A stretch of DNA of 64,000 nt from Bacteriovorax sp. (GCA_014377485.1 JACMPM010000082.1:1-64000); one strand, 5' to 3'; shown: positions 1-64,000, counted from the stretch's first letter. The notes: generated from the sequence alone by a model not told the origin. A program made the numbers and translations.

Positions 1-43
1 ACATGATAAAGCCACCTTGCTTAAATAAATGCATCAATTCCAT
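1..43 (-). CDS. Partial gene: N-terminus of a MotA/TolQ/ExbB-type proton channel protein
   Basis: Only the first 14 codons are in the window; the gene continues beyond the left edge. On the minus strand an AGGAGT ribosome binding site (complement of 51-56) precedes an ATG at 43, and the peptide reads MELMHLFKQGGFIM. The pattern of a short amphipathic start followed by LFxxGGxIM is typical of ExbB/TolQ/MotA proteins, which use proton flow to drive TonB, Tol or flagellar work. The family call rests on very few residues. Confidence 0.5.
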   Translation of the reverse strand, partial: MELMHLFKQGGFIM

Positions 44-221
44 CGTGTAGACTCCTTGTCTTCTGCGTCCCGTATTTTATATATGACTCTTTTATTATAA
101 ATGCTTAACGGCTAATTTAATTAATATTTTAGCTTACTTTGTATAATACTTTAAAAACCATTTTACTCCGGCATTTTTATCTCTATTAGAAATTCATTTA
201 TTTCCTTCTATAATGGGAGAT

Positions 222-1511
222 ATGAAAAACAAATTACCAACTATTTTACTCTGTCTTTCGTTTTCCACTCTTTTTGGTTTCGATGTAGGTCAGGAAGTTG
301 AGCTCACAAGTTTTTTAAACGGCAGGGCCAATCCGGATTTTTTAAAATTCACAGATAACATCAAGACTCAGCTTCCAAAAGGAACAACTGGAGAAGTTAT
401 GGAAGTGAAAAAGTTCAACACTGGTAATAGCGGAATTAAAATGAAGGTTAACGGTGGTGCTAAAAATGGTGAAACCTATTGGGTATATTATAACAAAGAA
501 GATCCTGCTATTGAGCTGACAGATAAAAAAACAAAAACCGTTGTCACACCTGAAGAAGCAAAAATAAATGAGACAAAAGCAATTACACTCAGAACTGTGG
601 CCGCAAGTCGTGATCTCGGTGAACATGCTGTAATAGAGACTGCAAAAGAAGCTGTGGTTCTTCTAGATAAAAAAGAAATTTCAAAAGCAACAGCTGCTCA
701 AAATAATAAAGACTGTCCTCCTGATGCAAATATTTCCAAACAATCTCTTTCGCAAACTGGCGAAGGCGCTTATAAAGAAACTGACTTTGTTGGGCCATTT
801 AGAGAAACTCCAAGAAAACTCGAGGATTATTTTCCAGGCTGCAATTCAGTTGATAACAATCCATGGGAGACCTGCAAGTACAAAGGTGCAGTTGAAGAAT
901 TTAAACTCACTAACGGAGGCCCGAATAAAATTGTTACGGCCAATGAGTATTACATCAACCGCTCTTTTGAATTCCAGTTTGATGACCGTGCAAGATCTGA
1001 CATGAAAATGATGGTTGTCGACGCTCCGGACGATACAACCAGCCACACCACTTACAGCATTATGCTTTTTTTCCCCCGCAGTGTTCTTCCTTCAATTAAA
1101 AAAGAAGGAAATGAATTAACGGTGACGCTTCCGAATAAAGAAATCGTGAAATACGATGCAACGACAAAAGAAATTATCGGTGGAGTTTTTACGGAAGGAA
1201 AGATGGCACAGGGAGGAAATAAAAAAGCACTTCCGCCAGCAGTGAAGTATACAGGTGCTGGAGTCATGATCCGCGCTGATAAATCAGGAGATTTGCCTTA
1301 CGGTGACATCGAAGACAGCAAAGGAAACAGGGCCCCTTCTATTACAACGGCCACTGTTTCTAAAAAAGGTTTTCCTGATTGCAAAATTCCTTCAAAAGAT
1401 ATCTGGTATACGGATTACGATAAGAAAAATGTTCTGATCAAACCTGAATATGCAACAGATGCGGGCCTTGACAGCTTTATTAAGAAAAAATGCGGGTTTT
1501 CGCTTTTTTAA
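222..1511 (+). CDS. Secreted protein of unknown function; long member of a tandem paralogous pair
   Basis: 429 residues starting at the ATG at 222, after GGGAG at 215-219; an ATG at 213 is in frame but overlaps that site. An N-terminal hydrophobic stretch looks like a signal peptide ending near LFGF. Residues about 20-110 resemble a small SH3-like beta domain, followed by a Lys/Glu-rich linker. The last 220 residues match the next gene along their whole length, including the shared motifs ARSDM, DAPD, FFPRxVLPxI, TEGxxxQ and a KKxCGFS(L/I)F end. Function is not recognised. The pair probably arose by tandem duplication, with this copy gaining or keeping the extra N-terminal domain. Confidence 0.85.
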   Translation: MKNKLPTILLCLSFSTLFGFDVGQEVELTSFLNGRANPDFLKFTDNIKTQLPKGTTGEVMEVKKFNTGNSGIKMKVNGGAKNGETYWVYYNKEDPAIELTDKKTKTVVTPEEAKINETKAITLRTVAASRDLGEHAVIETAKEAVVLLDKKEISKATAAQNNKDCPPDANISKQSLSQTGEGAYKETDFVGPFRETPRKLEDYFPGCNSVDNNPWETCKYKGAVEEFKLTNGGPNKIVTANEYYINRSFEFQFDDRARSDMKMMVVDAPDDTTSHTTYSIMLFFPRSVLPSIKKEGNELTVTLPNKEIVKYDATTKEIIGGVFTEGKMAQGGNKKALPPAVKYTGAGVMIRADKSGDLPYGDIEDSKGNRAPSITTATVSKKGFPDCKIPSKDIWYTDYDKKNVLIKPEYATDAGLDSFIKKKCGFSLF

Positions 1512-1562
1512 TCGTTTCAACTATTAAACAATAGATAAGTTCAATTAATCGACGGAGTGATT

Positions 1563-2366
1563 ATGACTAAATCTCTTGTTTTCTTTTTTATTCTTATACT
1601 ATCGGCAAAAGTTTTCGCCGACTTCGACGAAACACAAATCCAGACGCCACTAAAAGATTCTGATGAAGAAATCCTCAACGGATCAATCTGCAGAACACGT
1701 GATCACGGACACTGGGACGTATGTTACAGTCTTGATGCCAATGATGTGGAGCTGATGAGAAGTTTTAAATTTTCAAACTTTGGCGGGAATAAAACTGTTC
1801 CGATGTCAGGTTTTGGAATCAGTCGCGATTTCGAATTCAGCTTTGAAGGCCTTGCCCGTTCAGACATGAACCTTCTGGTTTGGGATGCTCCAGATGAAAT
1901 TGAAAGTCATGCGCATTTAAAAATTCTTTATTTTTTTCCGCGCACGGTACTTCCCGCTATTCATTTTGATGAATCGAACTCTGCTTTAATCGTAACTCTT
2001 CCTACAAAAGAAGAAGTTATATTTGATGCAAAAACCAGGGAAGTTATGAGTGGCGCTTTAACAGAAGGAATTTTAAAACAGACTTCGAGTGGAACTGCGG
2101 TTGCTCCAAATATCCAGTATGCTGGTTCAGGTGTCGTAGTTGAGGCCGATGCTGTTGCTAACTGGCCGGTTGGTTTCGATGGAGCTAACGCTGGTAAAAC
2201 AGTCTCAATTAAAAAGAAAGGACAGAAAGTTTGCAACATTCCGGGTAAAGAGCTTTTTTACACTGATGATAACAAAGGCGGAAATGTATTTTTGAATAAA
2301 AAATATATTACGGATGCTGCTTTTGATGTTTTCGTAAAAAAACGCTGTGGATTTTCTATCTTCTAA
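1563..2366 (+). CDS. Secreted protein of unknown function; short paralogue of the upstream gene
   Basis: 267 residues. The ATG at 1563 is chosen because GGAG lies at 1554-1557, five bases upstream; a GTG at 1557 overlaps that site. A signal peptide runs to about VFADF. The rest aligns with the C-terminal 220 residues of the preceding protein, sharing ARSDM, WDAPDE, FFPRTVLPAI, a Cys near the end and the KKRCGFSIF terminus. The 51-bp gap and same direction suggest cotranscription. No catalytic motif is visible, so periplasm or prey-facing export is the only inference. Confidence 0.85.
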   Translation: MTKSLVFFFILILSAKVFADFDETQIQTPLKDSDEEILNGSICRTRDHGHWDVCYSLDANDVELMRSFKFSNFGGNKTVPMSGFGISRDFEFSFEGLARSDMNLLVWDAPDEIESHAHLKILYFFPRTVLPAIHFDESNSALIVTLPTKEEVIFDAKTREVMSGALTEGILKQTSSGTAVAPNIQYAGSGVVVEADAVANWPVGFDGANAGKTVSIKKKGQKVCNIPGKELFYTDDNKGGNVFLNKKYITDAAFDVFVKKRCGFSIF

Positions 2367-2429
2367 AAACTTAGTGGGACAACGAAGCAATGTCGATAAA
2401 AGACTAGCTGAAATCCATTTATCTTTCAT

Positions 2430-2605
2430 CTAAAGTTCCATAATCTGAGGAGCGCTGAGAAATTTTTCACAGATTTTGGGGCCTAAGGATCCTCTTTCAT
2501 TGGCAATATCACTGTTAAAGCTAATGGTTCCAAGATTCTTAGACTGACACTCTTTTTCGCAGAGATTTTAAAGACCGACGAAATTAGTTTGATTGATTTC
2601 ATCAT
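2430..2605 (-). pseudogene. Frameshifted small secreted-protein gene
   Basis: On the minus strand a GAGGAT site precedes ATGATG at 2605, and the start reads MMKSIKLISSVF, like the beginning of a signal peptide. In the other frame, after a shift near 2565, the sequence reads through to a TAG at 2430-2432 as a 43-residue coding-like peptide with paired cysteines (LCEKECQSKN, then GPKICEKF). The 176-bp span is two bases over a multiple of three, as expected for one frameshift. It fills the otherwise empty gap between 2366 and 2758. It could also be two unrelated reading frames by chance. Confidence 0.4.
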
Positions 2606-2757
2606 CAACTTATCCTCTTTCGTAATTGTCTCAGTTATTTTCATTCCGACAGATGAAAAAAAACAAATTCTAAATTATCTTTTTTCTCATTGGAAAAATG
2701 AAATTTTAAAGGCACAATAAACCCGACCAGAACTATTCACCATCCGTAGGAGATTTC

Positions 2758-3924
2758 ATGAGCCGCTTGGATAACATCTCACTGGGAAAAATCGTAGTCA
2801 TCAGAGAAAAACTTTTAAAAGCACAGAAAGACGGTCAGAAAATTTACCGTTTCGAATCTGGTGACCCGAGCTTCGACGTTCACCCGAATGTTAAAAAGAG
2901 CATCGAAAAAGCACTGAAGGACAACAAGACTCACTACATTCCTAACAATGGTATTCCTGAATTAAGAGAGACACTTGCTCTAAAGTTAAACGCTCAAAAT
3001 AAAATTCCCGTAAAACCAGCTCACATCTCAATCACAAACGGGGCAATGCACGCTCTATACGTTTGTTACCAGTGTATCGTTGAAGAAGGTGATGAAGTTA
3101 TCGTTCCAGATCCAATGTGGACTGAAGCCGTAGAAAACGCCCGCCTTGCCGGAGCGAAGACAGTTGGAGTTGAATTAAAACCAGAATACGACTACGTATA
3201 TCGCGCTCAAGATATTGAAGCGAAGATAACTCCAAAAACAAAAGTCATCTTTTTAAACTCTCCACAAAACCCAACAGGCGCTATCATTCCTTTAGTAGAA
3301 CTTCAAAAGATTGCTGATCTTGCTGTGAAGAATAATTTATGGATCGTTGCTGATGAAGCATATGAGCATATTCTTTACGATGGTGGAACACACACATCAA
3401 TCGCTTCATTAATTCCTGCATACGATAAAGTTGTTTCAGTTTATTCATACTCGAAGTCATACGCGATGAGCGGACTTCGCATAGGATACTTTGCCTCAAC
3501 AAACGAACTCTTCAATGACAGAGCTGCAAAACTTCTTCGTTGTACAGTGAACGGAATCAACTCTATTTCTCAATGGGGAGCAATTCACGCTGTTCAGGAC
3601 ACTCCGGAAGAATGGTATGCAGAAATGAATGCTGAATACTTAAAGAGAAGAGATTTATTTCTTGAAGCTTTAAAAGGACAGGACGTTTTAAAACCATACG
3701 TTCCAAAGGCCGCTTTCTACTTATGGTGTACTGTTAAAGATGGTATCGATGTAGAAAAATTATCTGAAGAACTTGCCGCTCGTGGATTAGGAAATGCTCC
3801 GGGGTCATGTTTTGGTGATTCACATACAAGTAAGCAGTCGATCAGACTTGCTTTCTCATGTGATACAAAAATGATTGTTGAAGGCGCGGCCGAACTTACG
3901 AAATTTTTAAAAGATTATAAGTAA
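2758..3924 (+). CDS. PLP-dependent class I/II aminotransferase (aspartate/aromatic type)
   Basis: 388 residues, the usual length for the AAT-I fold. PLP-site motifs are in order: NSPQNPTG with Asn171, VADEAYEHI with Asp199 and Tyr202, and SYSKSYAMSGLR with the Schiff-base Lys233; a C-terminal RLAF supplies the likely substrate-carboxylate arginine. It should move an amino group between an amino acid and a 2-oxo acid in the cytosol. Substrate choice cannot be read from sequence. AGGAG precedes the ATG, and a strong terminator follows directly, so it is probably a single-gene unit. Confidence 0.93.
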   Translation: MSRLDNISLGKIVVIREKLLKAQKDGQKIYRFESGDPSFDVHPNVKKSIEKALKDNKTHYIPNNGIPELRETLALKLNAQNKIPVKPAHISITNGAMHALYVCYQCIVEEGDEVIVPDPMWTEAVENARLAGAKTVGVELKPEYDYVYRAQDIEAKITPKTKVIFLNSPQNPTGAIIPLVELQKIADLAVKNNLWIVADEAYEHILYDGGTHTSIASLIPAYDKVVSVYSYSKSYAMSGLRIGYFASTNELFNDRAAKLLRCTVNGINSISQWGAIHAVQDTPEEWYAEMNAEYLKRRDLFLEALKGQDVLKPYVPKAAFYLWCTVKDGIDVEKLSEELAARGLGNAPGSCFGDSHTSKQSIRLAFSCDTKMIVEGAAELTKFLKDYK

Positions 3925-3930
3925 AAAAAA

Positions 3931-3956
3931 GGGGAGCTTGGCTCCCCTTTTTTTTT
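3931..3956. terminator. Bidirectional intrinsic terminator
   Basis: Perfect 7-bp stem GGGGAGC / GCTCCCC with a TTG loop, preceded by A8 and followed by T9. It can end the aminotransferase transcript on the plus strand and the convergent HNH-like gene on the minus strand. Confidence 0.92.
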
Positions 3957-3998
3957 GCATTTATTTTAATACTATCATACATGTTAAAAAAATATTTT

Positions 3999-4487
3999 TT
4001 ACATTCTGTTAACCTGCTGAAGAATAGCAGGAACTTTTTCAAGGTGAGTTTTGGCATCAATAACCAACGAAACTGCATCCTTCTGTTTCAGTCTTCCCTG
4101 TGCCATTTTCGCACAGATAGCTGGTTCAAGAGGATCAGTAATTTCGTAAACTGATTTATGTTGAGGCCATAGATTAGTGATGTCATTTGATCCACCGGCA
4201 CATAGTGGGATAAGGTGATCAATTTTAAAGTCAGTGCGGGCCATAGTCATAATGTGATAATCAAATTTCTGATCATACTCTTTCATTAAAATTTCTTTAG
4301 TGTCATACGTCACGTCGCGTGTACAGTATGGGATTTTTTCCGGATATCTCGTTGCTGTTGGTTGGTCGCAAAGTTTTCCAGGTGTGATTGAAAGCTCTGG
4401 CCCCTTCGGAAAGTCAGCTGCAGAAACTCCCGCAGAGAATGCTACAGTTAATAATAAAGCGAACAACGTTTGGTTTGTTTTTTTCAT
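3999..4487 (-). CDS. Secreted HNH-type endonuclease-like protein
   Basis: 162 residues from the ATG at 4487, chosen because a clean signal peptide (MKKTNQTLFALLLTVAFSAG to VSAA) begins there; an extension upstream adds a non-signal segment. The core holds KIDHLIPLCAGGSNDITNLW, which fits the second half of the HNH/His-Me finger motif (D-H-x-x-P-L-x-x-G-G-x-N-x-x-x-N-L). Two more cysteines could make a disulfide. Role inferred: an exported nuclease that degrades DNA or RNA outside the cell or in prey. No immunity gene is adjacent. The first catalytic His is not obvious, so activity is uncertain. Confidence 0.72.
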   Translation of the reverse strand: MKKTNQTLFALLLTVAFSAGVSAADFPKGPELSITPGKLCDQPTATRYPEKIPYCTRDVTYDTKEILMKEYDQKFDYHIMTMARTDFKIDHLIPLCAGGSNDITNLWPQHKSVYEITDPLEPAICAKMAQGRLKQKDAVSLVIDAKTHLEKVPAILQQVNRM

Positions 4488-4580
4488 GCGCACTTTATAA
4501 ATGAGAAATTGGAATCTTACAGAAATGTTTCGTGTCTTTGAAATTTTTACATTAAAAAGGCACGAATCCATCAATACTAT

Positions 4581-5564
4581 TTAGTCGTTAATTACTAGAG
4601 AATCAGTTAAAGCATTCTGTAACTTCGGGTAATTGATAGCTCCCGTTGTATCTACCGCTTTTACACTTCCTAGATCAATTTTCAGAGTGTGTTTTTTAGA
4701 AGAGTCGAAGTCCACTCCGATCTTAGACATGACAATGCTCACTTTTGCACGGCCATCGGCCATTTTTTCCAGTGTGTACTCGCCTGCTTTTAGAGCTCTA
4801 TCGGTTACTACTTTATCCTTTAGTAAAAAGCGATTGCGTGTCAGTTTCAGGTTCAGTTTGAAATTCTGAGCAGACGCCAGGTCTGCCGTAACAAAAGTCA
4901 CTATACCTTTAGAGAAGGCCAGATTTTCCAGTCCATATTTAGTGGCATTTAATCCCGAGATGTCTGCGAAATCCAGATCGAGTTTTATTGCTCTTTCTTT
5001 GTTTGATCCATTCATTACTTCAGTTCTCGAAGTCACATTAACTTTAACGATCGCTTCAAGGCAACTGGCATAATAAGACTCAGAAGAAGCACTTAGCACT
5101 ACTCCAAACTTGCAGTTATTTAAATCATAATTTTTTGAACGAAGGGTTTTAATCACATCGATTTTTGCAATAACAGAATAATCAAAAACTTCATTCACAA
5201 CTTTTCTTTGTTCAACACAGTCGTAAGTTTCAGTTCTATAAACAGGTTCATCACTGCAAACCTGTTCTGTTTCATCCCAGCACTCTTCACCAACACCGGA
5301 AACTTTACGGCATTTTCTTTCCGTTCTTCCGGGAGAGCATTCATTTCTTGTTCCATCGTAAACTTCACGAGAGCATGTCGTTTCATACGGCTCGTAAGTG
5401 ACAACTTCTCTCTTGATATCCTGAGCGGCCGAAAGTGTACCTGTATCAGCTCCACCAAGACTCATTTCCGTAGCGGAAAAAGCATCGAACGACAGCAGAA
5501 AAACAAACACAACAGCGAGTAGAAGCACGGCCAGGTACTTCGGGCTAAGTAATTTACCACTCAT
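4581..5564 (-). CDS. Secreted Cys-rich protein of unknown function
   Basis: 327 residues with a long hydrophobic N-terminus (about residues 8-30, ending FSATE) that is a signal peptide or anchor. Residues about 60-120 contain a dense set of cysteines spaced as TTCS, NECS, RKCR, EECW, QVCS, YDCV, suggesting several disulfides. The C-terminal 200 residues look like beta-strand-rich repeats with one further Cys pair. AGAGGA precedes the ATG. It lies 93 bp upstream of the HNH-like gene in the same direction and may be coexpressed. No family recognised. Confidence 0.8.
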   Translation of the reverse strand: MSGKLLSPKYLAVLLLAVVFVFLLSFDAFSATEMSLGGADTGTLSAAQDIKREVVTYEPYETTCSREVYDGTRNECSPGRTERKCRKVSGVGEECWDETEQVCSDEPVYRTETYDCVEQRKVVNEVFDYSVIAKIDVIKTLRSKNYDLNNCKFGVVLSASSESYYASCLEAIVKVNVTSRTEVMNGSNKERAIKLDLDFADISGLNATKYGLENLAFSKGIVTFVTADLASAQNFKLNLKLTRNRFLLKDKVVTDRALKAGEYTLEKMADGRAKVSIVMSKIGVDFDSSKKHTLKIDLGSVKAVDTTGAINYPKLQNALTDSLVIND

Positions 5565-5720
5565 AAACTAATCCTCTTTTAAATTATACAAACCAAAAGA
5601 ACGTAGAATAAAAAAGAACTCTATGGCGATGACCTGAGACTCAGTCAGGGCGAAAAAGCACCATTTGTAAGATTTTTTTGATAAATGTAATATTTATTTT
5701 TTGAAGTGGTTCCAAAAAGG

Positions 5721-6182
5721 CTATTGAAAGAGCTTATTAATCGAATTGGCGAAGTGTTCGACGTCTTTCGGCCCAAAGGCCGAAGGTCCGCCGGTCACAG
5801 CTCCACCGTCCCTCAGATCCTTCATAAAATCGCGCATCGATAAAATCTCACCGATATTTTCTTCAGTATAAATCTCTCCGCGTGGATTAACTGCAAAGGC
5901 CTCTTTCTCGACTACCTTAGCGGCCAGCGGAATATCTGCGGTCACTACCAGTTCTCCCGGTAAAACATGATCTACAATATACTGATCGGCTTCATCAGGT
6001 TTTTTCCCGACAATTGTAAGTGTAATAAGCGGTGATTGCGGAATTGTCTGGTAAGCATTTGCAACCAGGGCCAGTTGGATCTTTAAGCGTGCCGAAGTCT
6101 TGAAAAGAATTTCTTTCACAGGCTTCGGGCAAGCGTCGGCATCGATCCAGATTTTAAATGGAGTTTTTAATTTAAGCTTCAA
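5721..6182 (-). CDS. YaiI/YqxD family (DUF188) protein
   Basis: 153 residues, full family length. Diagnostic motifs: WIDADACPKPVKEI at the start, a central TADIPLA, and RDFMKDLRDG with TGGPSAFGPKDVEHFA at the end. The family has a PIN-like fold with clustered acidic residues and is suspected to be nucleic-acid acting, but its function is not settled. Its start lies 11 bp inside the end of the glyoxalase gene, so the two are translated as a coupled pair. Confidence 0.92.
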   Translation of the reverse strand: MKLKLKTPFKIWIDADACPKPVKEILFKTSARLKIQLALVANAYQTIPQSPLITLTIVGKKPDEADQYIVDHVLPGELVVTADIPLAAKVVEKEAFAVNPRGEIYTEENIGEILSMRDFMKDLRDGGAVTGGPSAFGPKDVEHFANSINKLFQ

Positions 6183-6666
6183 TGATTTCTACCCAGTAAT
6201 TATCGGGATCCTTGATGAAGGCAATATTTTTCATTCCACCTTCACCGAGTCGTTTTTGAAAAGGAACATTCAGACTTTCAAAACGCTCACACGCAGCTTT
6301 GATATCGGGTACTGAAAAACAAATATGACCGAAACCACGTGGTTCAGTGTTGCCATTGTGATAAGGTGTCTCTGCATTTTCTTCTGTTCCATGATTGTGT
6401 GTTAGTTCGAGAACTCCACTCAACCCCGCTGTAAATGTTGAAACAGCAGAATCATCTCCGGCAGGTAACTCTTTTACCATCGCTAAAAAATAAAGCGAAA
6501 ATTTCCATTCGTTAAAATCTACTTTTCTAAGAAGCTTCATTCCCAGAACTCGCGAATAAAAATCCAGTGAAACTTTCGGATCGCGCACTCTCAGCATTGT
6601 ATGGTTAAAAATATAGTCCTGTGTGACCGGGTCGGGATTCGTATAAAGTCCTGGAATGTTTTCCAT
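6172..6666 (-). CDS. gloA: Lactoylglutathione lyase (glyoxalase I)
   Basis: 164 residues of the longer, eukaryote-like glyoxalase I type: motifs NHTMLRVRDP, DFYSRVLGMKLL, KFSLYFLA, LELTHNHGTE, YHNGN, PRGFGHICFSV and DPDNYWVEII. Metal ligands by family comparison are His in NHTML (human enzyme has Gln here), Glu in LELTHN, His in GHICF and Glu in WVEI. It isomerises the hemithioacetal of methylglyoxal and glutathione in the cytosol. AGGAG precedes the ATG. It heads an operon with the DUF188 gene. Confidence 0.95.
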   Translation of the reverse strand: MENIPGLYTNPDPVTQDYIFNHTMLRVRDPKVSLDFYSRVLGMKLLRKVDFNEWKFSLYFLAMVKELPAGDDSAVSTFTAGLSGVLELTHNHGTEENAETPYHNGNTEPRGFGHICFSVPDIKAACERFESLNVPFQKRLGEGGMKNIAFIKDPDNYWVEIIEA

Positions 6667-6767
6667 TATATTCTCCTGGGAAGTGGTGCTCTTAAAAGTT
6701 AATGTATTTTAACAATAATGTCATTAAATCCACTGACAATTTAATTTTTATTATTCATAATTAATCC

Positions 6768-7979
6768 ATGAGAAAATCACAGGCGCGCATGACTTTTATT
6801 TTTATAACTATTCTTCTCGATGCTATCGGCATTGGAATTGTAGTTCCGATTTTACCTGAGGTGATCAGACGTTTTGGTACAGATGAAGCATTCGTAAGTA
6901 CTTTCTATGGATACTTCATTTCACTTTATTCATTCATGCTTTTTTTCGCATCTCCCCTGCTTGGATCTCTCTCTGACAGATTCGGTAGAAGACCGGTTCT
7001 CCTGGTTGCCTTATGTGGATCGGGACTCGACTATCTATTAATGGCCTTCGCTCCAAGTATGTTTATCCTTTTCATGGGAAGAGTTATTTCCGGACTTACA
7101 GGTGCCAGCATGACAGTGGCCTCTTCTTATATTGCTGATGTTTCCACTGACGAAAACCGCACGGCCAATTTTGGAATGATAGGTGCAGCATTCGGTGTAG
7201 GATTTGTTATCGGTCCGGCATTGGGTGGACTGGTTGGTTCATATGGACATCAATGGCCCTTCATCATCGCAGCTACTTTATCACTGACTAATTTTATTTT
7301 CGGATTTTTTGTATTACCGGAATCACTGCCACCAGAGAAAAGAAAAAAATCACTCGACCTTACTCAGATGAATCCCATCAAGTCAGTTTTCAAAGTTTTA
7401 TTTAATTCTCCAGCCGCCGTTTTAATATGGGCCTTTTTCCTGGTCAACCTGGCAGGTCAATCGCACCCGAGTATCTGGGCGCTTTACACTCATTATAAAT
7501 TTCAATGGAGCCCGCTCGAAATTGGTCTTTCATTAACTGTTGTTGGTATTGCTTTTGGATTAGGCCAGGGATTTACCACCAGAATTGTTACGCCAAAAAT
7601 CGGAGAATTAAAATCTGTGATCTATGGCTCGGTTGTTCTTGTGATTAATTTCCTTCTATATGCCCTGGTAACAAAATCATGGATGCTTTATGCGGCCACA
7701 TCTCTTCTTCTATTCACCAGCATTGTCATGCCTTCACTGCAGTCTATGATTACCAAAGGAACACCCTCAAAAGAGCAAGGAGAGCTTCAGGGAACACTGG
7801 TTGCCATCACCAGCCTTACATCGATCATCGGTCCATTATTATATACAGGACTTTTTTCTCATTTTACCAAAGCAGGTCATATGCAGTTTTCTGGGGCCCC
7901 TTATGCAATGGCCGCGTTCATCACGTTAATATGTCTGATACTGGTTTTTTCTAAAAAAGATAATCTATCGAAGTTATAA
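6768..7979 (+). CDS. MFS transporter, TetA-like drug efflux family
   Basis: 403 residues with about 12 hydrophobic segments. MFS motif A (GSLSDRFGRRP, residues 66-76) joins TM2 and TM3, and motif C-like glycines appear in GAAFGVGFVIGPALGGL, as in proton/drug antiporters. The start DAIGIGIVVPILPEV matches the TetA/Bcr-type first helix. It would export a small molecule against proton entry across the inner membrane. Sequence alone does not show tetracycline specificity. It is divergent from gloA; no strong SD is seen before the ATG. Confidence 0.88.
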   Translation: MRKSQARMTFIFITILLDAIGIGIVVPILPEVIRRFGTDEAFVSTFYGYFISLYSFMLFFASPLLGSLSDRFGRRPVLLVALCGSGLDYLLMAFAPSMFILFMGRVISGLTGASMTVASSYIADVSTDENRTANFGMIGAAFGVGFVIGPALGGLVGSYGHQWPFIIAATLSLTNFIFGFFVLPESLPPEKRKKSLDLTQMNPIKSVFKVLFNSPAAVLIWAFFLVNLAGQSHPSIWALYTHYKFQWSPLEIGLSLTVVGIAFGLGQGFTTRIVTPKIGELKSVIYGSVVLVINFLLYALVTKSWMLYAATSLLLFTSIVMPSLQSMITKGTPSKEQGELQGTLVAITSLTSIIGPLLYTGLFSHFTKAGHMQFSGAPYAMAAFITLICLILVFSKKDNLSKL

Positions 7980-8150
7980 AATTCTTTTTACCAGCAATAA
8001 TGTGATACCAAAAATATTTGGCGGTCTTTTTGACTATCTAACATCTGATCATCGATCAACTAGTTAAATTAATAAGAAATGAAAAAAATAAATTATTCTT
8101 CACCGATTTAATCATTATTATTATTTAATCAACTTTTTCGTAGGTGATAA

Positions 8151-8795
8151 ATGCAAAAATTAAAAATGGCACTTAATCAGTCAGTAGGACAATTGCAAAA
8201 CTCGTATGAAAGTATGCCTTGGGATAACAAAGAATTTTACGCGAACTATCTGGCCCAGACTTTTTATTATGTCCGACACTCTACCAGACTGCTGGCATTG
8301 AGTGCCGGCCGGCTTGATTATGAAAACCAGCAGAATCTTCACCTGCGTTTTTTAAAACATCTTGGAGAAGAGGCCAATCATGAGAGACTGGCGATAAATG
8401 ATTTAAAAAATTTAGGATACACCCCAAAAGATTACCCGGAACTTAATTCAACACGCTTTTTTTATGAAGGCCAGTATTACAAAATCGAGCATAAGGACCC
8501 ACTCGCACTGATGGGATATATTTTATACCTGGAAGTGCTTGCTCAAAATATCTGTCCTCCTCTTGCAAAAAAACTAACGGGCCTTTATGGAAAAAAAGCG
8601 GTGTCGTTTCTCCTGGTCCATGGCGAAGAAGACCCTCATCATGTTGAAGAAGCTCAAAAACTTCTGGCAAGTCTGGGACCTCCGGCGATTGAAATCATTA
8701 CTGAAAATCTTATACAGTCCTCAGCTGCCTTTGATTTAATGATGAAAGAAATTGAAGAGTCTACTGCTGTCGCAAAATGGCGAAAGACTGCTTAA
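8151..8795 (+). CDS. Heme-oxygenase-like diiron (HDO) superfamily protein
   Basis: 214 residues, all-helical. Likely metal ligands are arranged as in iron-containing redox enzymes of the TENA/heme-oxygenase fold: HLGEEANHER (residues 70-79), Glu128 in YLEVLAQ, and HGEEDPHHVEE (residues 157-167). Known members oxidise or cleave small amine or fatty-acid substrates using dioxygen. TAGGTGAT precedes the ATG. The next gene starts 21 bp after this stop and has a GNAT-like fold, so the two likely act on one metabolite. The substrate is unknown. Confidence 0.85.
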   Translation: MQKLKMALNQSVGQLQNSYESMPWDNKEFYANYLAQTFYYVRHSTRLLALSAGRLDYENQQNLHLRFLKHLGEEANHERLAINDLKNLGYTPKDYPELNSTRFFYEGQYYKIEHKDPLALMGYILYLEVLAQNICPPLAKKLTGLYGKKAVSFLLVHGEEDPHHVEEAQKLLASLGPPAIEIITENLIQSSAAFDLMMKEIEESTAVAKWRKTA

Positions 8796-8816
8796 TTGAT
8801 CTACAAGGACAAACCA

Positions 8817-9530
8817 ATGAATACGGAAAACGAAATAGTAGATTTTGATTCGATTGATGTGTTTTTGTTAAGTGGAAATTTAAAAAATAACCCACAAACA
8901 TTGAAAAATATTTACATCAAGGCCTTTAACAGCTGGCATGAAACGTGGAATGATTTTTATCATAACGAACATCATAGTAATAATAAATTGAATTCCAATG
9001 AATTTACCAGACAGGATGAGATACTTGCTCTTTTTTATAAAGGAGAATGTTTTGCAGTAACTTTTTTCAAGGAAGTTAACTGGGAAGATCCAACAGCAAG
9101 ACTTGATGCTTACTTCAATCCATGGAATGAAGTGGCCATAAAAGGTCTTAATGCCCGTGGAAACAATATTCTTATCTGCAGTCAATTCACTGTTTCAAAA
9201 TCCTTTCGCCATAGAAAATCAGATATTCCCTGGAAATATATTCTCTCAGGTTTCAATATGAAAAAATTTCTTGAGAGTCCCGCTGATGTCATGACTGGCA
9301 CAATGAGAGTCAAAAAAGGAATGGGAAAAATGTCACTTGAAGCAGGTGCGACGCTACTTGCTTCAAGTGTTATCTGTGCCGATCATGAAGAAGAGCCGGC
9401 AGATCTGGTGGCCTTTTTTCACGATGAAGTTCAAACCGTTTACGAAAAAAATATCTATCATTTAAAAGTGGATTCAGTTTGGGAAAGACTTAATGGACGA
9501 ATTTATTCTCAGTTAAGGCTAGTGGCCTGA
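8817..9530 (+). CDS. GNAT-like / N-acyl amino acid synthase-like protein
   Basis: 237 residues from the ATG at 8817, supported by AAGGA at 8805-8809. The central part (QFTVSKSFRHRKSDIPWKYI, then TGTMRVKKGMGKMSLEAGA) resembles the acyl-donor-binding half of FeeM-like and autoinducer-synthase-like acyltransferases, where a basic loop follows a beta strand. No family is certain. Cotranscription with the diiron protein suggests a two-step pathway on a small amine or acyl product. The 3' end overlaps the convergent kinase gene by 22 bp. Confidence 0.6.
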   Translation: MNTENEIVDFDSIDVFLLSGNLKNNPQTLKNIYIKAFNSWHETWNDFYHNEHHSNNKLNSNEFTRQDEILALFYKGECFAVTFFKEVNWEDPTARLDAYFNPWNEVAIKGLNARGNNILICSQFTVSKSFRHRKSDIPWKYILSGFNMKKFLESPADVMTGTMRVKKGMGKMSLEAGATLLASSVICADHEEEPADLVAFFHDEVQTVYEKNIYHLKVDSVWERLNGRIYSQLRLVA

Positions 9531-10897
9531 TCTATGGAGTTTACAGCTGGAAGAGATACAAGAATTCGGGTTCCGCTGGCCTCTTTGTTTTGACTTGAAT
9601 AGGCCTGTACTTTTCCGCCAAAGATTTCAGTATAATTTTTAACTAATGGCATTCCAAACCCAGTCCCGCGCTCACCATTGGTCCCCGTTGTGGTGAATGA
9701 TTTATCGAACTCAAAAAGTCCAGAGAGGCCGTGTTCGTCCATTCCAACACCAAAGTCCTGAACATCCAGATAGATAAGACCAGTGTCTTCATAGGCCGTC
9801 ACAACAACCTCTGAACCAGGATAAGAAAACTTCAATGCATTTGAAATAATATTAGCTGCCACTGAATGGATGAAAGTCACACGATCTACTTTAATTACTG
9901 AATCTTTTGAAACTTTATTTATTAAAGTAAGAGTGACATTTTTGAGTTCGAATCTTTCAAAAAAGAGATCTTTAATATCGGTAAAACATTCTTCTACATC
10001 TAAGGGTTTTAATGTAATTTTGCGGGATTTTGAATATTCCAATTCTCTAACATGTCTTGTAATATCACTGATTGCATCCAGATTTTTCATTAGCCTGCCG
10101 GAAGCTTCCACCACTTTTGAATCATCAGAATTTGCAAGTCTGTTGGTTTGCAGAATAAGGACCTGTAGTGCATTTGAGATGTCATGAACAACGACACGAA
10201 GTAATTTTTCTTTTTGGATTTTAGAAGAAAGAAGTTCGGATGTACGCTCTTTTACTAAGTGCTCTAGTTTTTCTGTTTTCTCTTTATTCAATTCCTGAAT
10301 TGCAAATACAGGAAGAACAATAGAAGCAATAATATAATTTAGAAAGGCCGAACCAAAACCGATCAATTCAGCTCCTGGAACCAGTCGCCTCACAGCGTAG
10401 TGAAGAGAACAAATTACACCATAGCTAAAAACAAATCCTGCCATGAACTTTTGAATAAAACTTGCCTCATGTCTTTTAGTGATGAATGTCGCATAAATTC
10501 CTTCCAAAAGCGGAAGACTTGCAACCAGGACGACAGGCATTGAAAGCACAATAAAAGGCATTCCCAATTCATAATTTATTTTTGCAAGTACAAGAGAGAT
10601 AATAGAAAAAATGAAATATTTTTTTATACTTATTAATTGCAATCCGTAAGAACGCATCAAAAATCGGGCCATAATGTAAATTGGAAAAATATTGACAATA
10701 AAAACTGCACTTAAATTGTAATTTCCAGATTGAAAAGCGCCTTCAACCAAAAATACAAATAGTACAAGTAACCAGTAAATTGCTAATTCACGAAAGATAC
10801 GCTCCTTCATACGATTATGAAGCAACAAATAGATTGCGAAGTTTATAAAAACAAACACCGCGAAAAATCCGAATAAAATAAAAAGCTCTTTTGGCAT
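9509..10897 (-). CDS. Membrane sensor histidine kinase
   Basis: 462 residues. Seven or so hydrophobic segments occupy residues 5-200, resembling a multi-pass sensing domain, followed by a coiled coil. The H-box is VVHDISNALQVL with His238. The ATPase domain shows the N-box (NIISNALKFS), G1 (DFGVGMDE) and G2 (GERGTGFGMPL). It should autophosphorylate in response to a membrane or soluble cue. No receiver gene is adjacent, so its partner is elsewhere. The end lies 22 bp inside the convergent GNAT-like gene. Confidence 0.93.
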   Translation of the reverse strand: MPKELFILFGFFAVFVFINFAIYLLLHNRMKERIFRELAIYWLLVLFVFLVEGAFQSGNYNLSAVFIVNIFPIYIMARFLMRSYGLQLISIKKYFIFSIISLVLAKINYELGMPFIVLSMPVVLVASLPLLEGIYATFITKRHEASFIQKFMAGFVFSYGVICSLHYAVRRLVPGAELIGFGSAFLNYIIASIVLPVFAIQELNKEKTEKLEHLVKERTSELLSSKIQKEKLLRVVVHDISNALQVLILQTNRLANSDDSKVVEASGRLMKNLDAISDITRHVRELEYSKSRKITLKPLDVEECFTDIKDLFFERFELKNVTLTLINKVSKDSVIKVDRVTFIHSVAANIISNALKFSYPGSEVVVTAYEDTGLIYLDVQDFGVGMDEHGLSGLFEFDKSFTTTGTNGERGTGFGMPLVKNYTEIFGGKVQAYSSQNKEASGTRILVSLPAVNSIDQATSLN

Positions 10898-10989
10898 TCG
10901 GGATCAATACATTATTTTGAACAGCTTGAATAGTACTACGAAAAAATTAGCATGTTCTTTTGAATGAATTGGATTCTATTATTAAACGT

Positions 10990-11862
10990 TTACTTAACAG
11001 TCATGTTCATTAGTTTAAATTCACTGTCTAGATCAATTCTTAGATTTCTTCTGTAGACATTAATATTAGCTGAAAAAGATTCGGAACAAGAAACATTCAC
11101 CCAGGCATCAAATGAAAGAGTTCCGTTGTAGTTGAAAGAAAAATGCCCGTTAGTCACTTCGATTCCGGCATAACTTTCACTGTCATAAGCGCAAGATGAG
11201 GCCATAAGTATCGACCCGGTTAAGTCCTGCATCTTTGAATCTTTCCAGTTAAAAACCACAAATGTGCTTTTTACCGGTCTATCAAAATTCGTAACTGCAA
11301 ATGTTACTGCTGCGGCTTCACCTTCAATTTTGTAACGATAGTAAAATGTGCTGTCTTCAGAATACGATGCTACTTTAGAACCTAAAATATCCAGAGAAGC
11401 GTGGTCTTCAATACCAGTTTGATGACCAAGTTCATGTACCAGGATTCTTACAATGTCCTGAAACTTGATGGCCGGTTGTCCGTCATCTTTGTAAAGCATG
11501 TCAGTGTTAATATATATGGGAGCGTCCGGATTCAAAAAGGTCTTGGCGATTCTAAAAACTTCCGAATTTCCAGTCGTAAAAAATCCCGGGTTCAGTTTTT
11601 CAGAAAGAAAAACAAGACGATCTTTTTTATTAGCATTGCGGTTAACGATAGAAAGAATCTTTGTAATCTCAATTCTCTCATCATCAGCAAGCTCACACTT
11701 AATAACTGCAAGACAGCTCGGGATAATTTTTTCCAGTGAATAATAGGCCTGCTGAAAACTACTTTCAACGGCACCCGCACCGTTACCAACGACAGTTCCA
11801 CCGCTGGCCAGAACAGAAAAACTGCATAAGCTTAATAAAAAAGTTAATAAAATATTTTTCAT
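10990..11862 (-). CDS. Secreted zinc metalloprotease-like protein
   Basis: 290 residues with a signal peptide ending VLASGG. Zinc motif LVHELGHQTGIEDH at residues 141-154: His143, Glu144, His147, Gly150 and Asp153, which fits the metzincin form HExxHxxGxxH/D with Asp as possible third ligand; His154 follows directly. The C-terminal third has several cysteines and is beta-rich. It likely cuts proteins outside the cytoplasm. Its ATG overlaps the stop of the TIGR02147 gene by 4 bp, so the two are coupled. Confidence 0.8.
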   Translation of the reverse strand: MKNILLTFLLSLCSFSVLASGGTVVGNGAGAVESSFQQAYYSLEKIIPSCLAVIKCELADDERIEITKILSIVNRNANKKDRLVFLSEKLNPGFFTTGNSEVFRIAKTFLNPDAPIYINTDMLYKDDGQPAIKFQDIVRILVHELGHQTGIEDHASLDILGSKVASYSEDSTFYYRYKIEGEAAAVTFAVTNFDRPVKSTFVVFNWKDSKMQDLTGSILMASSCAYDSESYAGIEVTNGHFSFNYNGTLSFDAWVNVSCSESFSANINVYRRNLRIDLDSEFKLMNMTVK

Positions 11863-12728
11863 AAATCAGCATCCTTGTCTTGATTGTGTTTTTCAGAATA
11901 ATGAGTGTGTCCGAAAAACTGTACGTTCAACTGATGAACGTCGCTCGATTCATTATCGTGAAACTTATCATTGAATTCCTTCACGAAATTCAAAATGAAG
12001 GCCTTGGCTTCTGCCTTACTTTCCTGATTAAACTTTAAAGTCAGTGAATTTAAGTGACGGTCGGCCACATCCTGTTCATCGATTGATTCCAGAGCTCTGT
12101 TAATCATCCCGCGATGATGTTCACGGATTGCTTCAGAAGGAATATCGTGTGTTGATTCATGACTGTCGTCACTTTCAATATTTTCCAGTTCACCGGTCTT
12201 AGAATTTCTTCTTAGCATTCCGGTTTTTAGAAGTGATTCAATACCCTTTCTGATTTGCGAAGGACTTACTTTACGCCTAAGTATATAACTCAACTGAGTG
12301 TAATCTTCCTTAAATACAGGTGTGCCAACCATGGTTTGAAGAACCAGGTTATGCCAGTCTTTAATTGAATTAAATGCGTCCAGATTGATCGTCTGGTACT
12401 TTAATTTTTTATCGATCCTGGATAATTTTTCTACCAGGTTCATGGTTGGTTTATTTTTCTTGATACGTTTTTCGATTTCAAGTCGGATTCTAACGATTTC
12501 GCGCTGATTGGAATCTATTTTCCATTCGTCAAAAAGCACTTCAAGAATTTCATTTGATGGAAGTCGTTTACCTGTAGCAATCATCGATAATAGAGATGGT
12601 GATCTGTAACCAAGTTTTTTGGAAAGATCATTCAGTGTGAAGATTTTTGCTCCGTCACTGTCGCGGTTATTTTTTTTAAGATTGTACTCAAAAAAATCCC
12701 TGAAATTTGAAAAAGAGTAATCGCTCAT
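11859..12728 (-). CDS. TIGR02147 family (DUF4423) regulator-like protein
   Basis: 289 residues from the ATG at 12728, preceded by AAGGGA; a TTG 27 bases upstream is possible. The N-terminus YSFSNFRDFFEYNLKKN, an HTH-like segment (TLNDLSKKLGYRSPSLLSMI) and the later winged-helix-like part (YILRRKVSPSQIRKGIESLL) match the TIGR02147 family, known mainly from Fibrobacter and Bdellovibrionota and thought to regulate transcription. The ATGA overlap with the secreted protease gene suggests the regulator and its target are made together. The C-terminal tail is rich in His and Asp. Confidence 0.88.
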   Translation of the reverse strand: MSDYSFSNFRDFFEYNLKKNNRDSDGAKIFTLNDLSKKLGYRSPSLLSMIATGKRLPSNEILEVLFDEWKIDSNQREIVRIRLEIEKRIKKNKPTMNLVEKLSRIDKKLKYQTINLDAFNSIKDWHNLVLQTMVGTPVFKEDYTQLSYILRRKVSPSQIRKGIESLLKTGMLRRNSKTGELENIESDDSHESTHDIPSEAIREHHRGMINRALESIDEQDVADRHLNSLTLKFNQESKAEAKAFILNFVKEFNDKFHDNESSDVHQLNVQFFGHTHYSEKHNQDKDADL

Positions 12729-12749
12729 CAATAATTCCCTTTGGCCCCA

Positions 12750-12781
12750 AAACAAAAAAGGCCGGGGTCATCCCCCCGGCC
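12750..12781 (-). terminator. Intrinsic terminator of the small secreted-protein gene
   Basis: On the minus strand an 8-bp perfect GC stem (GGCCGGGG / CCCCGGCC, 12760-12781) with a 6-base loop is followed by TTTTTTG. It lies between the stop at 12806 and the start of the TIGR02147 gene, so it separates the two units. Confidence 0.9.
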
Positions 12782-12805
12782 GCTGCACTATATGCAAAAA
12801 ACGAT

Positions 12806-13252
12806 TTAGTTACAAGCCGGGAATGAGAACCATGTAACTTTTGAAGTTGTTGCTTCTCCATGAGTTGTTTCAGTTCTAACTTTAATTGTTGCTGGCATTG
12901 TTACAGAAGTAGTTCCCCACTTTAAACACTCCCCAGAAGAAGCTTCATTTACCGGAGCATATTTAAGGCAAACGCTTTTATCAAAGGTACGTGAGTAGGC
13001 CAAGTCGCGGGATTCTGATTCAACACATGACCACTCTGTATGTGTTCCTTCTTCTCCGCCATGCCCTACTGTCGTTGATTCCATTTTCGTGCAAACAGTT
13101 ACCGGTGAGATCGATTTAACTTTTGAGTCTGTGATGCAAGCATTATCAAGCTTAATAGCTCCAAGCACCTGAGCGTAGTCTGTGTAAACCGCAGTGGTTG
13201 CGAAGGCCGAAGCTGTTACTAACATTGAGGCAAGAGCGATAAGTGATTTCAT
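12806..13252 (-). CDS. Small secreted protein of unknown function
   Basis: 148 residues with a standard signal peptide (MKSLIALASMLVTASAFA). The mature part has eight cysteines and many Thr/Ser, with VTVCTKMES, WSCVES and SGECLKWG segments, suggesting a disulfide-stabilised beta fold. AGGAG sits before the ATG and a strong terminator follows, so it is transcribed alone. It has the style of the small exported proteins seen across Bdellovibrionota. No function can be assigned. Confidence 0.8.
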   Translation of the reverse strand: MKSLIALASMLVTASAFATTAVYTDYAQVLGAIKLDNACITDSKVKSISPVTVCTKMESTTVGHGGEEGTHTEWSCVESESRDLAYSRTFDKSVCLKYAPVNEASSGECLKWGTTSVTMPATIKVRTETTHGEATTSKVTWFSFPACN

Positions 13253-13607
13253 GAGTTCTCCTAATATTTAAGGCAGGTCCATCCCGCCGTACTTTGATTA
13301 AGAATTTTTAAACTTCACAAAATTTACTGTCAATTTTGTTCACAAAAACAAAATTATAATTTCACAAAAAGATATAATGAATGAGACTGGACAAATCTTT
13401 ACAAATTTTACTATCTAATTGTATTTATTTATTTATGACGCACATGTATCCATAATATTAATTTAATATAAAGATAAATTTTGTTTAGTTTTTTGCCGTT
13501 TTTAGACCTGAAAGCAGGGAATTTTTGATTCACAGGTGACCTTGTTTTAATTTTCGCTTAGTGATCTACTATATGTGGGAGTTTGGAACTTTTAATAAAG
13601 GGGCCAG
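13253..13607. promoter_or_regulatory. AT-rich divergent regulatory region with three TTCACAAAA repeats
   Basis: This 355-bp gap separates the small secreted-protein gene (minus) from the hybrid kinase (plus). TTCACAAAA occurs three times in the same direction at 13314, 13339 and 13361, spacings of 25 and 22 bases, about two helix turns. This is what a regulator binding on one DNA face would need. No gene is visible. AAGGGG at 13598-13603 is the kinase SD. Confidence 0.4.
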
Positions 13608-15473
13608 ATGATGAAAGAGACTACTGTTCAAGATGCCCCTCCGGCATTCCGTCCACTCAAGAGAAAACTTCTTTTCGCTATAATCATTGTCAGTACAGTG
13701 CTCACTTCGATTGTGGTTTTTTTCCATTTCAAGTTTGAGTACAGCAAAGATCTTTCATCACTCGATGAAAAAGTAAAACAGATTAACGACTCCGCTATTC
13801 CTGCAATGAACAGGGCCGCCTGGAATGAAGACCGGGCCTATCTGCAGGTGCAGGCAGACAGTATTTCACAACTTGCCGATATAGAGCGAGTGAGAGTTAC
13901 GGATTCCAACGGCCAGCTAGTATTGGAAAGTTTTCACGATAAAAACAAATTTCAGGAAAAGTCCGACGACAATCGCATTTATAAATATCCACTCAATTAT
14001 AAATATTCGGATGAAGACCCGGTAGAGAACCTGGGTAATGTGGAAGTCACTGCCACTATATCAGGAATCAAAATGGATATTTATAAACGTCTCGCTTTTT
14101 TTGTCGTCGCGCAGTTTTTAAAAACTTTTCTTATCTCCTGGCTGATTCTGATCATCTGTCATCATTACATCAATAAAAATATCGATCAAATCATCGAGTT
14201 CGTTCAGGGTTTCAATCTTAATTCGGTTGACGAGACTTATCTTAAAATAAACAGAAAGACTAAAACGCGCGATGAAATAAGTGTGCTTCAGGATTCCATC
14301 AACAGGATGATCAAGAAGATCCATTTTTTAAACCTTGAAAAAGAAAATAAAATTACAGAACAGGAAAAAAAAATCGAACTGCAAACTGCCTCTGCGATTA
14401 ACAGTTCAAAAATGGCGGCCCTCGGCGAAATGGCCGGAGGAATTGCCCACGAAATAAATAATCCATTGACTGTCATTCATACGAAGACGCGTGTGATGGA
14501 GAAAATGATTGAACGTGGAATTCCCGACAACGCTGCCTTCTTAAAAAATACCCATTCGATTCTGGGGACTGTCGATCGCATATCAAGTGTGATCGAGGGA
14601 TTAAAAAATATTTCAAAGGATGCTTCTGATGAAATACGCCAGGATGCAGTCTTAAAAGAACTTCTGGGAAATATTTTAAATCTATGTGATGAAAAATTCA
14701 AAAACCATCACGTGGAGCTAATTTATGATAGTAAGAGTTCCATCCTCAATGCGCACTTAAACTGTTATCCGATTCAGTTATCGCAGGTTTTTTTAATTCT
14801 ATTAAACAACTCATTCGATGCCATTGAAGATCAACCACAAAAATGGATTAAGATAGAGGCCGCACAGAATAAAAAATGGATGTTCATCCATTTTCTTGAT
14901 TCCGGTGAAGGTGTACCTAAGGCCATCAGGGAAAAAATCTTTCAGCCTTTTTACACTACCAAAGTAGTAGGTAAAGGAACTGGACTAGGTCTAAGTCTCG
15001 CCTATGAAATCATCAAAAAACATGGGGGAGAAATTTTTTACGATGATCATTATAAAAACACCTGCTTCACTATTAAACTTTTATTGAAAGAAAGAAAATC
15101 AATTCTGGTTGTTGATGATGACATCGATATCAGGGAAGCAATCTGCTCATACCTGCAACTGGAAGGTTACAAAACGATTGAAGCACAAAGCGGTAAAGAA
15201 GCACTGAAAATTATCAAGGATCAGGAAATCGAATTCGTTGTCAGCGATATACGTATGCCTGACAGTGGAGGATTGTATCTGGTTGATGAACTTAGAAAAA
15301 TCGACAGGCTTCTACCTTACGTTATTCTTGTGACAGGACAGGCCGATATTACAAGAGAAGAAGCTATTAAACGTGGTGCTCTTGATTTGTTAAAAAAGCC
15401 ATTGGAAATGGATCGCATTATTGGTTTAATTAAATACATCGAAAACTCTTACAACGAATTCGTAGAAATGTAG
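13608..15473 (+). CDS. Hybrid sensor histidine kinase with C-terminal receiver domain
   Basis: 621 residues. TM1 about 20-40, a periplasmic domain of about 120 residues, TM2 about 163-186, a HAMP-like linker and coiled coil, then H-box GGIAHEINNPLTVI with His281. The ATPase domain ends with [12 protein letters not shown] near 456-466. Residues about 498-615 form a receiver: acidic DDD pocket at 513-515, phospho-acceptor Asp547 in VVSDIRMPD, and Lys in LLKKPLEM. The receiver is fused at the far end, so phosphate may pass internally or the receiver may quench the kinase. AAGGGG precedes ATGATG; either ATG may be used. Confidence 0.95.
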   Translation: MMKETTVQDAPPAFRPLKRKLLFAIIIVSTVLTSIVVFFHFKFEYSKDLSSLDEKVKQINDSAIPAMNRAAWNEDRAYLQVQADSISQLADIERVRVTDSNGQLVLESFHDKNKFQEKSDDNRIYKYPLNYKYSDEDPVENLGNVEVTATISGIKMDIYKRLAFFVVAQFLKTFLISWLILIICHHYINKNIDQIIEFVQGFNLNSVDETYLKINRKTKTRDEISVLQDSINRMIKKIHFLNLEKENKITEQEKKIELQTASAINSSKMAALGEMAGGIAHEINNPLTVIHTKTRVMEKMIERGIPDNAAFLKNTHSILGTVDRISSVIEGLKNISKDASDEIRQDAVLKELLGNILNLCDEKFKNHHVELIYDSKSSILNAHLNCYPIQLSQVFLILLNNSFDAIEDQPQKWIKIEAAQNKKWMFIHFLDSGEGVPKAIREKIFQPFYTTKVVGKGTGLGLSLAYEIIKKHGGEIFYDDHYKNTCFTIKLLLKERKSILVVDDDIDIREAICSYLQLEGYKTIEAQSGKEALKIIKDQEIEFVVSDIRMPDSGGLYLVDELRKIDRLLPYVILVTGQADITREEAIKRGALDLLKKPLEMDRIIGLIKYIENSYNEFVEM

Positions 15474-15562
15474 ACTAGTGATTCACTCTCCTATCTTTGG
15501 GCTTCATCCTTGCACTTATATTCTTGATTGAAGAGACTCAAACTTTTTTCAAGGAGATATAT

Positions 15563-16015
15563 ATGTCGACAAGAAATTTTGCTTTAATCGGCGGGGTTAT
15601 CATGCTGGCCATGGGGTGTCTTGCCCTTGTTCCTGCACTCAGTAGTGGTTTAAATTCATTACCTGTACTTTACGTTAATACAAGCTACGGTCTTTTTTTA
15701 GATATGTTTCCAATGAATATTTTTAATAAGGCAGCACTGATTGTTTTTGGTCTGGCCGGTATGGGATGTTATTTTGCCAGAGATCAGAGTGTACATTACT
15801 CGATGATTTTTGCTAAAACTGTTTTCTGGGTTATGGGTGCTCTTGCCATTCTTGGATTATTTCCGCAAACAAATACATTATCAGGATACTTGCCTCTGTT
15901 TGGTTATGAAGTTATAGCTCACGGAATTTTCGCTGTTGCCGGTGGATATTTCGGTTACCTTGCAATGAGAGAAAATACTCAGCAACACAATCCACACGGA
16001 TGGCATAAAGTTTAA
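15563..16015 (+). CDS. DUF4383-like four-helix membrane protein
   Basis: 150 residues from the ATG at 15563, which has a near-perfect SD (AAGGAGAT at 15551-15558). Four hydrophobic segments: residues about 6-24, 50-68, 80-100 and 112-132. The DMFPMNIFNKAALIVFGLAG stretch and HGIFAVAGGYFGY end match the DUF4383 pattern of small integral membrane proteins. Role unknown. The His-rich C-terminus lies in the cytoplasm if the first loop is outside. Confidence 0.75.
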   Translation: MSTRNFALIGGVIMLAMGCLALVPALSSGLNSLPVLYVNTSYGLFLDMFPMNIFNKAALIVFGLAGMGCYFARDQSVHYSMIFAKTVFWVMGALAILGLFPQTNTLSGYLPLFGYEVIAHGIFAVAGGYFGYLAMRENTQQHNPHGWHKV

Positions 16016-16060
16016 AATAAATAAAGCGCGGGATTGTACCTGTGCCTATTTATTTTTTTT
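16015..16060. terminator. Bidirectional terminator between convergent genes
   Basis: Outer arms AAATAAATA (16015-16023) and TATTTATTT (16047-16055) enclose an inner stem GCGCGGG / CCTGTGC that pairs with two G-U wobbles in RNA, followed by a run of T on the plus strand and A/T tracts on the other. It overlaps the stop codon of the minus-strand hydrolase gene. Confidence 0.65.
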
Positions 16061-17402
16061 CCAGATCAATTTCAACAAATGTACTTAGTGCAGTTTTAAC
16101 CGGAATGAGAAGCGTTCGTTCGACAAATCCCGGAGCACTGATAGTCACCTGAACTTTCCCGAGCGTTGATGAAGTTTTTTTCGGATCTATATAACCTGTG
16201 TGATAAAGTCTGTAGTCACCTTTATCGGTCCAGCGGCCGACGTTATTGTATAACTCAACATCTTTATCAATATTGAGTCCAGTCGAAATTGATTTAAAAG
16301 AAATCAATAATTTCTTTCTTTCGAAGACTGCTCCTTGAGTATTGATTTTAAAATCGATCGCAAAACTTGTCAGAGCTCGAACAAAAGCTGGCTCCCTCTG
16401 GAGTTTAAAAAGATGTTCAACAAGCATCGGGTAAGTTGGATGATCACAGTCTCTGTAACTGATATTCAGGCAGCGATCGGGAACTTTTGCGATCCCCGGA
16501 AATTTTGCATTTTGTGGAAATGGTGAGGTATGAAAAGTATTTACGACAATATAATTCTCTTTATTGATCATATTTGTTTCACTGAATTCTTCTATTCCAA
16601 CACTTGCATTGTGTTTATCTGCAGAGTCACTGTAATAAATAAAATCGAGTCGCGATGTCGGGATGGGAACGGCAGTATCGTCTTCGTATCTGTTTTTTCC
16701 AGTGACAAATGGAGCTAGAATATTAAGTCGTTCGGTAACACCTGAAAAAGCAAGGATGCGCGCTTGTAATTTTATTTTTTCTAATACATCCTGATAAGCA
16801 GAATTCATCATTGACTCGCGCATCTCCGCGCCGAAATCTGAAGCAAGAGACATATCCCTTAATTCTTCTTCGCCAAATTTATCACTCAGTGGAATTCTTA
16901 AGTAAGAAAGTACCGGCAGCATGCGGTTGGCGAAAATCGCAATCTTTGCTCCCCAATAAGGAGTTCCCAGAGTGACAAAAGCATCAAGATGACTTTGCAG
17001 TTCCGGATGAAATTTAGCGTTGTTCATAAATGAGTTTATCAGAAAATTAAATCCAATCAGTCCGCCCTGAGAATGCATGACCAGTGAAAATTTATCATCA
17101 GGTTTAAGTCCTCCGGCACTTTTAAATTTCGTGGCAATAAATTCGCTGAGTTCCTGAGAAAATATTTTTACATCTTTATTATGATTTCCTGTCTCGTATG
17201 CAAAGTTAATGAACTGCCAGTCAGTATGCGGATCAAGCGTAACTGCTTCCCTTGCCAGGGCCGCACTCATCTGGCCAAAGGTAGACGGCCCTGCAGCGAT
17301 ACCATGGACGAGAAAGACATAATGCCTAGGGTACTCGCTTGCCTGAAGGACACTGCTAAGAATAAAAATTAAGACTGAAATGAGTAAAGCAGAAGATTTC
17401 AT
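16050..17402 (-). CDS. Secreted alpha/beta hydrolase, lipase/PGAP1-like
   Basis: 450 residues from the ATG at 17402 (GAGAGG upstream). Signal peptide to about VLQASE. An oxyanion-type LVHGIAAG motif (residues 32-39) is followed by the nucleophile elbow MHSQGG with Ser111 and then TLGTPYWGAK, as in lipases and GPI-inositol-deacylase-like esterases. The last 100 residues form a separate beta-rich domain. It should hydrolyse ester bonds in lipids or glycolipids in the periplasm or outside. The catalytic Asp and His are not pinned down. Confidence 0.85.
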   Translation of the reverse strand: MKSSALLISVLIFILSSVLQASEYPRHYVFLVHGIAAGPSTFGQMSAALAREAVTLDPHTDWQFINFAYETGNHNKDVKIFSQELSEFIATKFKSAGGLKPDDKFSLVMHSQGGLIGFNFLINSFMNNAKFHPELQSHLDAFVTLGTPYWGAKIAIFANRMLPVLSYLRIPLSDKFGEEELRDMSLASDFGAEMRESMMNSAYQDVLEKIKLQARILAFSGVTERLNILAPFVTGKNRYEDDTAVPIPTSRLDFIYYSDSADKHNASVGIEEFSETNMINKENYIVVNTFHTSPFPQNAKFPGIAKVPDRCLNISYRDCDHPTYPMLVEHLFKLQREPAFVRALTSFAIDFKINTQGAVFERKKLLISFKSISTGLNIDKDVELYNNVGRWTDKGDYRLYHTGYIDPKKTSSTLGKVQVTISAPGFVERTLLIPVKTALSTFVEIDLEKK

Positions 17403-17577
17403 AGTACCTCTCAACTAACTACTTAACGGAATATGGGAGTAATTAATGAATCAAAACTTTTTTATCAGAAAAGATTTTTATTCGTTTTCCTTTTAAATTT
17501 CCCGCAAGATGCTAACTTATAATTAGTTATTAAAATATTTCCAGACTAATCCAGTTGCCTATTTTCAGGATGAACAT

Positions 17578-18042
17578 ATGCCCATTGCTCTTGAGCGCCG
17601 TTTTAACCATGAACATGTACGTGAATTTAACGATGGCGAATTAATATTTAAGGAAGGTGATGAAGACCGCGATCTTTTTATTATTCAGGAAGGTGCTGTG
17701 GAAATCAGAAAGACTACTCCACAGGGAGAGATCGTTCTAGCTGAACTTCTGCGTGGAGATTTTTTCGGAGATATGGCCTTATTGCAAAATATCCCCCGCT
17801 TTGCTTCTGCCTACTCAAAAGGAAAATCCAAGGTACTTGTTCTTCATCCCGGAGGATTTCTTTTAAAGATCCGTCGTGACCCTACTTTTGCTTTTGAGAT
17901 GCTTCAACAATTAAGTTCAAGGGTAAAAGTTTCCAGCGAAAAATTTCTGGAGGCCGTAAACTCAGGAAAAATGTCAACTGAGATGGCACAGGATATTTTA
18001 AATACATCGTCAGTGGCGATGTTGAGAGATGATTCAAAATGA
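17578..18042 (+). CDS. Cyclic-nucleotide-binding domain protein
   Basis: 154 residues, essentially one CNB domain. FKEGDEDRDLFIIQEGAVEI is the first beta-roll half; GDFFGDMALLQNIPRFASA is the phosphate-binding cassette (family form GxxFGExALLxxxPRxA), here with Asp instead of the usual Glu. No DNA-binding domain follows, so it is not a CRP-type regulator. The stop overlaps the ATG of the phosphoesterase gene by 4 bp, so it probably regulates that partner. Confidence 0.88.
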   Translation: MPIALERRFNHEHVREFNDGELIFKEGDEDRDLFIIQEGAVEIRKTTPQGEIVLAELLRGDFFGDMALLQNIPRFASAYSKGKSKVLVLHPGGFLLKIRRDPTFAFEMLQQLSSRVKVSSEKFLEAVNSGKMSTEMAQDILNTSSVAMLRDDSK

Positions 18043-18776
18043 TCACAACTGCCTCTGCAAAAAAACTTGTAGTGATCTCAGATATCCATCTGGGAAATCC
18101 ATTTTCAAAAGGTCGTGATGAGGCCTTGCGGTTTTTAAAATGGGCAGCGGTTGAAGGTTATGATATTTGTATTAACGGCGACGGACTTGAAATTGCCCAG
18201 GTCTCTTTTGATAAACTTGCTCTTGAAATTCCAATGGTTGTAAAGACTCTCAAAGATATTAACAAACTCGGAACCAGTGTTTATTATATCGTAGGCAATC
18301 ACGATATAGCTCTGGAAAATTTTCTTGAAGACTGGGGTTCACTCAAAGTCTGCCCTTTTCTAAACTTAAGTTCAGGTTCATCGAGAATCAGAATTGAGCA
18401 CGGCCATCTATACGATCCTTTTTTTGTAAAATTTCCCGCGGCCTATGAAGTACTCACCCGCATGGCCGGAATATTTCTGGAGATCAATCCGAATCTTTAT
18501 AAGCTCTGGAATAACATCGAAAAACTTTTTACTCAATTGCGCTGGAAAAAATCAGGAATTGCCGGAGAGCTGCCGGAGTTTCAGGAAGCTGCCTATGAAA
18601 TCTGCAGGCGTGGATTTGATGCTGTCATTTTTGGCCACACTCATCACATGGGTGAAGTTGATTTGCCGGAAAATAAAAAATACTACAACTCCGGCTCCTG
18701 GCTGATCTCATATAATTATCTGGAAATAAATGACGGAGTCATTCAGAAAAAAAACTGGTTGAAGGCCATTCGCTAA
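18039..18776 (+). CDS. Calcineurin-like metallophosphoesterase (LpxH-like family)
   Basis: 245 residues with the five metallophosphoesterase blocks: SDIHLG (Asp15, His17), INGDGLE (Asp48), VGNHDI (Asn87, His88), IEHGHLYD and IFGHTHH near residue 200, then YYNSGSW. Two metal ions would hydrolyse a phosphate or pyrophosphate bond. The family includes UDP-diacylglucosamine hydrolases and cyclic-nucleotide phosphodiesterases; the coupled CNB protein favours nucleotide-linked control, but this is inference. Confidence 0.88.
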   Translation: MITTASAKKLVVISDIHLGNPFSKGRDEALRFLKWAAVEGYDICINGDGLEIAQVSFDKLALEIPMVVKTLKDINKLGTSVYYIVGNHDIALENFLEDWGSLKVCPFLNLSSGSSRIRIEHGHLYDPFFVKFPAAYEVLTRMAGIFLEINPNLYKLWNNIEKLFTQLRWKKSGIAGELPEFQEAAYEICRRGFDAVIFGHTHHMGEVDLPENKKYYNSGSWLISYNYLEINDGVIQKKNWLKAIR

Positions 18777-18817
18777 ACAAATAAAAGTAAGCTTATTTAA
18801 TAAAACTTCAGTTCATC

Positions 18818-19012
18818 TTGAGTCGAGACCTTTTGGATTTAATTTTTACGACCAAAGAATTTGGTAAAGGAACGGGACTTGGGCTCTCTATTTCACGCGG
18901 GATAATTGAAGGACACAGAGGTAAATTTTATTACGACAGTCTTTCACTTAATACCAGTTTTGTGATTGAAATACCCAGAAGACAAAAAAATCATGCAAAA
19001 ATATCGGCCTGA
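18818..19012 (+). pseudogene. Fragment of a histidine kinase ATPase domain
   Basis: The 64-codon stretch reads [20 protein letters not shown] then [12 protein letters not shown] and FVIEIP, the G2 box and C-terminus of a HATPase domain. It starts abruptly after the phosphoesterase stop, with no H-box, N-box or G1 box, and the usual PFF before TTK is missing. It resembles the matching part of the hybrid kinase at 13608. Best read as a remnant of a deleted kinase gene. Confidence 0.75.
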
Positions 19013-19118
19013 TTAACTGAATAATCAAGTTTATTTTTCATACTATTTACCAATCAAGAATCCCGCCATATTCTTATGAAGTGAATCTTTTAAATTATAC
19101 TTTAAAAATGATGGCCAT

Positions 19119-19790
19119 ATGACACACATTGAAACAAAAATTCAAACAGACTTACCACTAAAATATTTATCACAAAGTTCACCGAACTCAGCTGGTAAAC
19201 CAATGATAATATTTTTACATGGTCTGGGAAGTGACGAAGCAGATTTATTCGAATTAAAAAATGAATTTCCTCAGGACTATACATTTATATCAGTGCGGGC
19301 CCCTCTTGATTTTTTTAATGGATACCAGTGGTATCAAAAATCGGATATGGCCAGTGAGGCCATTCAGGCAAATGATGTTAGGAGTAGCACCAAACTTATT
19401 CTGGAATTTATTCCTGCGGCCATAAAAAAATATCAAACTGATTCAAGTAAAGTCATCCTGATTGGTTTTAGTCAGGGTGGGATCATGAATTATGAAATTG
19501 GACTGAATCATCCTGAAGCAGTCAGAGGTATCGCTTCACTGAGTGGAAAAATTCTTCCTTCAACAAAAGTAAAAATTAATGTGCAATTAGATTTGAAAAA
19601 AATAAATATTTTTATCGGGCATGGAACTCACGATGACGTCGTTCCCTTTGCAGAATCTGTCACGGCCAGCGAACTCCTGGGAAAAATATCCACCACTATG
19701 GAATTTCATTCTTATGATCGCCTGGGGCATTCTATAAATATGACCGAACTTGCAGATTTAAAGAACTGGGTCTCTCGTATTCTAAAATAA
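19119..19790 (+). CDS. Phospholipase/carboxylesterase family alpha/beta hydrolase
   Basis: 223 residues, the family's typical size. IIFLHGLGSDEADLF forms the oxyanion loop, GFSQGGIMNYEI the nucleophile elbow, GTHDDVVPF carries the catalytic Asp, and DRLGHSI the catalytic His. No signal peptide, so it is cytosolic and likely acts on small carboxyl or lysophospholipid esters. It stands alone and its end abuts a terminator serving the opposite strand. Confidence 0.92.
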   Translation: MTHIETKIQTDLPLKYLSQSSPNSAGKPMIIFLHGLGSDEADLFELKNEFPQDYTFISVRAPLDFFNGYQWYQKSDMASEAIQANDVRSSTKLILEFIPAAIKKYQTDSSKVILIGFSQGGIMNYEIGLNHPEAVRGIASLSGKILPSTKVKINVQLDLKKINIFIGHGTHDDVVPFAESVTASELLGKISTTMEFHSYDRLGHSINMTELADLKNWVSRILK

Positions 19791-19813
19791 AAAGACCCGC
19801 TATTCAGCGGGTC
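19785..19813 (-). terminator. Intrinsic terminator for the minus-strand secreted gene
   Basis: Perfect 8-bp stem GACCCGCT / AGCGGGTC at 19794-19813 with a 4-base loop. On the minus strand it is followed by TTTTTATTTT. It sits against the stop of the plus-strand esterase and may serve both. Confidence 0.88.
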
Positions 19814-19840
19814 CCTTCATATATTGATGTTCTTTCGAAA

Positions 19841-20374
19841 TTATTTTGAGATAGCTTTTGCTTCCAGCTTATTTGAAAACACACCAGTTTTTGGGTTGGA
19901 AATTTCTTTGGGTTTGCTGCTGTCATTAATGTTTGGAGCAGCAAGAGCTGTTACCGGCTTCAAACTTTCTTCGATAAACTTTTTACTTGCTTCAACGTCT
20001 TTATCAGCAAGAGTTGTCATACCAATAGAGTGAGCAACAACAGATCCTTCGTCATCAACACATGACTTAAGGGAGTTGATATGCATGTAGGGTTGTCCGA
20101 ATCTGTCGTATGACGGAAAAAAGTCACCATCACAGTTTAATAAATTGATATCTGCTTTCATGACTTTTTCTAAAAAGTCGTTAGCTTCTTTTGTGCCTGC
20201 ACCGATTCTCATAACGATTCTTGGAGTTTCGTGAATGTATCGAAGTTCAAGTCCACCAGCTACTGTTCTATATTTTTTTAATTCAAGAACTTTTGGTTTT
20301 GAAGTCACTGATGTGAACTCTGCAGAAAATGCAGAAGTTGAAAGTACGATTAAAACTAATAATAATTTTTTCAT
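19841..20374 (-). CDS. Secreted protein of unknown function
   Basis: 177 residues with a clear signal peptide (MKKLLLVLIVLSTSAFSAEF). The mature part holds two cysteines (NLLNCDGDFF and KSCVDDEG) about 30 residues apart, probably disulfide-linked, and ends in a Lys/Pro/Ser-rich low-complexity tail. No family recognised. It has its own terminator downstream and stands alone. Confidence 0.78.
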   Translation of the reverse strand: MKKLLLVLIVLSTSAFSAEFTSVTSKPKVLELKKYRTVAGGLELRYIHETPRIVMRIGAGTKEANDFLEKVMKADINLLNCDGDFFPSYDRFGQPYMHINSLKSCVDDEGSVVAHSIGMTTLADKDVEASKKFIEESLKPVTALAAPNINDSSKPKEISNPKTGVFSNKLEAKAISK

Positions 20375-20473
20375 AAAAACCCCTCAGTCGTTTAATTTAT
20401 ATAAGGGGGTAAATGCAGTTAGTGTGCCAAGGATAAAGGGAGGAATTACGATGGATTGGAAAAAGGTGGTGTT

Positions 20474-20512
20474 TAAACTTTTGACATATAAAAAATATAT
20501 GTCAAAAGTTTA
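20474..20512. promoter_or_regulatory. 17-bp perfect inverted repeat
   Basis: TAAACTTTTGACATATA (20474-20490) is mirrored by its exact complement at 20496-20512 around an AAAAA loop. It lies 11 bp downstream of the stop of the DUF900-like gene (minus strand, ends 20523) and 100 bp upstream of the secreted gene ending at 19841. There is no T tract after either arm, so a classical terminator is doubtful; an operator or RNA-stability hairpin is as likely. Confidence 0.6.
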
Positions 20513-20522
20513 GACGAATTAA

Positions 20523-21722
20523 TTACTGGCGAAGGTAGTATTTTTCTGTGCTGTTCGGATCGCTCTTTCTAATGAAGAGACGTCTGTCAGCTTCAATTCC
20601 AAGAAGTACCTGAAAAACATCCGTCAGAATCGGACGAGAAGCATAGTACCCGTGATTGAGACCAAATGTTGAATTATCCAGAAGACTGACGTTGATTGAA
20701 TCAACACCTTCCATATATGAACACCCACCCAGACGCTTGTTGCTGTTAAGGGTTTCAGAAGCAAACATCGCCTTGTCATTATATGAGCAGTAAAGAGTCA
20801 CTCTACGGCTGAGATTTTTAATCACTTCAATGTTCTTGACGAATAAATCTGCATCGAAGTCAGGTGCACTTAAAATAATTTCTCCAAGTGGCATCTGCTG
20901 CCCGTTGGATTTAAGCTGACCGTTTTTACCGAGTTCGAATAATGCAGGAAGTACAACCTGGTGGCCCATCGAGTGAACAACAATATTGGGAATGATTTTA
21001 TTTTCTATGAGGTTAGAAACGAAAAGTTTAAAGGCCGTGATTGATGCCTGAGCATTCTTTAAATTCGCATCATATGTTCTCTTGATTAATTTATCATCTA
21101 GAAAACTATCACCTGCTCCGGCAGGCCATGAAAATAAAACAACAGGGCCCTGGTATTTTAAATCGTAGGCAATTTGCGAAGCCCGTAAAACGGCCTGTTC
21201 ATGTTTAACGTTAAAGCCATGAACAAATAAAAGCGGAGAACGTTTTGATTTTTTTAAATAATCTACCAGCGTTGGCATACTTAATTCTTTCTGACCCAAG
21301 ATTTTAAAATAGTCGTGTGAGCTTTCGCGCTGATCTTTTGTGAAGCTCAAATCCCCTGTGCTGTGATTTCTTGGAACGTTTATACGGCAGACTCCAAGAC
21401 GAAAATTTGCACTATCAATGGCCGTGCTGAAGTAATCATCGGTACAGCCAAAACCCTTACCCTTTAATTGACGATTGGTAAAAACCATTACGTTGACGGC
21501 ACGCGAGTCATTGAACTCTTCCACGAAATACTGTTTCCAGACGCCTTGCAGTTTAGAAGCTAATTCTAAATCCAGATTAACCGGTTCTTCTACAGCAGGA
21601 GGAGCTTCAGTTGCATCAGTAATCTTCTTAATACTTTCGGTGCTCTCAGGGGCCTTATCGTGACCGGCACAACCTGAAAAAGAAAACGTTGCTAAAACAA
21701 TAAGTGAAAAAATTATTTTCAT
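20523..21722 (-). CDS. DUF900-type alpha/beta hydrolase lipoprotein
   Basis: 399 residues from the ATG at 21722. The start MKIIFSLIVLATFSFSGCAG is a lipoprotein signal with lipobox FSGC, so the protein is membrane-anchored. Core motifs match DUF900: LLFVHGFNVKHEQAVLRAS, VLFSWPAGAG, VVHSMGHQVV with the nucleophile Ser, LSAPDFDADLF, and a late NHGYY with the catalytic His. It should hydrolyse an ester at the cell envelope. GGGGTT upstream is a modest SD. Confidence 0.9.
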   Translation of the reverse strand: MKIIFSLIVLATFSFSGCAGHDKAPESTESIKKITDATEAPPAVEEPVNLDLELASKLQGVWKQYFVEEFNDSRAVNVMVFTNRQLKGKGFGCTDDYFSTAIDSANFRLGVCRINVPRNHSTGDLSFTKDQRESSHDYFKILGQKELSMPTLVDYLKKSKRSPLLFVHGFNVKHEQAVLRASQIAYDLKYQGPVVLFSWPAGAGDSFLDDKLIKRTYDANLKNAQASITAFKLFVSNLIENKIIPNIVVHSMGHQVVLPALFELGKNGQLKSNGQQMPLGEIILSAPDFDADLFVKNIEVIKNLSRRVTLYCSYNDKAMFASETLNSNKRLGGCSYMEGVDSINVSLLDNSTFGLNHGYYASRPILTDVFQVLLGIEADRRLFIRKSDPNSTEKYYLRQ

Positions 21723-21859
21723 TAGAACCCCAAAAGTCAAAAAGATGTTCCTCATCATAAGAAATAATTTTATCTTTGAACATGCTATTGTCACTTTTTT
21801 TATAAAGAATTTAAAATTATGATCCGGTCAATGATTAATTAGTCTTCTCAGAGGTTTTT

Positions 21860-22549
21860 GTGTTCAAAAAGATCGCTTTTTTGTTCTGTCTGATTCTGGT
21901 TAATGTGGCCCGCGCTGATGAATTCGAAGATGCGACCAAAATGATTTTTGGAAACGACTCAAAAAATAAATTCTTATATTATCATCCTACATACTTCATC
22001 TTCGGAAAGGATGACCTGAAACTTCAGTTCAGCGGTAAATATAGAGTTGCCAATAAATTTGATCTCTATCTCGGTTACACACAAACTATGTACTGGAGTA
22101 TTTACTATACTTCGCAGCCTTTCAAAGACATCAATTACAACCCGGAACTTTTTTATAGAATCGTAGATGAAAAATACCAGTTTTTAAAATCTCTGGACCT
22201 GGGATTTATTCACAGTTCAAACGGTAAAGATGGTGAGGCTTCAAGATCAATCAACCGTCTTTATGTAAAAACAAACCTTGCGACAAAAATTGGACGCCAT
22301 CACCTGATCGGAGACTTGATGTTTTACGACATCATCACCAAAGAAAAAAATAATAAAGAGATCAGAAAAAATATGGGTTACTGGGATTTCACATTTTACC
22401 TGACTGACTTGATCGTTCACGATACGAGCAGACTGAATCTGGAATTCAGGATTTTTGCAGGTGATAAAATCTTTAACGTTAATAAAGGCGGCCGCAGTTT
22501 AGGTCTCATTTATCACTTAGGAAGCGATGATTTCAACCCGGCCCTTTAA
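21860..22549 (+). CDS. pldA: Outer membrane phospholipase A (OmpLA)
   Basis: 229 residues, starting at GTG with GAGG five bases upstream. A signal peptide ends at VARAD. The barrel carries the family blocks YHPTYF, LGYTQTMYW, PFKDINYNPELFYR and GFIHSSNGKDGEASRSINRLY. The catalytic triad is present with native spacing: His118, Ser120 and Asn132 (His142, Ser144, Asn156 in E. coli). It cuts phospholipids in the outer leaflet and may disturb its own or prey membranes. Confidence 0.93.
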   Translation: MFKKIAFLFCLILVNVARADEFEDATKMIFGNDSKNKFLYYHPTYFIFGKDDLKLQFSGKYRVANKFDLYLGYTQTMYWSIYYTSQPFKDINYNPELFYRIVDEKYQFLKSLDLGFIHSSNGKDGEASRSINRLYVKTNLATKIGRHHLIGDLMFYDIITKEKNNKEIRKNMGYWDFTFYLTDLIVHDTSRLNLEFRIFAGDKIFNVNKGGRSLGLIYHLGSDDFNPAL

Positions 22550-22659
22550 CTTCAGTATTACAGCGGTCGAGCTGAAAACCTTCTGGGCCATAATAAAAAC
22601 TCGGATCAGGTTAGACTAGGACTCCTTCTTTTCCTATAGTTAAAACTTCTAAAGTATTT

Positions 22660-22705
22660 ATACCCGGGTATTATTGACATTATAATATTACACGGGTAAT
22701 ATTAT
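22660..22705 (+). promoter_or_regulatory. Promoter with two palindromic operators upstream of DUF2239
   Basis: A consensus -35 TTGACA (22674-22679), 17-base spacer and -10 TAATAT (22697-22702) precede the ATG at 22719 and its AGAGG site. A 12-bp perfect palindrome ATACCCGGGTAT (22660-22671) lies just upstream of the -35. A second palindrome with 10-bp arms ATAATATTAC / GTAATATTAT (22682-22705) covers the -10. The predicted start is only about ten bases from the ATG. This is the layout of a tightly repressed promoter bound by a dimeric regulator at two sites. Confidence 0.75.
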
Positions 22706-22718
22706 CTTAGAGGACCAA

Positions 22719-23297
22719 ATGGAAACAATAAATACCTATACTGCATTCGACGGCCACAAGCTTTTTGGCCAGGGTGACCTGTCTGAAATCGTCATCAAAA
22801 TAAAAAAACAACTTGGAAAGTCGGACAATGCTTCAATCATTATCTTCAGTGATAATACCGGCAAAGTTTTCGATTTCAATTTTCAAGGCACATTAAGCGA
22901 TGTCAAAAAACGACTCGATATGTATATCCAGACCGAAGTACCGGAAGTAAATGCAGGTGCAGGAAGACCTAAATTAGGTGTTATCTCGCGCGAAATCTCA
23001 CTACTACCTCAACACTGGGAGTGGCTTGCTACTCAACCAGGTGGCTCTTCTTCGACTCTCCGGAAACTGGTTGATGAAGCGAAGAAAAAAACTTCCGGCG
23101 GCCCTTCAATCAAACAGACACAGGAAATCGTTCATCGATTTGCATCGGCCATGGCCGGAGACTTTGAGGGGTTCGAAGAGGCACTTCGTGCTCTATACAG
23201 AAAAGATAAAGGACTGTTCCACGCGCAGATGAAAAACTGGCCGGAAGATATTCGTGATTACATCATAGAATTATCCAAACCGGTTTTTGGAAACTAA
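22719..23297 (+). CDS. DUF2239 family protein
   Basis: 192 residues over the full length of DUF2239: TYTAFDGHKLFGQG at the start, IIIFSDNTGKVFDFNFQGT, then GAGRPKLGVISREISLLPQHWEWLATQPGGSS and a helical end with ALYRKDKGLFHAQMKNWPEDIRDYI. The RPKLGVxxREVxLLPRHWxWL motif resembles a ribbon-helix-helix-like DNA-binding segment, so it may regulate itself through the operators just upstream. Its role in the cell is not known. Confidence 0.88.
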   Translation: METINTYTAFDGHKLFGQGDLSEIVIKIKKQLGKSDNASIIIFSDNTGKVFDFNFQGTLSDVKKRLDMYIQTEVPEVNAGAGRPKLGVISREISLLPQHWEWLATQPGGSSSTLRKLVDEAKKKTSGGPSIKQTQEIVHRFASAMAGDFEGFEEALRALYRKDKGLFHAQMKNWPEDIRDYIIELSKPVFGN

Positions 23298-23429
23298 AAA
23301 ACGACGATCCAATAATATCATATCTTAATGAATTCAGGAAAATTGCAATGCGCGCAATAGTCTTGATCTCCTCTTAAATAGACACTCTAAAATTATTATT
23401 TTAAGATTCGAAAAACCATGGGAGAATCT

Positions 23430-23693
23430 ATGAAAACTACGTACCTTTTTATTTCTATTTTAGCTTTATCACTCGCTGTTTCATGCGCTCAGACTGCCAC
23501 TAAAAAACCGGCAAAAATTAAAAATCTTGGACCACTTGATATGAATGCTACATCAGCTCCGATGAATGGTTTCAATTATTACAACCTTCCACCAAACGCT
23601 CCTGTTATGGAAAAACCTAAGAGCGCAAAAAATACAAAACCAGCTTCATCAGTTTCTCCAGTGAAAAAAGCTACTGTAAAAAAAGTTAAATAA
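23430..23693 (+). CDS. Small basic lipoprotein of unknown function
   Basis: 87 residues from the ATG at 23430, behind GGGAG. Signal with lipobox-like LAVSC, so likely lipid-anchored. The mature part is Pro/Lys/Ala-rich and lacks predicted fold; the C-terminus is a run of Lys and Val. Unknown role. A GC-containing hairpin (TCGCAC / GTGCGA, 23698-23724) follows but has no T tract. Confidence 0.7.
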   Translation: MKTTYLFISILALSLAVSCAQTATKKPAKIKNLGPLDMNATSAPMNGFNYYNLPPNAPVMEKPKSAKNTKPASSVSPVKKATVKKVK

Positions 23694-23778
23694 TCAATCG
23701 CACGCCGGATGAACTGGTGTGCGAACTAATATTGCTTTTGATTTTATTGATTAATGATTCTACCTTTTTGTTAGATTA

Positions 23779-25539
23779 TTAATCAATAGGAAGTATCAGA
23801 CAAAAAGAAGTGTTATTGACATTTTTTATAAGTATAAGATCGCCGTTATGGTATTGGGCAATCCTTTTTGATATACTCAATCCAATGCCACTACCCTGCC
23901 CATGAGGTTTAGTAGAGTAAAAAGGCTCGAATATTTTATCCTGTATATCTTTCTTCACGCCACGACCAGAGTCATTTACAAATATTTTAATTTTTTTATT
24001 TTCAACTTGAAATGAAATATTAACCCACCTCTCTTCGAGATTAACTATAGCATCAAAAGAATTATTAATAAGATTTATTACAACCTGGACAATTTGGTGA
24101 GGATGACAGTTGATTTTTATTTGGGGTATTTTATCTATTGTTAATTTAGCATCATTGTTTTTTATCCTGTGCTCACACAACAAAAGAGTATCGTGAATAA
24201 TTTCCTCAAGAAGAAATCGTTCTTTAAGATCTGTATTATCATTTCTTGAAAAATTTTTAAGAGTCGTAATTATTTTAGAAATTCTTTCGGAAGAATTAAT
24301 TATTAAATTTAAGTTTTCATTTAAATCAGTTGGTGACAATTCATTTTTATCATTTTTCCTCTTCAACTGCCTCGTTCTACCTAAAATGACAGTCAATGGA
24401 TTATTAATCTCGTGAGCTATCCCCCCACTTAACTCGGCCATACTGATCAGTTTATTTTTATATATATTATCCGCTTCTGTTTGGGTCTGAAGTTTTTTAG
24501 TGATCCACCAGTATGTGAAAAAGAAAATAATTGTAATGATAAAAATTAATGAGAATATTTGTTTTAAAATTATGCCGGCCACAAAAGGAAGTAGCTTAAA
24601 TTCATACAAAATATAAAAATTAAAACTGGGCACAGATGTAAAAAAAACAATTGAATTAAATCGATTGATAATATGATCGTCATCATTATTCAACTCACGC
24701 AATTGTTGAGAAGAAAAAAGATGCTGAACTTTATTAGACATATTTAATAAATCATTATTTGAAGTAATGAGATTACCTTCATTGTTAATGATAAATAATT
24801 TTCCATCTGTAAATGAAGACATATTAATCTTCTTGTTGATTTCAGAAAGGACGACATCAATTGAAAGTGTGCCTTGAAACTTGTTCTTAATATAAACCGG
24901 CATACTTGTAGTTATCATCATGCCTTTACCGGCCAGATCATAGTAAGGATTAGTCCAGATTGTTTCTCTAGTCGTATTAACTGTCGGCAAATTTTTTTGA
25001 TAAAACTCTGAAGCAATTGTTTCATTTGAAAATTTAAACTCATGCGGATTAACAGCAGGATAAATATAAATGAAGTCACTAGAAGTATAATAGACCCAAG
25101 GTGATTTTGGAAAAAGCTCCAGGGCCTTTTTGAATATAGGTCCAAGAGCTAATGAGCGCTTAATCTCCTGGATCTTGGATTCCACTGGTATCTTGCCAGT
25201 ATAAGTTAATGACCCTATCGGATTCAATATGGGTGAGGCCAGTTCAAAAACTTTTTCATTACTATTATATTTAAAATGAGTTTTAAAATAATTTGATGAG
25301 TAGTTTTCATTTTGAATGATTGTGTCGCTTACGAAAAAGGCATTTGCATACTGAAGTAAATCAGAAAATCTTTCATTTTCTATTTCAAATTCTTTCGCCC
25401 GTGATAATAACGAGCGGTTAATAATATTGGCCGTATGTTTGTATAGTGAATTAAATTCAAAAGTGAAGATAACAAGCCAGATAAAAATGGAAACCAGTAA
25501 TAAATGTTTAAACTTCAAAAGCATAAGCTTTTTCATCAA
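23779..25539 (-). CDS. Sensor histidine kinase with a Cache-like periplasmic domain
   Basis: 586 residues. TM1 about 9-28, then a 290-residue periplasmic domain in which WTNPYYDLAGKGMMITTSMPVY and QGTLSIDVVLSEI match double-Cache sensors, then TM2 about 319-345. H-box GGIAHEINNPLTVI with His376 is identical to that of the hybrid kinase at 13608. N-box NLINNSFDAI, G1 DSGRGV and G2 HGQGSGIGLSIS complete the ATPase domain. It senses a small molecule outside the membrane. No receiver domain or adjacent regulator. Confidence 0.93.
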   Translation of the reverse strand: MMKKLMLLKFKHLLLVSIFIWLVIFTFEFNSLYKHTANIINRSLLSRAKEFEIENERFSDLLQYANAFFVSDTIIQNENYSSNYFKTHFKYNSNEKVFELASPILNPIGSLTYTGKIPVESKIQEIKRSLALGPIFKKALELFPKSPWVYYTSSDFIYIYPAVNPHEFKFSNETIASEFYQKNLPTVNTTRETIWTNPYYDLAGKGMMITTSMPVYIKNKFQGTLSIDVVLSEINKKINMSSFTDGKLFIINNEGNLITSNNDLLNMSNKVQHLFSSQQLRELNNDDDHIINRFNSIVFFTSVPSFNFYILYEFKLLPFVAGIILKQIFSLIFIITIIFFFTYWWITKKLQTQTEADNIYKNKLISMAELSGGIAHEINNPLTVILGRTRQLKRKNDKNELSPTDLNENLNLIINSSERISKIITTLKNFSRNDNTDLKERFLLEEIIHDTLLLCEHRIKNNDAKLTIDKIPQIKINCHPHQIVQVVINLINNSFDAIVNLEERWVNISFQVENKKIKIFVNDSGRGVKKDIQDKIFEPFYSTKPHGQGSGIGLSISKRIAQYHNGDLILIKNVNNTSFCLILPID

Positions 25540-25653
25540 AATTGCCTTCGGTAAAACCAGGAATTAATATATATTGCCTATTATAAACTAATTTATAAAA
25601 ATTGGGTTTTTAAAGACAGCGAATAATTTTATTTTTGATTCAGAATTAAATTA

Positions 25654-26193
25654 TTAATGTACCAAATCTTTTTTCAAAAACTTTTCAAGCTTATCAAACA
25701 TAGAAGTCCAGCCTTTAATACAATCTTTCTGGGCTTCATTAGGAACACCTTGCTGAGAAAGTTTAAGACTGCTTGTATTTTTATCTTCAGAAAAAAAATC
25801 AAACGTAATGTAACACATCTCCGGCCACTCTCCCGGCATCTTTGCCTGTTTGGCCGTAATTGCCTTACCTCTCGCATCAGCAAACTGATCCTGCATAACA
25901 ATACGCTCATTAATGACAATCTCTAAAAATTGCCCAGTCATACCGCCACCCCCATGATCAAAACCTTTCATATTGATAAAGTATTCACCTGTTTCGCGAA
26001 AATCTAAATCGATATGATCGGAATAAAGTTTTTTCGGCCACCACCATTCTTTCAATGCTTCAGGAGTACTAAAGGCCTGAAATAGCTCTTCTACCGGAAC
26101 ATAAAATTTGCGATCAATGACTATTAATTCTGAATTGAGAGTGGAATCTTTGTACTCGTGAAAATGCTGCTTTCCTATATGTGTTGTCTGCAT
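25654..26193 (-). CDS. AHSA1/SRPBCC family protein
   Basis: 179 residues. FYVPVEELFQAFSTPEALKEWWWPK is the signature start of Aha1-type SRPBCC domains, followed by FRETGEYFINMKGFDHGGGG and the C-terminal helix GWTSMFDKLEKFLKK. The fold holds a hydrophobic ligand in a helix-grip pocket; members act in stress or lipid binding. Its start lies 19 bp inside the end of the FemAB-like gene, so they are coupled. Ligand unknown. Confidence 0.85.
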   Translation of the reverse strand: MQTTHIGKQHFHEYKDSTLNSELIVIDRKFYVPVEELFQAFSTPEALKEWWWPKKLYSDHIDLDFRETGEYFINMKGFDHGGGGMTGQFLEIVINERIVMQDQFADARGKAITAKQAKMPGEWPEMCYITFDFFSEDKNTSSLKLSQQGVPNEAQKDCIKGWTSMFDKLEKFLKKDLVH

Positions 26194-27449
26194 ATAAATT
26201 CCTTGTAGTTAGTGAGACGTACAAAAAATAATGTGCAAGTTTTAATCCAATCTAAACACCTGACTAAATTTTGAAACTTAGTGTAAAAATAGATATAACG
26301 GGGACGAAGTTCAACTTCCATCTCTCTTCCGGTGGAAAGTTCAAAACCAGGAAAAAATCTCTTAAAGTTTGTTATACCCATGAGTGCGTCGTCATCGTCT
26401 CCATTTGAAATTCCTCCCAAGTCAAGAAACTCAACTCCATTATCTTTTGAACGAAGTGCAAGCTGCCACATGAGAATATGATTAAAAGGAAATTGTCTTA
26501 ATCGTGTATCACTTAAAGAGCCTCCAACAGAATATTCAACAATATTGCCGTGACCAATCCCAGTTACAAAGGCCATTGGCCTGGAATGATGTTCCTTAAA
26601 ATAAAATCCTAGCATTACAACTTCGCTGGGAAACTGAGTCAATCGTTTAAATAGTGGATGAAAATTATAAGGGCATTCTTTTTTAATACTTCTATTAAAA
26701 GATGCATTAAGTGCATCTTGTAAAAAAGGAATTTCCATCAGTGAATTTATTTCTTTAACCTCTATCACTTCCTGGGCCTTGGGTTTAATTTTTAAACGCG
26801 CCCTACCGTTTGCAGAAAAAGAACTTAGAATTTCTTCGACAGGTGGACGTAAATCTATCATCCGCGTTTTCACATTTGCCATCGGTCCTGCTTCAATGAA
26901 GCCAAATTGATTAAGAAGCTGCTGAGCAAAGTCAAGACTTGTTGATCCTGGCATATAAGGCTGAACTCTAAGGCCCATCAAATTAGTGTGTACTTTACAA
27001 AATTGCACGAGCTGTTTGATTAACTCTTTTTGATCACTCAATGAGTCAGTATCTGTTTTCATAATCCATTGTTGGATAATGCCTTTTTTAAACAGTGCAA
27101 TTCTCGATGTCTCTACGCGAATGACTATCTGGTAATGATTTTGAGTACGCTCATTACTCATTTGCAAAAAATAGTAGGGCAAACTTTGGTTTTCAAAAAA
27201 ATGATATGATTGCCAATGACTTAGATTAGGCCAAGAAATTTCCCTTGAAATATTTGAATCGTCGGTGAATGATAATTGACTAAGAGTTTTTGGATGAATT
27301 TTATTTTCTTCAAATTCTCTGGAGTCTTTATCAAATGAATTACTAAAACGAAAATGATAATCTTCATATTGAAATTGGATATTAAGAATATCTTTTTTTT
27401 CATCATTTCTAAAACGCACAAAAACCTCATTGCTGCCCGACATTTTCAT
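26175..27449 (-). CDS. FemAB/GNAT-like aminoacyl or acyl transferase
   Basis: 424 residues. The C-terminal half follows the FemX/BioF2 pattern: MAFVTGIGHGNIVEYSVGGS, FNHILMWQLALRS, then EFLDLGGIS and GITNFKRFFPG. The N-terminal half contains a second, poorly conserved GNAT-like fold. Such proteins transfer an amino acid or acyl group to a cell-wall or lipid precursor. GGATGG precedes the ATG. It is divergent from the surface-modification operon at 27609, so the two may share a regulatory region. Confidence 0.75.
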   Translation of the reverse strand: MKMSGSNEVFVRFRNDEKKDILNIQFQYEDYHFRFSNSFDKDSREFEENKIHPKTLSQLSFTDDSNISREISWPNLSHWQSYHFFENQSLPYYFLQMSNERTQNHYQIVIRVETSRIALFKKGIIQQWIMKTDTDSLSDQKELIKQLVQFCKVHTNLMGLRVQPYMPGSTSLDFAQQLLNQFGFIEAGPMANVKTRMIDLRPPVEEILSSFSANGRARLKIKPKAQEVIEVKEINSLMEIPFLQDALNASFNRSIKKECPYNFHPLFKRLTQFPSEVVMLGFYFKEHHSRPMAFVTGIGHGNIVEYSVGGSLSDTRLRQFPFNHILMWQLALRSKDNGVEFLDLGGISNGDDDDALMGITNFKRFFPGFELSTGREMEVELRPRYIYFYTKFQNLVRCLDWIKTCTLFFVRLTNYKEFICRQHI

Positions 27450-27608
27450 TAGGCCATCCTTACTAATTAATTATCAAACTCATGCACATCGGTCACGATC
27501 TTTTCTGTATTTAAAACTTAAGACTACCTCCAGACAATGAAGTTGTGTTTACATGAAATTTTGTTTAAAGTTTCATGTCAATTGCGAAAATACACTGGGA
27601 GTAAGTAT

Positions 27609-28265
27609 ATGAGCAAAAAATTGGATTTAATTAAAAAGAACATCCAACATCACGGAGTTCCAAATGTTCTTTATCAATACTCCTTAAAGTTAATCAATAA
27701 AGTAATGTTTGTTAATATCCTTACCTGTATAGCAATTTCTAAAACCAATCAGTCTGCTTTGAATGTTGATCCTAAGTTTGATCATGGTTTTTTGAACGAA
27801 GATTTATTAATCGACTACTCCAAAAACGAAGAACATGATTTGCCCCAGGACTTTTTAGAAGTCGCACTATCTAAAGGTGATAAATGTTATGCAGTAACAG
27901 ACGATGGTCAACTGGCAAGTTATGGCTGGTACTCCAATGAAAAAACTTTGACCAATATAAATGAGCTCTATTTTTGCTTCGATCCTCAATATATATATAT
28001 GTATAAAGGTCTCACAAATAAAAATTACAGAGGACAAAAACTTCATGCCGTAGGAATGAGCTGGGCACTAAACCAATATATGGAAAAAGGATATAAAGGA
28101 ATTGTCTCTTACGTCGAGTCAACAAATTTTGATTCCTTAAAATCGTGCTGGAGAATGGGGTATGAAAAAATAGGTGTCATCTATATCTTCAAAATCTTCG
28201 GAAAGGTTTTCCATTATCCTTCAAGGTCATGTCGAAAATTCGACATTAAGCTTAAGTCAGTATGA
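27609..28265 (+). CDS. GNAT-like acetyltransferase, first gene of a surface-modification operon
   Basis: 218 residues from the ATG at 27609, with GGGAGT upstream. NELYFCFDPQYIYMYKGLTNKNYRGQKLH contains the YRGQxLHA acetyl-CoA loop of GNAT enzymes, followed by SYVESTNFDSLKSCWRMGYEKIG, a common GNAT end. It likely acylates a sugar or amino group during envelope assembly. It overlaps the deacetylase gene by 4 bp (ATGA), the first of three tight junctions in this operon. Confidence 0.75.
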   Translation: MSKKLDLIKKNIQHHGVPNVLYQYSLKLINKVMFVNILTCIAISKTNQSALNVDPKFDHGFLNEDLLIDYSKNEEHDLPQDFLEVALSKGDKCYAVTDDGQLASYGWYSNEKTLTNINELYFCFDPQYIYMYKGLTNKNYRGQKLHAVGMSWALNQYMEKGYKGIVSYVESTNFDSLKSCWRMGYEKIGVIYIFKIFGKVFHYPSRSCRKFDIKLKSV

Positions 28266-29263
28266 AAAGTTTAATCAATAAATTGTTTTCGCAATCAAGA
28301 TTGTTAAAAACGATTAAATGCAATAATCAATTAATGATCTTAAATTATCACCGCCTGCATGATACCAATAAAAATATTTATTTTGATGATGGTGTTTATG
28401 GCCCGGATGCTAAAAGATTTAAACTTGAGATGGAATGGTTAAAGCAAGAAACACATATCATTTCAGAAGACGAACTTTTTGACATTTTATATAACAACAA
28501 AAAAATGAACCGTGCTTGCTCAATGGTTACTTTCGATGATGGTTATGTAGATAATTACAATATTGCCTATCCCATTTTAAAGCAACTTTCAATACCTGCT
28601 ATTTACTTTATACCAACAAAACATATTAACGAAAGAAGTCTTGGTTGGTGGGACATTACGGCCTACCTGATAAAAAATACTAAATTAGTCAAAACACATT
28701 TCAGAGGAAAAGAAATCGTTTTTAGCGACAAAAAAAAGATTATCGCTGATATAATAATTGAGTTAAAAAAAATGGAGGCCAGTCGGGTTGAGGGATACAT
28801 AAATGAACTCTCTACTTCTTTAAAAGTTCCGATTCCCTCATTAGAGCTTCAAGGAAATGAGCTGATGACTTGGGATCAGATAAAAGAAGTCAGTCAAAAT
28901 GGAATTACCATTGGCTCCCATACCCATGAGCATGTCATTCTTTCAAGACAGACCTTGCGCGATTTACGTTTTCAAATCAAAAAATCAAAAGATATTCTCG
29001 AAGAAAAAATCGGCCAGGAAATTCGCTCAATCTCTTATCCGGTTGGAGGATATGACCACTTTGATCTGGAAACCAAAAAAGTATCAGAAAGCCTGGGTTT
29101 TAAAATAGGATTTAGTTTCTTAACCGGGGTGAATCGTTTTGAAAACATTGATCCTTTTGATGTAAAAAGGGGAACCTCACAACCTGAATGGACAAATTTA
29201 GACATGGCACTGGCCTTTCCGGATCGAGTCTTTCAACAAGAGAGAGTGACCAATGCTCGTTGA
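28262..29263 (+). CDS. Polysaccharide deacetylase (NodB homology domain)
   Basis: 333 residues. VTFDDGYVDN gives the catalytic Asp92 and metal-binding Asp93; IGSHTHEHVILSR gives the metal ligands His220 and His224. A later SISYPVGGYDHF is the family's next block. It removes N-acetyl groups from a polymer or lipid-linked sugar. It overlaps both neighbours (4 bp upstream, 11 bp downstream), so it is made with the GNAT protein and the flippase. No export signal is obvious. Confidence 0.92.
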   Translation: MKSLINKLFSQSRLLKTIKCNNQLMILNYHRLHDTNKNIYFDDGVYGPDAKRFKLEMEWLKQETHIISEDELFDILYNNKKMNRACSMVTFDDGYVDNYNIAYPILKQLSIPAIYFIPTKHINERSLGWWDITAYLIKNTKLVKTHFRGKEIVFSDKKKIIADIIIELKKMEASRVEGYINELSTSLKVPIPSLELQGNELMTWDQIKEVSQNGITIGSHTHEHVILSRQTLRDLRFQIKKSKDILEEKIGQEIRSISYPVGGYDHFDLETKKVSESLGFKIGFSFLTGVNRFENIDPFDVKRGTSQPEWTNLDMALAFPDRVFQQERVTNAR

Positions 29264-30755
29264 AGATCTAGAAAAAAAAACTATCATAAGTCACTGGCCA
29301 GTTACTATCCTCAATGGAATTGTGGCCCTCATTTACCTGGCCATTCCAATGTACATGAGTCGTCTTGTATCCGGGGAGGAAATTGGGAAATATAAAATTA
29401 TTTTTTTATACCTGAGTATGATTCCTTCATTAACTTTTTGTACTGGAATTGAAAGCGGACTTTATTACTGGACAGGACTTCTTGATAAGGCCCGTGAAAA
29501 AGTACGGGGGGCCTGGAGCATGGCACTCATCCAATCAGTTTCCTTTTTTATTATTTTAATAATTTTTTCACCATTCATCAGAACGTGGCTTCGTTGGGAT
29601 TGGGAACAATATATTTCTTTTGCTTTTGCGGCCCTGACCATTGTTTTGAGTTCACTCTATGAATCAATCTTAATTGCCAGAAAAAAAATCTGGTCGAGTG
29701 CCCTGTTTTCAACTTTTTTTAACACCATTAATGCCCTGGCAATTGTGTTCGCGATTGTCTATTTTAAATCAACCGTTAAGATCCTTTGGGTCTATACAAT
29801 TACAATGTTTATAAAAATTGCGGCTTCCTATTATTTTGGCGTTAAAGAAGGATGGATTCCGGCCGGTCTTGACCTGAGAGAAGCAAAAAATGTTTTGAAA
29901 TATTATCTCCCTGTTTCTTCTTCGGGAGTTTTTGATTTTTTTGTCAATAATGCCGACCGGTTTTTATTATCTTTATTGATCTCTCCGGTTCAATTTGCGA
30001 GTTATTCATTCGGTTGCCTGGCAATTCCCCCTCTGCAGATCCTTGAGACTTCTGTCAACAGGGTCATCATCCCTCAACTGGCAACGGCCATCGAACACGG
30101 TGAGAAGCGACATGCAGCTCACCTATACCGTTCATGCCTGGAACAGATCATGCTTATATTTATTCCTGCCTGTGTAGGCCTGTTTATTTTTTCCGACCCA
30201 ATAATAAAATTATTATTCACAGAAAAATATAGCGACTCGGCCCAATATTTGAAGCTCTATACTTTTTTAATATTATTAACGGGAATTCCTTATGATATAG
30301 CCGCTAGAGCAAGTGGCGATGGTAAATGGATATTAAAAAACACAATTCGAATGGGCTCATTTTCATTAATTTTATGTACTATGCTCGCCTGGAAATGGGG
30401 TCCTTTTGGCGCTCTCTCTGCCATGATTGTTACATTAATTGTTCAAAAATATTATGGATTTAATTTAATGATTAAAAATTATGGATGGAGTTTCAAAGAA
30501 CTGCTTCCACTCAATTCAATAAGTCTGTATTTGGGATTGGCAGGTACACTTGGAATCGTCTGCCTGATTTTACAAAGCTTTTTTTATAATGGCCTGACGT
30601 GGTTTATTAGTTGCAGTATTCCTTTTGCCCTTATTTACTTAGGGACTTTATTTTATTTCCGAAAAGATCTTTTTGGAAATATACCATTCTTGCATAAAAT
30701 GATGTCCACACTCTTTTCCAAAAATAAATATTTATCAAATCAATATGAAAACTAG
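29253..30755 (+). CDS. Wzx/MurJ-like polysaccharide flippase
   Basis: 500 residues with about 12-14 hydrophobic segments and the MATE/PST layout: GxEIGxYK after TM2, FFVNNADRFLLSLLISP in the middle, and RASGDGKWILKNT near TM10. It would flip a lipid-linked saccharide or modified lipid across the inner membrane. The operon holds no glycosyltransferase or polymerase, so the substrate must be made elsewhere or be a non-sugar lipid. The start overlaps the deacetylase stop by 11 bp. Confidence 0.88.
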   Translation: MLVEDLEKKTIISHWPVTILNGIVALIYLAIPMYMSRLVSGEEIGKYKIIFLYLSMIPSLTFCTGIESGLYYWTGLLDKAREKVRGAWSMALIQSVSFFIILIIFSPFIRTWLRWDWEQYISFAFAALTIVLSSLYESILIARKKIWSSALFSTFFNTINALAIVFAIVYFKSTVKILWVYTITMFIKIAASYYFGVKEGWIPAGLDLREAKNVLKYYLPVSSSGVFDFFVNNADRFLLSLLISPVQFASYSFGCLAIPPLQILETSVNRVIIPQLATAIEHGEKRHAAHLYRSCLEQIMLIFIPACVGLFIFSDPIIKLLFTEKYSDSAQYLKLYTFLILLTGIPYDIAARASGDGKWILKNTIRMGSFSLILCTMLAWKWGPFGALSAMIVTLIVQKYYGFNLMIKNYGWSFKELLPLNSISLYLGLAGTLGIVCLILQSFFYNGLTWFISCSIPFALIYLGTLFYFRKDLFGNIPFLHKMMSTLFSKNKYLSNQYEN

Positions 30756-30766
30756 GATTAAATTTT

Positions 30767-31630
30767 ATGAAAGTTATAACGGAAATTACCCGTGTATCCC
30801 AACCTTCCGTCAAAGAATTTATGAACGAATTCGTTTATCCAAAAAGGCCGGTGATTATTACTGGTGGCCTAGATATGTGGAAAGCAAAAGATTGGGACTT
30901 GCAAATTCTTAAAGAAAAAATTGGCAAAAAAGAATTTAGCTTTCGTAGTGAAGAAGGAACGAAAACTGCTATTTTTTCAGAAATGATTGACCAGATCACA
31001 AATTCGAATCCACTTTCTCCTGCCCCTTATTTAAGAAACATGGACCTTTTAAAAATGTTCCCGGAACTAAGAGATGATGTCTTTCCCAATATTTCTTATA
31101 TGAAAAATAATTGGCGTGATCATTGGATGTGGCCTAAAAACTGGCCGGAACATGTGGGTCAAGACCTTATAGAACTTTTTATTTCTGCCAAAGGTGTCGC
31201 TTTTCCAAAACTCCATATCGATTATTGGGGAATGGATGGTTTTATAGCTCAACTTCACGGCTCAAAAGAATTTATTCTTTATTCTCCTGAAGATTCTGCT
31301 TATCTATACCCTAGCATTGATAATCCATTAGTCTCAACTGTCACTGATTTTATTAATCCTGACTTTCATAAATTTCCGGAACTCGCTAAGGCCACGCAGT
31401 ATCGCTTTGAACTAAAGGCCGGAGACCTTCTCTATAATCCAAGATGGTGGCATACAACTAAGACTCTAGAAACTTCGATAACGATTATTATGGCCTATTG
31501 GCATAGAGAGAATTATCCAGTTTTTCTAGATGAAATTAAACGTGCCTATAAAGATTGTAATAAAATAAAAACTTATACTAAGGTTAATTATTTTAAAGGT
31601 CTTGGACTAATGCTGGCAAAAAGTCGCTAG
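30767..31630 (+). CDS. JmjC/cupin_8-like 2-oxoglutarate-type oxygenase
   Basis: 287 residues. PKLHIDYWGMDGFIAQLHGSKEF supplies the His150-x-Asp152 iron pair, and GDLLYNPRWWHTTKTLE gives His229 as the third ligand, as in JmjC hydroxylases. Lys in HGSKEF is the usual 2-oxoglutarate contact. It probably hydroxylates a small molecule or protein side chain in the same pathway as the deacetylase and flippase, 11 bp downstream of the flippase gene. Substrate unknown. Confidence 0.85.
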   Translation: MKVITEITRVSQPSVKEFMNEFVYPKRPVIITGGLDMWKAKDWDLQILKEKIGKKEFSFRSEEGTKTAIFSEMIDQITNSNPLSPAPYLRNMDLLKMFPELRDDVFPNISYMKNNWRDHWMWPKNWPEHVGQDLIELFISAKGVAFPKLHIDYWGMDGFIAQLHGSKEFILYSPEDSAYLYPSIDNPLVSTVTDFINPDFHKFPELAKATQYRFELKAGDLLYNPRWWHTTKTLETSITIIMAYWHRENYPVFLDEIKRAYKDCNKIKTYTKVNYFKGLGLMLAKSR

Positions 31631-31634
31631 CTGA

Positions 31635-31673
31635 GAAAAAAAACCGAGAGAGTTATTTTATAAACTCTCTCGG
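31635..31673 (-). terminator. Intrinsic terminator for the minus-strand lipoprotein gene
   Basis: Perfect 11-bp stem CCGAGAGAGTT / AACTCTCTCGG (31644-31673) with an 8-base loop; on the minus strand it is followed by T8. On the plus strand there is no T tract after it, so it mainly serves the gene at 31703. Confidence 0.9.
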
Positions 31674-31702
31674 CATTATAAAACGATTCGGAATGTAATT
31701 AA

Positions 31703-32749
31703 TTAAAACTCCATTACTAAATCTTCTTTTTGTTCCATCATTTTTCCATTTTCATATTTTGCCTGAGGATTTTTTGCAAAATTATGAAATTCAATACTAT
31801 ATGGAATTTGGTAAATTTCTGAACAATCGCCTACACACTGATCATATCCAGCAACTCTTTGCTCGCCAACGAAGTGGTCATAACGAGTATTGTGACCATT
31901 AGAAGAATACATAATTGAATATTTTTCAGCTCCAACATCTCCATTAGATTCTAAGACTTGAAGTTTTTCCATAGCACCAATTGCACCTGTTTCACGGTCC
32001 ATAGCTCCGCGAAGGATTGTGCGAATATGAGTTTGAGTGGCAAAGTCACGGCCTTCATAATTAACAGTTCCTGAATCTTTATCAATTATGACCTCTGTGA
32101 CAGCAGTTGCTTCATAAGATTTAGCTGCGACAACACTGTCGGTATTTTTAATATAGAGATTGATATCATTTGCAGCTGTCTTATTATAAGTTTCTGCACC
32201 AAACTGAATTTGGATTAATTGATCATAATCACTTTCTAAAGGTTTTGTTACTTGCACTGAAATAGCGACTTCATCATCAGTCTCTCCATTCTTGTTTATA
32301 TCGTAGTTATACCCTTTAAAGCATGGATCCCTCTCAGAGATAGTAATATTATTGTAAACCGATTGTGTGACTGGACTAGTAAGAGCGATTTTATTTTTGA
32401 TGGCACAAAATACCCCAGACGTGGCAAAATAACTTCCTCTCATTGTGTTAGGTCTATCTGATGATTGAGTAAAAGAACAAAATATTTTGTCAGCAGTATA
32501 CGTTGGAGTTCCAATTGCCGTAGTTGTATCTCCAAATTCATCACAAGAAGATGTAAAACGGAATAAGCTGGCCGAATTAAAGCTAGCTTCTGCCAATTCA
32601 AAAGCACTTGGACCACTTGTTGGTGTGGTGGTGATAGGAGTCGTTACCTCAGTATTGCTTGCAGGTGCAGGTGCAGATGCTGATTTATTGTCATTACATG
32701 AACTGATAACGAAAACGCATGCGAGTAACAGTGTAGGCCTAAATTTCAT
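31703..32749 (-). CDS. Lipoprotein of unknown function
   Basis: 348 residues. The signal MKFRPTLLLACVFVISSCND has lipobox ISSC. A Thr/Pro/Ala-rich linker follows, then a beta-rich domain with cysteine pairs (SSCDEF, IFCSFT, VFCAIK, DPCFKG, DQCVGDC). A DINKNGETDDE loop may bind calcium. It is transcribed alone. A 15-bp near-palindrome lies 15 bp before the start. Confidence 0.8.
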   Translation of the reverse strand: MKFRPTLLLACVFVISSCNDNKSASAPAPASNTEVTTPITTTPTSGPSAFELAEASFNSASLFRFTSSCDEFGDTTTAIGTPTYTADKIFCSFTQSSDRPNTMRGSYFATSGVFCAIKNKIALTSPVTQSVYNNITISERDPCFKGYNYDINKNGETDDEVAISVQVTKPLESDYDQLIQIQFGAETYNKTAANDINLYIKNTDSVVAAKSYEATAVTEVIIDKDSGTVNYEGRDFATQTHIRTILRGAMDRETGAIGAMEKLQVLESNGDVGAEKYSIMYSSNGHNTRYDHFVGEQRVAGYDQCVGDCSEIYQIPYSIEFHNFAKNPQAKYENGKMMEQKEDLVMEF

Positions 32750-33145
32750 AAAAACTCCTTTTTGTTAAATGATTTAACGTTTATTGCCTCATCCAATTCA
32801 GCCTTGATGGATTAAGAACAAAAAATACTTATGCAATGTACTCGCCGACTTTAAAACTCCAAAGAAAATTTATTCCATCCTATGTCATGGCTTAAATAAT
32901 ATGGTGCTTAAATTTTTTCGCGCAACTTCATAACTGACTTAAAGAATTTTATGGTTTGGAATTAAGATCCTATTCTCTCTTAACAATTTTTTGACAAATC
33001 TGACACTTGTGGCACCTGGATAATATTAAATAAGCCTTTCGAAATAATGTTTTAATATGTATTTTTTCAAATACAAGTTAGTATTAAAATATCAAACCAA
33101 AATAAATTAAAAAGTTATTTCCAATGAGTTTTAAGGATTTAACAT
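32750..33145. promoter_or_regulatory. Divergent intergenic region with GTTAAAT-G-ATTTAAC palindrome
   Basis: The 396-bp gap separates two divergent lipoprotein genes. GTTAAAT and ATTTAAC flank one base at 32764-32778, just 15 bp upstream of the minus-strand ATG, where a repressor could act. TTGACA occurs near 32990 but has no -10 at a usual spacing. No coding-like stretch found. Confidence 0.35.
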
Positions 33146-34234
33146 ATGAATCTCAGACTTCTTCTCTTTGTTGCTTTATTGTTACAGATGTTAACTTCAT
33201 GCTCATCAGTTTTTTATCGACAAAAATCAAAAGACCTGGACCTAATTAACTCTCTACAGTCACATAAAGAATATTTTATTCAAATATATTGTAAAATTTT
33301 TGATTTTAATGGGATTCTTGTTCGCGAATATCCCGGTTCTAAATGTGTTTTCAATGATGACGGCACTTTTATGATGACTTCAAATAATGATAAAGAGATT
33401 GGATTTTATAATCAAAATGCTTCTGCTCAATGGAAACTACCTTTACATACTCATCATCAGTTGAATAAAAATGCAGAAGGTAATTACCTTGTTATGAGCT
33501 CTACTGTTAAGCGCTATCTAAATACTCGAATGCGTTTTGATAAACTCATTATAATGAATGATCAAGGTAACATTTTAAATTATTACGATCTGGCCGAGCA
33601 TATAGACCTGGTCGAAAAAAATAAAACTATACCAAAAAAATTAACTAATTCATTCGCATGGGATAAAGAGACCGGACTAGAGGCTGAATCTGAAGTTTCT
33701 CATGCAAATTCATTTTATCAAATACCATCAAATCCTAAATCAAGTGAGATGGTTTTTTTAAGAGAAAAAAATTACATTTCCAGTAATACTTTCTGCAATT
33801 GTGCCATTGTTTTCTCCAGTGACTTATCTAAAATTGAAAAAATAATCTCATTAAAAGACAATTACATTATTCATGATTTTCAAATTTTACCTAATGGAAA
33901 CTTACTCGGATACTTTAACTCTAGCCTTGGAAATCACTCTATAATTGAACAAACATATATAGGTGAGTTTGATTTAACTTCCGATAAGTATATTTTTAGA
34001 TTTACGCCAAACAATCATTTTTTCTCGCGTTACACTGGAGGCGTTCAAAAATTTATGGAAAGATTGTATATTTACAACGATTATTCAGATAGTGATCCAA
34101 AGGCCACGATTATTAATGATGAAGGAGAAATATTAAAAGTTATCCGATTTAAAGCTTTAGACAATAAGGATGGGTTTCAGCAGGCCAAAATTATAAAGCT
34201 AGATCTATTTTTAAAAAATAATTATGGTATTTAA
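33146..34234 (+). CDS. Lipoprotein with an arylsulfotransferase-like beta-propeller
   Basis: 362 residues. The lipobox is LTSC. The rest has the repeated four-strand rhythm of a propeller, and SHANSFYQIPSN, then FLREKNYISS, then HDFQILPNGNLLGYFN resemble ASST-type proteins, in which a HANS motif holds the catalytic His. It may be a sulfotransferase or only share the fold. It overlaps the convergent lipoprotein gene by 4 bp. Confidence 0.6.
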   Translation: MNLRLLLFVALLLQMLTSCSSVFYRQKSKDLDLINSLQSHKEYFIQIYCKIFDFNGILVREYPGSKCVFNDDGTFMMTSNNDKEIGFYNQNASAQWKLPLHTHHQLNKNAEGNYLVMSSTVKRYLNTRMRFDKLIIMNDQGNILNYYDLAEHIDLVEKNKTIPKKLTNSFAWDKETGLEAESEVSHANSFYQIPSNPKSSEMVFLREKNYISSNTFCNCAIVFSSDLSKIEKIISLKDNYIIHDFQILPNGNLLGYFNSSLGNHSIIEQTYIGEFDLTSDKYIFRFTPNNHFFSRYTGGVQKFMERLYIYNDYSDSDPKATIINDEGEILKVIRFKALDNKDGFQQAKIIKLDLFLKNNYGI

Positions 34235-34692
34235 CTACAACTAGGAAATGGAAGCGTTGAGAAAGTTTGATCATAGGGATAAAACAACTTAGTTTCTAAA
34301 ACTTTATTCCCGCATTGAACATATTGATAGATGGCATTTTGAGTATTATTTTCTTTAAGGCAGTCCCCAATCGCATGATAGTTATTAACAAGTATTTGCA
34401 CCTGAAAATATTTTCCATTTGTAATTTTAATTATATTGGCCCTAATATCAATATTATTCTTACAGTTTTTTTCAGTCGTTGTTCCAAAATATGGATCGGA
34501 AGATAATTCAAAAAATCTAAGTAAATGTAATCGTTTTTCAAGAAGATAACTGATGGCAGCAGTTTCTGTTTTCAGTTCTACTATCCTTTGCTCAAGTTGG
34601 TCTTCATTTTTTTTATTCTGATTTGAGCATGAGATAATTGAGCCTAAAAGTCCGAGATAAACTAAGGGGAGAAATACGTTTTTATAAGTCAT
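34231..34692 (-). CDS. Small lipoprotein of unknown function
   Basis: 153 residues with lipobox IISC at about residue 22. A Glu/Lys-rich helical region (about 28-60) follows, then a beta-rich part with three or four cysteines (EKNCKNN, GDCLKEN, VQCGNK, FPSCS). Convergent with the ASST-like lipoprotein and overlapping it by 4 bp. Unknown role; base composition matches the surrounding lipoprotein genes. Confidence 0.7.
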   Translation of the reverse strand: MTYKNVFLPLVYLGLLGSIISCSNQNKKNEDQLEQRIVELKTETAAISYLLEKRLHLLRFFELSSDPYFGTTTEKNCKNNIDIRANIIKITNGKYFQVQILVNNYHAIGDCLKENNTQNAIYQYVQCGNKVLETKLFYPYDQTFSTLPFPSCS

Positions 34693-34785
34693 AATAAAAT
34701 TCTATAAGAAATTCATTAAAAAGTCTTATTCATTTGGAGGAGATGAACAGATTAAGGCCGAAGACTTTACGATTTTGCAGTTGGA

Positions 34786-34813
34786 ATAAAAAAGGACGCA
34801 TTCCTGCGTCCTT
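34786..34813 (-). terminator. Intrinsic terminator for the glycine-zipper stress gene
   Basis: Perfect 9-bp stem AAGGACGCA / TGCGTCCTT at 34792-34813 with a TTCC loop, followed on the minus strand by a T-rich run. It lies 30 bp after the stop at 34844. Confidence 0.9.
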
Positions 34814-34843
34814 ACATTTTTAATGTTTATTTCAAAAATTTAA

Positions 34844-35458
34844 TTAATAATGAGTGTCTCTTGAAACATCATCACTCTTTTTGATGTGTGATTGAGCATA
34901 AGTAGTATCATCTGATCTAGCATCATCTGATTTTTTTTCAGAAGTAGTAGCAATATTTTTTGCTCCATTAGCTTCAAGAAGTTTTTTTGCCTTAGCTTCC
35001 CACTCTGAATCATCAACGTGGATTGAGATTAACATCCCACCTTCTTTAATATACCCTTCATATCTTTGAGCTTCAAACTCAGGAATACCTAGGCCTATTA
35101 GACCACCGGCAACTCCTCCGAGAGTTCCACCAACACCGGCACCTGCAATTGCTGCAATGATAGGTCCAGCAGCAATAAATGGCCCTACACCTGGGATTGC
35201 GAGAGCGCCTGCCCCAACTAACCAACCAAGAACTCCACCACCAAGAACGCCTGCGGCCGCTCCTGTTGTTGCTCCTTCAGGAGCTTTAGTATTTTTTTCA
35301 AGAGCAAAATCTTTAGATTCTTTTTTAGATGGCATTAAAACAGAAATATCTGAATTTCTAAAATTATTGGCCTTTAAAACATCAACAGTTCTATCGAGAG
35401 CTTGTTGATCACGGAAAATTCCAAATACTGAGTTTCTACCTTTTTTTACAGTTTCCAT
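34844..35458 (-). CDS. YflT/GSP17M-like stress protein with glycine zipper
   Basis: 204 residues. Residues 8-50 (SVFGIFRDQQALDRTVDVLKANNFRNSDISVL) resemble the N-terminal domain of general stress proteins. Residues about 60-130 are a Gly/Ala-rich zipper (GATTGAAAGVLGGGVLGWLV, then GVGGTLGGVAGGLIGLG) able to insert in a membrane. A second alpha/beta part (GGMLISIHVDDSEWEAKAKKLLEANGA) follows and the tail is charged. It is next to a BON-domain gene in the same direction, a common envelope-stress pairing. Confidence 0.85.
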   Translation of the reverse strand: METVKKGRNSVFGIFRDQQALDRTVDVLKANNFRNSDISVLMPSKKESKDFALEKNTKAPEGATTGAAAGVLGGGVLGWLVGAGALAIPGVGPFIAAGPIIAAIAGAGVGGTLGGVAGGLIGLGIPEFEAQRYEGYIKEGGMLISIHVDDSEWEAKAKKLLEANGAKNIATTSEKKSDDARSDDTTYAQSHIKKSDDVSRDTHY

Positions 35459-35495
35459 AAAATGTCCTTGGGTTTTGCGTTTTTAAACGCAGTTA

Positions 35496-35870
35496 TTAGT
35501 AAGTAAGTTTGTTGTAAATTTTTTTGTTAGTTGCCACTCCACGTGCAAGAGCTTCAATCTTTGATTTCTCTTCTCTATTATCAACAGGACCCTCAAGAGT
35601 AATTGTCTTACCTATAGTGATAATTTTAATATTGTGAGCATTCGTTGATAGTTGATCATCGGCCATAAGTTTAGCGCGAAGCTGGCGAGTCACTTCAACA
35701 TCTGCTTTTGAACCTTTTGCTTGAGCTTCCGCTGTAACTTGGTTGTTACGGTTCAATGCCGTATTGTCTTTTTCAACAACTTCACGATTGACTGTTTTAC
35801 TTGTTGCAGAAAATGCAGAAAAAGAACTTAGAGAAAATACAAGAAGCAGTAACAATTTTTTTTCTTTCAT
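35496..35870 (-). CDS. Secreted BON-domain protein (OsmY-like)
   Basis: 124 residues with a signal peptide ending SAFSA. The C-terminal 70 residues form one BON domain: VTRQLRAKLMADDQLSTNAHNIKIITIGKTITLEGPV, then NREEKSKIEALARGV. BON proteins bind membranes or phospholipids and rise under osmotic stress. It lies 37 bp upstream of the glycine-zipper gene and probably forms an operon with it. An identical 13-base repeat flanks the gene. Confidence 0.88.
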   Translation of the reverse strand: MKEKKLLLLLVFSLSSFSAFSATSKTVNREVVEKDNTALNRNNQVTAEAQAKGSKADVEVTRQLRAKLMADDQLSTNAHNIKIITIGKTITLEGPVDNREEKSKIEALARGVATNKKIYNKLTY

Positions 35871-36170
35871 AGAATCCTCCTTGAGGTTTAATAAGTATTA
35901 GTAAGTAAGAAATTTATTTCCAATTTTTATAAAGGTGACCCTTTAAACACGTTAAGTTAATTGCAAGGCTAATGCCGAAAGCTTCAACAATGCATTATTT
36001 ATTGAATTGAGAATTAATGAGAAGACTGAAATAGGAGGAGGATTTATAAAAAAACTAGCATTTTTTTAAAATTTCTACATATCAACACAGAACAGTGATA
36101 AATTTATAAATGGGGAAATTTTACCTAAAGAGATTCGCCTAGTGTCTGACTTCCAAACTATTTTTCGGAC
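35871..36170. promoter_or_regulatory. Upstream region of the BON / glycine-zipper operon
   Basis: 300 bp, AT-rich. It contains ATTAGTAAGTAAG at 35897-35909, the same 13 bases that overlap the BON stop codon at 35495-35507. No gene, terminator or clear -35/-10 pair was found on either strand. Confidence 0.3.
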
Positions 36171-37358
36171 TTACTTATCTCGCTTCATGTGATCTGGTAA
36201 AGTAATTGTAAAAATACATCCTTTCCCAGGCAAATTGACTGCGTTGATAGTTCCTTGATTAAGTGCCATTGCTTTTTGAGCGATTGTGAGACCTAGACCA
36301 AGTCCTTTTTTATTTTTATGCTGTTGCTCAAAGGGTTTGAATAGATCTGCAGTGGTTGCAGTTAATAGTCCACCACATTCATCTTCGACCTCCACGATAA
36401 TATTCTTACCCACGACGTTTCCTCGCACCTGAATGCTTCCTCTAACACGAGTGTACTTAATGGCATTCTGAATAAGGTTAGAGATGGCCGAATAAAAGAG
36501 CTGTTGATCAGCTTCGATAATAATTTTTGGATCAATTTGAATATCTAGAATTTGATTTCTTGATCTTGCCTCTACTGATGCAGTCACTACAATCTGATCC
36601 ACAAGCTGACGTAAATATCCTGTTTCGATAATAACCTTTGGTTCCACACGCATTTTTACTTCGGTTATAGATCGATCAATAAGCTCTTCGATTCTTTTTA
36701 AGCCTCTGTCTATTATATTGGCAGTATTTCCTCCAACTGCAACAGTACCATTTTTAATTAATTGAAAAGAAATGTTGACACTGCTAAGAGCATTTCGTAA
36801 TTCATGAGCTAGAAATCCAAGATGTTCAATTTCACGATTTGCATCTTGGGAGTTTTGGTCGATTTGATAACCAGTTACAGCTCCTGCAATTGCGATATCT
36901 AAACATCGATTCAAGTCATGAAACTCATTCGGTAAAATTTGGGCTTTTTTTGTTGTTGCAATTTCTGTGATCGACTGGCAAATCGCACCATATGCATGAA
37001 CTACATGTGATAGCTTATATCCCAATCTGAGCAGTTCTGTGCCATGGGAATTTGCTGCTTTCGCCAATTCAACTTCGTTCGGACGACCTGAAACTTCTGC
37101 CAAAAATGTTTCATCGTTATCGTTCGCGGCCTTTACCATACTGGCCTTATCTCTAGTACGTACTTTTTCACTCTCAGACTTATAAATTTCATGCTCTTTT
37201 CTCTCAAGTAAAAGCACATCCAGAAGTTGTTCAAAAAAAATTGGCAAACCTGACTCGAGTTCATTTGAGCTTGGACGCTCACCAGCTAAATCTAATGTTT
37301 TTTTTGAAGTCAAATTCAAAATTTCTTCTTTATTTTTTTTCAGAAATTCGTAAAGCAT
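36171..37358 (-). CDS. Soluble histidine kinase with RsbRD-like N-terminal domain
   Basis: 395 residues from the ATG at 37358 (TAGGAAT upstream); a longer start at 37445 adds a segment without homology to the paralogue. Residues 1-160 resemble an RsbRD/RsbR N-terminal sensor (LGYKLSHVVHAYGAICQSIT). H-box GFLAHELRNALSS has His185. N-box NLIQNAIKYT, G1 DECGG and G2 GLGLGLTIA give a complete ATPase domain. No membrane segment, so it reads a cytosolic or stress cue. A truncated paralogue lies at 39202. Confidence 0.9.
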   Translation of the reverse strand: MLYEFLKKNKEEILNLTSKKTLDLAGERPSSNELESGLPIFFEQLLDVLLLERKEHEIYKSESEKVRTRDKASMVKAANDNDETFLAEVSGRPNEVELAKAANSHGTELLRLGYKLSHVVHAYGAICQSITEIATTKKAQILPNEFHDLNRCLDIAIAGAVTGYQIDQNSQDANREIEHLGFLAHELRNALSSVNISFQLIKNGTVAVGGNTANIIDRGLKRIEELIDRSITEVKMRVEPKVIIETGYLRQLVDQIVVTASVEARSRNQILDIQIDPKIIIEADQQLFYSAISNLIQNAIKYTRVRGSIQVRGNVVGKNIIVEVEDECGGLLTATTADLFKPFEQQHKNKKGLGLGLTIAQKAMALNQGTINAVNLPGKGCIFTITLPDHMKRDK

Positions 37359-37590
37359 AATTTCATTCCTAAATTGTTTGCTATAATTAGATAGTATTAT
37401 TGCAAGTGCTATACCATGAGGTGATTCACTCTTGGCGCACACCACTCAACCTAATGAATCCTTGTTATGGTGAGTGGTTCGTCCACTTTAGAATGACGCC
37501 ATTTTTAACATTTCCATCCTCTATTGATGGCCAAACAATTGCACTACCAGATTAAGCTATGTTGCATGCATTTTTCTTGGAGTTATTACT

Positions 37591-38847
37591 ATGCCCAATC
37601 AAGCTTCTGACCGAATTAAAAGATTAAGTAAAAAAATTATACAAGCATGGGAAGACAGAGCATTGAAAGAGGTCGATGCATCTATTCATAAAACATCACT
37701 TGCACTTTCTACCTCTTTGCCTGAATTTCTTGAGAATGTCGCCGAAGCTCTATCAACTACTATAAATCGAACTGAAACAAAAGTTAGATGGGATCGAGAT
37801 GAAAATACGAGAATAAATACAAATCATGGAAAAGAACAAGCCGAAAGTGTGGACTACACCATGGATCAGCTAATCTTTGAGTATCATATTTTAAGGCAAG
37901 TAATTTTCGATATCATGGAAGAAGAAGCACCTCTGTCAACAGTAGAACGTGAAGTAATAATTTGCTTTGTCGAACAGGCAGTAAACGACGCTGCTACACA
38001 GTTTTGTAAGAGTGTGAACGCTCTAAAGTTAAAATATGCAAAAGAGGAAGATTTGCTTGCTTCAATCCGTACTAGAGATGAATTTCTCACCGTGATTTCA
38101 CATGAACTGAAAACACCACTAACATCACTCCTTCTTAAAGCACAGATGATCCTAAAGCATAAGAAAAATGTAGATGATGACCATCAGATCAAAAAAATTT
38201 ATGAATTTGTGGGGCATGTGAATGTAAAGGTGAAACGACTTTCACTTTTGATAGAAGATATACTGGACTTTGGTCGAGTGCGCACAGGTCGCTACATGCC
38301 CCACATGAGCAAAATAAACATATGCGATATTATCGATGAAGTAATTGATTCATTAGATTTAGTATTCCAGGCTTTCAAAGTAAGCCCTCCTGAGTTTTCG
38401 TGGCATGAAGATTCCATCGTTAGCATTGATAAGAATGGATTTGAAAAAGTGTTTAGAAGTCTTTTTACGAATGCAATAAAATACGGTCAAGGTAGGCCTG
38501 TTTCTATTGATGTAAAAGTGAATAATTCAGTAGTAGAAATAATTATAATTGATCATGGAGTTGGAATAAAACTTGAAAATATAGAGCGAATATTTACAAA
38601 ATTTGAAAGAGCTGTTTCATCCAACGAGGTCTCTGGGCTTGGATTAGGTTTGTACATAGCTAGAGAGATCATTACAGCACATGGAGGCGATCTCTGGGTT
38701 GAAAGCAAGCTTGGCGAAGGGAGTGCTTTTCATTTTTCAATTCCAAGGTTGTTAGAGGATAGCACTGAACTTAGAGGGAGTAATTCAGAGAGAGCTCATA
38801 CTGGCATTGTCATTAATTCAATAGAATACTCCAATCAGATTCACTAA
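37591..38847 (+). CDS. Soluble histidine kinase with RsbRD-like N-terminal domain
   Basis: 418 residues. An all-helical N-terminal domain (residues 1-150) with IQAWEDRALKEV and MDQLIFEYHILRQVIFDIME has the RsbRD/histidine-kinase N-terminal pattern. H-box ISHELKTPLTSLL has His171; the kinase core continues with NAIKYGQ, DHGVGI and GLGLGLYIAREI. It is divergent from the related kinase at 36171; the 232-bp gap between their starts could allow shared control. No TM segment. Confidence 0.93.
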   Translation: MPNQASDRIKRLSKKIIQAWEDRALKEVDASIHKTSLALSTSLPEFLENVAEALSTTINRTETKVRWDRDENTRINTNHGKEQAESVDYTMDQLIFEYHILRQVIFDIMEEEAPLSTVEREVIICFVEQAVNDAATQFCKSVNALKLKYAKEEDLLASIRTRDEFLTVISHELKTPLTSLLLKAQMILKHKKNVDDDHQIKKIYEFVGHVNVKVKRLSLLIEDILDFGRVRTGRYMPHMSKINICDIIDEVIDSLDLVFQAFKVSPPEFSWHEDSIVSIDKNGFEKVFRSLFTNAIKYGQGRPVSIDVKVNNSVVEIIIIDHGVGIKLENIERIFTKFERAVSSNEVSGLGLGLYIAREIITAHGGDLWVESKLGEGSAFHFSIPRLLEDSTELRGSNSERAHTGIVINSIEYSNQIH

Positions 38848-39201
38848 TATGCACTAGTCACTAAAAGCGTTTTGAATTCTAGTGCTGACAATGGGGTTTG
38901 ATCATATTTTCATTTGTACAATTCGTTTCGTTAACAAGGAAGCCAAAGTGTTTCCAAAAGCAATCCATTACCAAATTCTAGCTGACAAACTCGAAGTCGA
39001 CAGAATTCGCGGAGACATGATTCACAGTTGTCGCTAATCTCGGAATTTTTTTTAAAAAAATCCTTTAATAGGATTTACAACAGTAAAATAAGTGTTTTAA
39101 AAACTGCTTATTCTAATAGCTTAAAATCAGCTAATGGCATTCCATACTTCAAATGGTTGCCTATGCGGTGGCATTTATCTATGAGTATTGTCGTATGCAA
39201 T
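38848..39201. other. Gap with possible small gene remnant
   Basis: 354 bp. From 38891 to 39037 an ATG reads 48 codons with coding-like composition (FVNKEAKVFPK, then YQILADKLEVDRIRGD) before a TAA, but no SD precedes the ATG. A second in-frame start, GTG at 38948, does have AAGGAAG upstream. It may be a small gene or a remnant in the decay patch that starts here. Nothing else is seen. Confidence 0.3.
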
Positions 39202-39930
39202 TTATTGCAAGTTTGAAGTTGGAGAAACTTTTGTCTTCTCAACTTCAGCTTTTTCTTGTGCCAACGACAAATCTATAAGTTCTTCAATTCGTTTCAAACT
39301 TTTTTCTAATATGTCAGCTGTATCGCCCCCAAAACCAACTGTACCTTGTTTGATTGTTTGAAAAGCAACATTCGCACTTGCAAGTGCGTTTCGCATTTCA
39401 TTGGCTAAAAATCCGGGCATTTTACGATCATGACTGTGCACCTGAGCATCTTGAAGAGCCTGATACACCGTGACTGCTCCCGCAATGGCAACATCTAAGC
39501 ATCGGTTGAGAGCATGAAACTCACTAGCCGTTACTGGGAAATTTTTCTTTGATGCAACCTCAGTGATAGCCTGGCATAGGGCTCCGTATGCATGCACAAC
39601 ATGGGAAAGTTTGTACCCTAGTCGCGATAGCTCACTTCCATGTCTACCTGCTGATTTTGCAAGCTCTGCTTCCTCTGGTTGATTTGCAGCTTCTGCCATT
39701 GCTGGTTCATCGTTTTCATCTGCAGCTTTGGCAATCGCGGTTATATCTTTCGCGGGAGGTGATGAAGGTTTATCAGCATGATGGATTACCTCAATGACTT
39801 GTTTATAAAAAATAGGTAAACCTTCTTTGAGCTGACTTGAGCTGGGGTGATCCCCTGCCAATTCCAGAGTTTTCTGTTCGGTTAAGGCCAATATTTCGTC
39901 TTCGTTATTCTGTAAAAATTCATAAAGCAT
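39202..39930 (-). CDS. Kinase-dead RsbRD-type paralogue lacking the His and the ATPase domain
   Basis: 242 residues with a good SD (GAGGTGA). It aligns along residues 1-230 with the kinase at 36171: MLYEFLxxNxxEILxLT, LGYKLSHVVHAYGAxCQxIT, LNRCLDxAIAGAVT, TVGFGGDTADI and SLKRIEELID. The phospho-acceptor position reads GFLANEMRNAL, with Asn where the kinase has His, and the protein stops before the ATPase domain. It cannot autophosphorylate. It may be a sensor subunit or inhibitor for the intact kinase, or a gene on its way out. Confidence 0.85.
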   Translation of the reverse strand: MLYEFLQNNEDEILALTEQKTLELAGDHPSSSQLKEGLPIFYKQVIEVIHHADKPSSPPAKDITAIAKAADENDEPAMAEAANQPEEAELAKSAGRHGSELSRLGYKLSHVVHAYGALCQAITEVASKKNFPVTASEFHALNRCLDVAIAGAVTVYQALQDAQVHSHDRKMPGFLANEMRNALASANVAFQTIKQGTVGFGGDTADILEKSLKRIEELIDLSLAQEKAEVEKTKVSPTSNLQ

Positions 39931-40013
39931 TTTTAATCACCTCTGTATGCCTACCATTGCTATCCAAAATAGATTGCAAGTTTTGGGCCTCGTTAGTTAG
40001 TCATAAATCTGTG

Positions 40014-40271
40014 CTATGCGATTATGTCTTCTATTACTTTAATGAGGTTATAAATATCTAATGGTTTTCTTAAAAATGCTCTTGCATTTATACGCGGTTG
40101 ATAATCTTTGACTTGCCCATCAGCCGACAAAATCACGACAGGGATATAAGATATGCGTGCGTTATTATCTTTTTCGAGACAGAACTGAAAACCATCTTTT
40201 ACAGGCATCATTAAATCAAGAAGTATTAGGTTGGGGAGAATTTCCATTGAAGTGCTTAAGGTGCTTAACAC
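40014..40271 (-). pseudogene. 5'-truncated response-regulator receiver domain
   Basis: The reading frame holds only the second half of a receiver: LILLDLMMPVKDGFQFC with the phospho-acceptor Asp, VVILSAD with the conserved Ser/Thr, and FLRKPLDIY with the switch Lys, ending IIEDIIA-like. The first 45 or so residues with the acidic pocket are missing. The break coincides with the 29-bp inverted repeat at 40272-40349, beyond which the sequence is a DUF2252 gene. Without the acidic pair it cannot be phosphorylated normally. Confidence 0.8.
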
Positions 40272-41541
40272 TAAAAGGTGCCACTAGACTTTTTGTAACC
40301 CTATTGCATAAGCGCAGCGTGGTTACATAAAGTCTAGTGGCACCTTTTAAATTGCCTTTTAAATTTTGCTTTAATTCTTTTAAATTATCTTTAAATTCTT
40401 TACTCAGTTTATGAACAAAATCTACTATATCATCCGGATTTAACATATCCAGTGCATTTTCAAATTCGTCTGTCTGTGAAAAATAAGTACGGTGAAACAC
40501 TCCGAGTGCGTATGCTTCATCAATGAGAACATCTTCGAGCTGATGTGCCTTCAAATCTTCAATGACCACACCGACTTGTCTTGAATCAAGATTCCTCAAG
40601 TAAAAAGTTTTTGTCCCAAACTTGAAAGCTTTGATGCAACAATTGGTTTATCGTAATTAATAATCCAATTATATCTTTCTTTATCGCCTGGCCCTTTAAC
40701 ATTAGTTGCGACATCGTAGCTTGGTTCCGCCCATTCTTTGGCCTCTATTAATTTCATTTGCCCGTCTTTCTCAATAGCAAATTCAAAACGTCTTAATCCA
40801 CCGGAGCCGCCATATTCTTTAATATATAAGTAGCTGTCAGTGATCACTCCATGCTCACTTAAAATGGAATTCCATTTTTCCAGATCGCTTGCTGACAATG
40901 GAGTATTTGGTGTTTTTTTCTTTTTGAAGAATTTAGTTCGAACATCGACAACATTATCGTCAATCATCCCGACTTTTTTTGATTCATCTATTAAGTCTTC
41001 AATGGTCTTAGAGTAAGAATGTTTTTTTCCGTTTAGACCTTTTTTGAATTTAGTAAAAAACTCTTCGACTAATTTTCGATCAACATCAATGCCTGCAAGC
41101 TTGGCAGAGGTAAGAAGTCTAACCAAATCTAAAAACACCGGCCCTTTAGTGAGATCGTCATAGTCATTTACAGAAAATCGCAATTTTCCATTATAAAATT
41201 TCAATCCAAAATTTTCCATATGCGAGTCACCGGTAATAACCGATTTAAACCTGACCATCGAACTGAACTTATCTTCCCACTTATTTTTCTCAATGAGTTT
41301 GTAATACATGGGAGGAAACGATCTATAAAAAAGATGTGAGTTGCCTTCAGCATATTTTATTCTTGCATCTAAAAGCTGATTTCTATCACTAGAATAAAAA
41401 GACTCGAGCAATTGATAGCAAGGAGTACTTTCATTAACACTTGCCGGGACACGACCGCCTAATGAAGAAAAATCTTTCAACCCAACTGGACTGATCAAAA
41501 GAGCAATGAATAGGTAAAAAAAATCTTAACCATTTCCTCAT
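40216..41541 (-). pseudogene. DUF2252 family gene with two frameshifts and a replaced 3' end
   Basis: Three pieces of one gene. From ATG 41541 the frame reads MRKWLRFF; one T too many in an 8-T run (41516-41523) breaks it, and removing it gives a signal-peptide-like YLFIALLISPVGL. The central 300 codons (40596-41498) hold the DUF2252 motifs GDSHMENFGLKF, VNDYDDLTKGPVFLDLVRLL and GSGGLRRFEF. A one-base loss near 40610 ends that frame; the next frame continues YLRNLDSRQVGVVIEDLK, then DEAYALGVFHRTYF. The last 30 codons come from the inverted repeat. The family resembles protein kinases/aminoglycoside phosphotransferases. Confidence 0.85.
40272..40349. repeat. 29-bp inverted repeat at a gene-fusion breakpoint
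   Basis: The left arm 40272-40300 and right arm 40321-40349 are reverse complements with one mismatch (inner part GTAACC / GGTTAC, outer part TAAAAGGTGCC / GGCACCTTTTA), around a 20-base loop. On one side lies the truncated receiver, on the other the truncated DUF2252 gene. It could be a MITE-like element or a palindrome that promoted a deletion. No T tract supports a terminator. Confidence 0.85.
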
Positions 41542-41590
41542 ACGATGCTTATCGTAATCTATTAAAGTTTATGATTCCCTCCCCCCACAA

Positions 41591-41838
41591 AACGAACAAT
41601 TCTTAGAATCATTCAGATTCTAGGCACAACGATCGAATATGATGGAACGCACACCAGGTACGTGACTGAGCTTTGAGAGAGGAGTAACGACGAATATGGA
41701 TGATTATAGGAATTGTGGTGAACATATTTCATGGAGGAGACTCTAAAAATGCGACTTGTAACTATACAGTTTTTCGAAATAATTCATATTAAAGGTCACA
41801 ATATGTGACCTTTGAATCATGCTTCTTCATTGTTCTTA
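41591..41838 (+). repeat. Direct repeat element, copy A
   Basis: Matches copy B at 46283-46526 in the same direction. Shared blocks include CTAGGCAC, ACACCA-nn-TACGTGAC, AGTAACGACGA and a nearly identical 80-base core from TTCATGGAGGAG to the hairpin. The core has GGAGGAG (41733-41739), a 19-codon ORF (41749-41808) and the hairpin AAAGGTCACA / TGTGACCTTT (41791-41813). Homology fades on both sides. No transposase is present. It fills the gap between the DUF2252 pseudogene and the coiled-coil operon. Confidence 0.85.
41749..41808 (+). CDS. Putative 19-residue peptide in repeat copy A
   Basis: ATG with a perfect SD (GGAGGAG nine bases upstream). The product MRLVTIQFFEIIHIKGHNM differs from its twin in copy B at three positions. 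The last codons and stop are inside the hairpin, so translation would open or block the stem. All visible differences are amino-acid changing, so conservation at the peptide level is not proven; it may act as a leader. Confidence 0.35.
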   Translation: MRLVTIQFFEIIHIKGHNM

Positions 41839-41907
41839 ATAAAAACGATCAAAGTTTAGTGTTAAAAACTACACTCGCGCAGAACAAATTTCTGCCAGGA
41901 ATTTTTT

Positions 41908-42681
41908 TTATGGATTAGCAGCAGGCAGCTCTGTAGGTTTTAATAACTTTGGATAAGCTGACCTCATATAAGATTTCGTGATGATATCAAAAAGCGAGTC
42001 ATTATCTTTTCTTTCCAGTTTCTCTGGCTTGAGACTACTTAAAATAGCTTCGTGTTCAGCTTCTGTTTTCGAAGCTTCAATGACCTTCTCTGAAACGTCG
42101 GCGGCCTTGGCCTGAGATTGAGACTCTTTTCTTTCAATCTCTTTTTTGGCAGGTTTTGCTAGTTTCTCTTCAGCAGGAGGAAAGTTAAGAGTTGCCATAT
42201 CGACTTTGTTATTCAAACTGTCCGTGGCCAATTTAAGATTAACAATTTTTTGTTCTCTGATTTGAGAAAGATTCTTTTTATAAGCTGTTTTTGATTTTTC
42301 AAGATACTTCGCTTGAGTTTTTAAAAATGAAGTGCGCACTTCTTTATTCAATTTATCTAACTTTCGATACAGATCTTTAATTTCGTCGCTATTGGCCTTA
42401 CCGGCAAGACGCATTTTGATAATCTGATCATAAACTTTAAAGGATTCGCGCATCTTGAGTTTTTCATTATTATTAAAAAGATCGCGACCATTGGAGTCTC
42501 TCTGAGTGAGAACAGCTTCATCCGGTTTAAAAGTTTTAAGCTTTGCACAGCTTTGTGATTGCAAACAGGCGCACCGTTCATCAATCTTTAAACTATTGCC
42601 CACTCTCACTAAGCAACCTGATTCATCAGCAGCATGCCCGCTGGAGATTACTGTAAAAAAAACGATTAGAGACTTTAACAT
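41908..42681 (-). CDS. Secreted coiled-coil protein of unknown function
   Basis: 257 residues, signal peptide to about SGHAAD. Four cysteines near the N-terminus (ESGCLVR, ERCACLQSQSC) are probably disulfide-linked. Residues about 75-200 are highly charged helix with repeated Lys/Glu, typical of a coiled coil, followed by a short C-terminal domain (SLFDIITKSYMRSAYPKLL). It begins 15 bp after the stop of the next secreted coiled-coil gene, which shows an operon. No family recognised. Confidence 0.8.
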   Translation of the reverse strand: MLKSLIVFFTVISSGHAADESGCLVRVGNSLKIDERCACLQSQSCAKLKTFKPDEAVLTQRDSNGRDLFNNNEKLKMRESFKVYDQIIKMRLAGKANSDEIKDLYRKLDKLNKEVRTSFLKTQAKYLEKSKTAYKKNLSQIREQKIVNLKLATDSLNNKVDMATLNFPPAEEKLAKPAKKEIERKESQSQAKAADVSEKVIEASKTEAEHEAILSSLKPEKLERKDNDSLFDIITKSYMRSAYPKLLKPTELPAANP

Positions 42682-42696
42682 AAATTCGTCCTTGAA

Positions 42697-44511
42697 TTAT
42701 TTAGCAAAACATTTGTTGCCTTTTCCAGAGGCCAAGCATTCATAATCGCGCAGGATTTTTCTTAAATCCACTTTCGAGTCATAACCCTCTTTGAGTTTTT
42801 GCGAATACGGCGCTGAAGAAAATTTATAAATGTACAAGTGGAAAGGATCTGGTACTACATCTTTTTTCTTTTCCAGAACTAAGTTATAAGTTTGCTTAAA
42901 TTGCAAAAGCATCATATCCAGAATACAGATATTTTGTGCAATCAACTCTCTCAATCCCTTATTCGTCTGGTTGAGTTGCTCAATCTTTTTCGCCGCTTCA
43001 TTTAAACGCGATTGAGGAGTCTTCATTGCCTGCATTTGGGCCATTTGTTTTCCACCACTGTATTCCTGATATTCTGCAAGAGCTGAAGCGATGGAAAGAA
43101 TATTATCTCCCTCTTTGCTCATCGTAGAAAATTTATCCAAAATTCCCGATGTCACTTCTTGCTGGTTCGGGCTATGGAGAATACCTGTGTTCATCATATT
43201 GGCATTTTGACGTGATATTTCGCCACCCCATAAATCATAATATTTTTTTCCGTCATCTTTTGATTTCTCATAATGGTCTATGACTTGACCGAAATAATTC
43301 CCAATTTGACCATCGGTTATCAGCTTCTGGAAATCTTCTTGAGTTCCGTTGGGATTTTCTTCTTTAAATTTTCCCCAATGCTCGTGATAATTTTTCCCCT
43401 TTAAGAGATCATCAACCGCGGCATCAGGATTGACCAAAGTAAAATCTTTGTCGTTGACCTTAAAAAAGACTTCTTGGCCATCAGCCGCCCCCTTGATGGT
43501 TCCTGACAAGAGAGCAAGTATTGTAGTGGCCTCATAATTAAATTTGGTCTTCAATAATTCTAATAAGGCGTCTGCGGCCTTTGTCACATCTTTTTCCGCC
43601 ATGTCTACAGCTTCTTGAGCTTTCGCCTGAGTAGCGGTAGCCGCTGAGACGGCCGCATCTCTGGCCGAACAATCTTCTGTTTCATCATCATTTTTTGTAC
43701 ACGGTGTGGCCTGAGCTGCTTTTAAACTATCATTGGCTTTTTGTAGATTGTCTTTAGCCTTCTTCAAGGCATCCTTTGCTTTTTTCAATTTATCGATGGC
43801 CGTTTTTAATTCTTTATTCACTTCGGCAACTTTCTTTTTCTCAGTCGCAATTTTTTCATCTCGCGCACTATTTTCTGTAATCGCTTGGTTCATGACCGTA
43901 TTTAATTCTACCGTTTTTTGATAGATCGTATCGCTGTCTGCATTTAATTCAGTTAGTAATTTCACAGTCTGGTAAATCATACAAGCTTGAGTAAAGAGTT
44001 GCAGCTGACTTGTGGCACTTTCATTTTTACTGTATTTTTGACAACGCTCAATGAATGATCTTACGTTGTCATTCATTTCAACTTCATTAGCTGATAATTG
44101 AGCCGCCGAAAGTGCTTCTGTGGCGGTAAACATGTCTACAGACTCAACCCCGACTTTGCTGAAAGCAGGCTTTGCTCTGGTCGGATCTTCGAGATAAGGA
44201 ACTGAGTAAGACATTATCGCCAGACGCTCAATTGAAGTCGCCATTCCGGCGGCCTTAATCTGATCAGGCCTGTACTGACAAGATAATTTACCATCCTGCT
44301 CGTCCAACTTGAAAGCATAATACTCCAGCAATTTTGCGTCATCGTCACTATGCTGAAGCTTCACATCGATACTAACATTGGTCAAAGCACTTCCTGCTGC
44401 TTCAGAAGGCCCAAACACAACCCCTGAGGCAGGACCGACGACAAATTCCCCGGCTAAAAGTGGCTGAGTGAATAAAGCCATTGAAGTGAGTAATACGATA
44501 AATCTTTTCAT
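42697..44511 (-). CDS. Large secreted coiled-coil protein of unknown function
   Basis: 604 residues with a signal peptide ending LLAGEF. Residues about 200-300 are a long heptad-rich coiled coil (KVAEVNKELKTAIDKLKKAK onward) broken by a short loop holding two cysteines (CTKNDDETEDC). An Asn/Gln-rich middle and a C-terminal helical domain with LRELIAQNICILDMMLLQ follow. It is flanked by two smaller secreted helical proteins in one operon, suggesting a shared envelope or extracellular assembly. Function unknown. Confidence 0.82.
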   Translation of the reverse strand: MKRFIVLLTSMALFTQPLLAGEFVVGPASGVVFGPSEAAGSALTNVSIDVKLQHSDDDAKLLEYYAFKLDEQDGKLSCQYRPDQIKAAGMATSIERLAIMSYSVPYLEDPTRAKPAFSKVGVESVDMFTATEALSAAQLSANEVEMNDNVRSFIERCQKYSKNESATSQLQLFTQACMIYQTVKLLTELNADSDTIYQKTVELNTVMNQAITENSARDEKIATEKKKVAEVNKELKTAIDKLKKAKDALKKAKDNLQKANDSLKAAQATPCTKNDDETEDCSARDAAVSAATATQAKAQEAVDMAEKDVTKAADALLELLKTKFNYEATTILALLSGTIKGAADGQEVFFKVNDKDFTLVNPDAAVDDLLKGKNYHEHWGKFKEENPNGTQEDFQKLITDGQIGNYFGQVIDHYEKSKDDGKKYYDLWGGEISRQNANMMNTGILHSPNQQEVTSGILDKFSTMSKEGDNILSIASALAEYQEYSGGKQMAQMQAMKTPQSRLNEAAKKIEQLNQTNKGLRELIAQNICILDMMLLQFKQTYNLVLEKKKDVVPDPFHLYIYKFSSAPYSQKLKEGYDSKVDLRKILRDYECLASGKGNKCFAK

Positions 44512-44577
44512 CTTCTTATCCTAATAATCCAAATTTAAATTCTCTAACTTTCTATCTTTTTGGAGTCTCTCTCAAAA

Positions 44578-44943
44578 TTACTTTTTACTTAGTTTCGAAG
44601 TTTGAACTTGCTTCTGGCAGGCAATGATGGCCTCAGTGCTGCCGAGTTTTCCACACTTCTTAGCTTCAAGAATATGCATCTTGGTTGCAGCACTCATCAC
44701 TTCATTACTTTTCTGCAGGTTTTTATCAATCTTTTCCTGGTCTGCAGACTCAGAGGAAAACGTTGGCTCAGTGACGACTTCTTTTTGCAATTGATTTAAG
44801 TCGGATTCAACTAAGGGATTTTTCTTTTTATCTTTTTGATCCTTATTATCAGTAGTTTTTGCTGATGCTCCCGTGGATTCAATCGCAAGAGCACCAAAAC
44901 TAAAGAGTACTATGATGAGACATGTAAGAATTTTCATTTTCAC
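44578..44943 (-). CDS. Small secreted helical protein, first gene of the coiled-coil operon
   Basis: 121 residues with signal peptide (MKMKILTCLIIVLFSFGALA). The mature part is Lys/Asp/Gln-rich and helical, with two cysteines (KKCGKLG, IACQKQ). It sits 66 bp upstream of the 604-residue protein in the same direction and is presumably its operon leader or small partner. Unknown role. Confidence 0.72.
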   Translation of the reverse strand: MKMKILTCLIIVLFSFGALAIESTGASAKTTDNKDQKDKKKNPLVESDLNQLQKEVVTEPTFSSESADQEKIDKNLQKSNEVMSAATKMHILEAKKCGKLGSTEAIIACQKQVQTSKLSKK

Positions 44944-45260
44944 TCCGGGGCAAATTATTCTTTGATTCTAAGTTACAGGCAGTTAATTTACTAGGATTTC
45001 GACAAGTGGCATTAAGTTGCTAGTGCTTAAGTAATAAACCCCCTGACTTCACCTGACCATTTTTATTGGCTATTTACTAAACCTAATTCACATCAGACAA
45101 AAGTGTCTGCCTTTAAATTCAGATTAATTACTGCAGGCGATTCTTTTGCAAAAACCTCACAATATGCTTACCAAAAAAAATAAAAAATTTTGTAAGCACA
45201 AAAGTAAGCATACGAAAGTCAGAAACAGTTTGGTACAAAAGATTTTCATTTAAGTACCAC
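44944..45260. promoter_or_regulatory. Upstream region of the coiled-coil operon
   Basis: 317 bp, AT-rich. TATGCTTAC (45163-45171) and its complement GTAAGCATA (45204-45212) form a 9-bp inverted repeat with a 32-base spacer, and a further GTAAGCA lies between them. No gene is visible, and no confident promoter. The decayed membrane-protein gene ends just beyond. Confidence 0.3.
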
Positions 45261-46247
45261 CTATTTATTCAAAATAGCAGATCCAAGAATCATATTTTTA
45301 TTAATGTTAATTGAATCTTTTTGATTACCAGTTAAAATCTGAACAAATGACTGCTCACTTGAAATCTTTCTTCCTTTCATTTCAGTGACTCCAACCTGAA
45401 GTTTCATTCGCTTGTCATAAAAATAAACGACAGCACCATTTTAAATTGATCATTTTTTCCATTGTATCGAAAATCAATATGACTATTTCTTTCAATTATT
45501 TTTAAATCAACAACACTAGTTTGAACATGAGGTATAGTTGTTCGATAATGAAGAACAAAGAGATGAATAAATATCAAAACAACAAAAGGTACACTCGAAA
45601 AAGCAAACTGAGTTTTAAAACTTGTAAAAAATAATTTATTAATTCCCTATATTGAAAGTTATCAATATTTTGTTGTAGAAACCTTAATCCTTTGCGATAT
45701 AAATATGATTGGTAAGTCGTGACAAAAACTTGCCTTTTATAAAACCAGATTTTTGTCTCTGTTCTTAGCAAATAATTGCGCAAGCGAAGTTTTGCCATAA
45801 AATAATTGAAACCAGGTCTATCAATTTTATTCGAATTATTTATTTTAAATGCCTCTATCAAGCTGAAAGTATCATATTGGTGAAAAATAGATTTATCTTT
45901 TTTCCATTAACAAACATAATTTTCAAATACTCTCCAAAGATGAATGAAGATTTCACTTCTATCTTTTGAATATATTCAAATTTATATGATCGATATTTTC
46001 TTGTTCTTCCAATCATAAACTTATCGTCATAGATCAATAATGATTCTTGATTTCTATTGTACGATGCAACCATATAGATTGGAGCGCAAAGACTTAGGAG
46101 TATTATAAAAATTGAAGAAGGGTCTCCACTCGAACGGAACTCTTGATAAGCTACAAAACAAATAGCAACCATCAACATAAACTTCAGTGGCGTAGTTTAA
46201 AATCGTGTACTAAATTTCAAAGGTCGCTTAGCAACTTTTTCTTCCAT
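45261..46247 (-). pseudogene. Decayed membrane-protein gene with PH-like domain: one stop, three frameshifts
   Basis: From ATG 46247 (MEEKVAKRPLKFSTRF) an in-frame TAA interrupts, then TTPLKFMLMVAICFVAYQEF continues: two TM helices and a PH-like LLIYDDKFMIGRTRKYRSYK. One-base losses in short T or A runs near 45890, 45630 and 45447 break the frame. Correcting them joins KINLFFHQYDTFSLIEAF, NYFFTSFKTQFAFSSVPF (third TM) and FKNGAVVYFYDKRMKLQVG, ending SAILNK at TAG 45261. The corrected length is a multiple of three (330 codons with stop). No family name can be given. Confidence 0.75.
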
Positions 46248-46282
46248 TGCACGTTATCGGAAATTCATTTCGGAATCTAAAA

Positions 46283-46526
46283 TGAAACGCGGACCCCATT
46301 AGAATATAGCTTTATTCAGCCTCTAGGCACGCCTGAGTGAATTTGAGGGAACGTACACCAAATACGTGACCGAAAATGAATTAGGAAGTAACGACGAGGA
46401 TGTATGAAGATATATTTTCATGGAGGAGACTTAAAAAATGCGACTTGTAACTATACAGTTTTGCGAAGTTATTCATATTAAAGATCACAATATGTGATCT
46501 TTAAATCATTCTTCTTTAATACTCTC
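46283..46526 (+). repeat. Direct repeat element, copy B
   Basis: Same layout as copy A 4.7 kb upstream: CTAGGCAC (46323-46330), ACACCA-nn-TACGTGAC, AGTAACGACGA, then the conserved core. GGAGGAG is at 46422-46428, the 19-codon ORF at 46438-46497, and the hairpin AAAGATCACA / TGTGATCTTT at 46480-46502. The G-C pair of copy A is an A-T pair here on both arms, a compensatory change. It lies between two pseudogenes. Confidence 0.85.
46438..46497 (+). CDS. Putative 19-residue peptide in repeat copy B
   Basis: ATG nine bases after GGAGGAG; product MRLVTIQFCEVIHIKDHNM. It matches copy A except at three residues (F to C, I to V, G to D). The G to D change is the one that also alters the hairpin. Too short to call a gene with confidence. 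Confidence 0.35.
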   Translation: MRLVTIQFCEVIHIKDHNM

Positions 46527-46661
46527 CGACCACTATGATCAACTACAAACTTCCAACACGCGCATTTTTTTCTCTTTATAATTTTCATTAAATGAACTAA
46601 CTTTAGCTGGTTTTTTACCAATTATTGATTCAGACCTAATCAACTTCCTGGTGGAGCCTAC

Positions 46662-47724
46662 TTGAAAGCTAATTTAGAAATTAATAATCTCAATGGCACC
46701 AGTTATATTTCTCATGCTGAAGAATACTGGGAGCGATTGTTTCAAGATCTGGTCGAATTTAAAAAGACTCACGGACACTGTTTAGGACCTTTCGATCACA
46801 GAGAAAATATTTTTCTATAGAGTTGGATCGAAGACCAGCGAAAAAACGCTATACACTTCAAGGCGACGCTAAAAAAAGGTTAGATGACATTGGATTTGCA
46901 TGGACGGCCAATGACATCATTTGGGAAAATAATTTTAGACAACTTTTAGAATTTAAAAAAATATACGGTCACTCTAAGATCTCCGATAGCTTTGGATGTC
47001 TCAAATTAAGTAGATGAGTGAATAAACAAAGAAGTAAGAAAAAAATTCTCAGTGCTATTCGAATACAAAAACTCAATGAAATTGGGTTTATTTGGGAGAT
47101 AAATAACTCTCGCTGGAAAAATAACTTTTCAAAACTTAAAGAATTTAAAGAAATTAAAAGACATTGTAATGTTCCTCAAGTGTATAAAGAAGACCATCAA
47201 CTCGGAATTTGGGTTGCAGAACAACGTAATACAATTTATGACGATCGTTTTCTAGAAAGAAGAAAACGCTTAGACGAAATCGGATTTTCGTGGAGTCCCA
47301 TTGACGAAAAATATGAAGAACAATTTAAAAAACTTTTAGAATTTTAAGAAATGTATGGCCATATAAATGTTTTTAAAAATCCTGACTGCGATCCTACATT
47401 AAAAACCTTGTTTAAAGTGCAACGAAGAAAAATAATAACCTCGATTCAAACAAGAGAAAAAGATTAGACGAAATTGGGTTTGAATGGAGTCCTAACTCTA
47501 CTCTCTGGGAAGAAAATTTTAAAAAATTAGTCGAATTTAAACATATTTACTGTCCCAAGAACATTTGTTGCCGATCATTCCTTAGCACTATGGGTGGCCA
47601 GTCAACGAGCGAAAGAAGAAAGTCTTAACAATGAAAGAAAAATAAAACTGAATGAAATTGGGTTTACTTGGTCCGTTCCTAACAAAAAGCTGTTTAGAAA
47701 AGATTCACATCTCAAGCAGACGTA
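46662..47724 (+). pseudogene. Decayed gene of five helicase-associated (HA) domains
   Basis: From a TTG at 46662 (GGTGGAG upstream) the sequence encodes five HA-type repeats, each of the form W-x(3)F-x(2)L-x-EFK...G(H)...W(V/I)x(2)QR...R(L)xEIGFxW. Lesions: stop TAG at 46818 in place of a residue before SWIEDQR; frameshift near 46842; stop TGA at 47015 where a Trp is expected before VNKQR; stop TAA at 47345 where Lys is expected in LLEFKEMYGH; frameshifts near 47445 and 47550. Repeats 3 and 5 are still nearly intact (QLGIWVAEQR, SLALWVASQR). Confidence 0.85.
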
Positions 47725-47923
47725 ACCTGAAAATGAACATTTCTTCTTTTTTAGAAAAACGCAGAACTCCCAGATAAGTATGCTGGAAATTCTTCAGGTG
47801 ACATTAGTTCCTGACCTATAAAGAGGAATTTTAACGTTATATACTTCATCGATGCCATGCCAACACACTTATTATATCGCAAACTAATCAATGTTGAGCG
47901 ACCGAATAGGTTCTTAAATTTAG

Positions 47924-49411
47924 TTAGAATGGATATACAGGATTTGTATCACCAGCACTACTCCTACCACCTTCTACACATGGGTTGGTTACCGTTTTAT
48001 CGTAAATAACTTTGCCGTATTCATCTTCAAATTTTAAATGAGTACTACCTTCGACTTTAACATCAACAAAATAACTAATAAAATCATCCGAATATACTCC
48101 GCCAGCGTTCTCAGAAGACTCTCCATTAATTTTTTTAATTTCTCCATGTCCTTTAACTTTAACCGTAGCGGAATTAATTGTACCAATGGTATAGTAACCG
48201 TTTGAATCGAATCCATGGTTGCAAGCTATTTCACCTCCTGTCATCACTATTCCACAATTGTCTTTTAGCTTACTTGCAATCTCTCGCATATTGTCTTTAA
48301 AATGCTCAACCAGTGAATTAACTATTCCGGTTGAATCTCTAGTTGCCGTGAATGAGGAACTTAGGTAAATATCATCCATTCCATGATATAAAGCATCTCC
48401 TCCTCGATAGGTAAAATATTCAAAAATTGCCGAGACTTTATCCTTAAATGATAAATTTGATACTGCAGATAATATGAGTAATTGACTAGATGTCATAGAA
48501 GTTGCGCGATAGTTTGCGGGAATTGGACGCACTCCTGTCATCTCTTCGGAAGACCCAATAACCAAATCTTTATTATGTCGAATATATTGTGCATGGTCAG
48601 GATAAAAGTTTGGAATATTATTTGGATCATTTACAATAACATCATCAACGATTGTAGCAGTCTCAACCACTAATCTCGGAGACGGTGGTGCTACTTGCAT
48701 ATAGCCAACAAAGGCATCAAATCTTTTAACCTCTCCAGGAGTTGTGAAATTATTCCTGATACTTTTAATCGCTGAATATAATACCTCGTTGCCTTGAGAG
48801 TGAGAAACTACTATAAGCTTATTCTTACCATTATTATACGCTTCACGGATTTGAATTTTTAACTGCTCTACAACTGCAACATCTGAGGCTGCACTTGCAA
48901 GCATGTCTGCAAAACGAATATTATATATTGCTAGATCTTTGTATAAATCTGATTGAGAATATGCATCTTGATCGCTAATAAATTTTCCATCTTTATCATA
49001 AGAGTTACTCTTTATTATTTGCTTTAGTGCTTCATCGATTTTATCCTTCCAAAGAAAATCCGTACTTAAAATTAGGTTGTTTGAAGCCTGCTTCCTCCAA
49101 TAATCAATTCTTTTCTTGCCTTGGTGATTAGCTGCTAATTGGGCCTTTAGCTCTTCTATGTCATTTATAAGTTGGAGGGATTGGTTATGAACCAAATACA
49201 CAGGATTTAATTTTTTTTTATCCAATTCGCCTTTAATCGGAGTTAGTGCATCTGAAACTTTTTTTGCCGAATCTACTGCTGCTTGTCTAACTGGAACATT
49301 GACTCCGTTGATATATATGATATTTAAACCATTTGCTGAGCAACTAAGATTGTTCGCAAGTGCTGTTGTTGAGACGACGAAATTTAAGAAAATAAGGATT
49401 AATTTTTTCAT
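47924..49411 (-). CDS. Secreted lipase-like alpha/beta hydrolase
   Basis: 495 residues from the ATG at 49411 (GGGAGT upstream), overlapping the previous stop by 4 bp. Signal peptide to about ALANN. IIYINGVNVP resembles an oxyanion loop; KLIVVSHSQGNEVLYSA is the nucleophile elbow with Ser in SHSQGN. A later ECF-like C-terminal region (residues about 400-490) is beta-rich with four cysteines. Probably hydrolyses ester bonds outside the cell. Operon partner of the small Ca-binding-like lipoprotein. Confidence 0.72.
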   Translation of the reverse strand: MKKLILIFLNFVVSTTALANNLSCSANGLNIIYINGVNVPVRQAAVDSAKKVSDALTPIKGELDKKKLNPVYLVHNQSLQLINDIEELKAQLAANHQGKKRIDYWRKQASNNLILSTDFLWKDKIDEALKQIIKSNSYDKDGKFISDQDAYSQSDLYKDLAIYNIRFADMLASAASDVAVVEQLKIQIREAYNNGKNKLIVVSHSQGNEVLYSAIKSIRNNFTTPGEVKRFDAFVGYMQVAPPSPRLVVETATIVDDVIVNDPNNIPNFYPDHAQYIRHNKDLVIGSSEEMTGVRPIPANYRATSMTSSQLLILSAVSNLSFKDKVSAIFEYFTYRGGDALYHGMDDIYLSSSFTATRDSTGIVNSLVEHFKDNMREIASKLKDNCGIVMTGGEIACNHGFDSNGYYTIGTINSATVKVKGHGEIKKINGESSENAGGVYSDDFISYFVDVKVEGSTHLKFEDEYGKVIYDKTVTNPCVEGGRSSAGDTNPVYPF

Positions 49412-50013
49412 TCTGAGTACTCCCAAAATTTACGATAAGACTTAATAACATTTTCTAGTCCTTGAATCGTAAAATTACAGTTTTCGTGAAATTCGATGGA
49501 TTTAGCATGAGCTATGTATGAAGAATGATCATAAAAACCAAGACAGCTTCGTCTTGCGGTGTTGGAAATTGTTAGCAATCCAATTTTCTTTTCTGCATAA
49601 CCTTTTTTTCGAATTGGGTCACTTAAGGCATTAAGGCATCCATGAGCGCTCATATTGTTAGACACAACTCTTGCTGCTTCATCTTTAAGCTCATTTTTAC
49701 AAACTCTCAATTCATCCTGCTCGGCCCTAGCATACTGTCTCATGGCCATTCGCTCATTATAATCAAACGCTGTTCGATTAATCCAAATATCAACATCATC
49801 GCGAATCCCATTTTCATTAGAATCAATCCCTAAGATCGTTTTATCATTTTCATCACTATTCGGAATCGGTGGCTCTACTTCGCCATCAAAGATATGATTG
49901 TGATTTTGATCTTGTTTTTTTATCTCAAAAACAACCTTAATCGCCTTGTTATATTCTGAAGTGCATCCAGAAACAATTAATAATATGATTGCTAAACTCA
50001 ATGTCTTATTCAC
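49408..50013 (-). CDS. Lipoprotein with a DxNxNGIRDDV calcium-binding-like domain
   Basis: 201 residues; lipobox VSGC. The sequence LGIDSNENGIRDDVDIWINR is an acidic loop like thrombospondin-type or EF-hand calcium sites and starts a helical domain of about 140 residues with four cysteines. The giant PKD protein next door ends with the same arrangement (GVDLDDDGIRDDVQRWIN). This domain style occurs in uncharacterised lipoproteins of several proteobacteria. It is coupled by 4 bp to the lipase-like gene and lies 102 bp after the PKD gene. Confidence 0.8.
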   Translation of the reverse strand: MNKTLSLAIILLIVSGCTSEYNKAIKVVFEIKKQDQNHNHIFDGEVEPPIPNSDENDKTILGIDSNENGIRDDVDIWINRTAFDYNERMAMRQYARAEQDELRVCKNELKDEAARVVSNNMSAHGCLNALSDPIRKKGYAEKKIGLLTISNTARRSCLGFYDHSSYIAHAKSIEFHENCNFTIQGLENVIKSYRKFWEYSE

Positions 50014-50115
50014 ACTTCTCTCCGGTTTCTAGAGCATATATAAAAACTAACTTACATTTATCTTTCTAATATTTATTATTTCAAGCTTCTCAATAATTTT
50101 CCATAAACTTTATAC

Positions 50116-53100
50116 TTAGTGATCCTCACAAGATAATAACCTTGTTGCTTCATCGCCTGAAGGCAACATGCTAGAATATCCAACTAAATTACCTTGTACC
50201 ATTGACCAAGATTTGCTTCTAATTTCAGTTGACGTATAAAGATATTGAAACATTCCTTGATAATATTTTACTAATTCATCATTGTTGACTTGACCAAGAA
50301 AGCATGTCGAAACTTTTTCTTTATTAATCTCTAAGTTTCTTACTTGTATTGAGTCACTGCTATTAACAACCTGTAACTGATAAATCTTTGCTAATTGTCG
50401 AAGCAAATTTTTTACAACTAAATTATCCTTAACTTCAAAATTTATCCATCGTTGTACATCATCACGGATACCATCATCATCAAGATCGACTCCTGCAATA
50501 GTGTCCGAATTAGCATCACCAGGATCTGGAACTTCCGGATCATAAACATATATTGATTTCGTTATCGAATCCACATCACCCTGATCATCGCTCACAGTTA
50601 ATACTACATCATAATTTCCAGAAGTTTGAAATGTATGAAACACTTCCCCAATAGCTATATTTTCTTCAGTTCCATCCCCAAAATTCCATTTGAAGTTTAT
50701 TACCTTTCGTCCTTGTTTAAATGAATCCGACGAATCCAGTTTTAGTTTGTATCCAATATCTGCAAAACTCGTAAAACTTGCTTTTGGTGGAAGATGAGCA
50801 CCTTCGACAACGATAATTTTTTCAAGATATGCGCTTGAAAGGTCTGCTGCATAAAGAGTCAAATTAATTTTATGTTCACCAGAGTTCAGAAATACATGTT
50901 CAAAACTCTCGCCTTCATAAACATTTCGATCATCAACATAGTATCTCATAGCCACAATTTCTTTTGTCTCATTATCATTCTTTAAATAATTACAAGAAAT
51001 ATGAAATGGAGATGTTTCCAAGCAAGTGAAACTTACCTCTACTTTATCCACATGAACAAAAGTGTTCGCAACAGTCACATTTCCAAAATTATCCCTCGCT
51101 GAAAATGTAATATTTTTATCCCCGCCTGAAGTAAAATTATAAATTGTATCTTGCCCATTAAAAGTTTTGCCTTCGATAGTCCACTTCGCCTCTATAATTT
51201 GCCCATCAATATCAGTTGCATTAGAGCTACATTGGTAAGTTGAACCATTAGTAATATTGCAAATAATGTTCACACTGGGTGCCATATCTTCTTTTACTGT
51301 AAAAGATAAATCTTTTATAGTCACAAGCCCATAAGCATCAGTTAATTTTTGCGTAATAGTTTTAACACCAGCCACAGAAAAATCTAAGTTAAAAATTAAA
51401 TTATCATTCACAGTTATTGCCTGCCCATCTACAAACCATTCAGTTGCCATCATCATAGACTCAGGATCATACGAAAAGTTCTGACATAATAATTTCAAAG
51501 GACCATTATCAAGACATATGAAATTTGCAACTGGAGCAAGATTCTCAATCGGAGCGATAGCTTGCGAAGCAATACTAGTTGCACCGTAGGAATCCTTAAC
51601 CTGTAAGGTAATATTACGTGAGATTGAATTTATATAAGTATGGTCAATAGATGGGATTAATGTTGTTTCAATTACTCCATCTCCTAAATCCCACTTAAAT
51701 ACAATAATGCTATCATTCAAATCAGTGTCATATGAATTAGAATTACAATGAACAGAATTAACAGCGAAACTGTAACAGTTTATGCTGGCAATAGGTGCAG
51801 AGTTTTCCTTAACATCAAAGTTTTTTGTGATTGAACTCAATCCACCAACATTATCAACTACAGTCAATTTTATAGAATGGCTGCCACCATTTAAAAATAC
51901 ATGCTCAAAAAAGAAATCCTTGTCATAGTTAGCAGTGAAACCATCATCAAATTCATAATGAGCACTCGTAATAAATCCATCGGGGTCATACGATGGCCCT
52001 GCATTACAAGAAATTGTCAGAGGTCTATTCGTAATACAATTCAACTGAGCCACCGGTAAAACATTCTGCGGCACAACCACTTGAACAGAAGTTGTAGCAA
52101 CCGAACTTAATCCCGTATTATCTTTTACAGTAACCGAAACATTATACGTCCCCGCTGCCAGATAAGCATGACTAGAAATCCCAGTCGCATTCGTCTCAGT
52201 AAATCCATCTTGATAATTAAACGTATAAGTTAAAGGCCCACCTTTAGGGTCATAACTCGCCAATGCATTACATCCCGCCAATAAATTATTTGTATAGCAA
52301 AAGATATTTGCAACCGGATTTGGAAGAATAATATTTTTTGTGATCGTTGCAGTCCCCACTTCTCCTCTCGACGTATAAACATAGAGTCCAATTGTCTGAA
52401 CGCCCGAAGTAAAATATTTTTTACTTACTCTATAAAGACCTTGTCCAGGAGTCACTGGATTGGTGAGCGTGCTACTTGTGCCGTCTCCCCAAAGAACTCT
52501 CACCGAAGTAATCTCATTAAATTTATCAAGTGCGGTGATACTGCAATTTTGTGTTTGAGTCGTCGCAGTCCCACAATCAATATTGGCCACGAGATCGCTG
52601 CCGTCTTGATAAATGGTCACGTGTTGAGTTTGGGAATTTCTAAGACCTGCTGAATCGGTCACGGTAAGTGTGACAAGATAATCTCCAGGTTCGTAGAAGT
52701 GAGCTACTTTGTCTCCGGTACCAGTTGAGCCGTCGCCAAAATCCCAGAGGTAAGAAATAATATTTCCATTGGGAGTTCCTGATCTATCGTTGTAGAAACT
52801 TACGTTTCTTGCCCATGAATTGATCTGATAGCCAAAGGCCGCTACGGGATTCAAAATAGGAATGTCTTGATCGCTCACCGTGACTATTTTACTCAGAGAG
52901 CTTACTGTTCCCTGATTTGTGGTCACCGTAAGTGTTGCTGTGTAAGATCCAGCGTTCAGGTAAGTGTGAGTGGCAAAGTTAGTTGCAGTGTTAGCAAATG
53001 TTCCGTCACCGTAATCAATTCGAAAATTTCTTATCCCAAATAGAATGTCGGGATTGAAAGTTCTGTTAAAATTAAATAAAGCTGTTCTCACACTTGATTG

Positions 53101-55290
53101 AGTGACTTTAAAATCGACTACTGCTTTTAGAGTGGCTGGATCTTGAAGTAAGTTAACTTGGTAAGTAGCACTTGCTGATTGCTCCCTTACATCGAACACC
53201 GTAAGAGTGATTGTGTGAATGCCGTAATTTTTTAAATCGACAAGTGTTCTTGTGCCCGGATAAAATTCGGTAATGGGAATTGTTTGACTACCATCGATAG
53301 TATAAAAAGCATGGTCGAGGTCAAATTGTGTTTTAGTGAGATTCGAAATGAGAACAATTTGCGTGCTGCTATCTTCAAAATATTTAAATGAAAGTCCTGG
53401 AGATTCTCGTAGTGGTTCAAGTGATGTGATGCTTGTTGATTTAGTTGTCACTGCACCGAGATTGTCAGTGACTTTTAGAGTGGCACTAAAAGATCCTACG
53501 CTACTAAAAGTGTGCGAGACATTGGCGCCGCTGGCAGTTGTTCCATCTGAAAAAGTCCATTCAATGCTGGCGATACTTCCGTCAACATCAACTGCGCTTC
53601 GAGCTTCGAAATTTATTGCAAGCGGAGCTACTCCAGAAATCGTGCTCGCATACAACTCTGCTTTTGGTGGTTGATTTTTTATCGGCTGCAATGTTGAAGA
53701 AGTGCTCGTGCTCGCTCCTAAATCGTCTGTGACTTGTAAATTTATGACGTGTGCAAGGTCATCTAAGAAGGCGTGCTCGAAACTTACTCCACTAAAACTT
53801 GATCCATCATCGAGAGTCCAAGTCGTGCTTGCAATGACTCCGTCACTGTCAGAGCTCGAGCTCGTGCAACGAATAGTTCGCACAGCTGTGTTGGTACAAG
53901 AAAAATTAGTAATGGGAGTAATGTTTTTTAAAACACTAAATGTATTTGTTAAAGTTGAAACACCGCCATCATTATCAATCACCGTAAGAACTACGGAGTG
54001 ATCTCCACTTTGAGAGAATTGATGAGTAACTGGACTGCCATCGGCTTTGGTATTACTTGCTCCATCATCAAATGAATATTGATAAGAAACGATAGACCCG
54101 TCAGAATCAACAGATCCAAGCCCATTACATTCAAGAGTATTTGGTCTAGAAGAATTGCAATTTAATTTTATAGTGGGAAGCTGATTGGGGGGCTTTACTG
54201 CTTGAACCTGAGTGGTCGCAAATGCTACCGCTCCCAAGCTGTCTGTGACTGTAAGCTTAACTGTATGGAGACCTGCCAATGAATAAGCATGAGTCGAGAG
54301 TCCATTTGTATTTTTTTCAACAAAACCATCACCGTACTCAAACATGAAAGCGATCGCTTGACCTTCGGGATCATAGGAAGACAAAGCATTGCAAGCAGCT
54401 AGCAGGGAGTTTGTCGAACAAGATAAGGAAGCAACTGGTGGAAGGTTATCTTTTACTGCAATCGACTTAGTGACAGTGTTTAATCCACCAAAAGAGTCAG
54501 TAACCGTTAATGAAATATTTTGATTTCCACCTTTGGAATAAATGTGCGTGACTGAAGAAGAACTTGCAAGCGAGCTTTGATCTCCAAAATTCCACGAATA
54601 ACTTTGAATTGAATCGTTCGGTGCATCTGGATCAGTTGAAGTTGACGAGCATGCTACGTTAAACATTGTTGAAGAGGTACAAGTGAAATTAGCAATGGGA
54701 TTTGTATTTTCTTTAACAACAAAGCTCTGAGTTACTTTTGATGATCCGCCACTATTATCAGTTGCGGTCACTGTAACGACGTGGGTGCCTCCAGCAAGGA
54801 ATGCATGAGCGATTAAAGTGTCGTCATTTTTAAAATCACTTTTTCCATCGTCCCAAGCATATTGATAAGAAGTAATAGATCCATCGTAATCTTTTGATCC
54901 CGAGGCATTACATTCAAGAGATCTTGGTTTTGATGAAGAACAATTTAAAACGACCTTCGGCAGTTGATTCAAAACATTAATCGTGACAGAACCTGCATCT
55001 TTGTAATTTGGATTTTTTTCACTTGCATTGACTTGATAGCTAAGTGCCGCCGTGAAAGTGCCGGGAGTTTTATATTGATAAGTCACAGTTGGATTAGTAG
55101 TCGTTAAATTGTTTCCGTCCCCAAATACCCAGATAAATTTTTTTGCGGATTTGATACTGCTAGCATTGAATGTAATTGTGAGAGGAGATATGCCTTCAGT
55201 TTTATCGACAGAAAATTCTCGAGTGCCTGCAAAAGAAGCTTGAGTGAAAGATAAAATGAAGCCCAAAACAATTGCTTGAATCTGAAACAT
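50116..55290 (-). CDS. Giant secreted PKD-repeat protein with C-terminal calcium-binding-like domain
   Basis: 1724 residues, the largest gene in the window. A signal peptide ends near QASFAG. About 18 PKD-type beta domains follow, each with a variant of Y-x-W-x-F-G-D-G (e.g. WNFGDGTEEN, YLWDFGDGSTG) and an H-x-F/Y...V-x-L-T-V edge; most carry a Cys pair that would staple the first strands. The last 140 residues begin GVDLDDDGIRDDVQRWIN, shared with the next lipoprotein. PKD arrays bind proteins or polysaccharides, so a surface or prey-binding fibre is likely. Complete, no lesion seen. Confidence 0.9.
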   Translation of the reverse strand: MFQIQAIVLGFILSFTQASFAGTREFSVDKTEGISPLTITFNASSIKSAKKFIWVFGDGNNLTTTNPTVTYQYKTPGTFTAALSYQVNASEKNPNYKDAGSVTINVLNQLPKVVLNCSSSKPRSLECNASGSKDYDGSITSYQYAWDDGKSDFKNDDTLIAHAFLAGGTHVVTVTATDNSGGSSKVTQSFVVKENTNPIANFTCTSSTMFNVACSSTSTDPDAPNDSIQSYSWNFGDQSSLASSSSVTHIYSKGGNQNISLTVTDSFGGLNTVTKSIAVKDNLPPVASLSCSTNSLLAACNALSSYDPEGQAIAFMFEYGDGFVEKNTNGLSTHAYSLAGLHTVKLTVTDSLGAVAFATTQVQAVKPPNQLPTIKLNCNSSRPNTLECNGLGSVDSDGSIVSYQYSFDDGASNTKADGSPVTHQFSQSGDHSVVLTVIDNDGGVSTLTNTFSVLKNITPITNFSCTNTAVRTIRCTSSSSDSDGVIASTTWTLDDGSSFSGVSFEHAFLDDLAHVINLQVTDDLGASTSTSSTLQPIKNQPPKAELYASTISGVAPLAINFEARSAVDVDGSIASIEWTFSDGTTASGANVSHTFSSVGSFSATLKVTDNLGAVTTKSTSITSLEPLRESPGLSFKYFEDSSTQIVLISNLTKTQFDLDHAFYTIDGSQTIPITEFYPGTRTLVDLKNYGIHTITLTVFDVREQSASATYQVNLLQDPATLKAVVDFKVTQSSVRTALFNFNRTFNPDILFGIRNFRIDYGDGTFANTATNFATHTYLNAGSYTATLTVTTNQGTVSSLSKIVTVSDQDIPILNPVAAFGYQINSWARNVSFYNDRSGTPNGNIISYLWDFGDGSTGTGDKVAHFYEPGDYLVTLTVTDSAGLRNSQTQHVTIYQDGSDLVANIDCGTATTQTQNCSITALDKFNEITSVRVLWGDGTSSTLTNPVTPGQGLYRVSKKYFTSGVQTIGLYVYTSRGEVGTATITKNIILPNPVANIFCYTNNLLAGCNALASYDPKGGPLTYTFNYQDGFTETNATGISSHAYLAAGTYNVSVTVKDNTGLSSVATTSVQVVVPQNVLPVAQLNCITNRPLTISCNAGPSYDPDGFITSAHYEFDDGFTANYDKDFFFEHVFLNGGSHSIKLTVVDNVGGLSSITKNFDVKENSAPIASINCYSFAVNSVHCNSNSYDTDLNDSIIVFKWDLGDGVIETTLIPSIDHTYINSISRNITLQVKDSYGATSIASQAIAPIENLAPVANFICLDNGPLKLLCQNFSYDPESMMMATEWFVDGQAITVNDNLIFNLDFSVAGVKTITQKLTDAYGLVTIKDLSFTVKEDMAPSVNIICNITNGSTYQCSSNATDIDGQIIEAKWTIEGKTFNGQDTIYNFTSGGDKNITFSARDNFGNVTVANTFVHVDKVEVSFTCLETSPFHISCNYLKNDNETKEIVAMRYYVDDRNVYEGESFEHVFLNSGEHKINLTLYAADLSSAYLEKIIVVEGAHLPPKASFTSFADIGYKLKLDSSDSFKQGRKVINFKWNFGDGTEENIAIGEVFHTFQTSGNYDVVLTVSDDQGDVDSITKSIYVYDPEVPDPGDANSDTIAGVDLDDDGIRDDVQRWINFEVKDNLVVKNLLRQLAKIYQLQVVNSSDSIQVRNLEINKEKVSTCFLGQVNNDELVKYYQGMFQYLYTSTEIRSKSWSMVQGNLVGYSSMLPSGDEATRLLSCEDH

Positions 55291-55630
55291 TCTTTAACCC
55301 TTGATTGCAAAAATCCATTAAATTAGTATTATTTGCATTCTTCGGTCATTTTATCTAAATGCATGACGGAATAATAAAGTAAAAATTTTTAACCATCTAA
55401 GTCCCTGAAACTTTTGGCTAAAATATCTAGACTGATAAAGTAATCGAAAAATTATTAAGCATGAAATATTGGAAGTTAAACATGTAGTGATACTTATTAA
55501 AGTAGCTCAATCGCAAATTTTAATCATAAGGATCATTTAAATTGAGAAAATAATTTCTGATTTTTTAATAATAAATACAGTTTGATTTAAATGAGATTTA
55601 ACAAAAAGAAGTTGTTAAATTATTTCGAGT
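55291..55630. promoter_or_regulatory. Upstream region of the PKD gene; nothing distinct
   Basis: 340 bp of AT-rich sequence between the PKD gene and a small membrane-protein gene. No coding-like stretch, terminator stem, palindrome or clear promoter was found on either strand. Confidence 0.3.
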
Positions 55631-55909
55631 TTACTTCTTTTTCTTAGCAGGCTTAGAAGCTTTCCCACCCGTCACCATCGCCAGAATTAATCCACCAATC
55701 AATCCACCCATCGTATAGCGCATCACATACCAAAAAGACTCATCCATAAAACCCTGATTGAAGAATTTCGGGAATGAACCCACGAAGTATCCCTTGGTCA
55801 ATACGTTCCACCAGTCTAGCTGTCCGATGAGTGGATACGATGGCCTGAAGTAGAGGCCGGCCGCTGTTGCAGTAAATGTAATAAGAAGGATGACGAATAG
55901 TTTTTGCAT
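55631..55909 (-). CDS. Small two-helix membrane protein
   Basis: 92 residues. Two hydrophobic segments, about 5-20 and 64-82 (MRYTMGGLIGGLILAMVTGG), around an aromatic-rich loop (DWWNVLTKGYFVGSFPKFF). The C-terminus is KPAKKKK, a basic cytosolic tail. Unknown role; the gene stands alone. Confidence 0.65.
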   Translation of the reverse strand: MQKLFVILLITFTATAAGLYFRPSYPLIGQLDWWNVLTKGYFVGSFPKFFNQGFMDESFWYVMRYTMGGLIGGLILAMVTGGKASKPAKKKK

Positions 55910-55986
55910 GAGTCAATTATCACTTATTTTTAAAAATTTGCATCAAAAAACTATCCATTAATTTCTAAAATTCGTATGCTTTCCCC

Positions 55987-56499
55987 ATGAAAATTAAAAT
56001 TAAGTTGTTATCTTTTTTACTCCTTCTAGTAAGCTTCAATGTGTTTGCCGACAATGTCTTCGTCAGAACTCCTGAACTCACAGGAAAACTGACAGCTCCA
56101 GCTGTTTTAAATTTAACCGACTGGCAAACTATTATGAGCTGCCACTTCAACTTCAAAGGCTCTCGTAAAGAGTCTGTAAGATATCCGCAGACAATTATCA
56201 AGAGTCTTGGAAATAATGAGTACTCACTTTTTATCAAGAAGGGCTCCCTTTCAGAAACACTTCCAGGCTGGAAACTTCTGACTTGCGCTTATAAGCTTCT
56301 TTTAATCGGAAAAAACTCTGACTTAAACGGTCGCAGTGTCTTCGGTGAAATTTATTTATTGGGGCAGGAACACGGTGAAATGAGTACTGATGAATTAAAA
56401 GATATGCAGAATAAAAACTACGTTGCAAAAATTTTAACTGACAAAACTCAAGACCTAAAAATCGCCATCGCTCCCGAGGGTGGCATTGTCGCTGAGTAA
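55987..56499 (+). CDS. Secreted protein of unknown function
   Basis: 170 residues. The N-terminus MKIKIKLLSFLLLLVSFNVFAD is a signal peptide. The mature part has two cysteines (MSCHFNF and LTCAYK) about 50 residues apart and beta-rich text. It is followed, overlapping by 20 bp, by a four-TM protein gene, suggesting a coupled pair. No family recognised. Confidence 0.75.
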   Translation: MKIKIKLLSFLLLLVSFNVFADNVFVRTPELTGKLTAPAVLNLTDWQTIMSCHFNFKGSRKESVRYPQTIIKSLGNNEYSLFIKKGSLSETLPGWKLLTCAYKLLLIGKNSDLNGRSVFGEIYLLGQEHGEMSTDELKDMQNKNYVAKILTDKTQDLKIAIAPEGGIVAE

Positions 56500-56932
56500 A
56501 AGAGAGCAGCAAATACTGGCATTAATTTTTTGCCTGTTTTCTGACATCACAATGGTGGCCTGGCTTTATTTTAAAGCTTCGAACTATAACCGTTATACGC
56601 GTCTTTCAGGGACAATGGTGGACTCACCTGATTTCCAGTTTCAAATTTATGGAATTCTTCTGCAAAGTATGACCTTTGCTCTGATTTTATTTTTGATCGC
56701 ACAGACGGTGGTCTATATTCTGGCATGGAGAAATTTCAGGGGTGCTTATTTATATTTGAAATTTTTTGCCGTATTTGGATTTGCAGTCGCGCTCTACATT
56801 ACATTCACTGCTTCTGCTTTCGCTTTGCTGCCGGTGATATTTTATCTGACAGGTTATTATGTTTTTGCGAGAAGCTTCAAAGAACTAACGGCAGCAATGC
56901 AAACCCCGCTCCTATCGTCCACACCACAATAG
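56480..56932 (+). CDS. Four-helix membrane protein of unknown function
   Basis: 150 residues starting GTG at 56480; a TTG at 56486 is an alternative, and the GAGG before them fits either poorly. Four TM helices at about 11-30, 53-78, 88-108 and 112-130. It is translated from inside the end of the secreted-protein gene and its 3' end overlaps the convergent MerT-like gene by 56 bp. Function unknown. Confidence 0.7.
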   Translation: MALSLSKREQQILALIFCLFSDITMVAWLYFKASNYNRYTRLSGTMVDSPDFQFQIYGILLQSMTFALILFLIAQTVVYILAWRNFRGAYLYLKFFAVFGFAVALYITFTASAFALLPVIFYLTGYYVFARSFKELTAAMQTPLLSSTPQ

Positions 56933-57260
56933 AGAAAATCGTAATTTTTTTTGACCACGCTCTTGCAGACATGCAGGCGCGCGCTTCATCCGGATCAATC
57001 GGGCATGGAAGAAATCGTGCCCGGTGCTGCAAGTAAGAACTTATGGCCAGCATGACAAAAGATCCACCGAAGACCAGCAGTTTATTTTCAGAGAGCCAGA
57101 TAAGTGCAGGAAAAGTTGAAACAAGTCCAACCATAGCAGCTCCCAGGCCGATAGAAACCAGAAGTGCCGGTAGTGCACAGCAGATCAATGTGCTCATTGA
57201 TGTAAATAAACTGAAAAATGAAATCCAGATATTTTTTTGCAGTTGATTATTTGATTTCAA
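56877..57260 (-). CDS. MerT-like metal transporter
   Basis: 127 residues with three to four TM helices. MSTLICCALPALLVSIGLGAA gives the vicinal Cys27-Cys28 pair in TM1 that takes metal ions in MerT. The late CPIDPDEARACM loop is typical of this family between TM3 and TM4. It should move a soft metal ion across the inner membrane with the HMA protein next door. Overlaps the HMA gene by 14 bp. Not necessarily mercury; mer regulator and reductase are absent. Confidence 0.85.
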   Translation of the reverse strand: MKSNNQLQKNIWISFFSLFTSMSTLICCALPALLVSIGLGAAMVGLVSTFPALIWLSENKLLVFGGSFVMLAISSYLQHRARFLPCPIDPDEARACMSARAWSKKITIFSIVVWTIGAGFALLPLVL

Positions 57261-57522
57261 TTTTTTCTACTCCATAGCCAGAGTCTTTCAAAATTTTTTG
57301 AATCCTATCAGAAGAAAGTTTTTGATCTTCTTTTAACTCCAGGCTCACCAGGTGTTTTTCCAGATCAACACTAACGTTTTTAACTCCCTCTTCTGTAAAT
57401 TTTTTTGTAATGCCCTGAGAGCAGAATGAACAAACCATTCCCTTCACAGTGACATCAATTTTTTCTCCGGCAAGAGCTGTCATGGAAAACATTATTAAAA
57501 AAACCGCTGCTGTCCTTTTCAT
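57247..57522 (-). CDS. Periplasmic heavy-metal-associated (HMA) protein, MerP-like
   Basis: 91 residues with a signal peptide (to LAGEK). GMVCSFCSQG is the HMA metal site with Cys31 and Cys34; the beta-alpha-beta-beta-alpha-beta fold ends IQKILKDSGYGVEKIE. It catches a soft metal in the periplasm and passes it to the MerT-like protein downstream. Confidence 0.92.
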   Translation of the reverse strand: MKRTAAVFLIMFSMTALAGEKIDVTVKGMVCSFCSQGITKKFTEEGVKNVSVDLEKHLVSLELKEDQKLSSDRIQKILKDSGYGVEKIEIK

Positions 57523-57531
57523 ATAGATCTC

Positions 57532-58176
57532 CTAAAAATGAACCATAAAATTAAATTGAGCATCACCTTTTGAACTTACACCAAACTCAGTGAGGACATT
57601 GTGGTAAAATAATCTGATAAAAGGAGTGAGCTTAAATTCTTTCACGTCTTTATTATTATTTTCCGCCTGCAGAATAAACCAAGAATTGATTTCATTAAAT
57701 TGCGCTAAATAAGGAGCAAATCCTGCACGCGCTTTTGTCTGATAAATATTCTTACTGGATTTTTTGTGATCAAATAGAATATCCTCTCTAAAAGAAACAT
57801 AATATTTTCTCGACTCCCAGTCTGTTTCCAAGGCCGCTCCCGAAGTATTTTTAAGTGAAGATTTTATTTTTTCACCACCTTGAGAAACACTCAGATAAAT
57901 ATTTGCCTGCGAGTCCAGCTCATTCCATCTTTTTAAAAGATAATTAAACTGCGGCATATAGAAAGTTCTCTCTCCTTCTTTCGTATCAAGTCTTAAATAA
58001 CGTGCAGTCAGCGAGTAATCTGACGTAAAACTATGAGTAAACATCCAGTCGCTCATATCTTTATTATTCCAGGTCATAATTGAATAAGACCCTGCATAGG
58101 CCACAGGATGAGCATGTGCGGATGCAGTAAAAAGCGATAAAAATACCCCAGTAATTGCAAAAAATTTGGTTATCAA
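57532..58176 (-). CDS. Outer-membrane-like protein of the metal operon
   Basis: 214 residues with a signal peptide ending SAHAHP. The sequence alternates beta-strand patterns with aromatic ends (YYVSFREDI, WFILQAENN, FNFMVHF at the C-terminus), as in small outer membrane barrels; the last residue is Phe, as required by the BAM machinery. It precedes HMA and MerT-like genes by 9 bp and likely forms the outer membrane step for the same metal. No family name certain. Confidence 0.75.
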   Translation of the reverse strand: MITKFFAITGVFLSLFTASAHAHPVAYAGSYSIMTWNNKDMSDWMFTHSFTSDYSLTARYLRLDTKEGERTFYMPQFNYLLKRWNELDSQANIYLSVSQGGEKIKSSLKNTSGAALETDWESRKYYVSFREDILFDHKKSSKNIYQTKARAGFAPYLAQFNEINSWFILQAENNNKDVKEFKLTPFIRLFYHNVLTEFGVSSKGDAQFNFMVHF

Positions 58177-58211
58177 GCCTGCCTCTTGTTATAATGATTG
58201 GATCTAACAAT

Positions 58212-58244
58212 TATACGTCACATCCAGCGGTTTTGTGACGTATA
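58212..58244. promoter_or_regulatory. 11-bp inverted repeat in a divergent promoter
   Basis: TATACGTCACA (58212-58222) and TGTGACGTATA (58234-58244) with an 11-base spacer, all within the 87-bp gap between the metal operon (minus) and the sigma factor gene (plus). A dimeric regulator bound here could control both directions. Confidence 0.6.
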
Positions 58245-58263
58245 CATTTTGTAAGGAGCGTTT

Positions 58264-58791
58264 TTGCCTGAACTTAAAGAATTAACGGCGGAGGAGTTGA
58301 TGCTCCAATACCAGACATACTCACCCGACGAAGCTTATGCAGCTTTCAGCGAGCTTTATCGCCGCTACAGTCAGCGTGTATTTAATTTTTTAAATAAGAA
58401 GACAAAAAACCAGGCCGATAGTGAAGATTTGCTGCAGAAAATTTTTATCAGGATTCATGAGAGCAAGCATCAGTACAAAGAGAAATTCAAATTTGAGCAA
58501 TGGCTCTTTGTTATTGCCAGGTCTCAGGCACTGGACCATTTCCGGGCAGCGAAGAGATACGATCAGCGGATTATGAACGCAGGGGCCATTGAGACAGTTA
58601 AGCTTATTTATGCAGAAAATAGTGACCTGCGCTCCCAGCTGGACTCTGATCAGCACGAACTTCTGGAAATGAAATTTATAGATGAACTCTCTTATCAGGA
58701 AATTTCATTTGTTTTAAATAAGAGTGAAGTCTCGCTGAGAAAAACGGTTAGCAGACTAATAGGTCGTTTAAAAAAAGGTGAAGCACTATGA
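58264..58791 (+). CDS. ECF-type RNA polymerase sigma factor
   Basis: 175 residues starting TTG behind AAGGAGCG. Region 2 is AFSELYRRYSQRVFNFLNKK, then DSEDLLQKIFIRIHES and FEQWLFVIARSQALDHFR; region 4 is LLEMKFIDELSYQEISFVLN followed by VSLRKTVSRLIGRLKK. It directs polymerase to a small regulon. The ATGA overlap with the following membrane protein and the divergent metal operon suggest metal or envelope control, but the promoter motif is unknown. Confidence 0.93.
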   Translation: MPELKELTAEELMLQYQTYSPDEAYAAFSELYRRYSQRVFNFLNKKTKNQADSEDLLQKIFIRIHESKHQYKEKFKFEQWLFVIARSQALDHFRAAKRYDQRIMNAGAIETVKLIYAENSDLRSQLDSDQHELLEMKFIDELSYQEISFVLNKSEVSLRKTVSRLIGRLKKGEAL

Positions 58792-59258
58792 CTAATATTC
58801 CAGGCCCTTTAAATGAGAGAATTACCAAGGCCGTTTATAATAAACTTCATCCGAAAATGAGCGCCCTTGTTGCCAAAGTTTTTGCCATCCATATGGCCAC
58901 GGCAGTCGTCACTCTTTCAATGTGCCCGCAGTTTGGATTTTCTACCTTTAAGCTGCATTTTAACCTGATGTACTCGTTCATGGTTTTTGGAATGCCTGTC
59001 TGTAATTTTTTATGTGGATTATTTTTCACGATGACCTCAACAATCATGGCCTCAATAATTTTAAAAAGAGATGAAGTTCGTGCCCTAAAGTTTCACAAGA
59101 CTCTTGCCTCTTCACTTCTCATTCTGACTTCAATTGGATTTTTTGGAATCATGAATCCTGACTTTTTTTTAGAGTTTTCTTTTTTATGGCTTTTGGGTGC
59201 AATTTTAGGAGTGGTATTAACTCTGGAAGTGAGCTCCAGAATTCTGGCGCGTGCTTAA
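58788..59258 (+). CDS. Four-helix membrane protein, possible anti-sigma factor
   Basis: 156 residues. TM helices at about 24-45, 58-85, 104-122 and 128-148. The position, overlapping the sigma gene by 4 bp, is where membrane anti-sigma factors usually lie, but no ZAS or known anti-sigma motif is seen. Three cysteines lie in or near TM1-TM2 (SMCPQF, PVCNFLCGL) and could sense a metal. Convergent by 4 bp with the next gene. Confidence 0.72.
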   Translation: MTNIPGPLNERITKAVYNKLHPKMSALVAKVFAIHMATAVVTLSMCPQFGFSTFKLHFNLMYSFMVFGMPVCNFLCGLFFTMTSTIMASIILKRDEVRALKFHKTLASSLLILTSIGFFGIMNPDFFLEFSFLWLLGAILGVVLTLEVSSRILARA

Positions 59259-60178
59259 CCGAAATTAGGAATAATAAATTTTGTTTCCTGTGGCATCGTC
59301 CAGTCCGGAAGTTCTCTATTTTTACCCTGAAGAACATTTTGTCCTGCTAAAGCTAAAATAAAAGAATCAAACGCTCTTGGATTTTTAACCAGGATTTCCA
59401 GGTCGTGATTGTAAATAAAGATATCAAGTTTGCTTTCAATTTTTTTAATCGTCTCAAGCCTCACCTCAATCCCTAAATCGATATCAGAAAGCATTGCTAC
59501 ATCTTTTTTCATGATGATTTTTGATCGTAAAAGTTCAACCAGGATAATCTGCTCATTAGCTTCGAAAAGCTCAACCTGCTGGGGAAAATGACGTTTGATA
59601 TAGTTAAAACGATAAAGCACCATCAGCGAAACATTTCCGAATGAATCAAATGAGGTATTAAACATTTCTAAAATCTGATCGTAGTAATACTTCCAGACCC
59701 AGAAGTCTAAAGTTCTGTTCCAGTAAGGAAGAAAACCTTTTTTAAGCCTTCTTTTAAATGAACGCGACAGTAGATGATGGGCCGTCTCTTTTAAGAATAT
59801 ATCGCGGTTATAGACGATCTCGTCGGCCTTATTTCTTTCCTGCTCATATTTTTTGGGATTGGTGCTGATAAGTTTCTGGTCTTCATCAAGCAGGTCTTTA
59901 ATTTTCTCGCGAACTGCTTTTACATTTTCTTCAGGGTTGGCACTTTCACTGGCCGGTTTAGAAAGCGGGAAATCGACAACAAGCTGTTTAACACTAAAGT
60001 TATTGATCCATGCATGGATGGCATCATCATTGTCTAAAGCTTCTTCATCCTTAACCGAGAGAAGTGATTTTAAAAACCATCTTTTGCTGTCCGGATAGTA
60101 TTCAATCAGGCAGAAATAGAAATTATCATTTCTTCCGCCCTTCATGCTTAAACTTCCGATGTTGTTTATATCCATCAT
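59255..60178 (-). CDS. Protein of unknown function, possibly RNase H-fold (DUF429-like)
   Basis: 307 residues, soluble. The start MDINNIGSLSMKGGRNDNFYFCLIEYYPD and then VKQLVVDFPLSKP look like the first strands of an RNase H-like fold with acidic ends, as in DUF429 proteins, but a second acidic motif is not obvious. The rest is helical. Its start overlaps the GHMP kinase stop (60175-60178), so the two are a tightly coupled pair; no function is clear. Confidence 0.6.
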   Translation of the reverse strand: MMDINNIGSLSMKGGRNDNFYFCLIEYYPDSKRWFLKSLLSVKDEEALDNDDAIHAWINNFSVKQLVVDFPLSKPASESANPEENVKAVREKIKDLLDEDQKLISTNPKKYEQERNKADEIVYNRDIFLKETAHHLLSRSFKRRLKKGFLPYWNRTLDFWVWKYYYDQILEMFNTSFDSFGNVSLMVLYRFNYIKRHFPQQVELFEANEQIILVELLRSKIIMKKDVAMLSDIDLGIEVRLETIKKIESKLDIFIYNHDLEILVKNPRAFDSFILALAGQNVLQGKNRELPDWTMPQETKFIIPNFG

Positions 60179-61191
60179 AGAGGTTTCTCCACATTGAATG
60201 GAAGACGCTTCATCTGGAATTTGCCTAACAATTGATCGATGTATTCACGGTCGTCAGAGTGGTGAGTGATAAGAAAACAACCTCCTCCACCTGCTCCGCA
60301 AATTTTCATTCCGAAATGCTGAGACTGATCTTTTAACACCATATGAAGCTGGTTCATGTTGGGAGTTAAAATTCCCGGAAATAATTTTCTTCGTTCTTCG
60401 CCTTCCGCTGCAATTAATGGAATGAGCTCTGCATATTTTTTTTCATGAATAGCATGAAGAGCTCTATGAGACAGTTTTGCAATTTCAGCAAGACCTTCGC
60501 GCACATGGGCCTCTTTATTAAAAAAAGCTTTATAAACTTCCCAGTTATTGATTCCTGAGTTTCTCGTCTCACCTGAATAAACAAGAGTGATATTATTTTC
60601 CAGAGCGTTTTTTAATTCTTCAGTGTAAAGCTGTTCAACATGAACTGAACCTGGTTTAGGAATAAGCCCCAAAACTCCTCCGAATAAGGCAGGATAATAA
60701 TCCTGATATCCGGCAGGGCAGTCGATGATGAGCGCTTCAATCGCGTTTACTTTTTGAATAGCTTCAATTCTATCGAAAGATTTTCCCAGATATTTTTTAA
60801 TTGCTGAGTAACAAGTTACTCCCATTGCAGATGATCCGCCAAGTCCCGCGCCCGGAGGAGATCCCGATTCAAGCTCCATTCTTATACCTTTGGAAAGGCC
60901 GAATAGATTTAGTATATGAACGACAAACGTCAGGTTTCCAAAAAAACTTTTTTGAAGATTCTCTGCCGTGAAATCAGAACTCTTGAATTTATCTGTAGTG
61001 TTGTAATCTTTTGAAACAATTTCTACTCCATCGAAATCAATTGATGAAATCGTCACTTTGGCCTTCAGTGATGTCGCTAAATTTAGCGTTACGACATTGG
61101 GAAGAATAAGATTAATAGGAACTAAATCAAGTGTCCCGCCAAGCAGGTCTACACGAACTGAACCCTCAACTGTCACTGTCTGCTTACTCAC
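60175..61191 (-). CDS. GHMP family small-molecule kinase
   Basis: 338 residues from GTG at 61191, after GGAG; a longer frame to 61251 lies entirely inside the hpt gene. Motif 1 VRVDLLGGTLDL (sugar-type start), motif 2 PPGAGLGGSSAMGV (ATP loop) and motif 3 KICGAGGGGCFL are all present. The family includes heptose-7-phosphate, galactose, mevalonate and homoserine kinases; the start best resembles heptose/galactose-type members, but the substrate is open. Overlaps hpt by 8 bp. Confidence 0.87.
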   Translation of the reverse strand: MSKQTVTVEGSVRVDLLGGTLDLVPINLILPNVVTLNLATSLKAKVTISSIDFDGVEIVSKDYNTTDKFKSSDFTAENLQKSFFGNLTFVVHILNLFGLSKGIRMELESGSPPGAGLGGSSAMGVTCYSAIKKYLGKSFDRIEAIQKVNAIEALIIDCPAGYQDYYPALFGGVLGLIPKPGSVHVEQLYTEELKNALENNITLVYSGETRNSGINNWEVYKAFFNKEAHVREGLAEIAKLSHRALHAIHEKKYAELIPLIAAEGEERRKLFPGILTPNMNQLHMVLKDQSQHFGMKICGAGGGGCFLITHHSDDREYIDQLLGKFQMKRLPFNVEKPL

Positions 61192-61717
61192 CGTACACTC
61201 CAATATATGGAAGTTCGCGGTAGCGTCCGTCAAAGTCCAGGCCGTAGCCAATCACGAATTTATCTTCGATATCAAATCCAAGATAATCCACTGGCACTTC
61301 AATTTTTAGACGTGCACGCTTTAACAAAAGTGAGCACAGCTTTAAGCTTTTTACATTTTTTAATTTAAAGTGTTTTAAAAGAAAGCTGATTGTTAAACCA
61401 GTATCAACAATGTCTTCAACTAAAATAACATTTTTTCCAACAAGAGATTGTTTTACATCTAAACGGAAACTGACCTGGCCCGTACTCTCAGTCCCTTCGT
61501 AAGAACTTAGAGAAACCATTTCAATCTGCACCGGCACTGTTATGTGACGGACTAAGTCTGCACAAAAAATAAATGAGCCGTTTAGTACGCAAACAAGAAC
61601 AATTTCCTGATCAGCATATTCGTGGTTAATCATAGCGCCGAGTTCTTTAACCCGCGTTTGAATTTGTTGTGTGGATAAAAATACACCGATCGTTGGAACA
61701 CTAGTCGAGGTTGTCAT
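61184..61717 (-). CDS. hpt: Hypoxanthine phosphoribosyltransferase
   Basis: 177 residues, family length. VCVLNGSFIFCADL (PPi-binding loop), VSLSSYEG, the PRPP loop VEDIVDTGLTI and the purine-binding end VPVDYLGFDIEDKFVIGYG with DGRYRELPYIGV are all present. It converts hypoxanthine or guanine plus PRPP to IMP or GMP. It heads a salvage run with GHMP kinase and follows tdk at 45 bp, matching a cell that takes nucleobases from its surroundings or prey. Confidence 0.95.
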   Translation of the reverse strand: MTTSTSVPTIGVFLSTQQIQTRVKELGAMINHEYADQEIVLVCVLNGSFIFCADLVRHITVPVQIEMVSLSSYEGTESTGQVSFRLDVKQSLVGKNVILVEDIVDTGLTISFLLKHFKLKNVKSLKLCSLLLKRARLKIEVPVDYLGFDIEDKFVIGYGLDFDGRYRELPYIGVYGE

Positions 61718-61761
61718 CCTAAAATCCTAGTCTTTAGGGAGTGATATTACCTCTAAGTGTA

Positions 61762-62400
61762 CTATAAATTCTGGGTTTTGGAACGAGAGTCGTTCAAATT
61801 CACAAAGAAAGCGAGCTGATCCTGATCTTCACCTTCGATTTCAACGTGAGCACGGCAACGGGCCTCATATAAATCCGTCTCTCCAACAAGAACCTGCTCC
61901 TGCTGCTTGGGATTTTTTCTGAAAGTTTTAGAAGCAGCTGCACCACATACTGTACAGATCGCCTGAATTTTTAGAACACTATCAGCGATAGCGAGAAGAT
62001 TGGCCATCGGCCCGAATGGTTTTCCCATAAAGTCCTGGTCAAGTCCTGCCATAATGACACGGATTCCACGGCGGGCAAGCTTCTCAACAACTACCGAAAT
62101 ATTTTCATCGAAAAACTGCACTTCATCAATCGCTACAACTCTTGTAGAGTCATAAACTTTTTGAAGAATTTCTACTGATGTGTTCACTGGAGTTGCTTCG
62201 ATTGAAAGTGCGGAGTGAGAAACAACTTCAGTTTCATGGTAGCGGTTGTCGATTGCCGGTTTAAAGATTTGGACTTTTTGGCGAGCGATTTGTGCTCTCT
62301 TTACTCTTCTGATAAGTTCTTCAGTTTTACCTGAAAACATCGGGCCGCAAACGACCTCAATACTTCCTGAACTACCAGGCATCGCTGCAAACAGAGTCAT
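61762..62400 (-). CDS. tdk: Thymidine kinase
   Basis: 212 residues from the ATG at 62400 (GGGGAG upstream). P-loop [20 protein letters not shown] (Walker B), [11 protein letters not shown], a zinc site CTVCG with late Cys in EARCRAH, and the lasso region are typical of type II thymidine kinases. It phosphorylates thymidine with ATP. With hpt it forms a nucleotide-salvage pair that would suit a prey-consuming lifestyle. Confidence 0.96.
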
Positions 62401-62536
62401 AAATTTCTCCCCAAAATGTCTCAAACATATCTAAAACGTGTGTGTGTTTTTTATCATGGCCCCTGCTTTTCTAAGTTGCAATTAGGAAAGGCCTTCAAGA
62501 TCTAACATCAATAAAAAATTGAGCTATATTCACAAT

Positions 62537-63145
62537 TTACATTAGAGATATAAGAAGTGTGAAGTAAGACGCGATGAGTATAGTAAGAATAAACATGAGA
62601 AAAAGTGGTGTAATCAGCACTAAAAAAGCTTGCGTACCTGTAAAGTTTAACTTCGCTTTGAGACCTACAAATAAGTAAAACGCCATTGTGATTAAGCTTA
62701 AAACATTTCCGAAAACAGGGATGATCAAAAAAATATTAGCGGCAAAAATTGAGTTTAATAATTCTTCGATTTCTACATCGAGAGATCGCTCCCCGGTGTA
62801 CTCAAAAATCTGGGCGTAGAATCTTAAAATGTAGGCCCAGAATTTAAAACCAAGCTGAAATAAAAAAGGATAAAAAATAACTTCGAACAATGTCATCATC
62901 AGACTGATTTTCTGAAATGTAACACTGACCGAATCAGAAATTAAATGAGTAAAACTTTGCGAGTGTGAAACGTATTCATAACTCACAAGGCCCAGGTACA
63001 TCGCAAAAATTGAATAAAACGCATAGATTAAATGCAGCGACCACGATATCCCCATGATCTCCAGATACCCGATTCTTTCCCCATCCTCAAGCTTGTGAGT
63101 TGGGTGTAAAAAAGTCTGGAAATAAAGTGAGAACGTTTCAATCAT
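62537..63145 (-). CDS. Multi-pass membrane protein, Yip1-like
   Basis: 202 residues with five hydrophobic segments (about 30-52, 82-108, 130-150, 156-170 and 176-200). The start IETFSLYFQTFLHPT and the layout resemble Yip1/YIPF-like bacterial proteins, with no catalytic motif. It overlaps the next gene by 4 bp, so they are coupled. Function unknown. Confidence 0.72.
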   Translation of the reverse strand: MIETFSLYFQTFLHPTHKLEDGERIGYLEIMGISWSLHLIYAFYSIFAMYLGLVSYEYVSHSQSFTHLISDSVSVTFQKISLMMTLFEVIFYPFLFQLGFKFWAYILRFYAQIFEYTGERSLDVEIEELLNSIFAANIFLIIPVFGNVLSLITMAFYLFVGLKAKLNFTGTQAFLVLITPLFLMFILTILIASYFTLLISLM

Positions 63146-64000
63146 TTTTTTACTGCTATAAAATAGTCTTCGTACTTAATACTAAAAGGAAGCTTCGCCC
63201 CGACATAGTGGTGAATCATAATTTTTTGATCCAAATCTACAATCGTTGCTTCATTCTCTTCAAGGATAACACTCAAATTCCTGTTCTCAAACTGAACTCT
63301 AAGGATATTTTTCTTGAGTATTTCACTTGGGCTTAGATTGAGCGCTTCAACCATGCTGCCTTCGCCTTTTAAAAACTCAATCAATCTCTTGAATTCAAGA
63401 GCCCGGATACTGGATTCAGCGAATTTTGAGTTCGTTGGCAGCACTTTAAAAAGCTCTTTATCGACGATCTTTACATCTTCAGACTGGCCTTTATAAAAAG
63501 TGATCTTCAGGTTGAATTCTTTTTCTTTCGGTATGACTCTCTTTAGCCAGAAGTCCTGGACATTGACGAAAAAATACTGGGCGTCTTCAGGCTTCAACTG
63601 ATAAATCACCTGATCAAGACTGGTCTTCAGAAAGTATCCAATTTCTTCACCGTACTTTTTATAAACTTCCATTGTATAAGTGCGGTTGTCTCTGTCATGC
63701 ACTTCAAACTGCGACAAAGCTTCATCGAGAAGTTCAGGTTTCGCCGGATAATAGAGACCCTTCCCTTCCAATTTGGTTAAAAAACGCAAGAAAGAAATCC
63801 AGTTTTCCTCAAAGTAATCTACACCCTTTGGTGGCGCCGGATTGGTCGTGGAATTTTCAAAATTCACCGTGTACTTTCTGTTTCTGAAAGTTGAGATGCT
63901 GATATTTTTGAAATTGATTTTATCCAGAATATAATTGAAGTCTTTGAACACTCGGGTGTCGTAGAAGTATTTATTCGTCAGAAGAAAAATCATTTCCAGA
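63142..64000 (-). CDS. Partial gene: DUF4340-like protein of unknown function
   Basis: The frame runs past the right edge; an internal ATG at 63993 has no separate SD and upstream codons in frame (LEM...) continue the same sequence, so the true start is outside. TNKYFYDTRVFKDFNYI, then YYPAKPELLDEALS, and later MVEALNLSPSEILK, IMIHHYVG and YEDYFIAVKK occur. A KYxDTRVxxDF block is reminiscent of DUF4340 proteins of gliding/export systems, but the match is weak. It shares 4 bp with the Yip1-like gene. Confidence 0.5.
   Translation of the reverse strand, partial: LEMIFLLTNKYFYDTRVFKDFNYILDKINFKNISISTFRNRKYTVNFENSTTNPAPPKGVDYFEENWISFLRFLTKLEGKGLYYPAKPELLDEALSQFEVHDRDNRTYTMEVYKKYGEEIGYFLKTSLDQVIYQLKPEDAQYFFVNVQDFWLKRVIPKEKEFNLKITFYKGQSEDVKIVDKELFKVLPTNSKFAESSIRALEFKRLIEFLKGEGSMVEALNLSPSEILKKNILRVQFENRNLSVILEENEATIVDLDQKIMIHHYVGAKLPFSIKYEDYFIAVKK

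Follow-up and report, generated by a model that had tools for sequence, protein, structure and literature searches.

The window, a 64,000-nucleotide stretch of DNA from Bacteriovorax sp. (GCA_014377485.1, JACMPM010000082.1:1-64000), carries on its minus strand three open reading frames in the order giant, lipoprotein, hydrolase. The first gene (50116..55290) encodes a 1724-residue PKD-repeat protein (P0001), predicted to be secreted, with a signal peptide, a long PKD stalk and a C-terminal domain that we call X. At least 15 PKD stretches are present; the giant matches PF18911 (516 bits, E 1e-158, 15 stretches) and PF00801 (377 bits, 14 stretches) above their cut-offs, and its above-cut-off Pfam matches are of PKD type only. 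The second gene (49408..50013) has a GTG start and encodes a 201-residue protein (P0002) that is mostly domain X; its signal peptide and lipobox cysteine (VSGC, residues 14-17, 49963..49974, located by inspection of the translation) are those of a predicted bacterial lipoprotein. The third (47924..49411) encodes a 495-residue protein, denoted H, which is a predicted secreted alpha/beta-hydrolase with a cutinase-like core and, by inspection, a Sec-type signal peptide. Its best start is the ATG at 49411, which overlaps the TGA of the lipoprotein gene by 4 bp (ATGA, 49408..49411); the earlier note had described the two genes as coupled by 4 bp, and the coupling is indeed there, its exact form being this overlap. 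No terminator-like site was found in the 102-bp gap between the giant and lipoprotein genes, and a search for tandem repeats at the DNA level found none. A small open reading frame at 45858-46178 recalls, by its place, the small membrane proteins on another contig of the same genome (C57); it has no similarity to them and was rejected as a fourth member of the cassette.

The tail of the giant and the lipoprotein match directly by BLASTP (E 9e-10 over 64 columns), and an hhalign comparison of a profile of 16 giant tails with one of 20 lipoproteins gives a probability of 99.7% and an E of 1e-25 over 142 columns. The profile alignment spans the entire end domain, including its second half, and the features common to both versions are GIDSDxDGIRDD[VI]xxWIN, two cysteines and NTxxR. 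The similarity is not a chance one, and these alignments show the two to be one homologous domain, well beyond the motif alone. The earlier note's proposal of a shared end domain is thus borne out, as are its positions and its description of an acidic motif followed by about 130 residues; the clearly different folds after the acidic loop that it had named as counterevidence were not seen, judging by profile homology across the whole domain, with only the tail modelled. That AlphaFold2 model, built from an alignment of 57 members and covering the X domain of the giant together with the stretch leading into it (residues 1571-1724, 50119..50580), is all-helical with a mean pLDDT of 91.2; tail and lipoprotein domains were matched as profiles rather than as superposed models.

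Known families offer little purchase on either protein. Neither X nor H matched a family above cut-off in Pfam, NCBIfam or PADLOC, none of eight X domains matched a curated Pfam family, and sequence searches of the PDB returned no matches. Against PDB folds the X model gave a best Foldseek E of 4.6 and no convincing solved fold; the best VIA hit was a designed bundle with a Z of 7.7, in the range expected for helical bundles. The missing fold match is no proof of a new fold. Used as a single-sequence query against genome contigs, the tail found no match; an alignment query was needed.

The acidic loop of X (GVDLDDDGIRDDVQ at 50452..50493 in the giant, GIDSNENGIRDDVD at 49789..49830 in the lipoprotein) has the conserved form D-x-D-x-D-G-x-x-D, resembling EF-hand and TSP3 loops, whose ligand positions 1, 3, 5, 9 and 12 are all occupied. 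Among 57 members, D1, D/N3, D/N/S5, D9 and Q/E/D12 occur in 57/57 and G6 in 56/57. Because the ligand positions are kept in essentially all members, X likely binds calcium. The same D-x-D-x-D-G loop is found in dockerins, partners of cohesins, and in TSP3 repeats, and enzyme docking is a possible role in common; X differs from both in having one loop followed by a helical bundle, and the eight X domains gave no dockerin match in Pfam at E up to 10 and a TSP3_bac match at E 0.45 only.

For H, Pfam matches were all below cut-offs and Foldseek alone gave no significant match, but VIA-align places the core of the H model, which is of moderate confidence (pLDDT 66.6), close to fungal cutinases (cutinase 5x88: Z 12.6, rmsd 3.4, 164 residues). 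The candidate triad is Ser205 in HSQGN, Asp282 and the His in YHGMDDIYL. In the alignment of H, H204 is present in at least 90%, G207 and D282 are invariant and the HG..xIYL histidine occurs in most rows, so that HSQG, the invariant Asp and the frequent His would fit a Ser-Asp-His triad. Taken together, the modelled fold and the triad mark H as a predicted alpha/beta-hydrolase with a cutinase-like fold that may hydrolyze lipids or esters. The nucleophile serine has been lost from several H proteins, which read HGEGN (L103, L104 and L106) or YGLGN (L115) at this site. Some H proteins are therefore kept without a catalytic serine, so enzyme activity is not always the retained trait, which argues that the complex, beyond catalysis alone, can be what is conserved.

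Whole-genome searches of 192 relatives, which together with a scan of named genomes put the window in the neighbourhood of the Bacteriovoracaceae, show how closely X and H are linked. Directly upstream of 30 of the 33 full-length H genes, on the same strand and mostly within 170 bp, lies an X gene. The remaining three had apparently lacked X and proved on checking to be contig-end artefacts: two have an X fragment upstream that is cut by the contig end, and the third H gene starts 3 bp from one. As far as the data reach, the two form an obligate gene pair; about 39 of the 85 X matches have no adjoining full-length H. The order PKD protein with X, X-lipoprotein, H is repeated in many relatives, upholding the view in the earlier note that a fibre-like PKD protein, the X-lipoprotein and the predicted secreted hydrolase belong together as one conserved unit. 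Elsewhere one H goes with two small X proteins and no PKD giant; in some of these cassettes H itself bears PKD repeats (five in L090, one in L092). A literature search found no paper on the cassette.

The pair also extends well beyond Bacteriovoracia. An X-lipoprotein gene followed by H, with a gene overlap of 8-11 bp, is found on plasmids of six beta/gammaproteobacterial genera (Comamonas, Cupriavidus, Aeromonas, Methylibium, Vibrio and Photobacterium, including Vibrio pectenicida and Photobacterium damselae). On three Deinococcus plasmids X and H follow one another in a single protein (X E 6e-14 to 2e-12, H E 2e-26 to 6e-21), and in Candidatus Manganitrophus an FnIII-X-H arrangement can be read with a frame break. 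The X and H profiles behind the fusion matches drew on Bacteriovoracia alone, which makes these matches independent. Among the bacteria with pairs or fusions are ones in which no PKD giant adjoins them. Plasmids of Acinetobacter, Vibrio, Photobacterium, Sulfurovum and others likewise encode X, in the form of a small secreted protein or lipoprotein, and on those of Acinetobacter and Vibrio penaeicida it stands alone; together with the H-less X of the relatives, this suggests that X may have other partners or roles. Taken together, fusion, translational coupling and obligate neighbourhood argue strongly for X and H acting as a single unit. From the fusions and the coupling we infer that X may bind H directly, and the taxonomic spread suggests that the pair predates the stalk.

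These observations bear on what X does in the window. The earlier note took X to serve mainly the calcium-dependent assembly of fibre and anchor; spelled out, the giant and the lipoprotein would pair X to X, the lipoprotein would anchor the fibre, and the hydrolase would be cargo or incidental. Both proteins do carry X with the conserved acidic loop, and distances between the two versions of X co-vary (r 0.71), as do those between lipoprotein and H (0.74) and between tail and H (0.81-0.88), all values being inflated by shared descent. Tail X thus correlates more closely with H than with lipoprotein X, and X accompanies H where no giant is nearby. The anchor model explains the shared domain, not the fact that X follows H where the giant is absent, and we regard it as quite unlikely. 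What is supported of the original proposal, besides the conserved unit, is the acidic loop, whose calcium-type ligand positions are kept in all or nearly all of the 57 members; its emphasis on the fibre and anchor finds no support in that form, given that the constant partner of X is the enzyme, with which it pairs or fuses where no giant adjoins. A tree of 54 X domains largely separates the tails from the lipoproteins and shows parallel branching in the two sets; its deep branches are long and partly open. The two appear to be old separate lines that co-occur.

The nearest working analogue of X, though not by sequence membership, is Lif (LipH), the partner of LipA, which like X is a membrane-anchored helical protein encoded beside a secreted alpha/beta-hydrolase. 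Lif sits in the inner membrane and has a folding domain of 11 helices (PMC7046727), whereas X occurs as a lipoprotein or at the end of a stalk, encoded upstream of H or fused to it. Neither the lipoprotein nor the eight X domains matched the Pfam Lif family. The sequence RTAFDY in the lipoprotein agrees with the first part of the Lif motif RXXFDY(F/C)L(S/T)A, a likeness that is probably due to chance because relatives have GIDY, ALDY or GKTY there. X could accordingly be imagined as nothing but a steric foldase of H, acting as Lif, a membrane-bound helical steric chaperone, does on LipA (PMC7046727), with the X of the giant decayed or repurposed and without a role in display. An all-helical, membrane-anchored X translationally coupled ahead of a predicted secreted hydrolase suits such a role, and the X-H fusions resemble a pro-domain, but the X of the giant keeps all conserved positions and follows H in divergence, and therefore appears to be under selection with H. 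We consider a purely steric foldase decidedly improbable.

Comparison with relatives indicates that the stalk has a history of its own. Over residues 421-1080 the giant of the window shares about 85% identity with its G012 counterpart, against 24-29% in the tail; with G004 the figures are about 50% for the stalk and 60-72% for the tail. The lipoprotein (32% in G012, 57% in G004) and H (29% and 52%) track the tail, and the distance correlation between the last PKD and the lipoprotein is 0.36 only, itself inflated by shared descent. By these sequence comparisons, the block of tail, lipoprotein and enzyme is shown to recombine against the stalk. Orphan modules occur as well. In G055 two stalkless PKD+X tail modules each precede an X-lipoprotein of their own; at the DNA level they are 90-100% identical between the PKD part and a point shortly after the acidic motif, and 59-77% identical from there on. 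On C57, in the genome of the window itself, an orphan tail remnant, an intact lipoprotein and a truncated H make up a decayed second cassette; in G005 an orphan tail remnant, an intact lipoprotein and an intact H lie beside transposase-like open reading frames.

Such block exchange is how CDI/Rhs C-terminal modules behave (PMC3150448). As in those systems, a giant repeat protein has a common N-terminal part, a variable C-terminal module and a cognate downstream gene, with orphans and mosaic exchange. What differs here is that the lipoprotein encoded downstream shares homology with the tail, that a predicted secreted enzyme forms a third part and that no toxin activity is known for the cassette; no TpsA or Rhs domain is among the above-cut-off Pfam matches of the giant. 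The cassette might then be a polymorphic effector, in which H, with or without the giant tail, is antibacterial, the X-lipoprotein is a periplasmic immunity protein and the giant is a carrier, the modules being exchanged in the manner of CdiA-CT/CdiI or Rhs. The orphan tails of G055 with their own lipoproteins, the remnant cassette on C57 and its G005 counterpart with intact H look like CDI/Rhs orphan modules (PMC3150448); X without H is common among the 192 relatives and H without X was not found, and immunity would account for the orphan lipoproteins. There is precedent in the T6SS pair Tle3/Tli3, an alpha/beta-hydrolase effector with an outer-membrane lipoprotein as its immunity protein (PMC9860674). 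However, T6SS effectors are cytosolic, linked to the T6SS and free of a Sec signal, while H carries a Sec-type signal peptide; and X is helical, whereas Tli3 contains beta structure and inserts its beta6-beta7 loop (PMC9860674). Further, the Deinococcus fusion would join an enzyme to its own inhibitor, a lipoprotein homologous to the tail of the carrier is not expected of toxin/immunity pairs, and some H have lost the catalytic serine. We think it unlikely that the cassette is an effector of this kind.

The explanation that best covers the whole, to which we give an even chance, is that X is a dedicated partner of H that is also displayed on the stalk of the giant. X, a helical domain with one calcium-type loop, would bind H and keep it folded or in place outside the cytoplasm; the X-lipoprotein would hold or mature H at the membrane; and the second X, at the C-terminus of the giant, would display H, alone or in complex with the lipoprotein, on a long stalk at the surface. 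Tail, lipoprotein and enzyme would then make up a matched block that strains exchange without most of the stalk. Against this explanation count the X matches that lack an adjoining full-length H and the H proteins that have lost the catalytic serine. H is probably displayed at the surface on the giant, for which no export route was identified. Mosaic surface fibres have been described in a predatory relative, Bdellovibrio, whose mosaic adhesive trimer (MAT) proteins are trimeric fibres with adhesive tips (PMC10769870); the giant here differs in being a PKD protein with an enzyme-linked tail. A wider proposal, possible although we hold it to be rather unlikely, is that of a new modular surface system, in which a mobile two-gene unit of an undescribed helical partner and its secreted hydrolase, spread across several phyla, has been mounted by Bacteriovoracia on exchangeable PKD stalks and swapped in matched sets for handling other bacteria.

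Together, these results provide a first functional lead for two families that many bacteria and conjugative plasmids carry, and whose only annotation is hypothetical or, apparently in error, ParA. X was present wherever H had enough flanking sequence, and its constant association with a secreted lipase-like enzyme across several bacterial phyla points to an undescribed enzyme-holding module that may also be mounted on stalks. If X is a foldase or a tether, it would solve the same problem as Lif in a second, unrelated way. The finding is broader than the earlier note had it, in that the two unannotated families form a widespread pair of which the PKD stalks would be an elaboration by Bacteriovoracia; in these bacteria the pair appears to have become part of exchangeable surface stalks, which offers a testable view of how they may present enzymes to their surroundings.

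Next to the cassette in the window (the PKD giant, the X-lipoprotein and H, the secreted cutinase-like hydrolase) lies a short plus-strand ORF with a helicase-associated (HA) domain, at 47018-47347, in an AT-rich region of about 3 kb that holds few genes. Downstream of the cassette, the stretch 46314-46516 is 76.7% identical over 219 columns to another, 41611-41827, about 4.7 kb farther along. The same genome carries a second cassette-type island on contig C57 (locus L006, 2834-8773), made up of an orphan tail remnant, a truncated H, an intact X-lipoprotein and the 5' piece of a further one, together with two secreted proteins, 321 and 330 aa long and paralogous to each other, and a set of four small membrane-type paralogues (ME[RK][VIL]K...), which are seen again downstream of H in loci L106 and L073. 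Transposase or transposase-like ORFs adjoin cassettes or fused X-H genes at L085, L070, L073, L088, L140 and L142, and in several of these loci the giant is truncated.

H homologues at L103, L104, L106 and L115 do not have the catalytic serine (HGEGN, YGLGN), in cassettes that are otherwise intact. L115 and L121 are two cassettes of one genome whose H proteins have almost the same C-terminal halves but differ in their N-terminal hydrolase domains, one of them being the serine-less form.

Proteins with X, the predicted helical domain with an acidic loop, also occur on plasmids. Those of Photobacterium damselae and Vibrio pectenicida (L137 and L136) are annotated as 'chromosome partitioning protein ParA', apparently wrongly; on the P. 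damselae plasmid, two X proteins in tandem are followed by H. A Sulfurovum plasmid (L129, 4971-6289) carries two tandem, overlapping X genes without H, the second encoding an extra, putatively Ig-like N-terminal domain.
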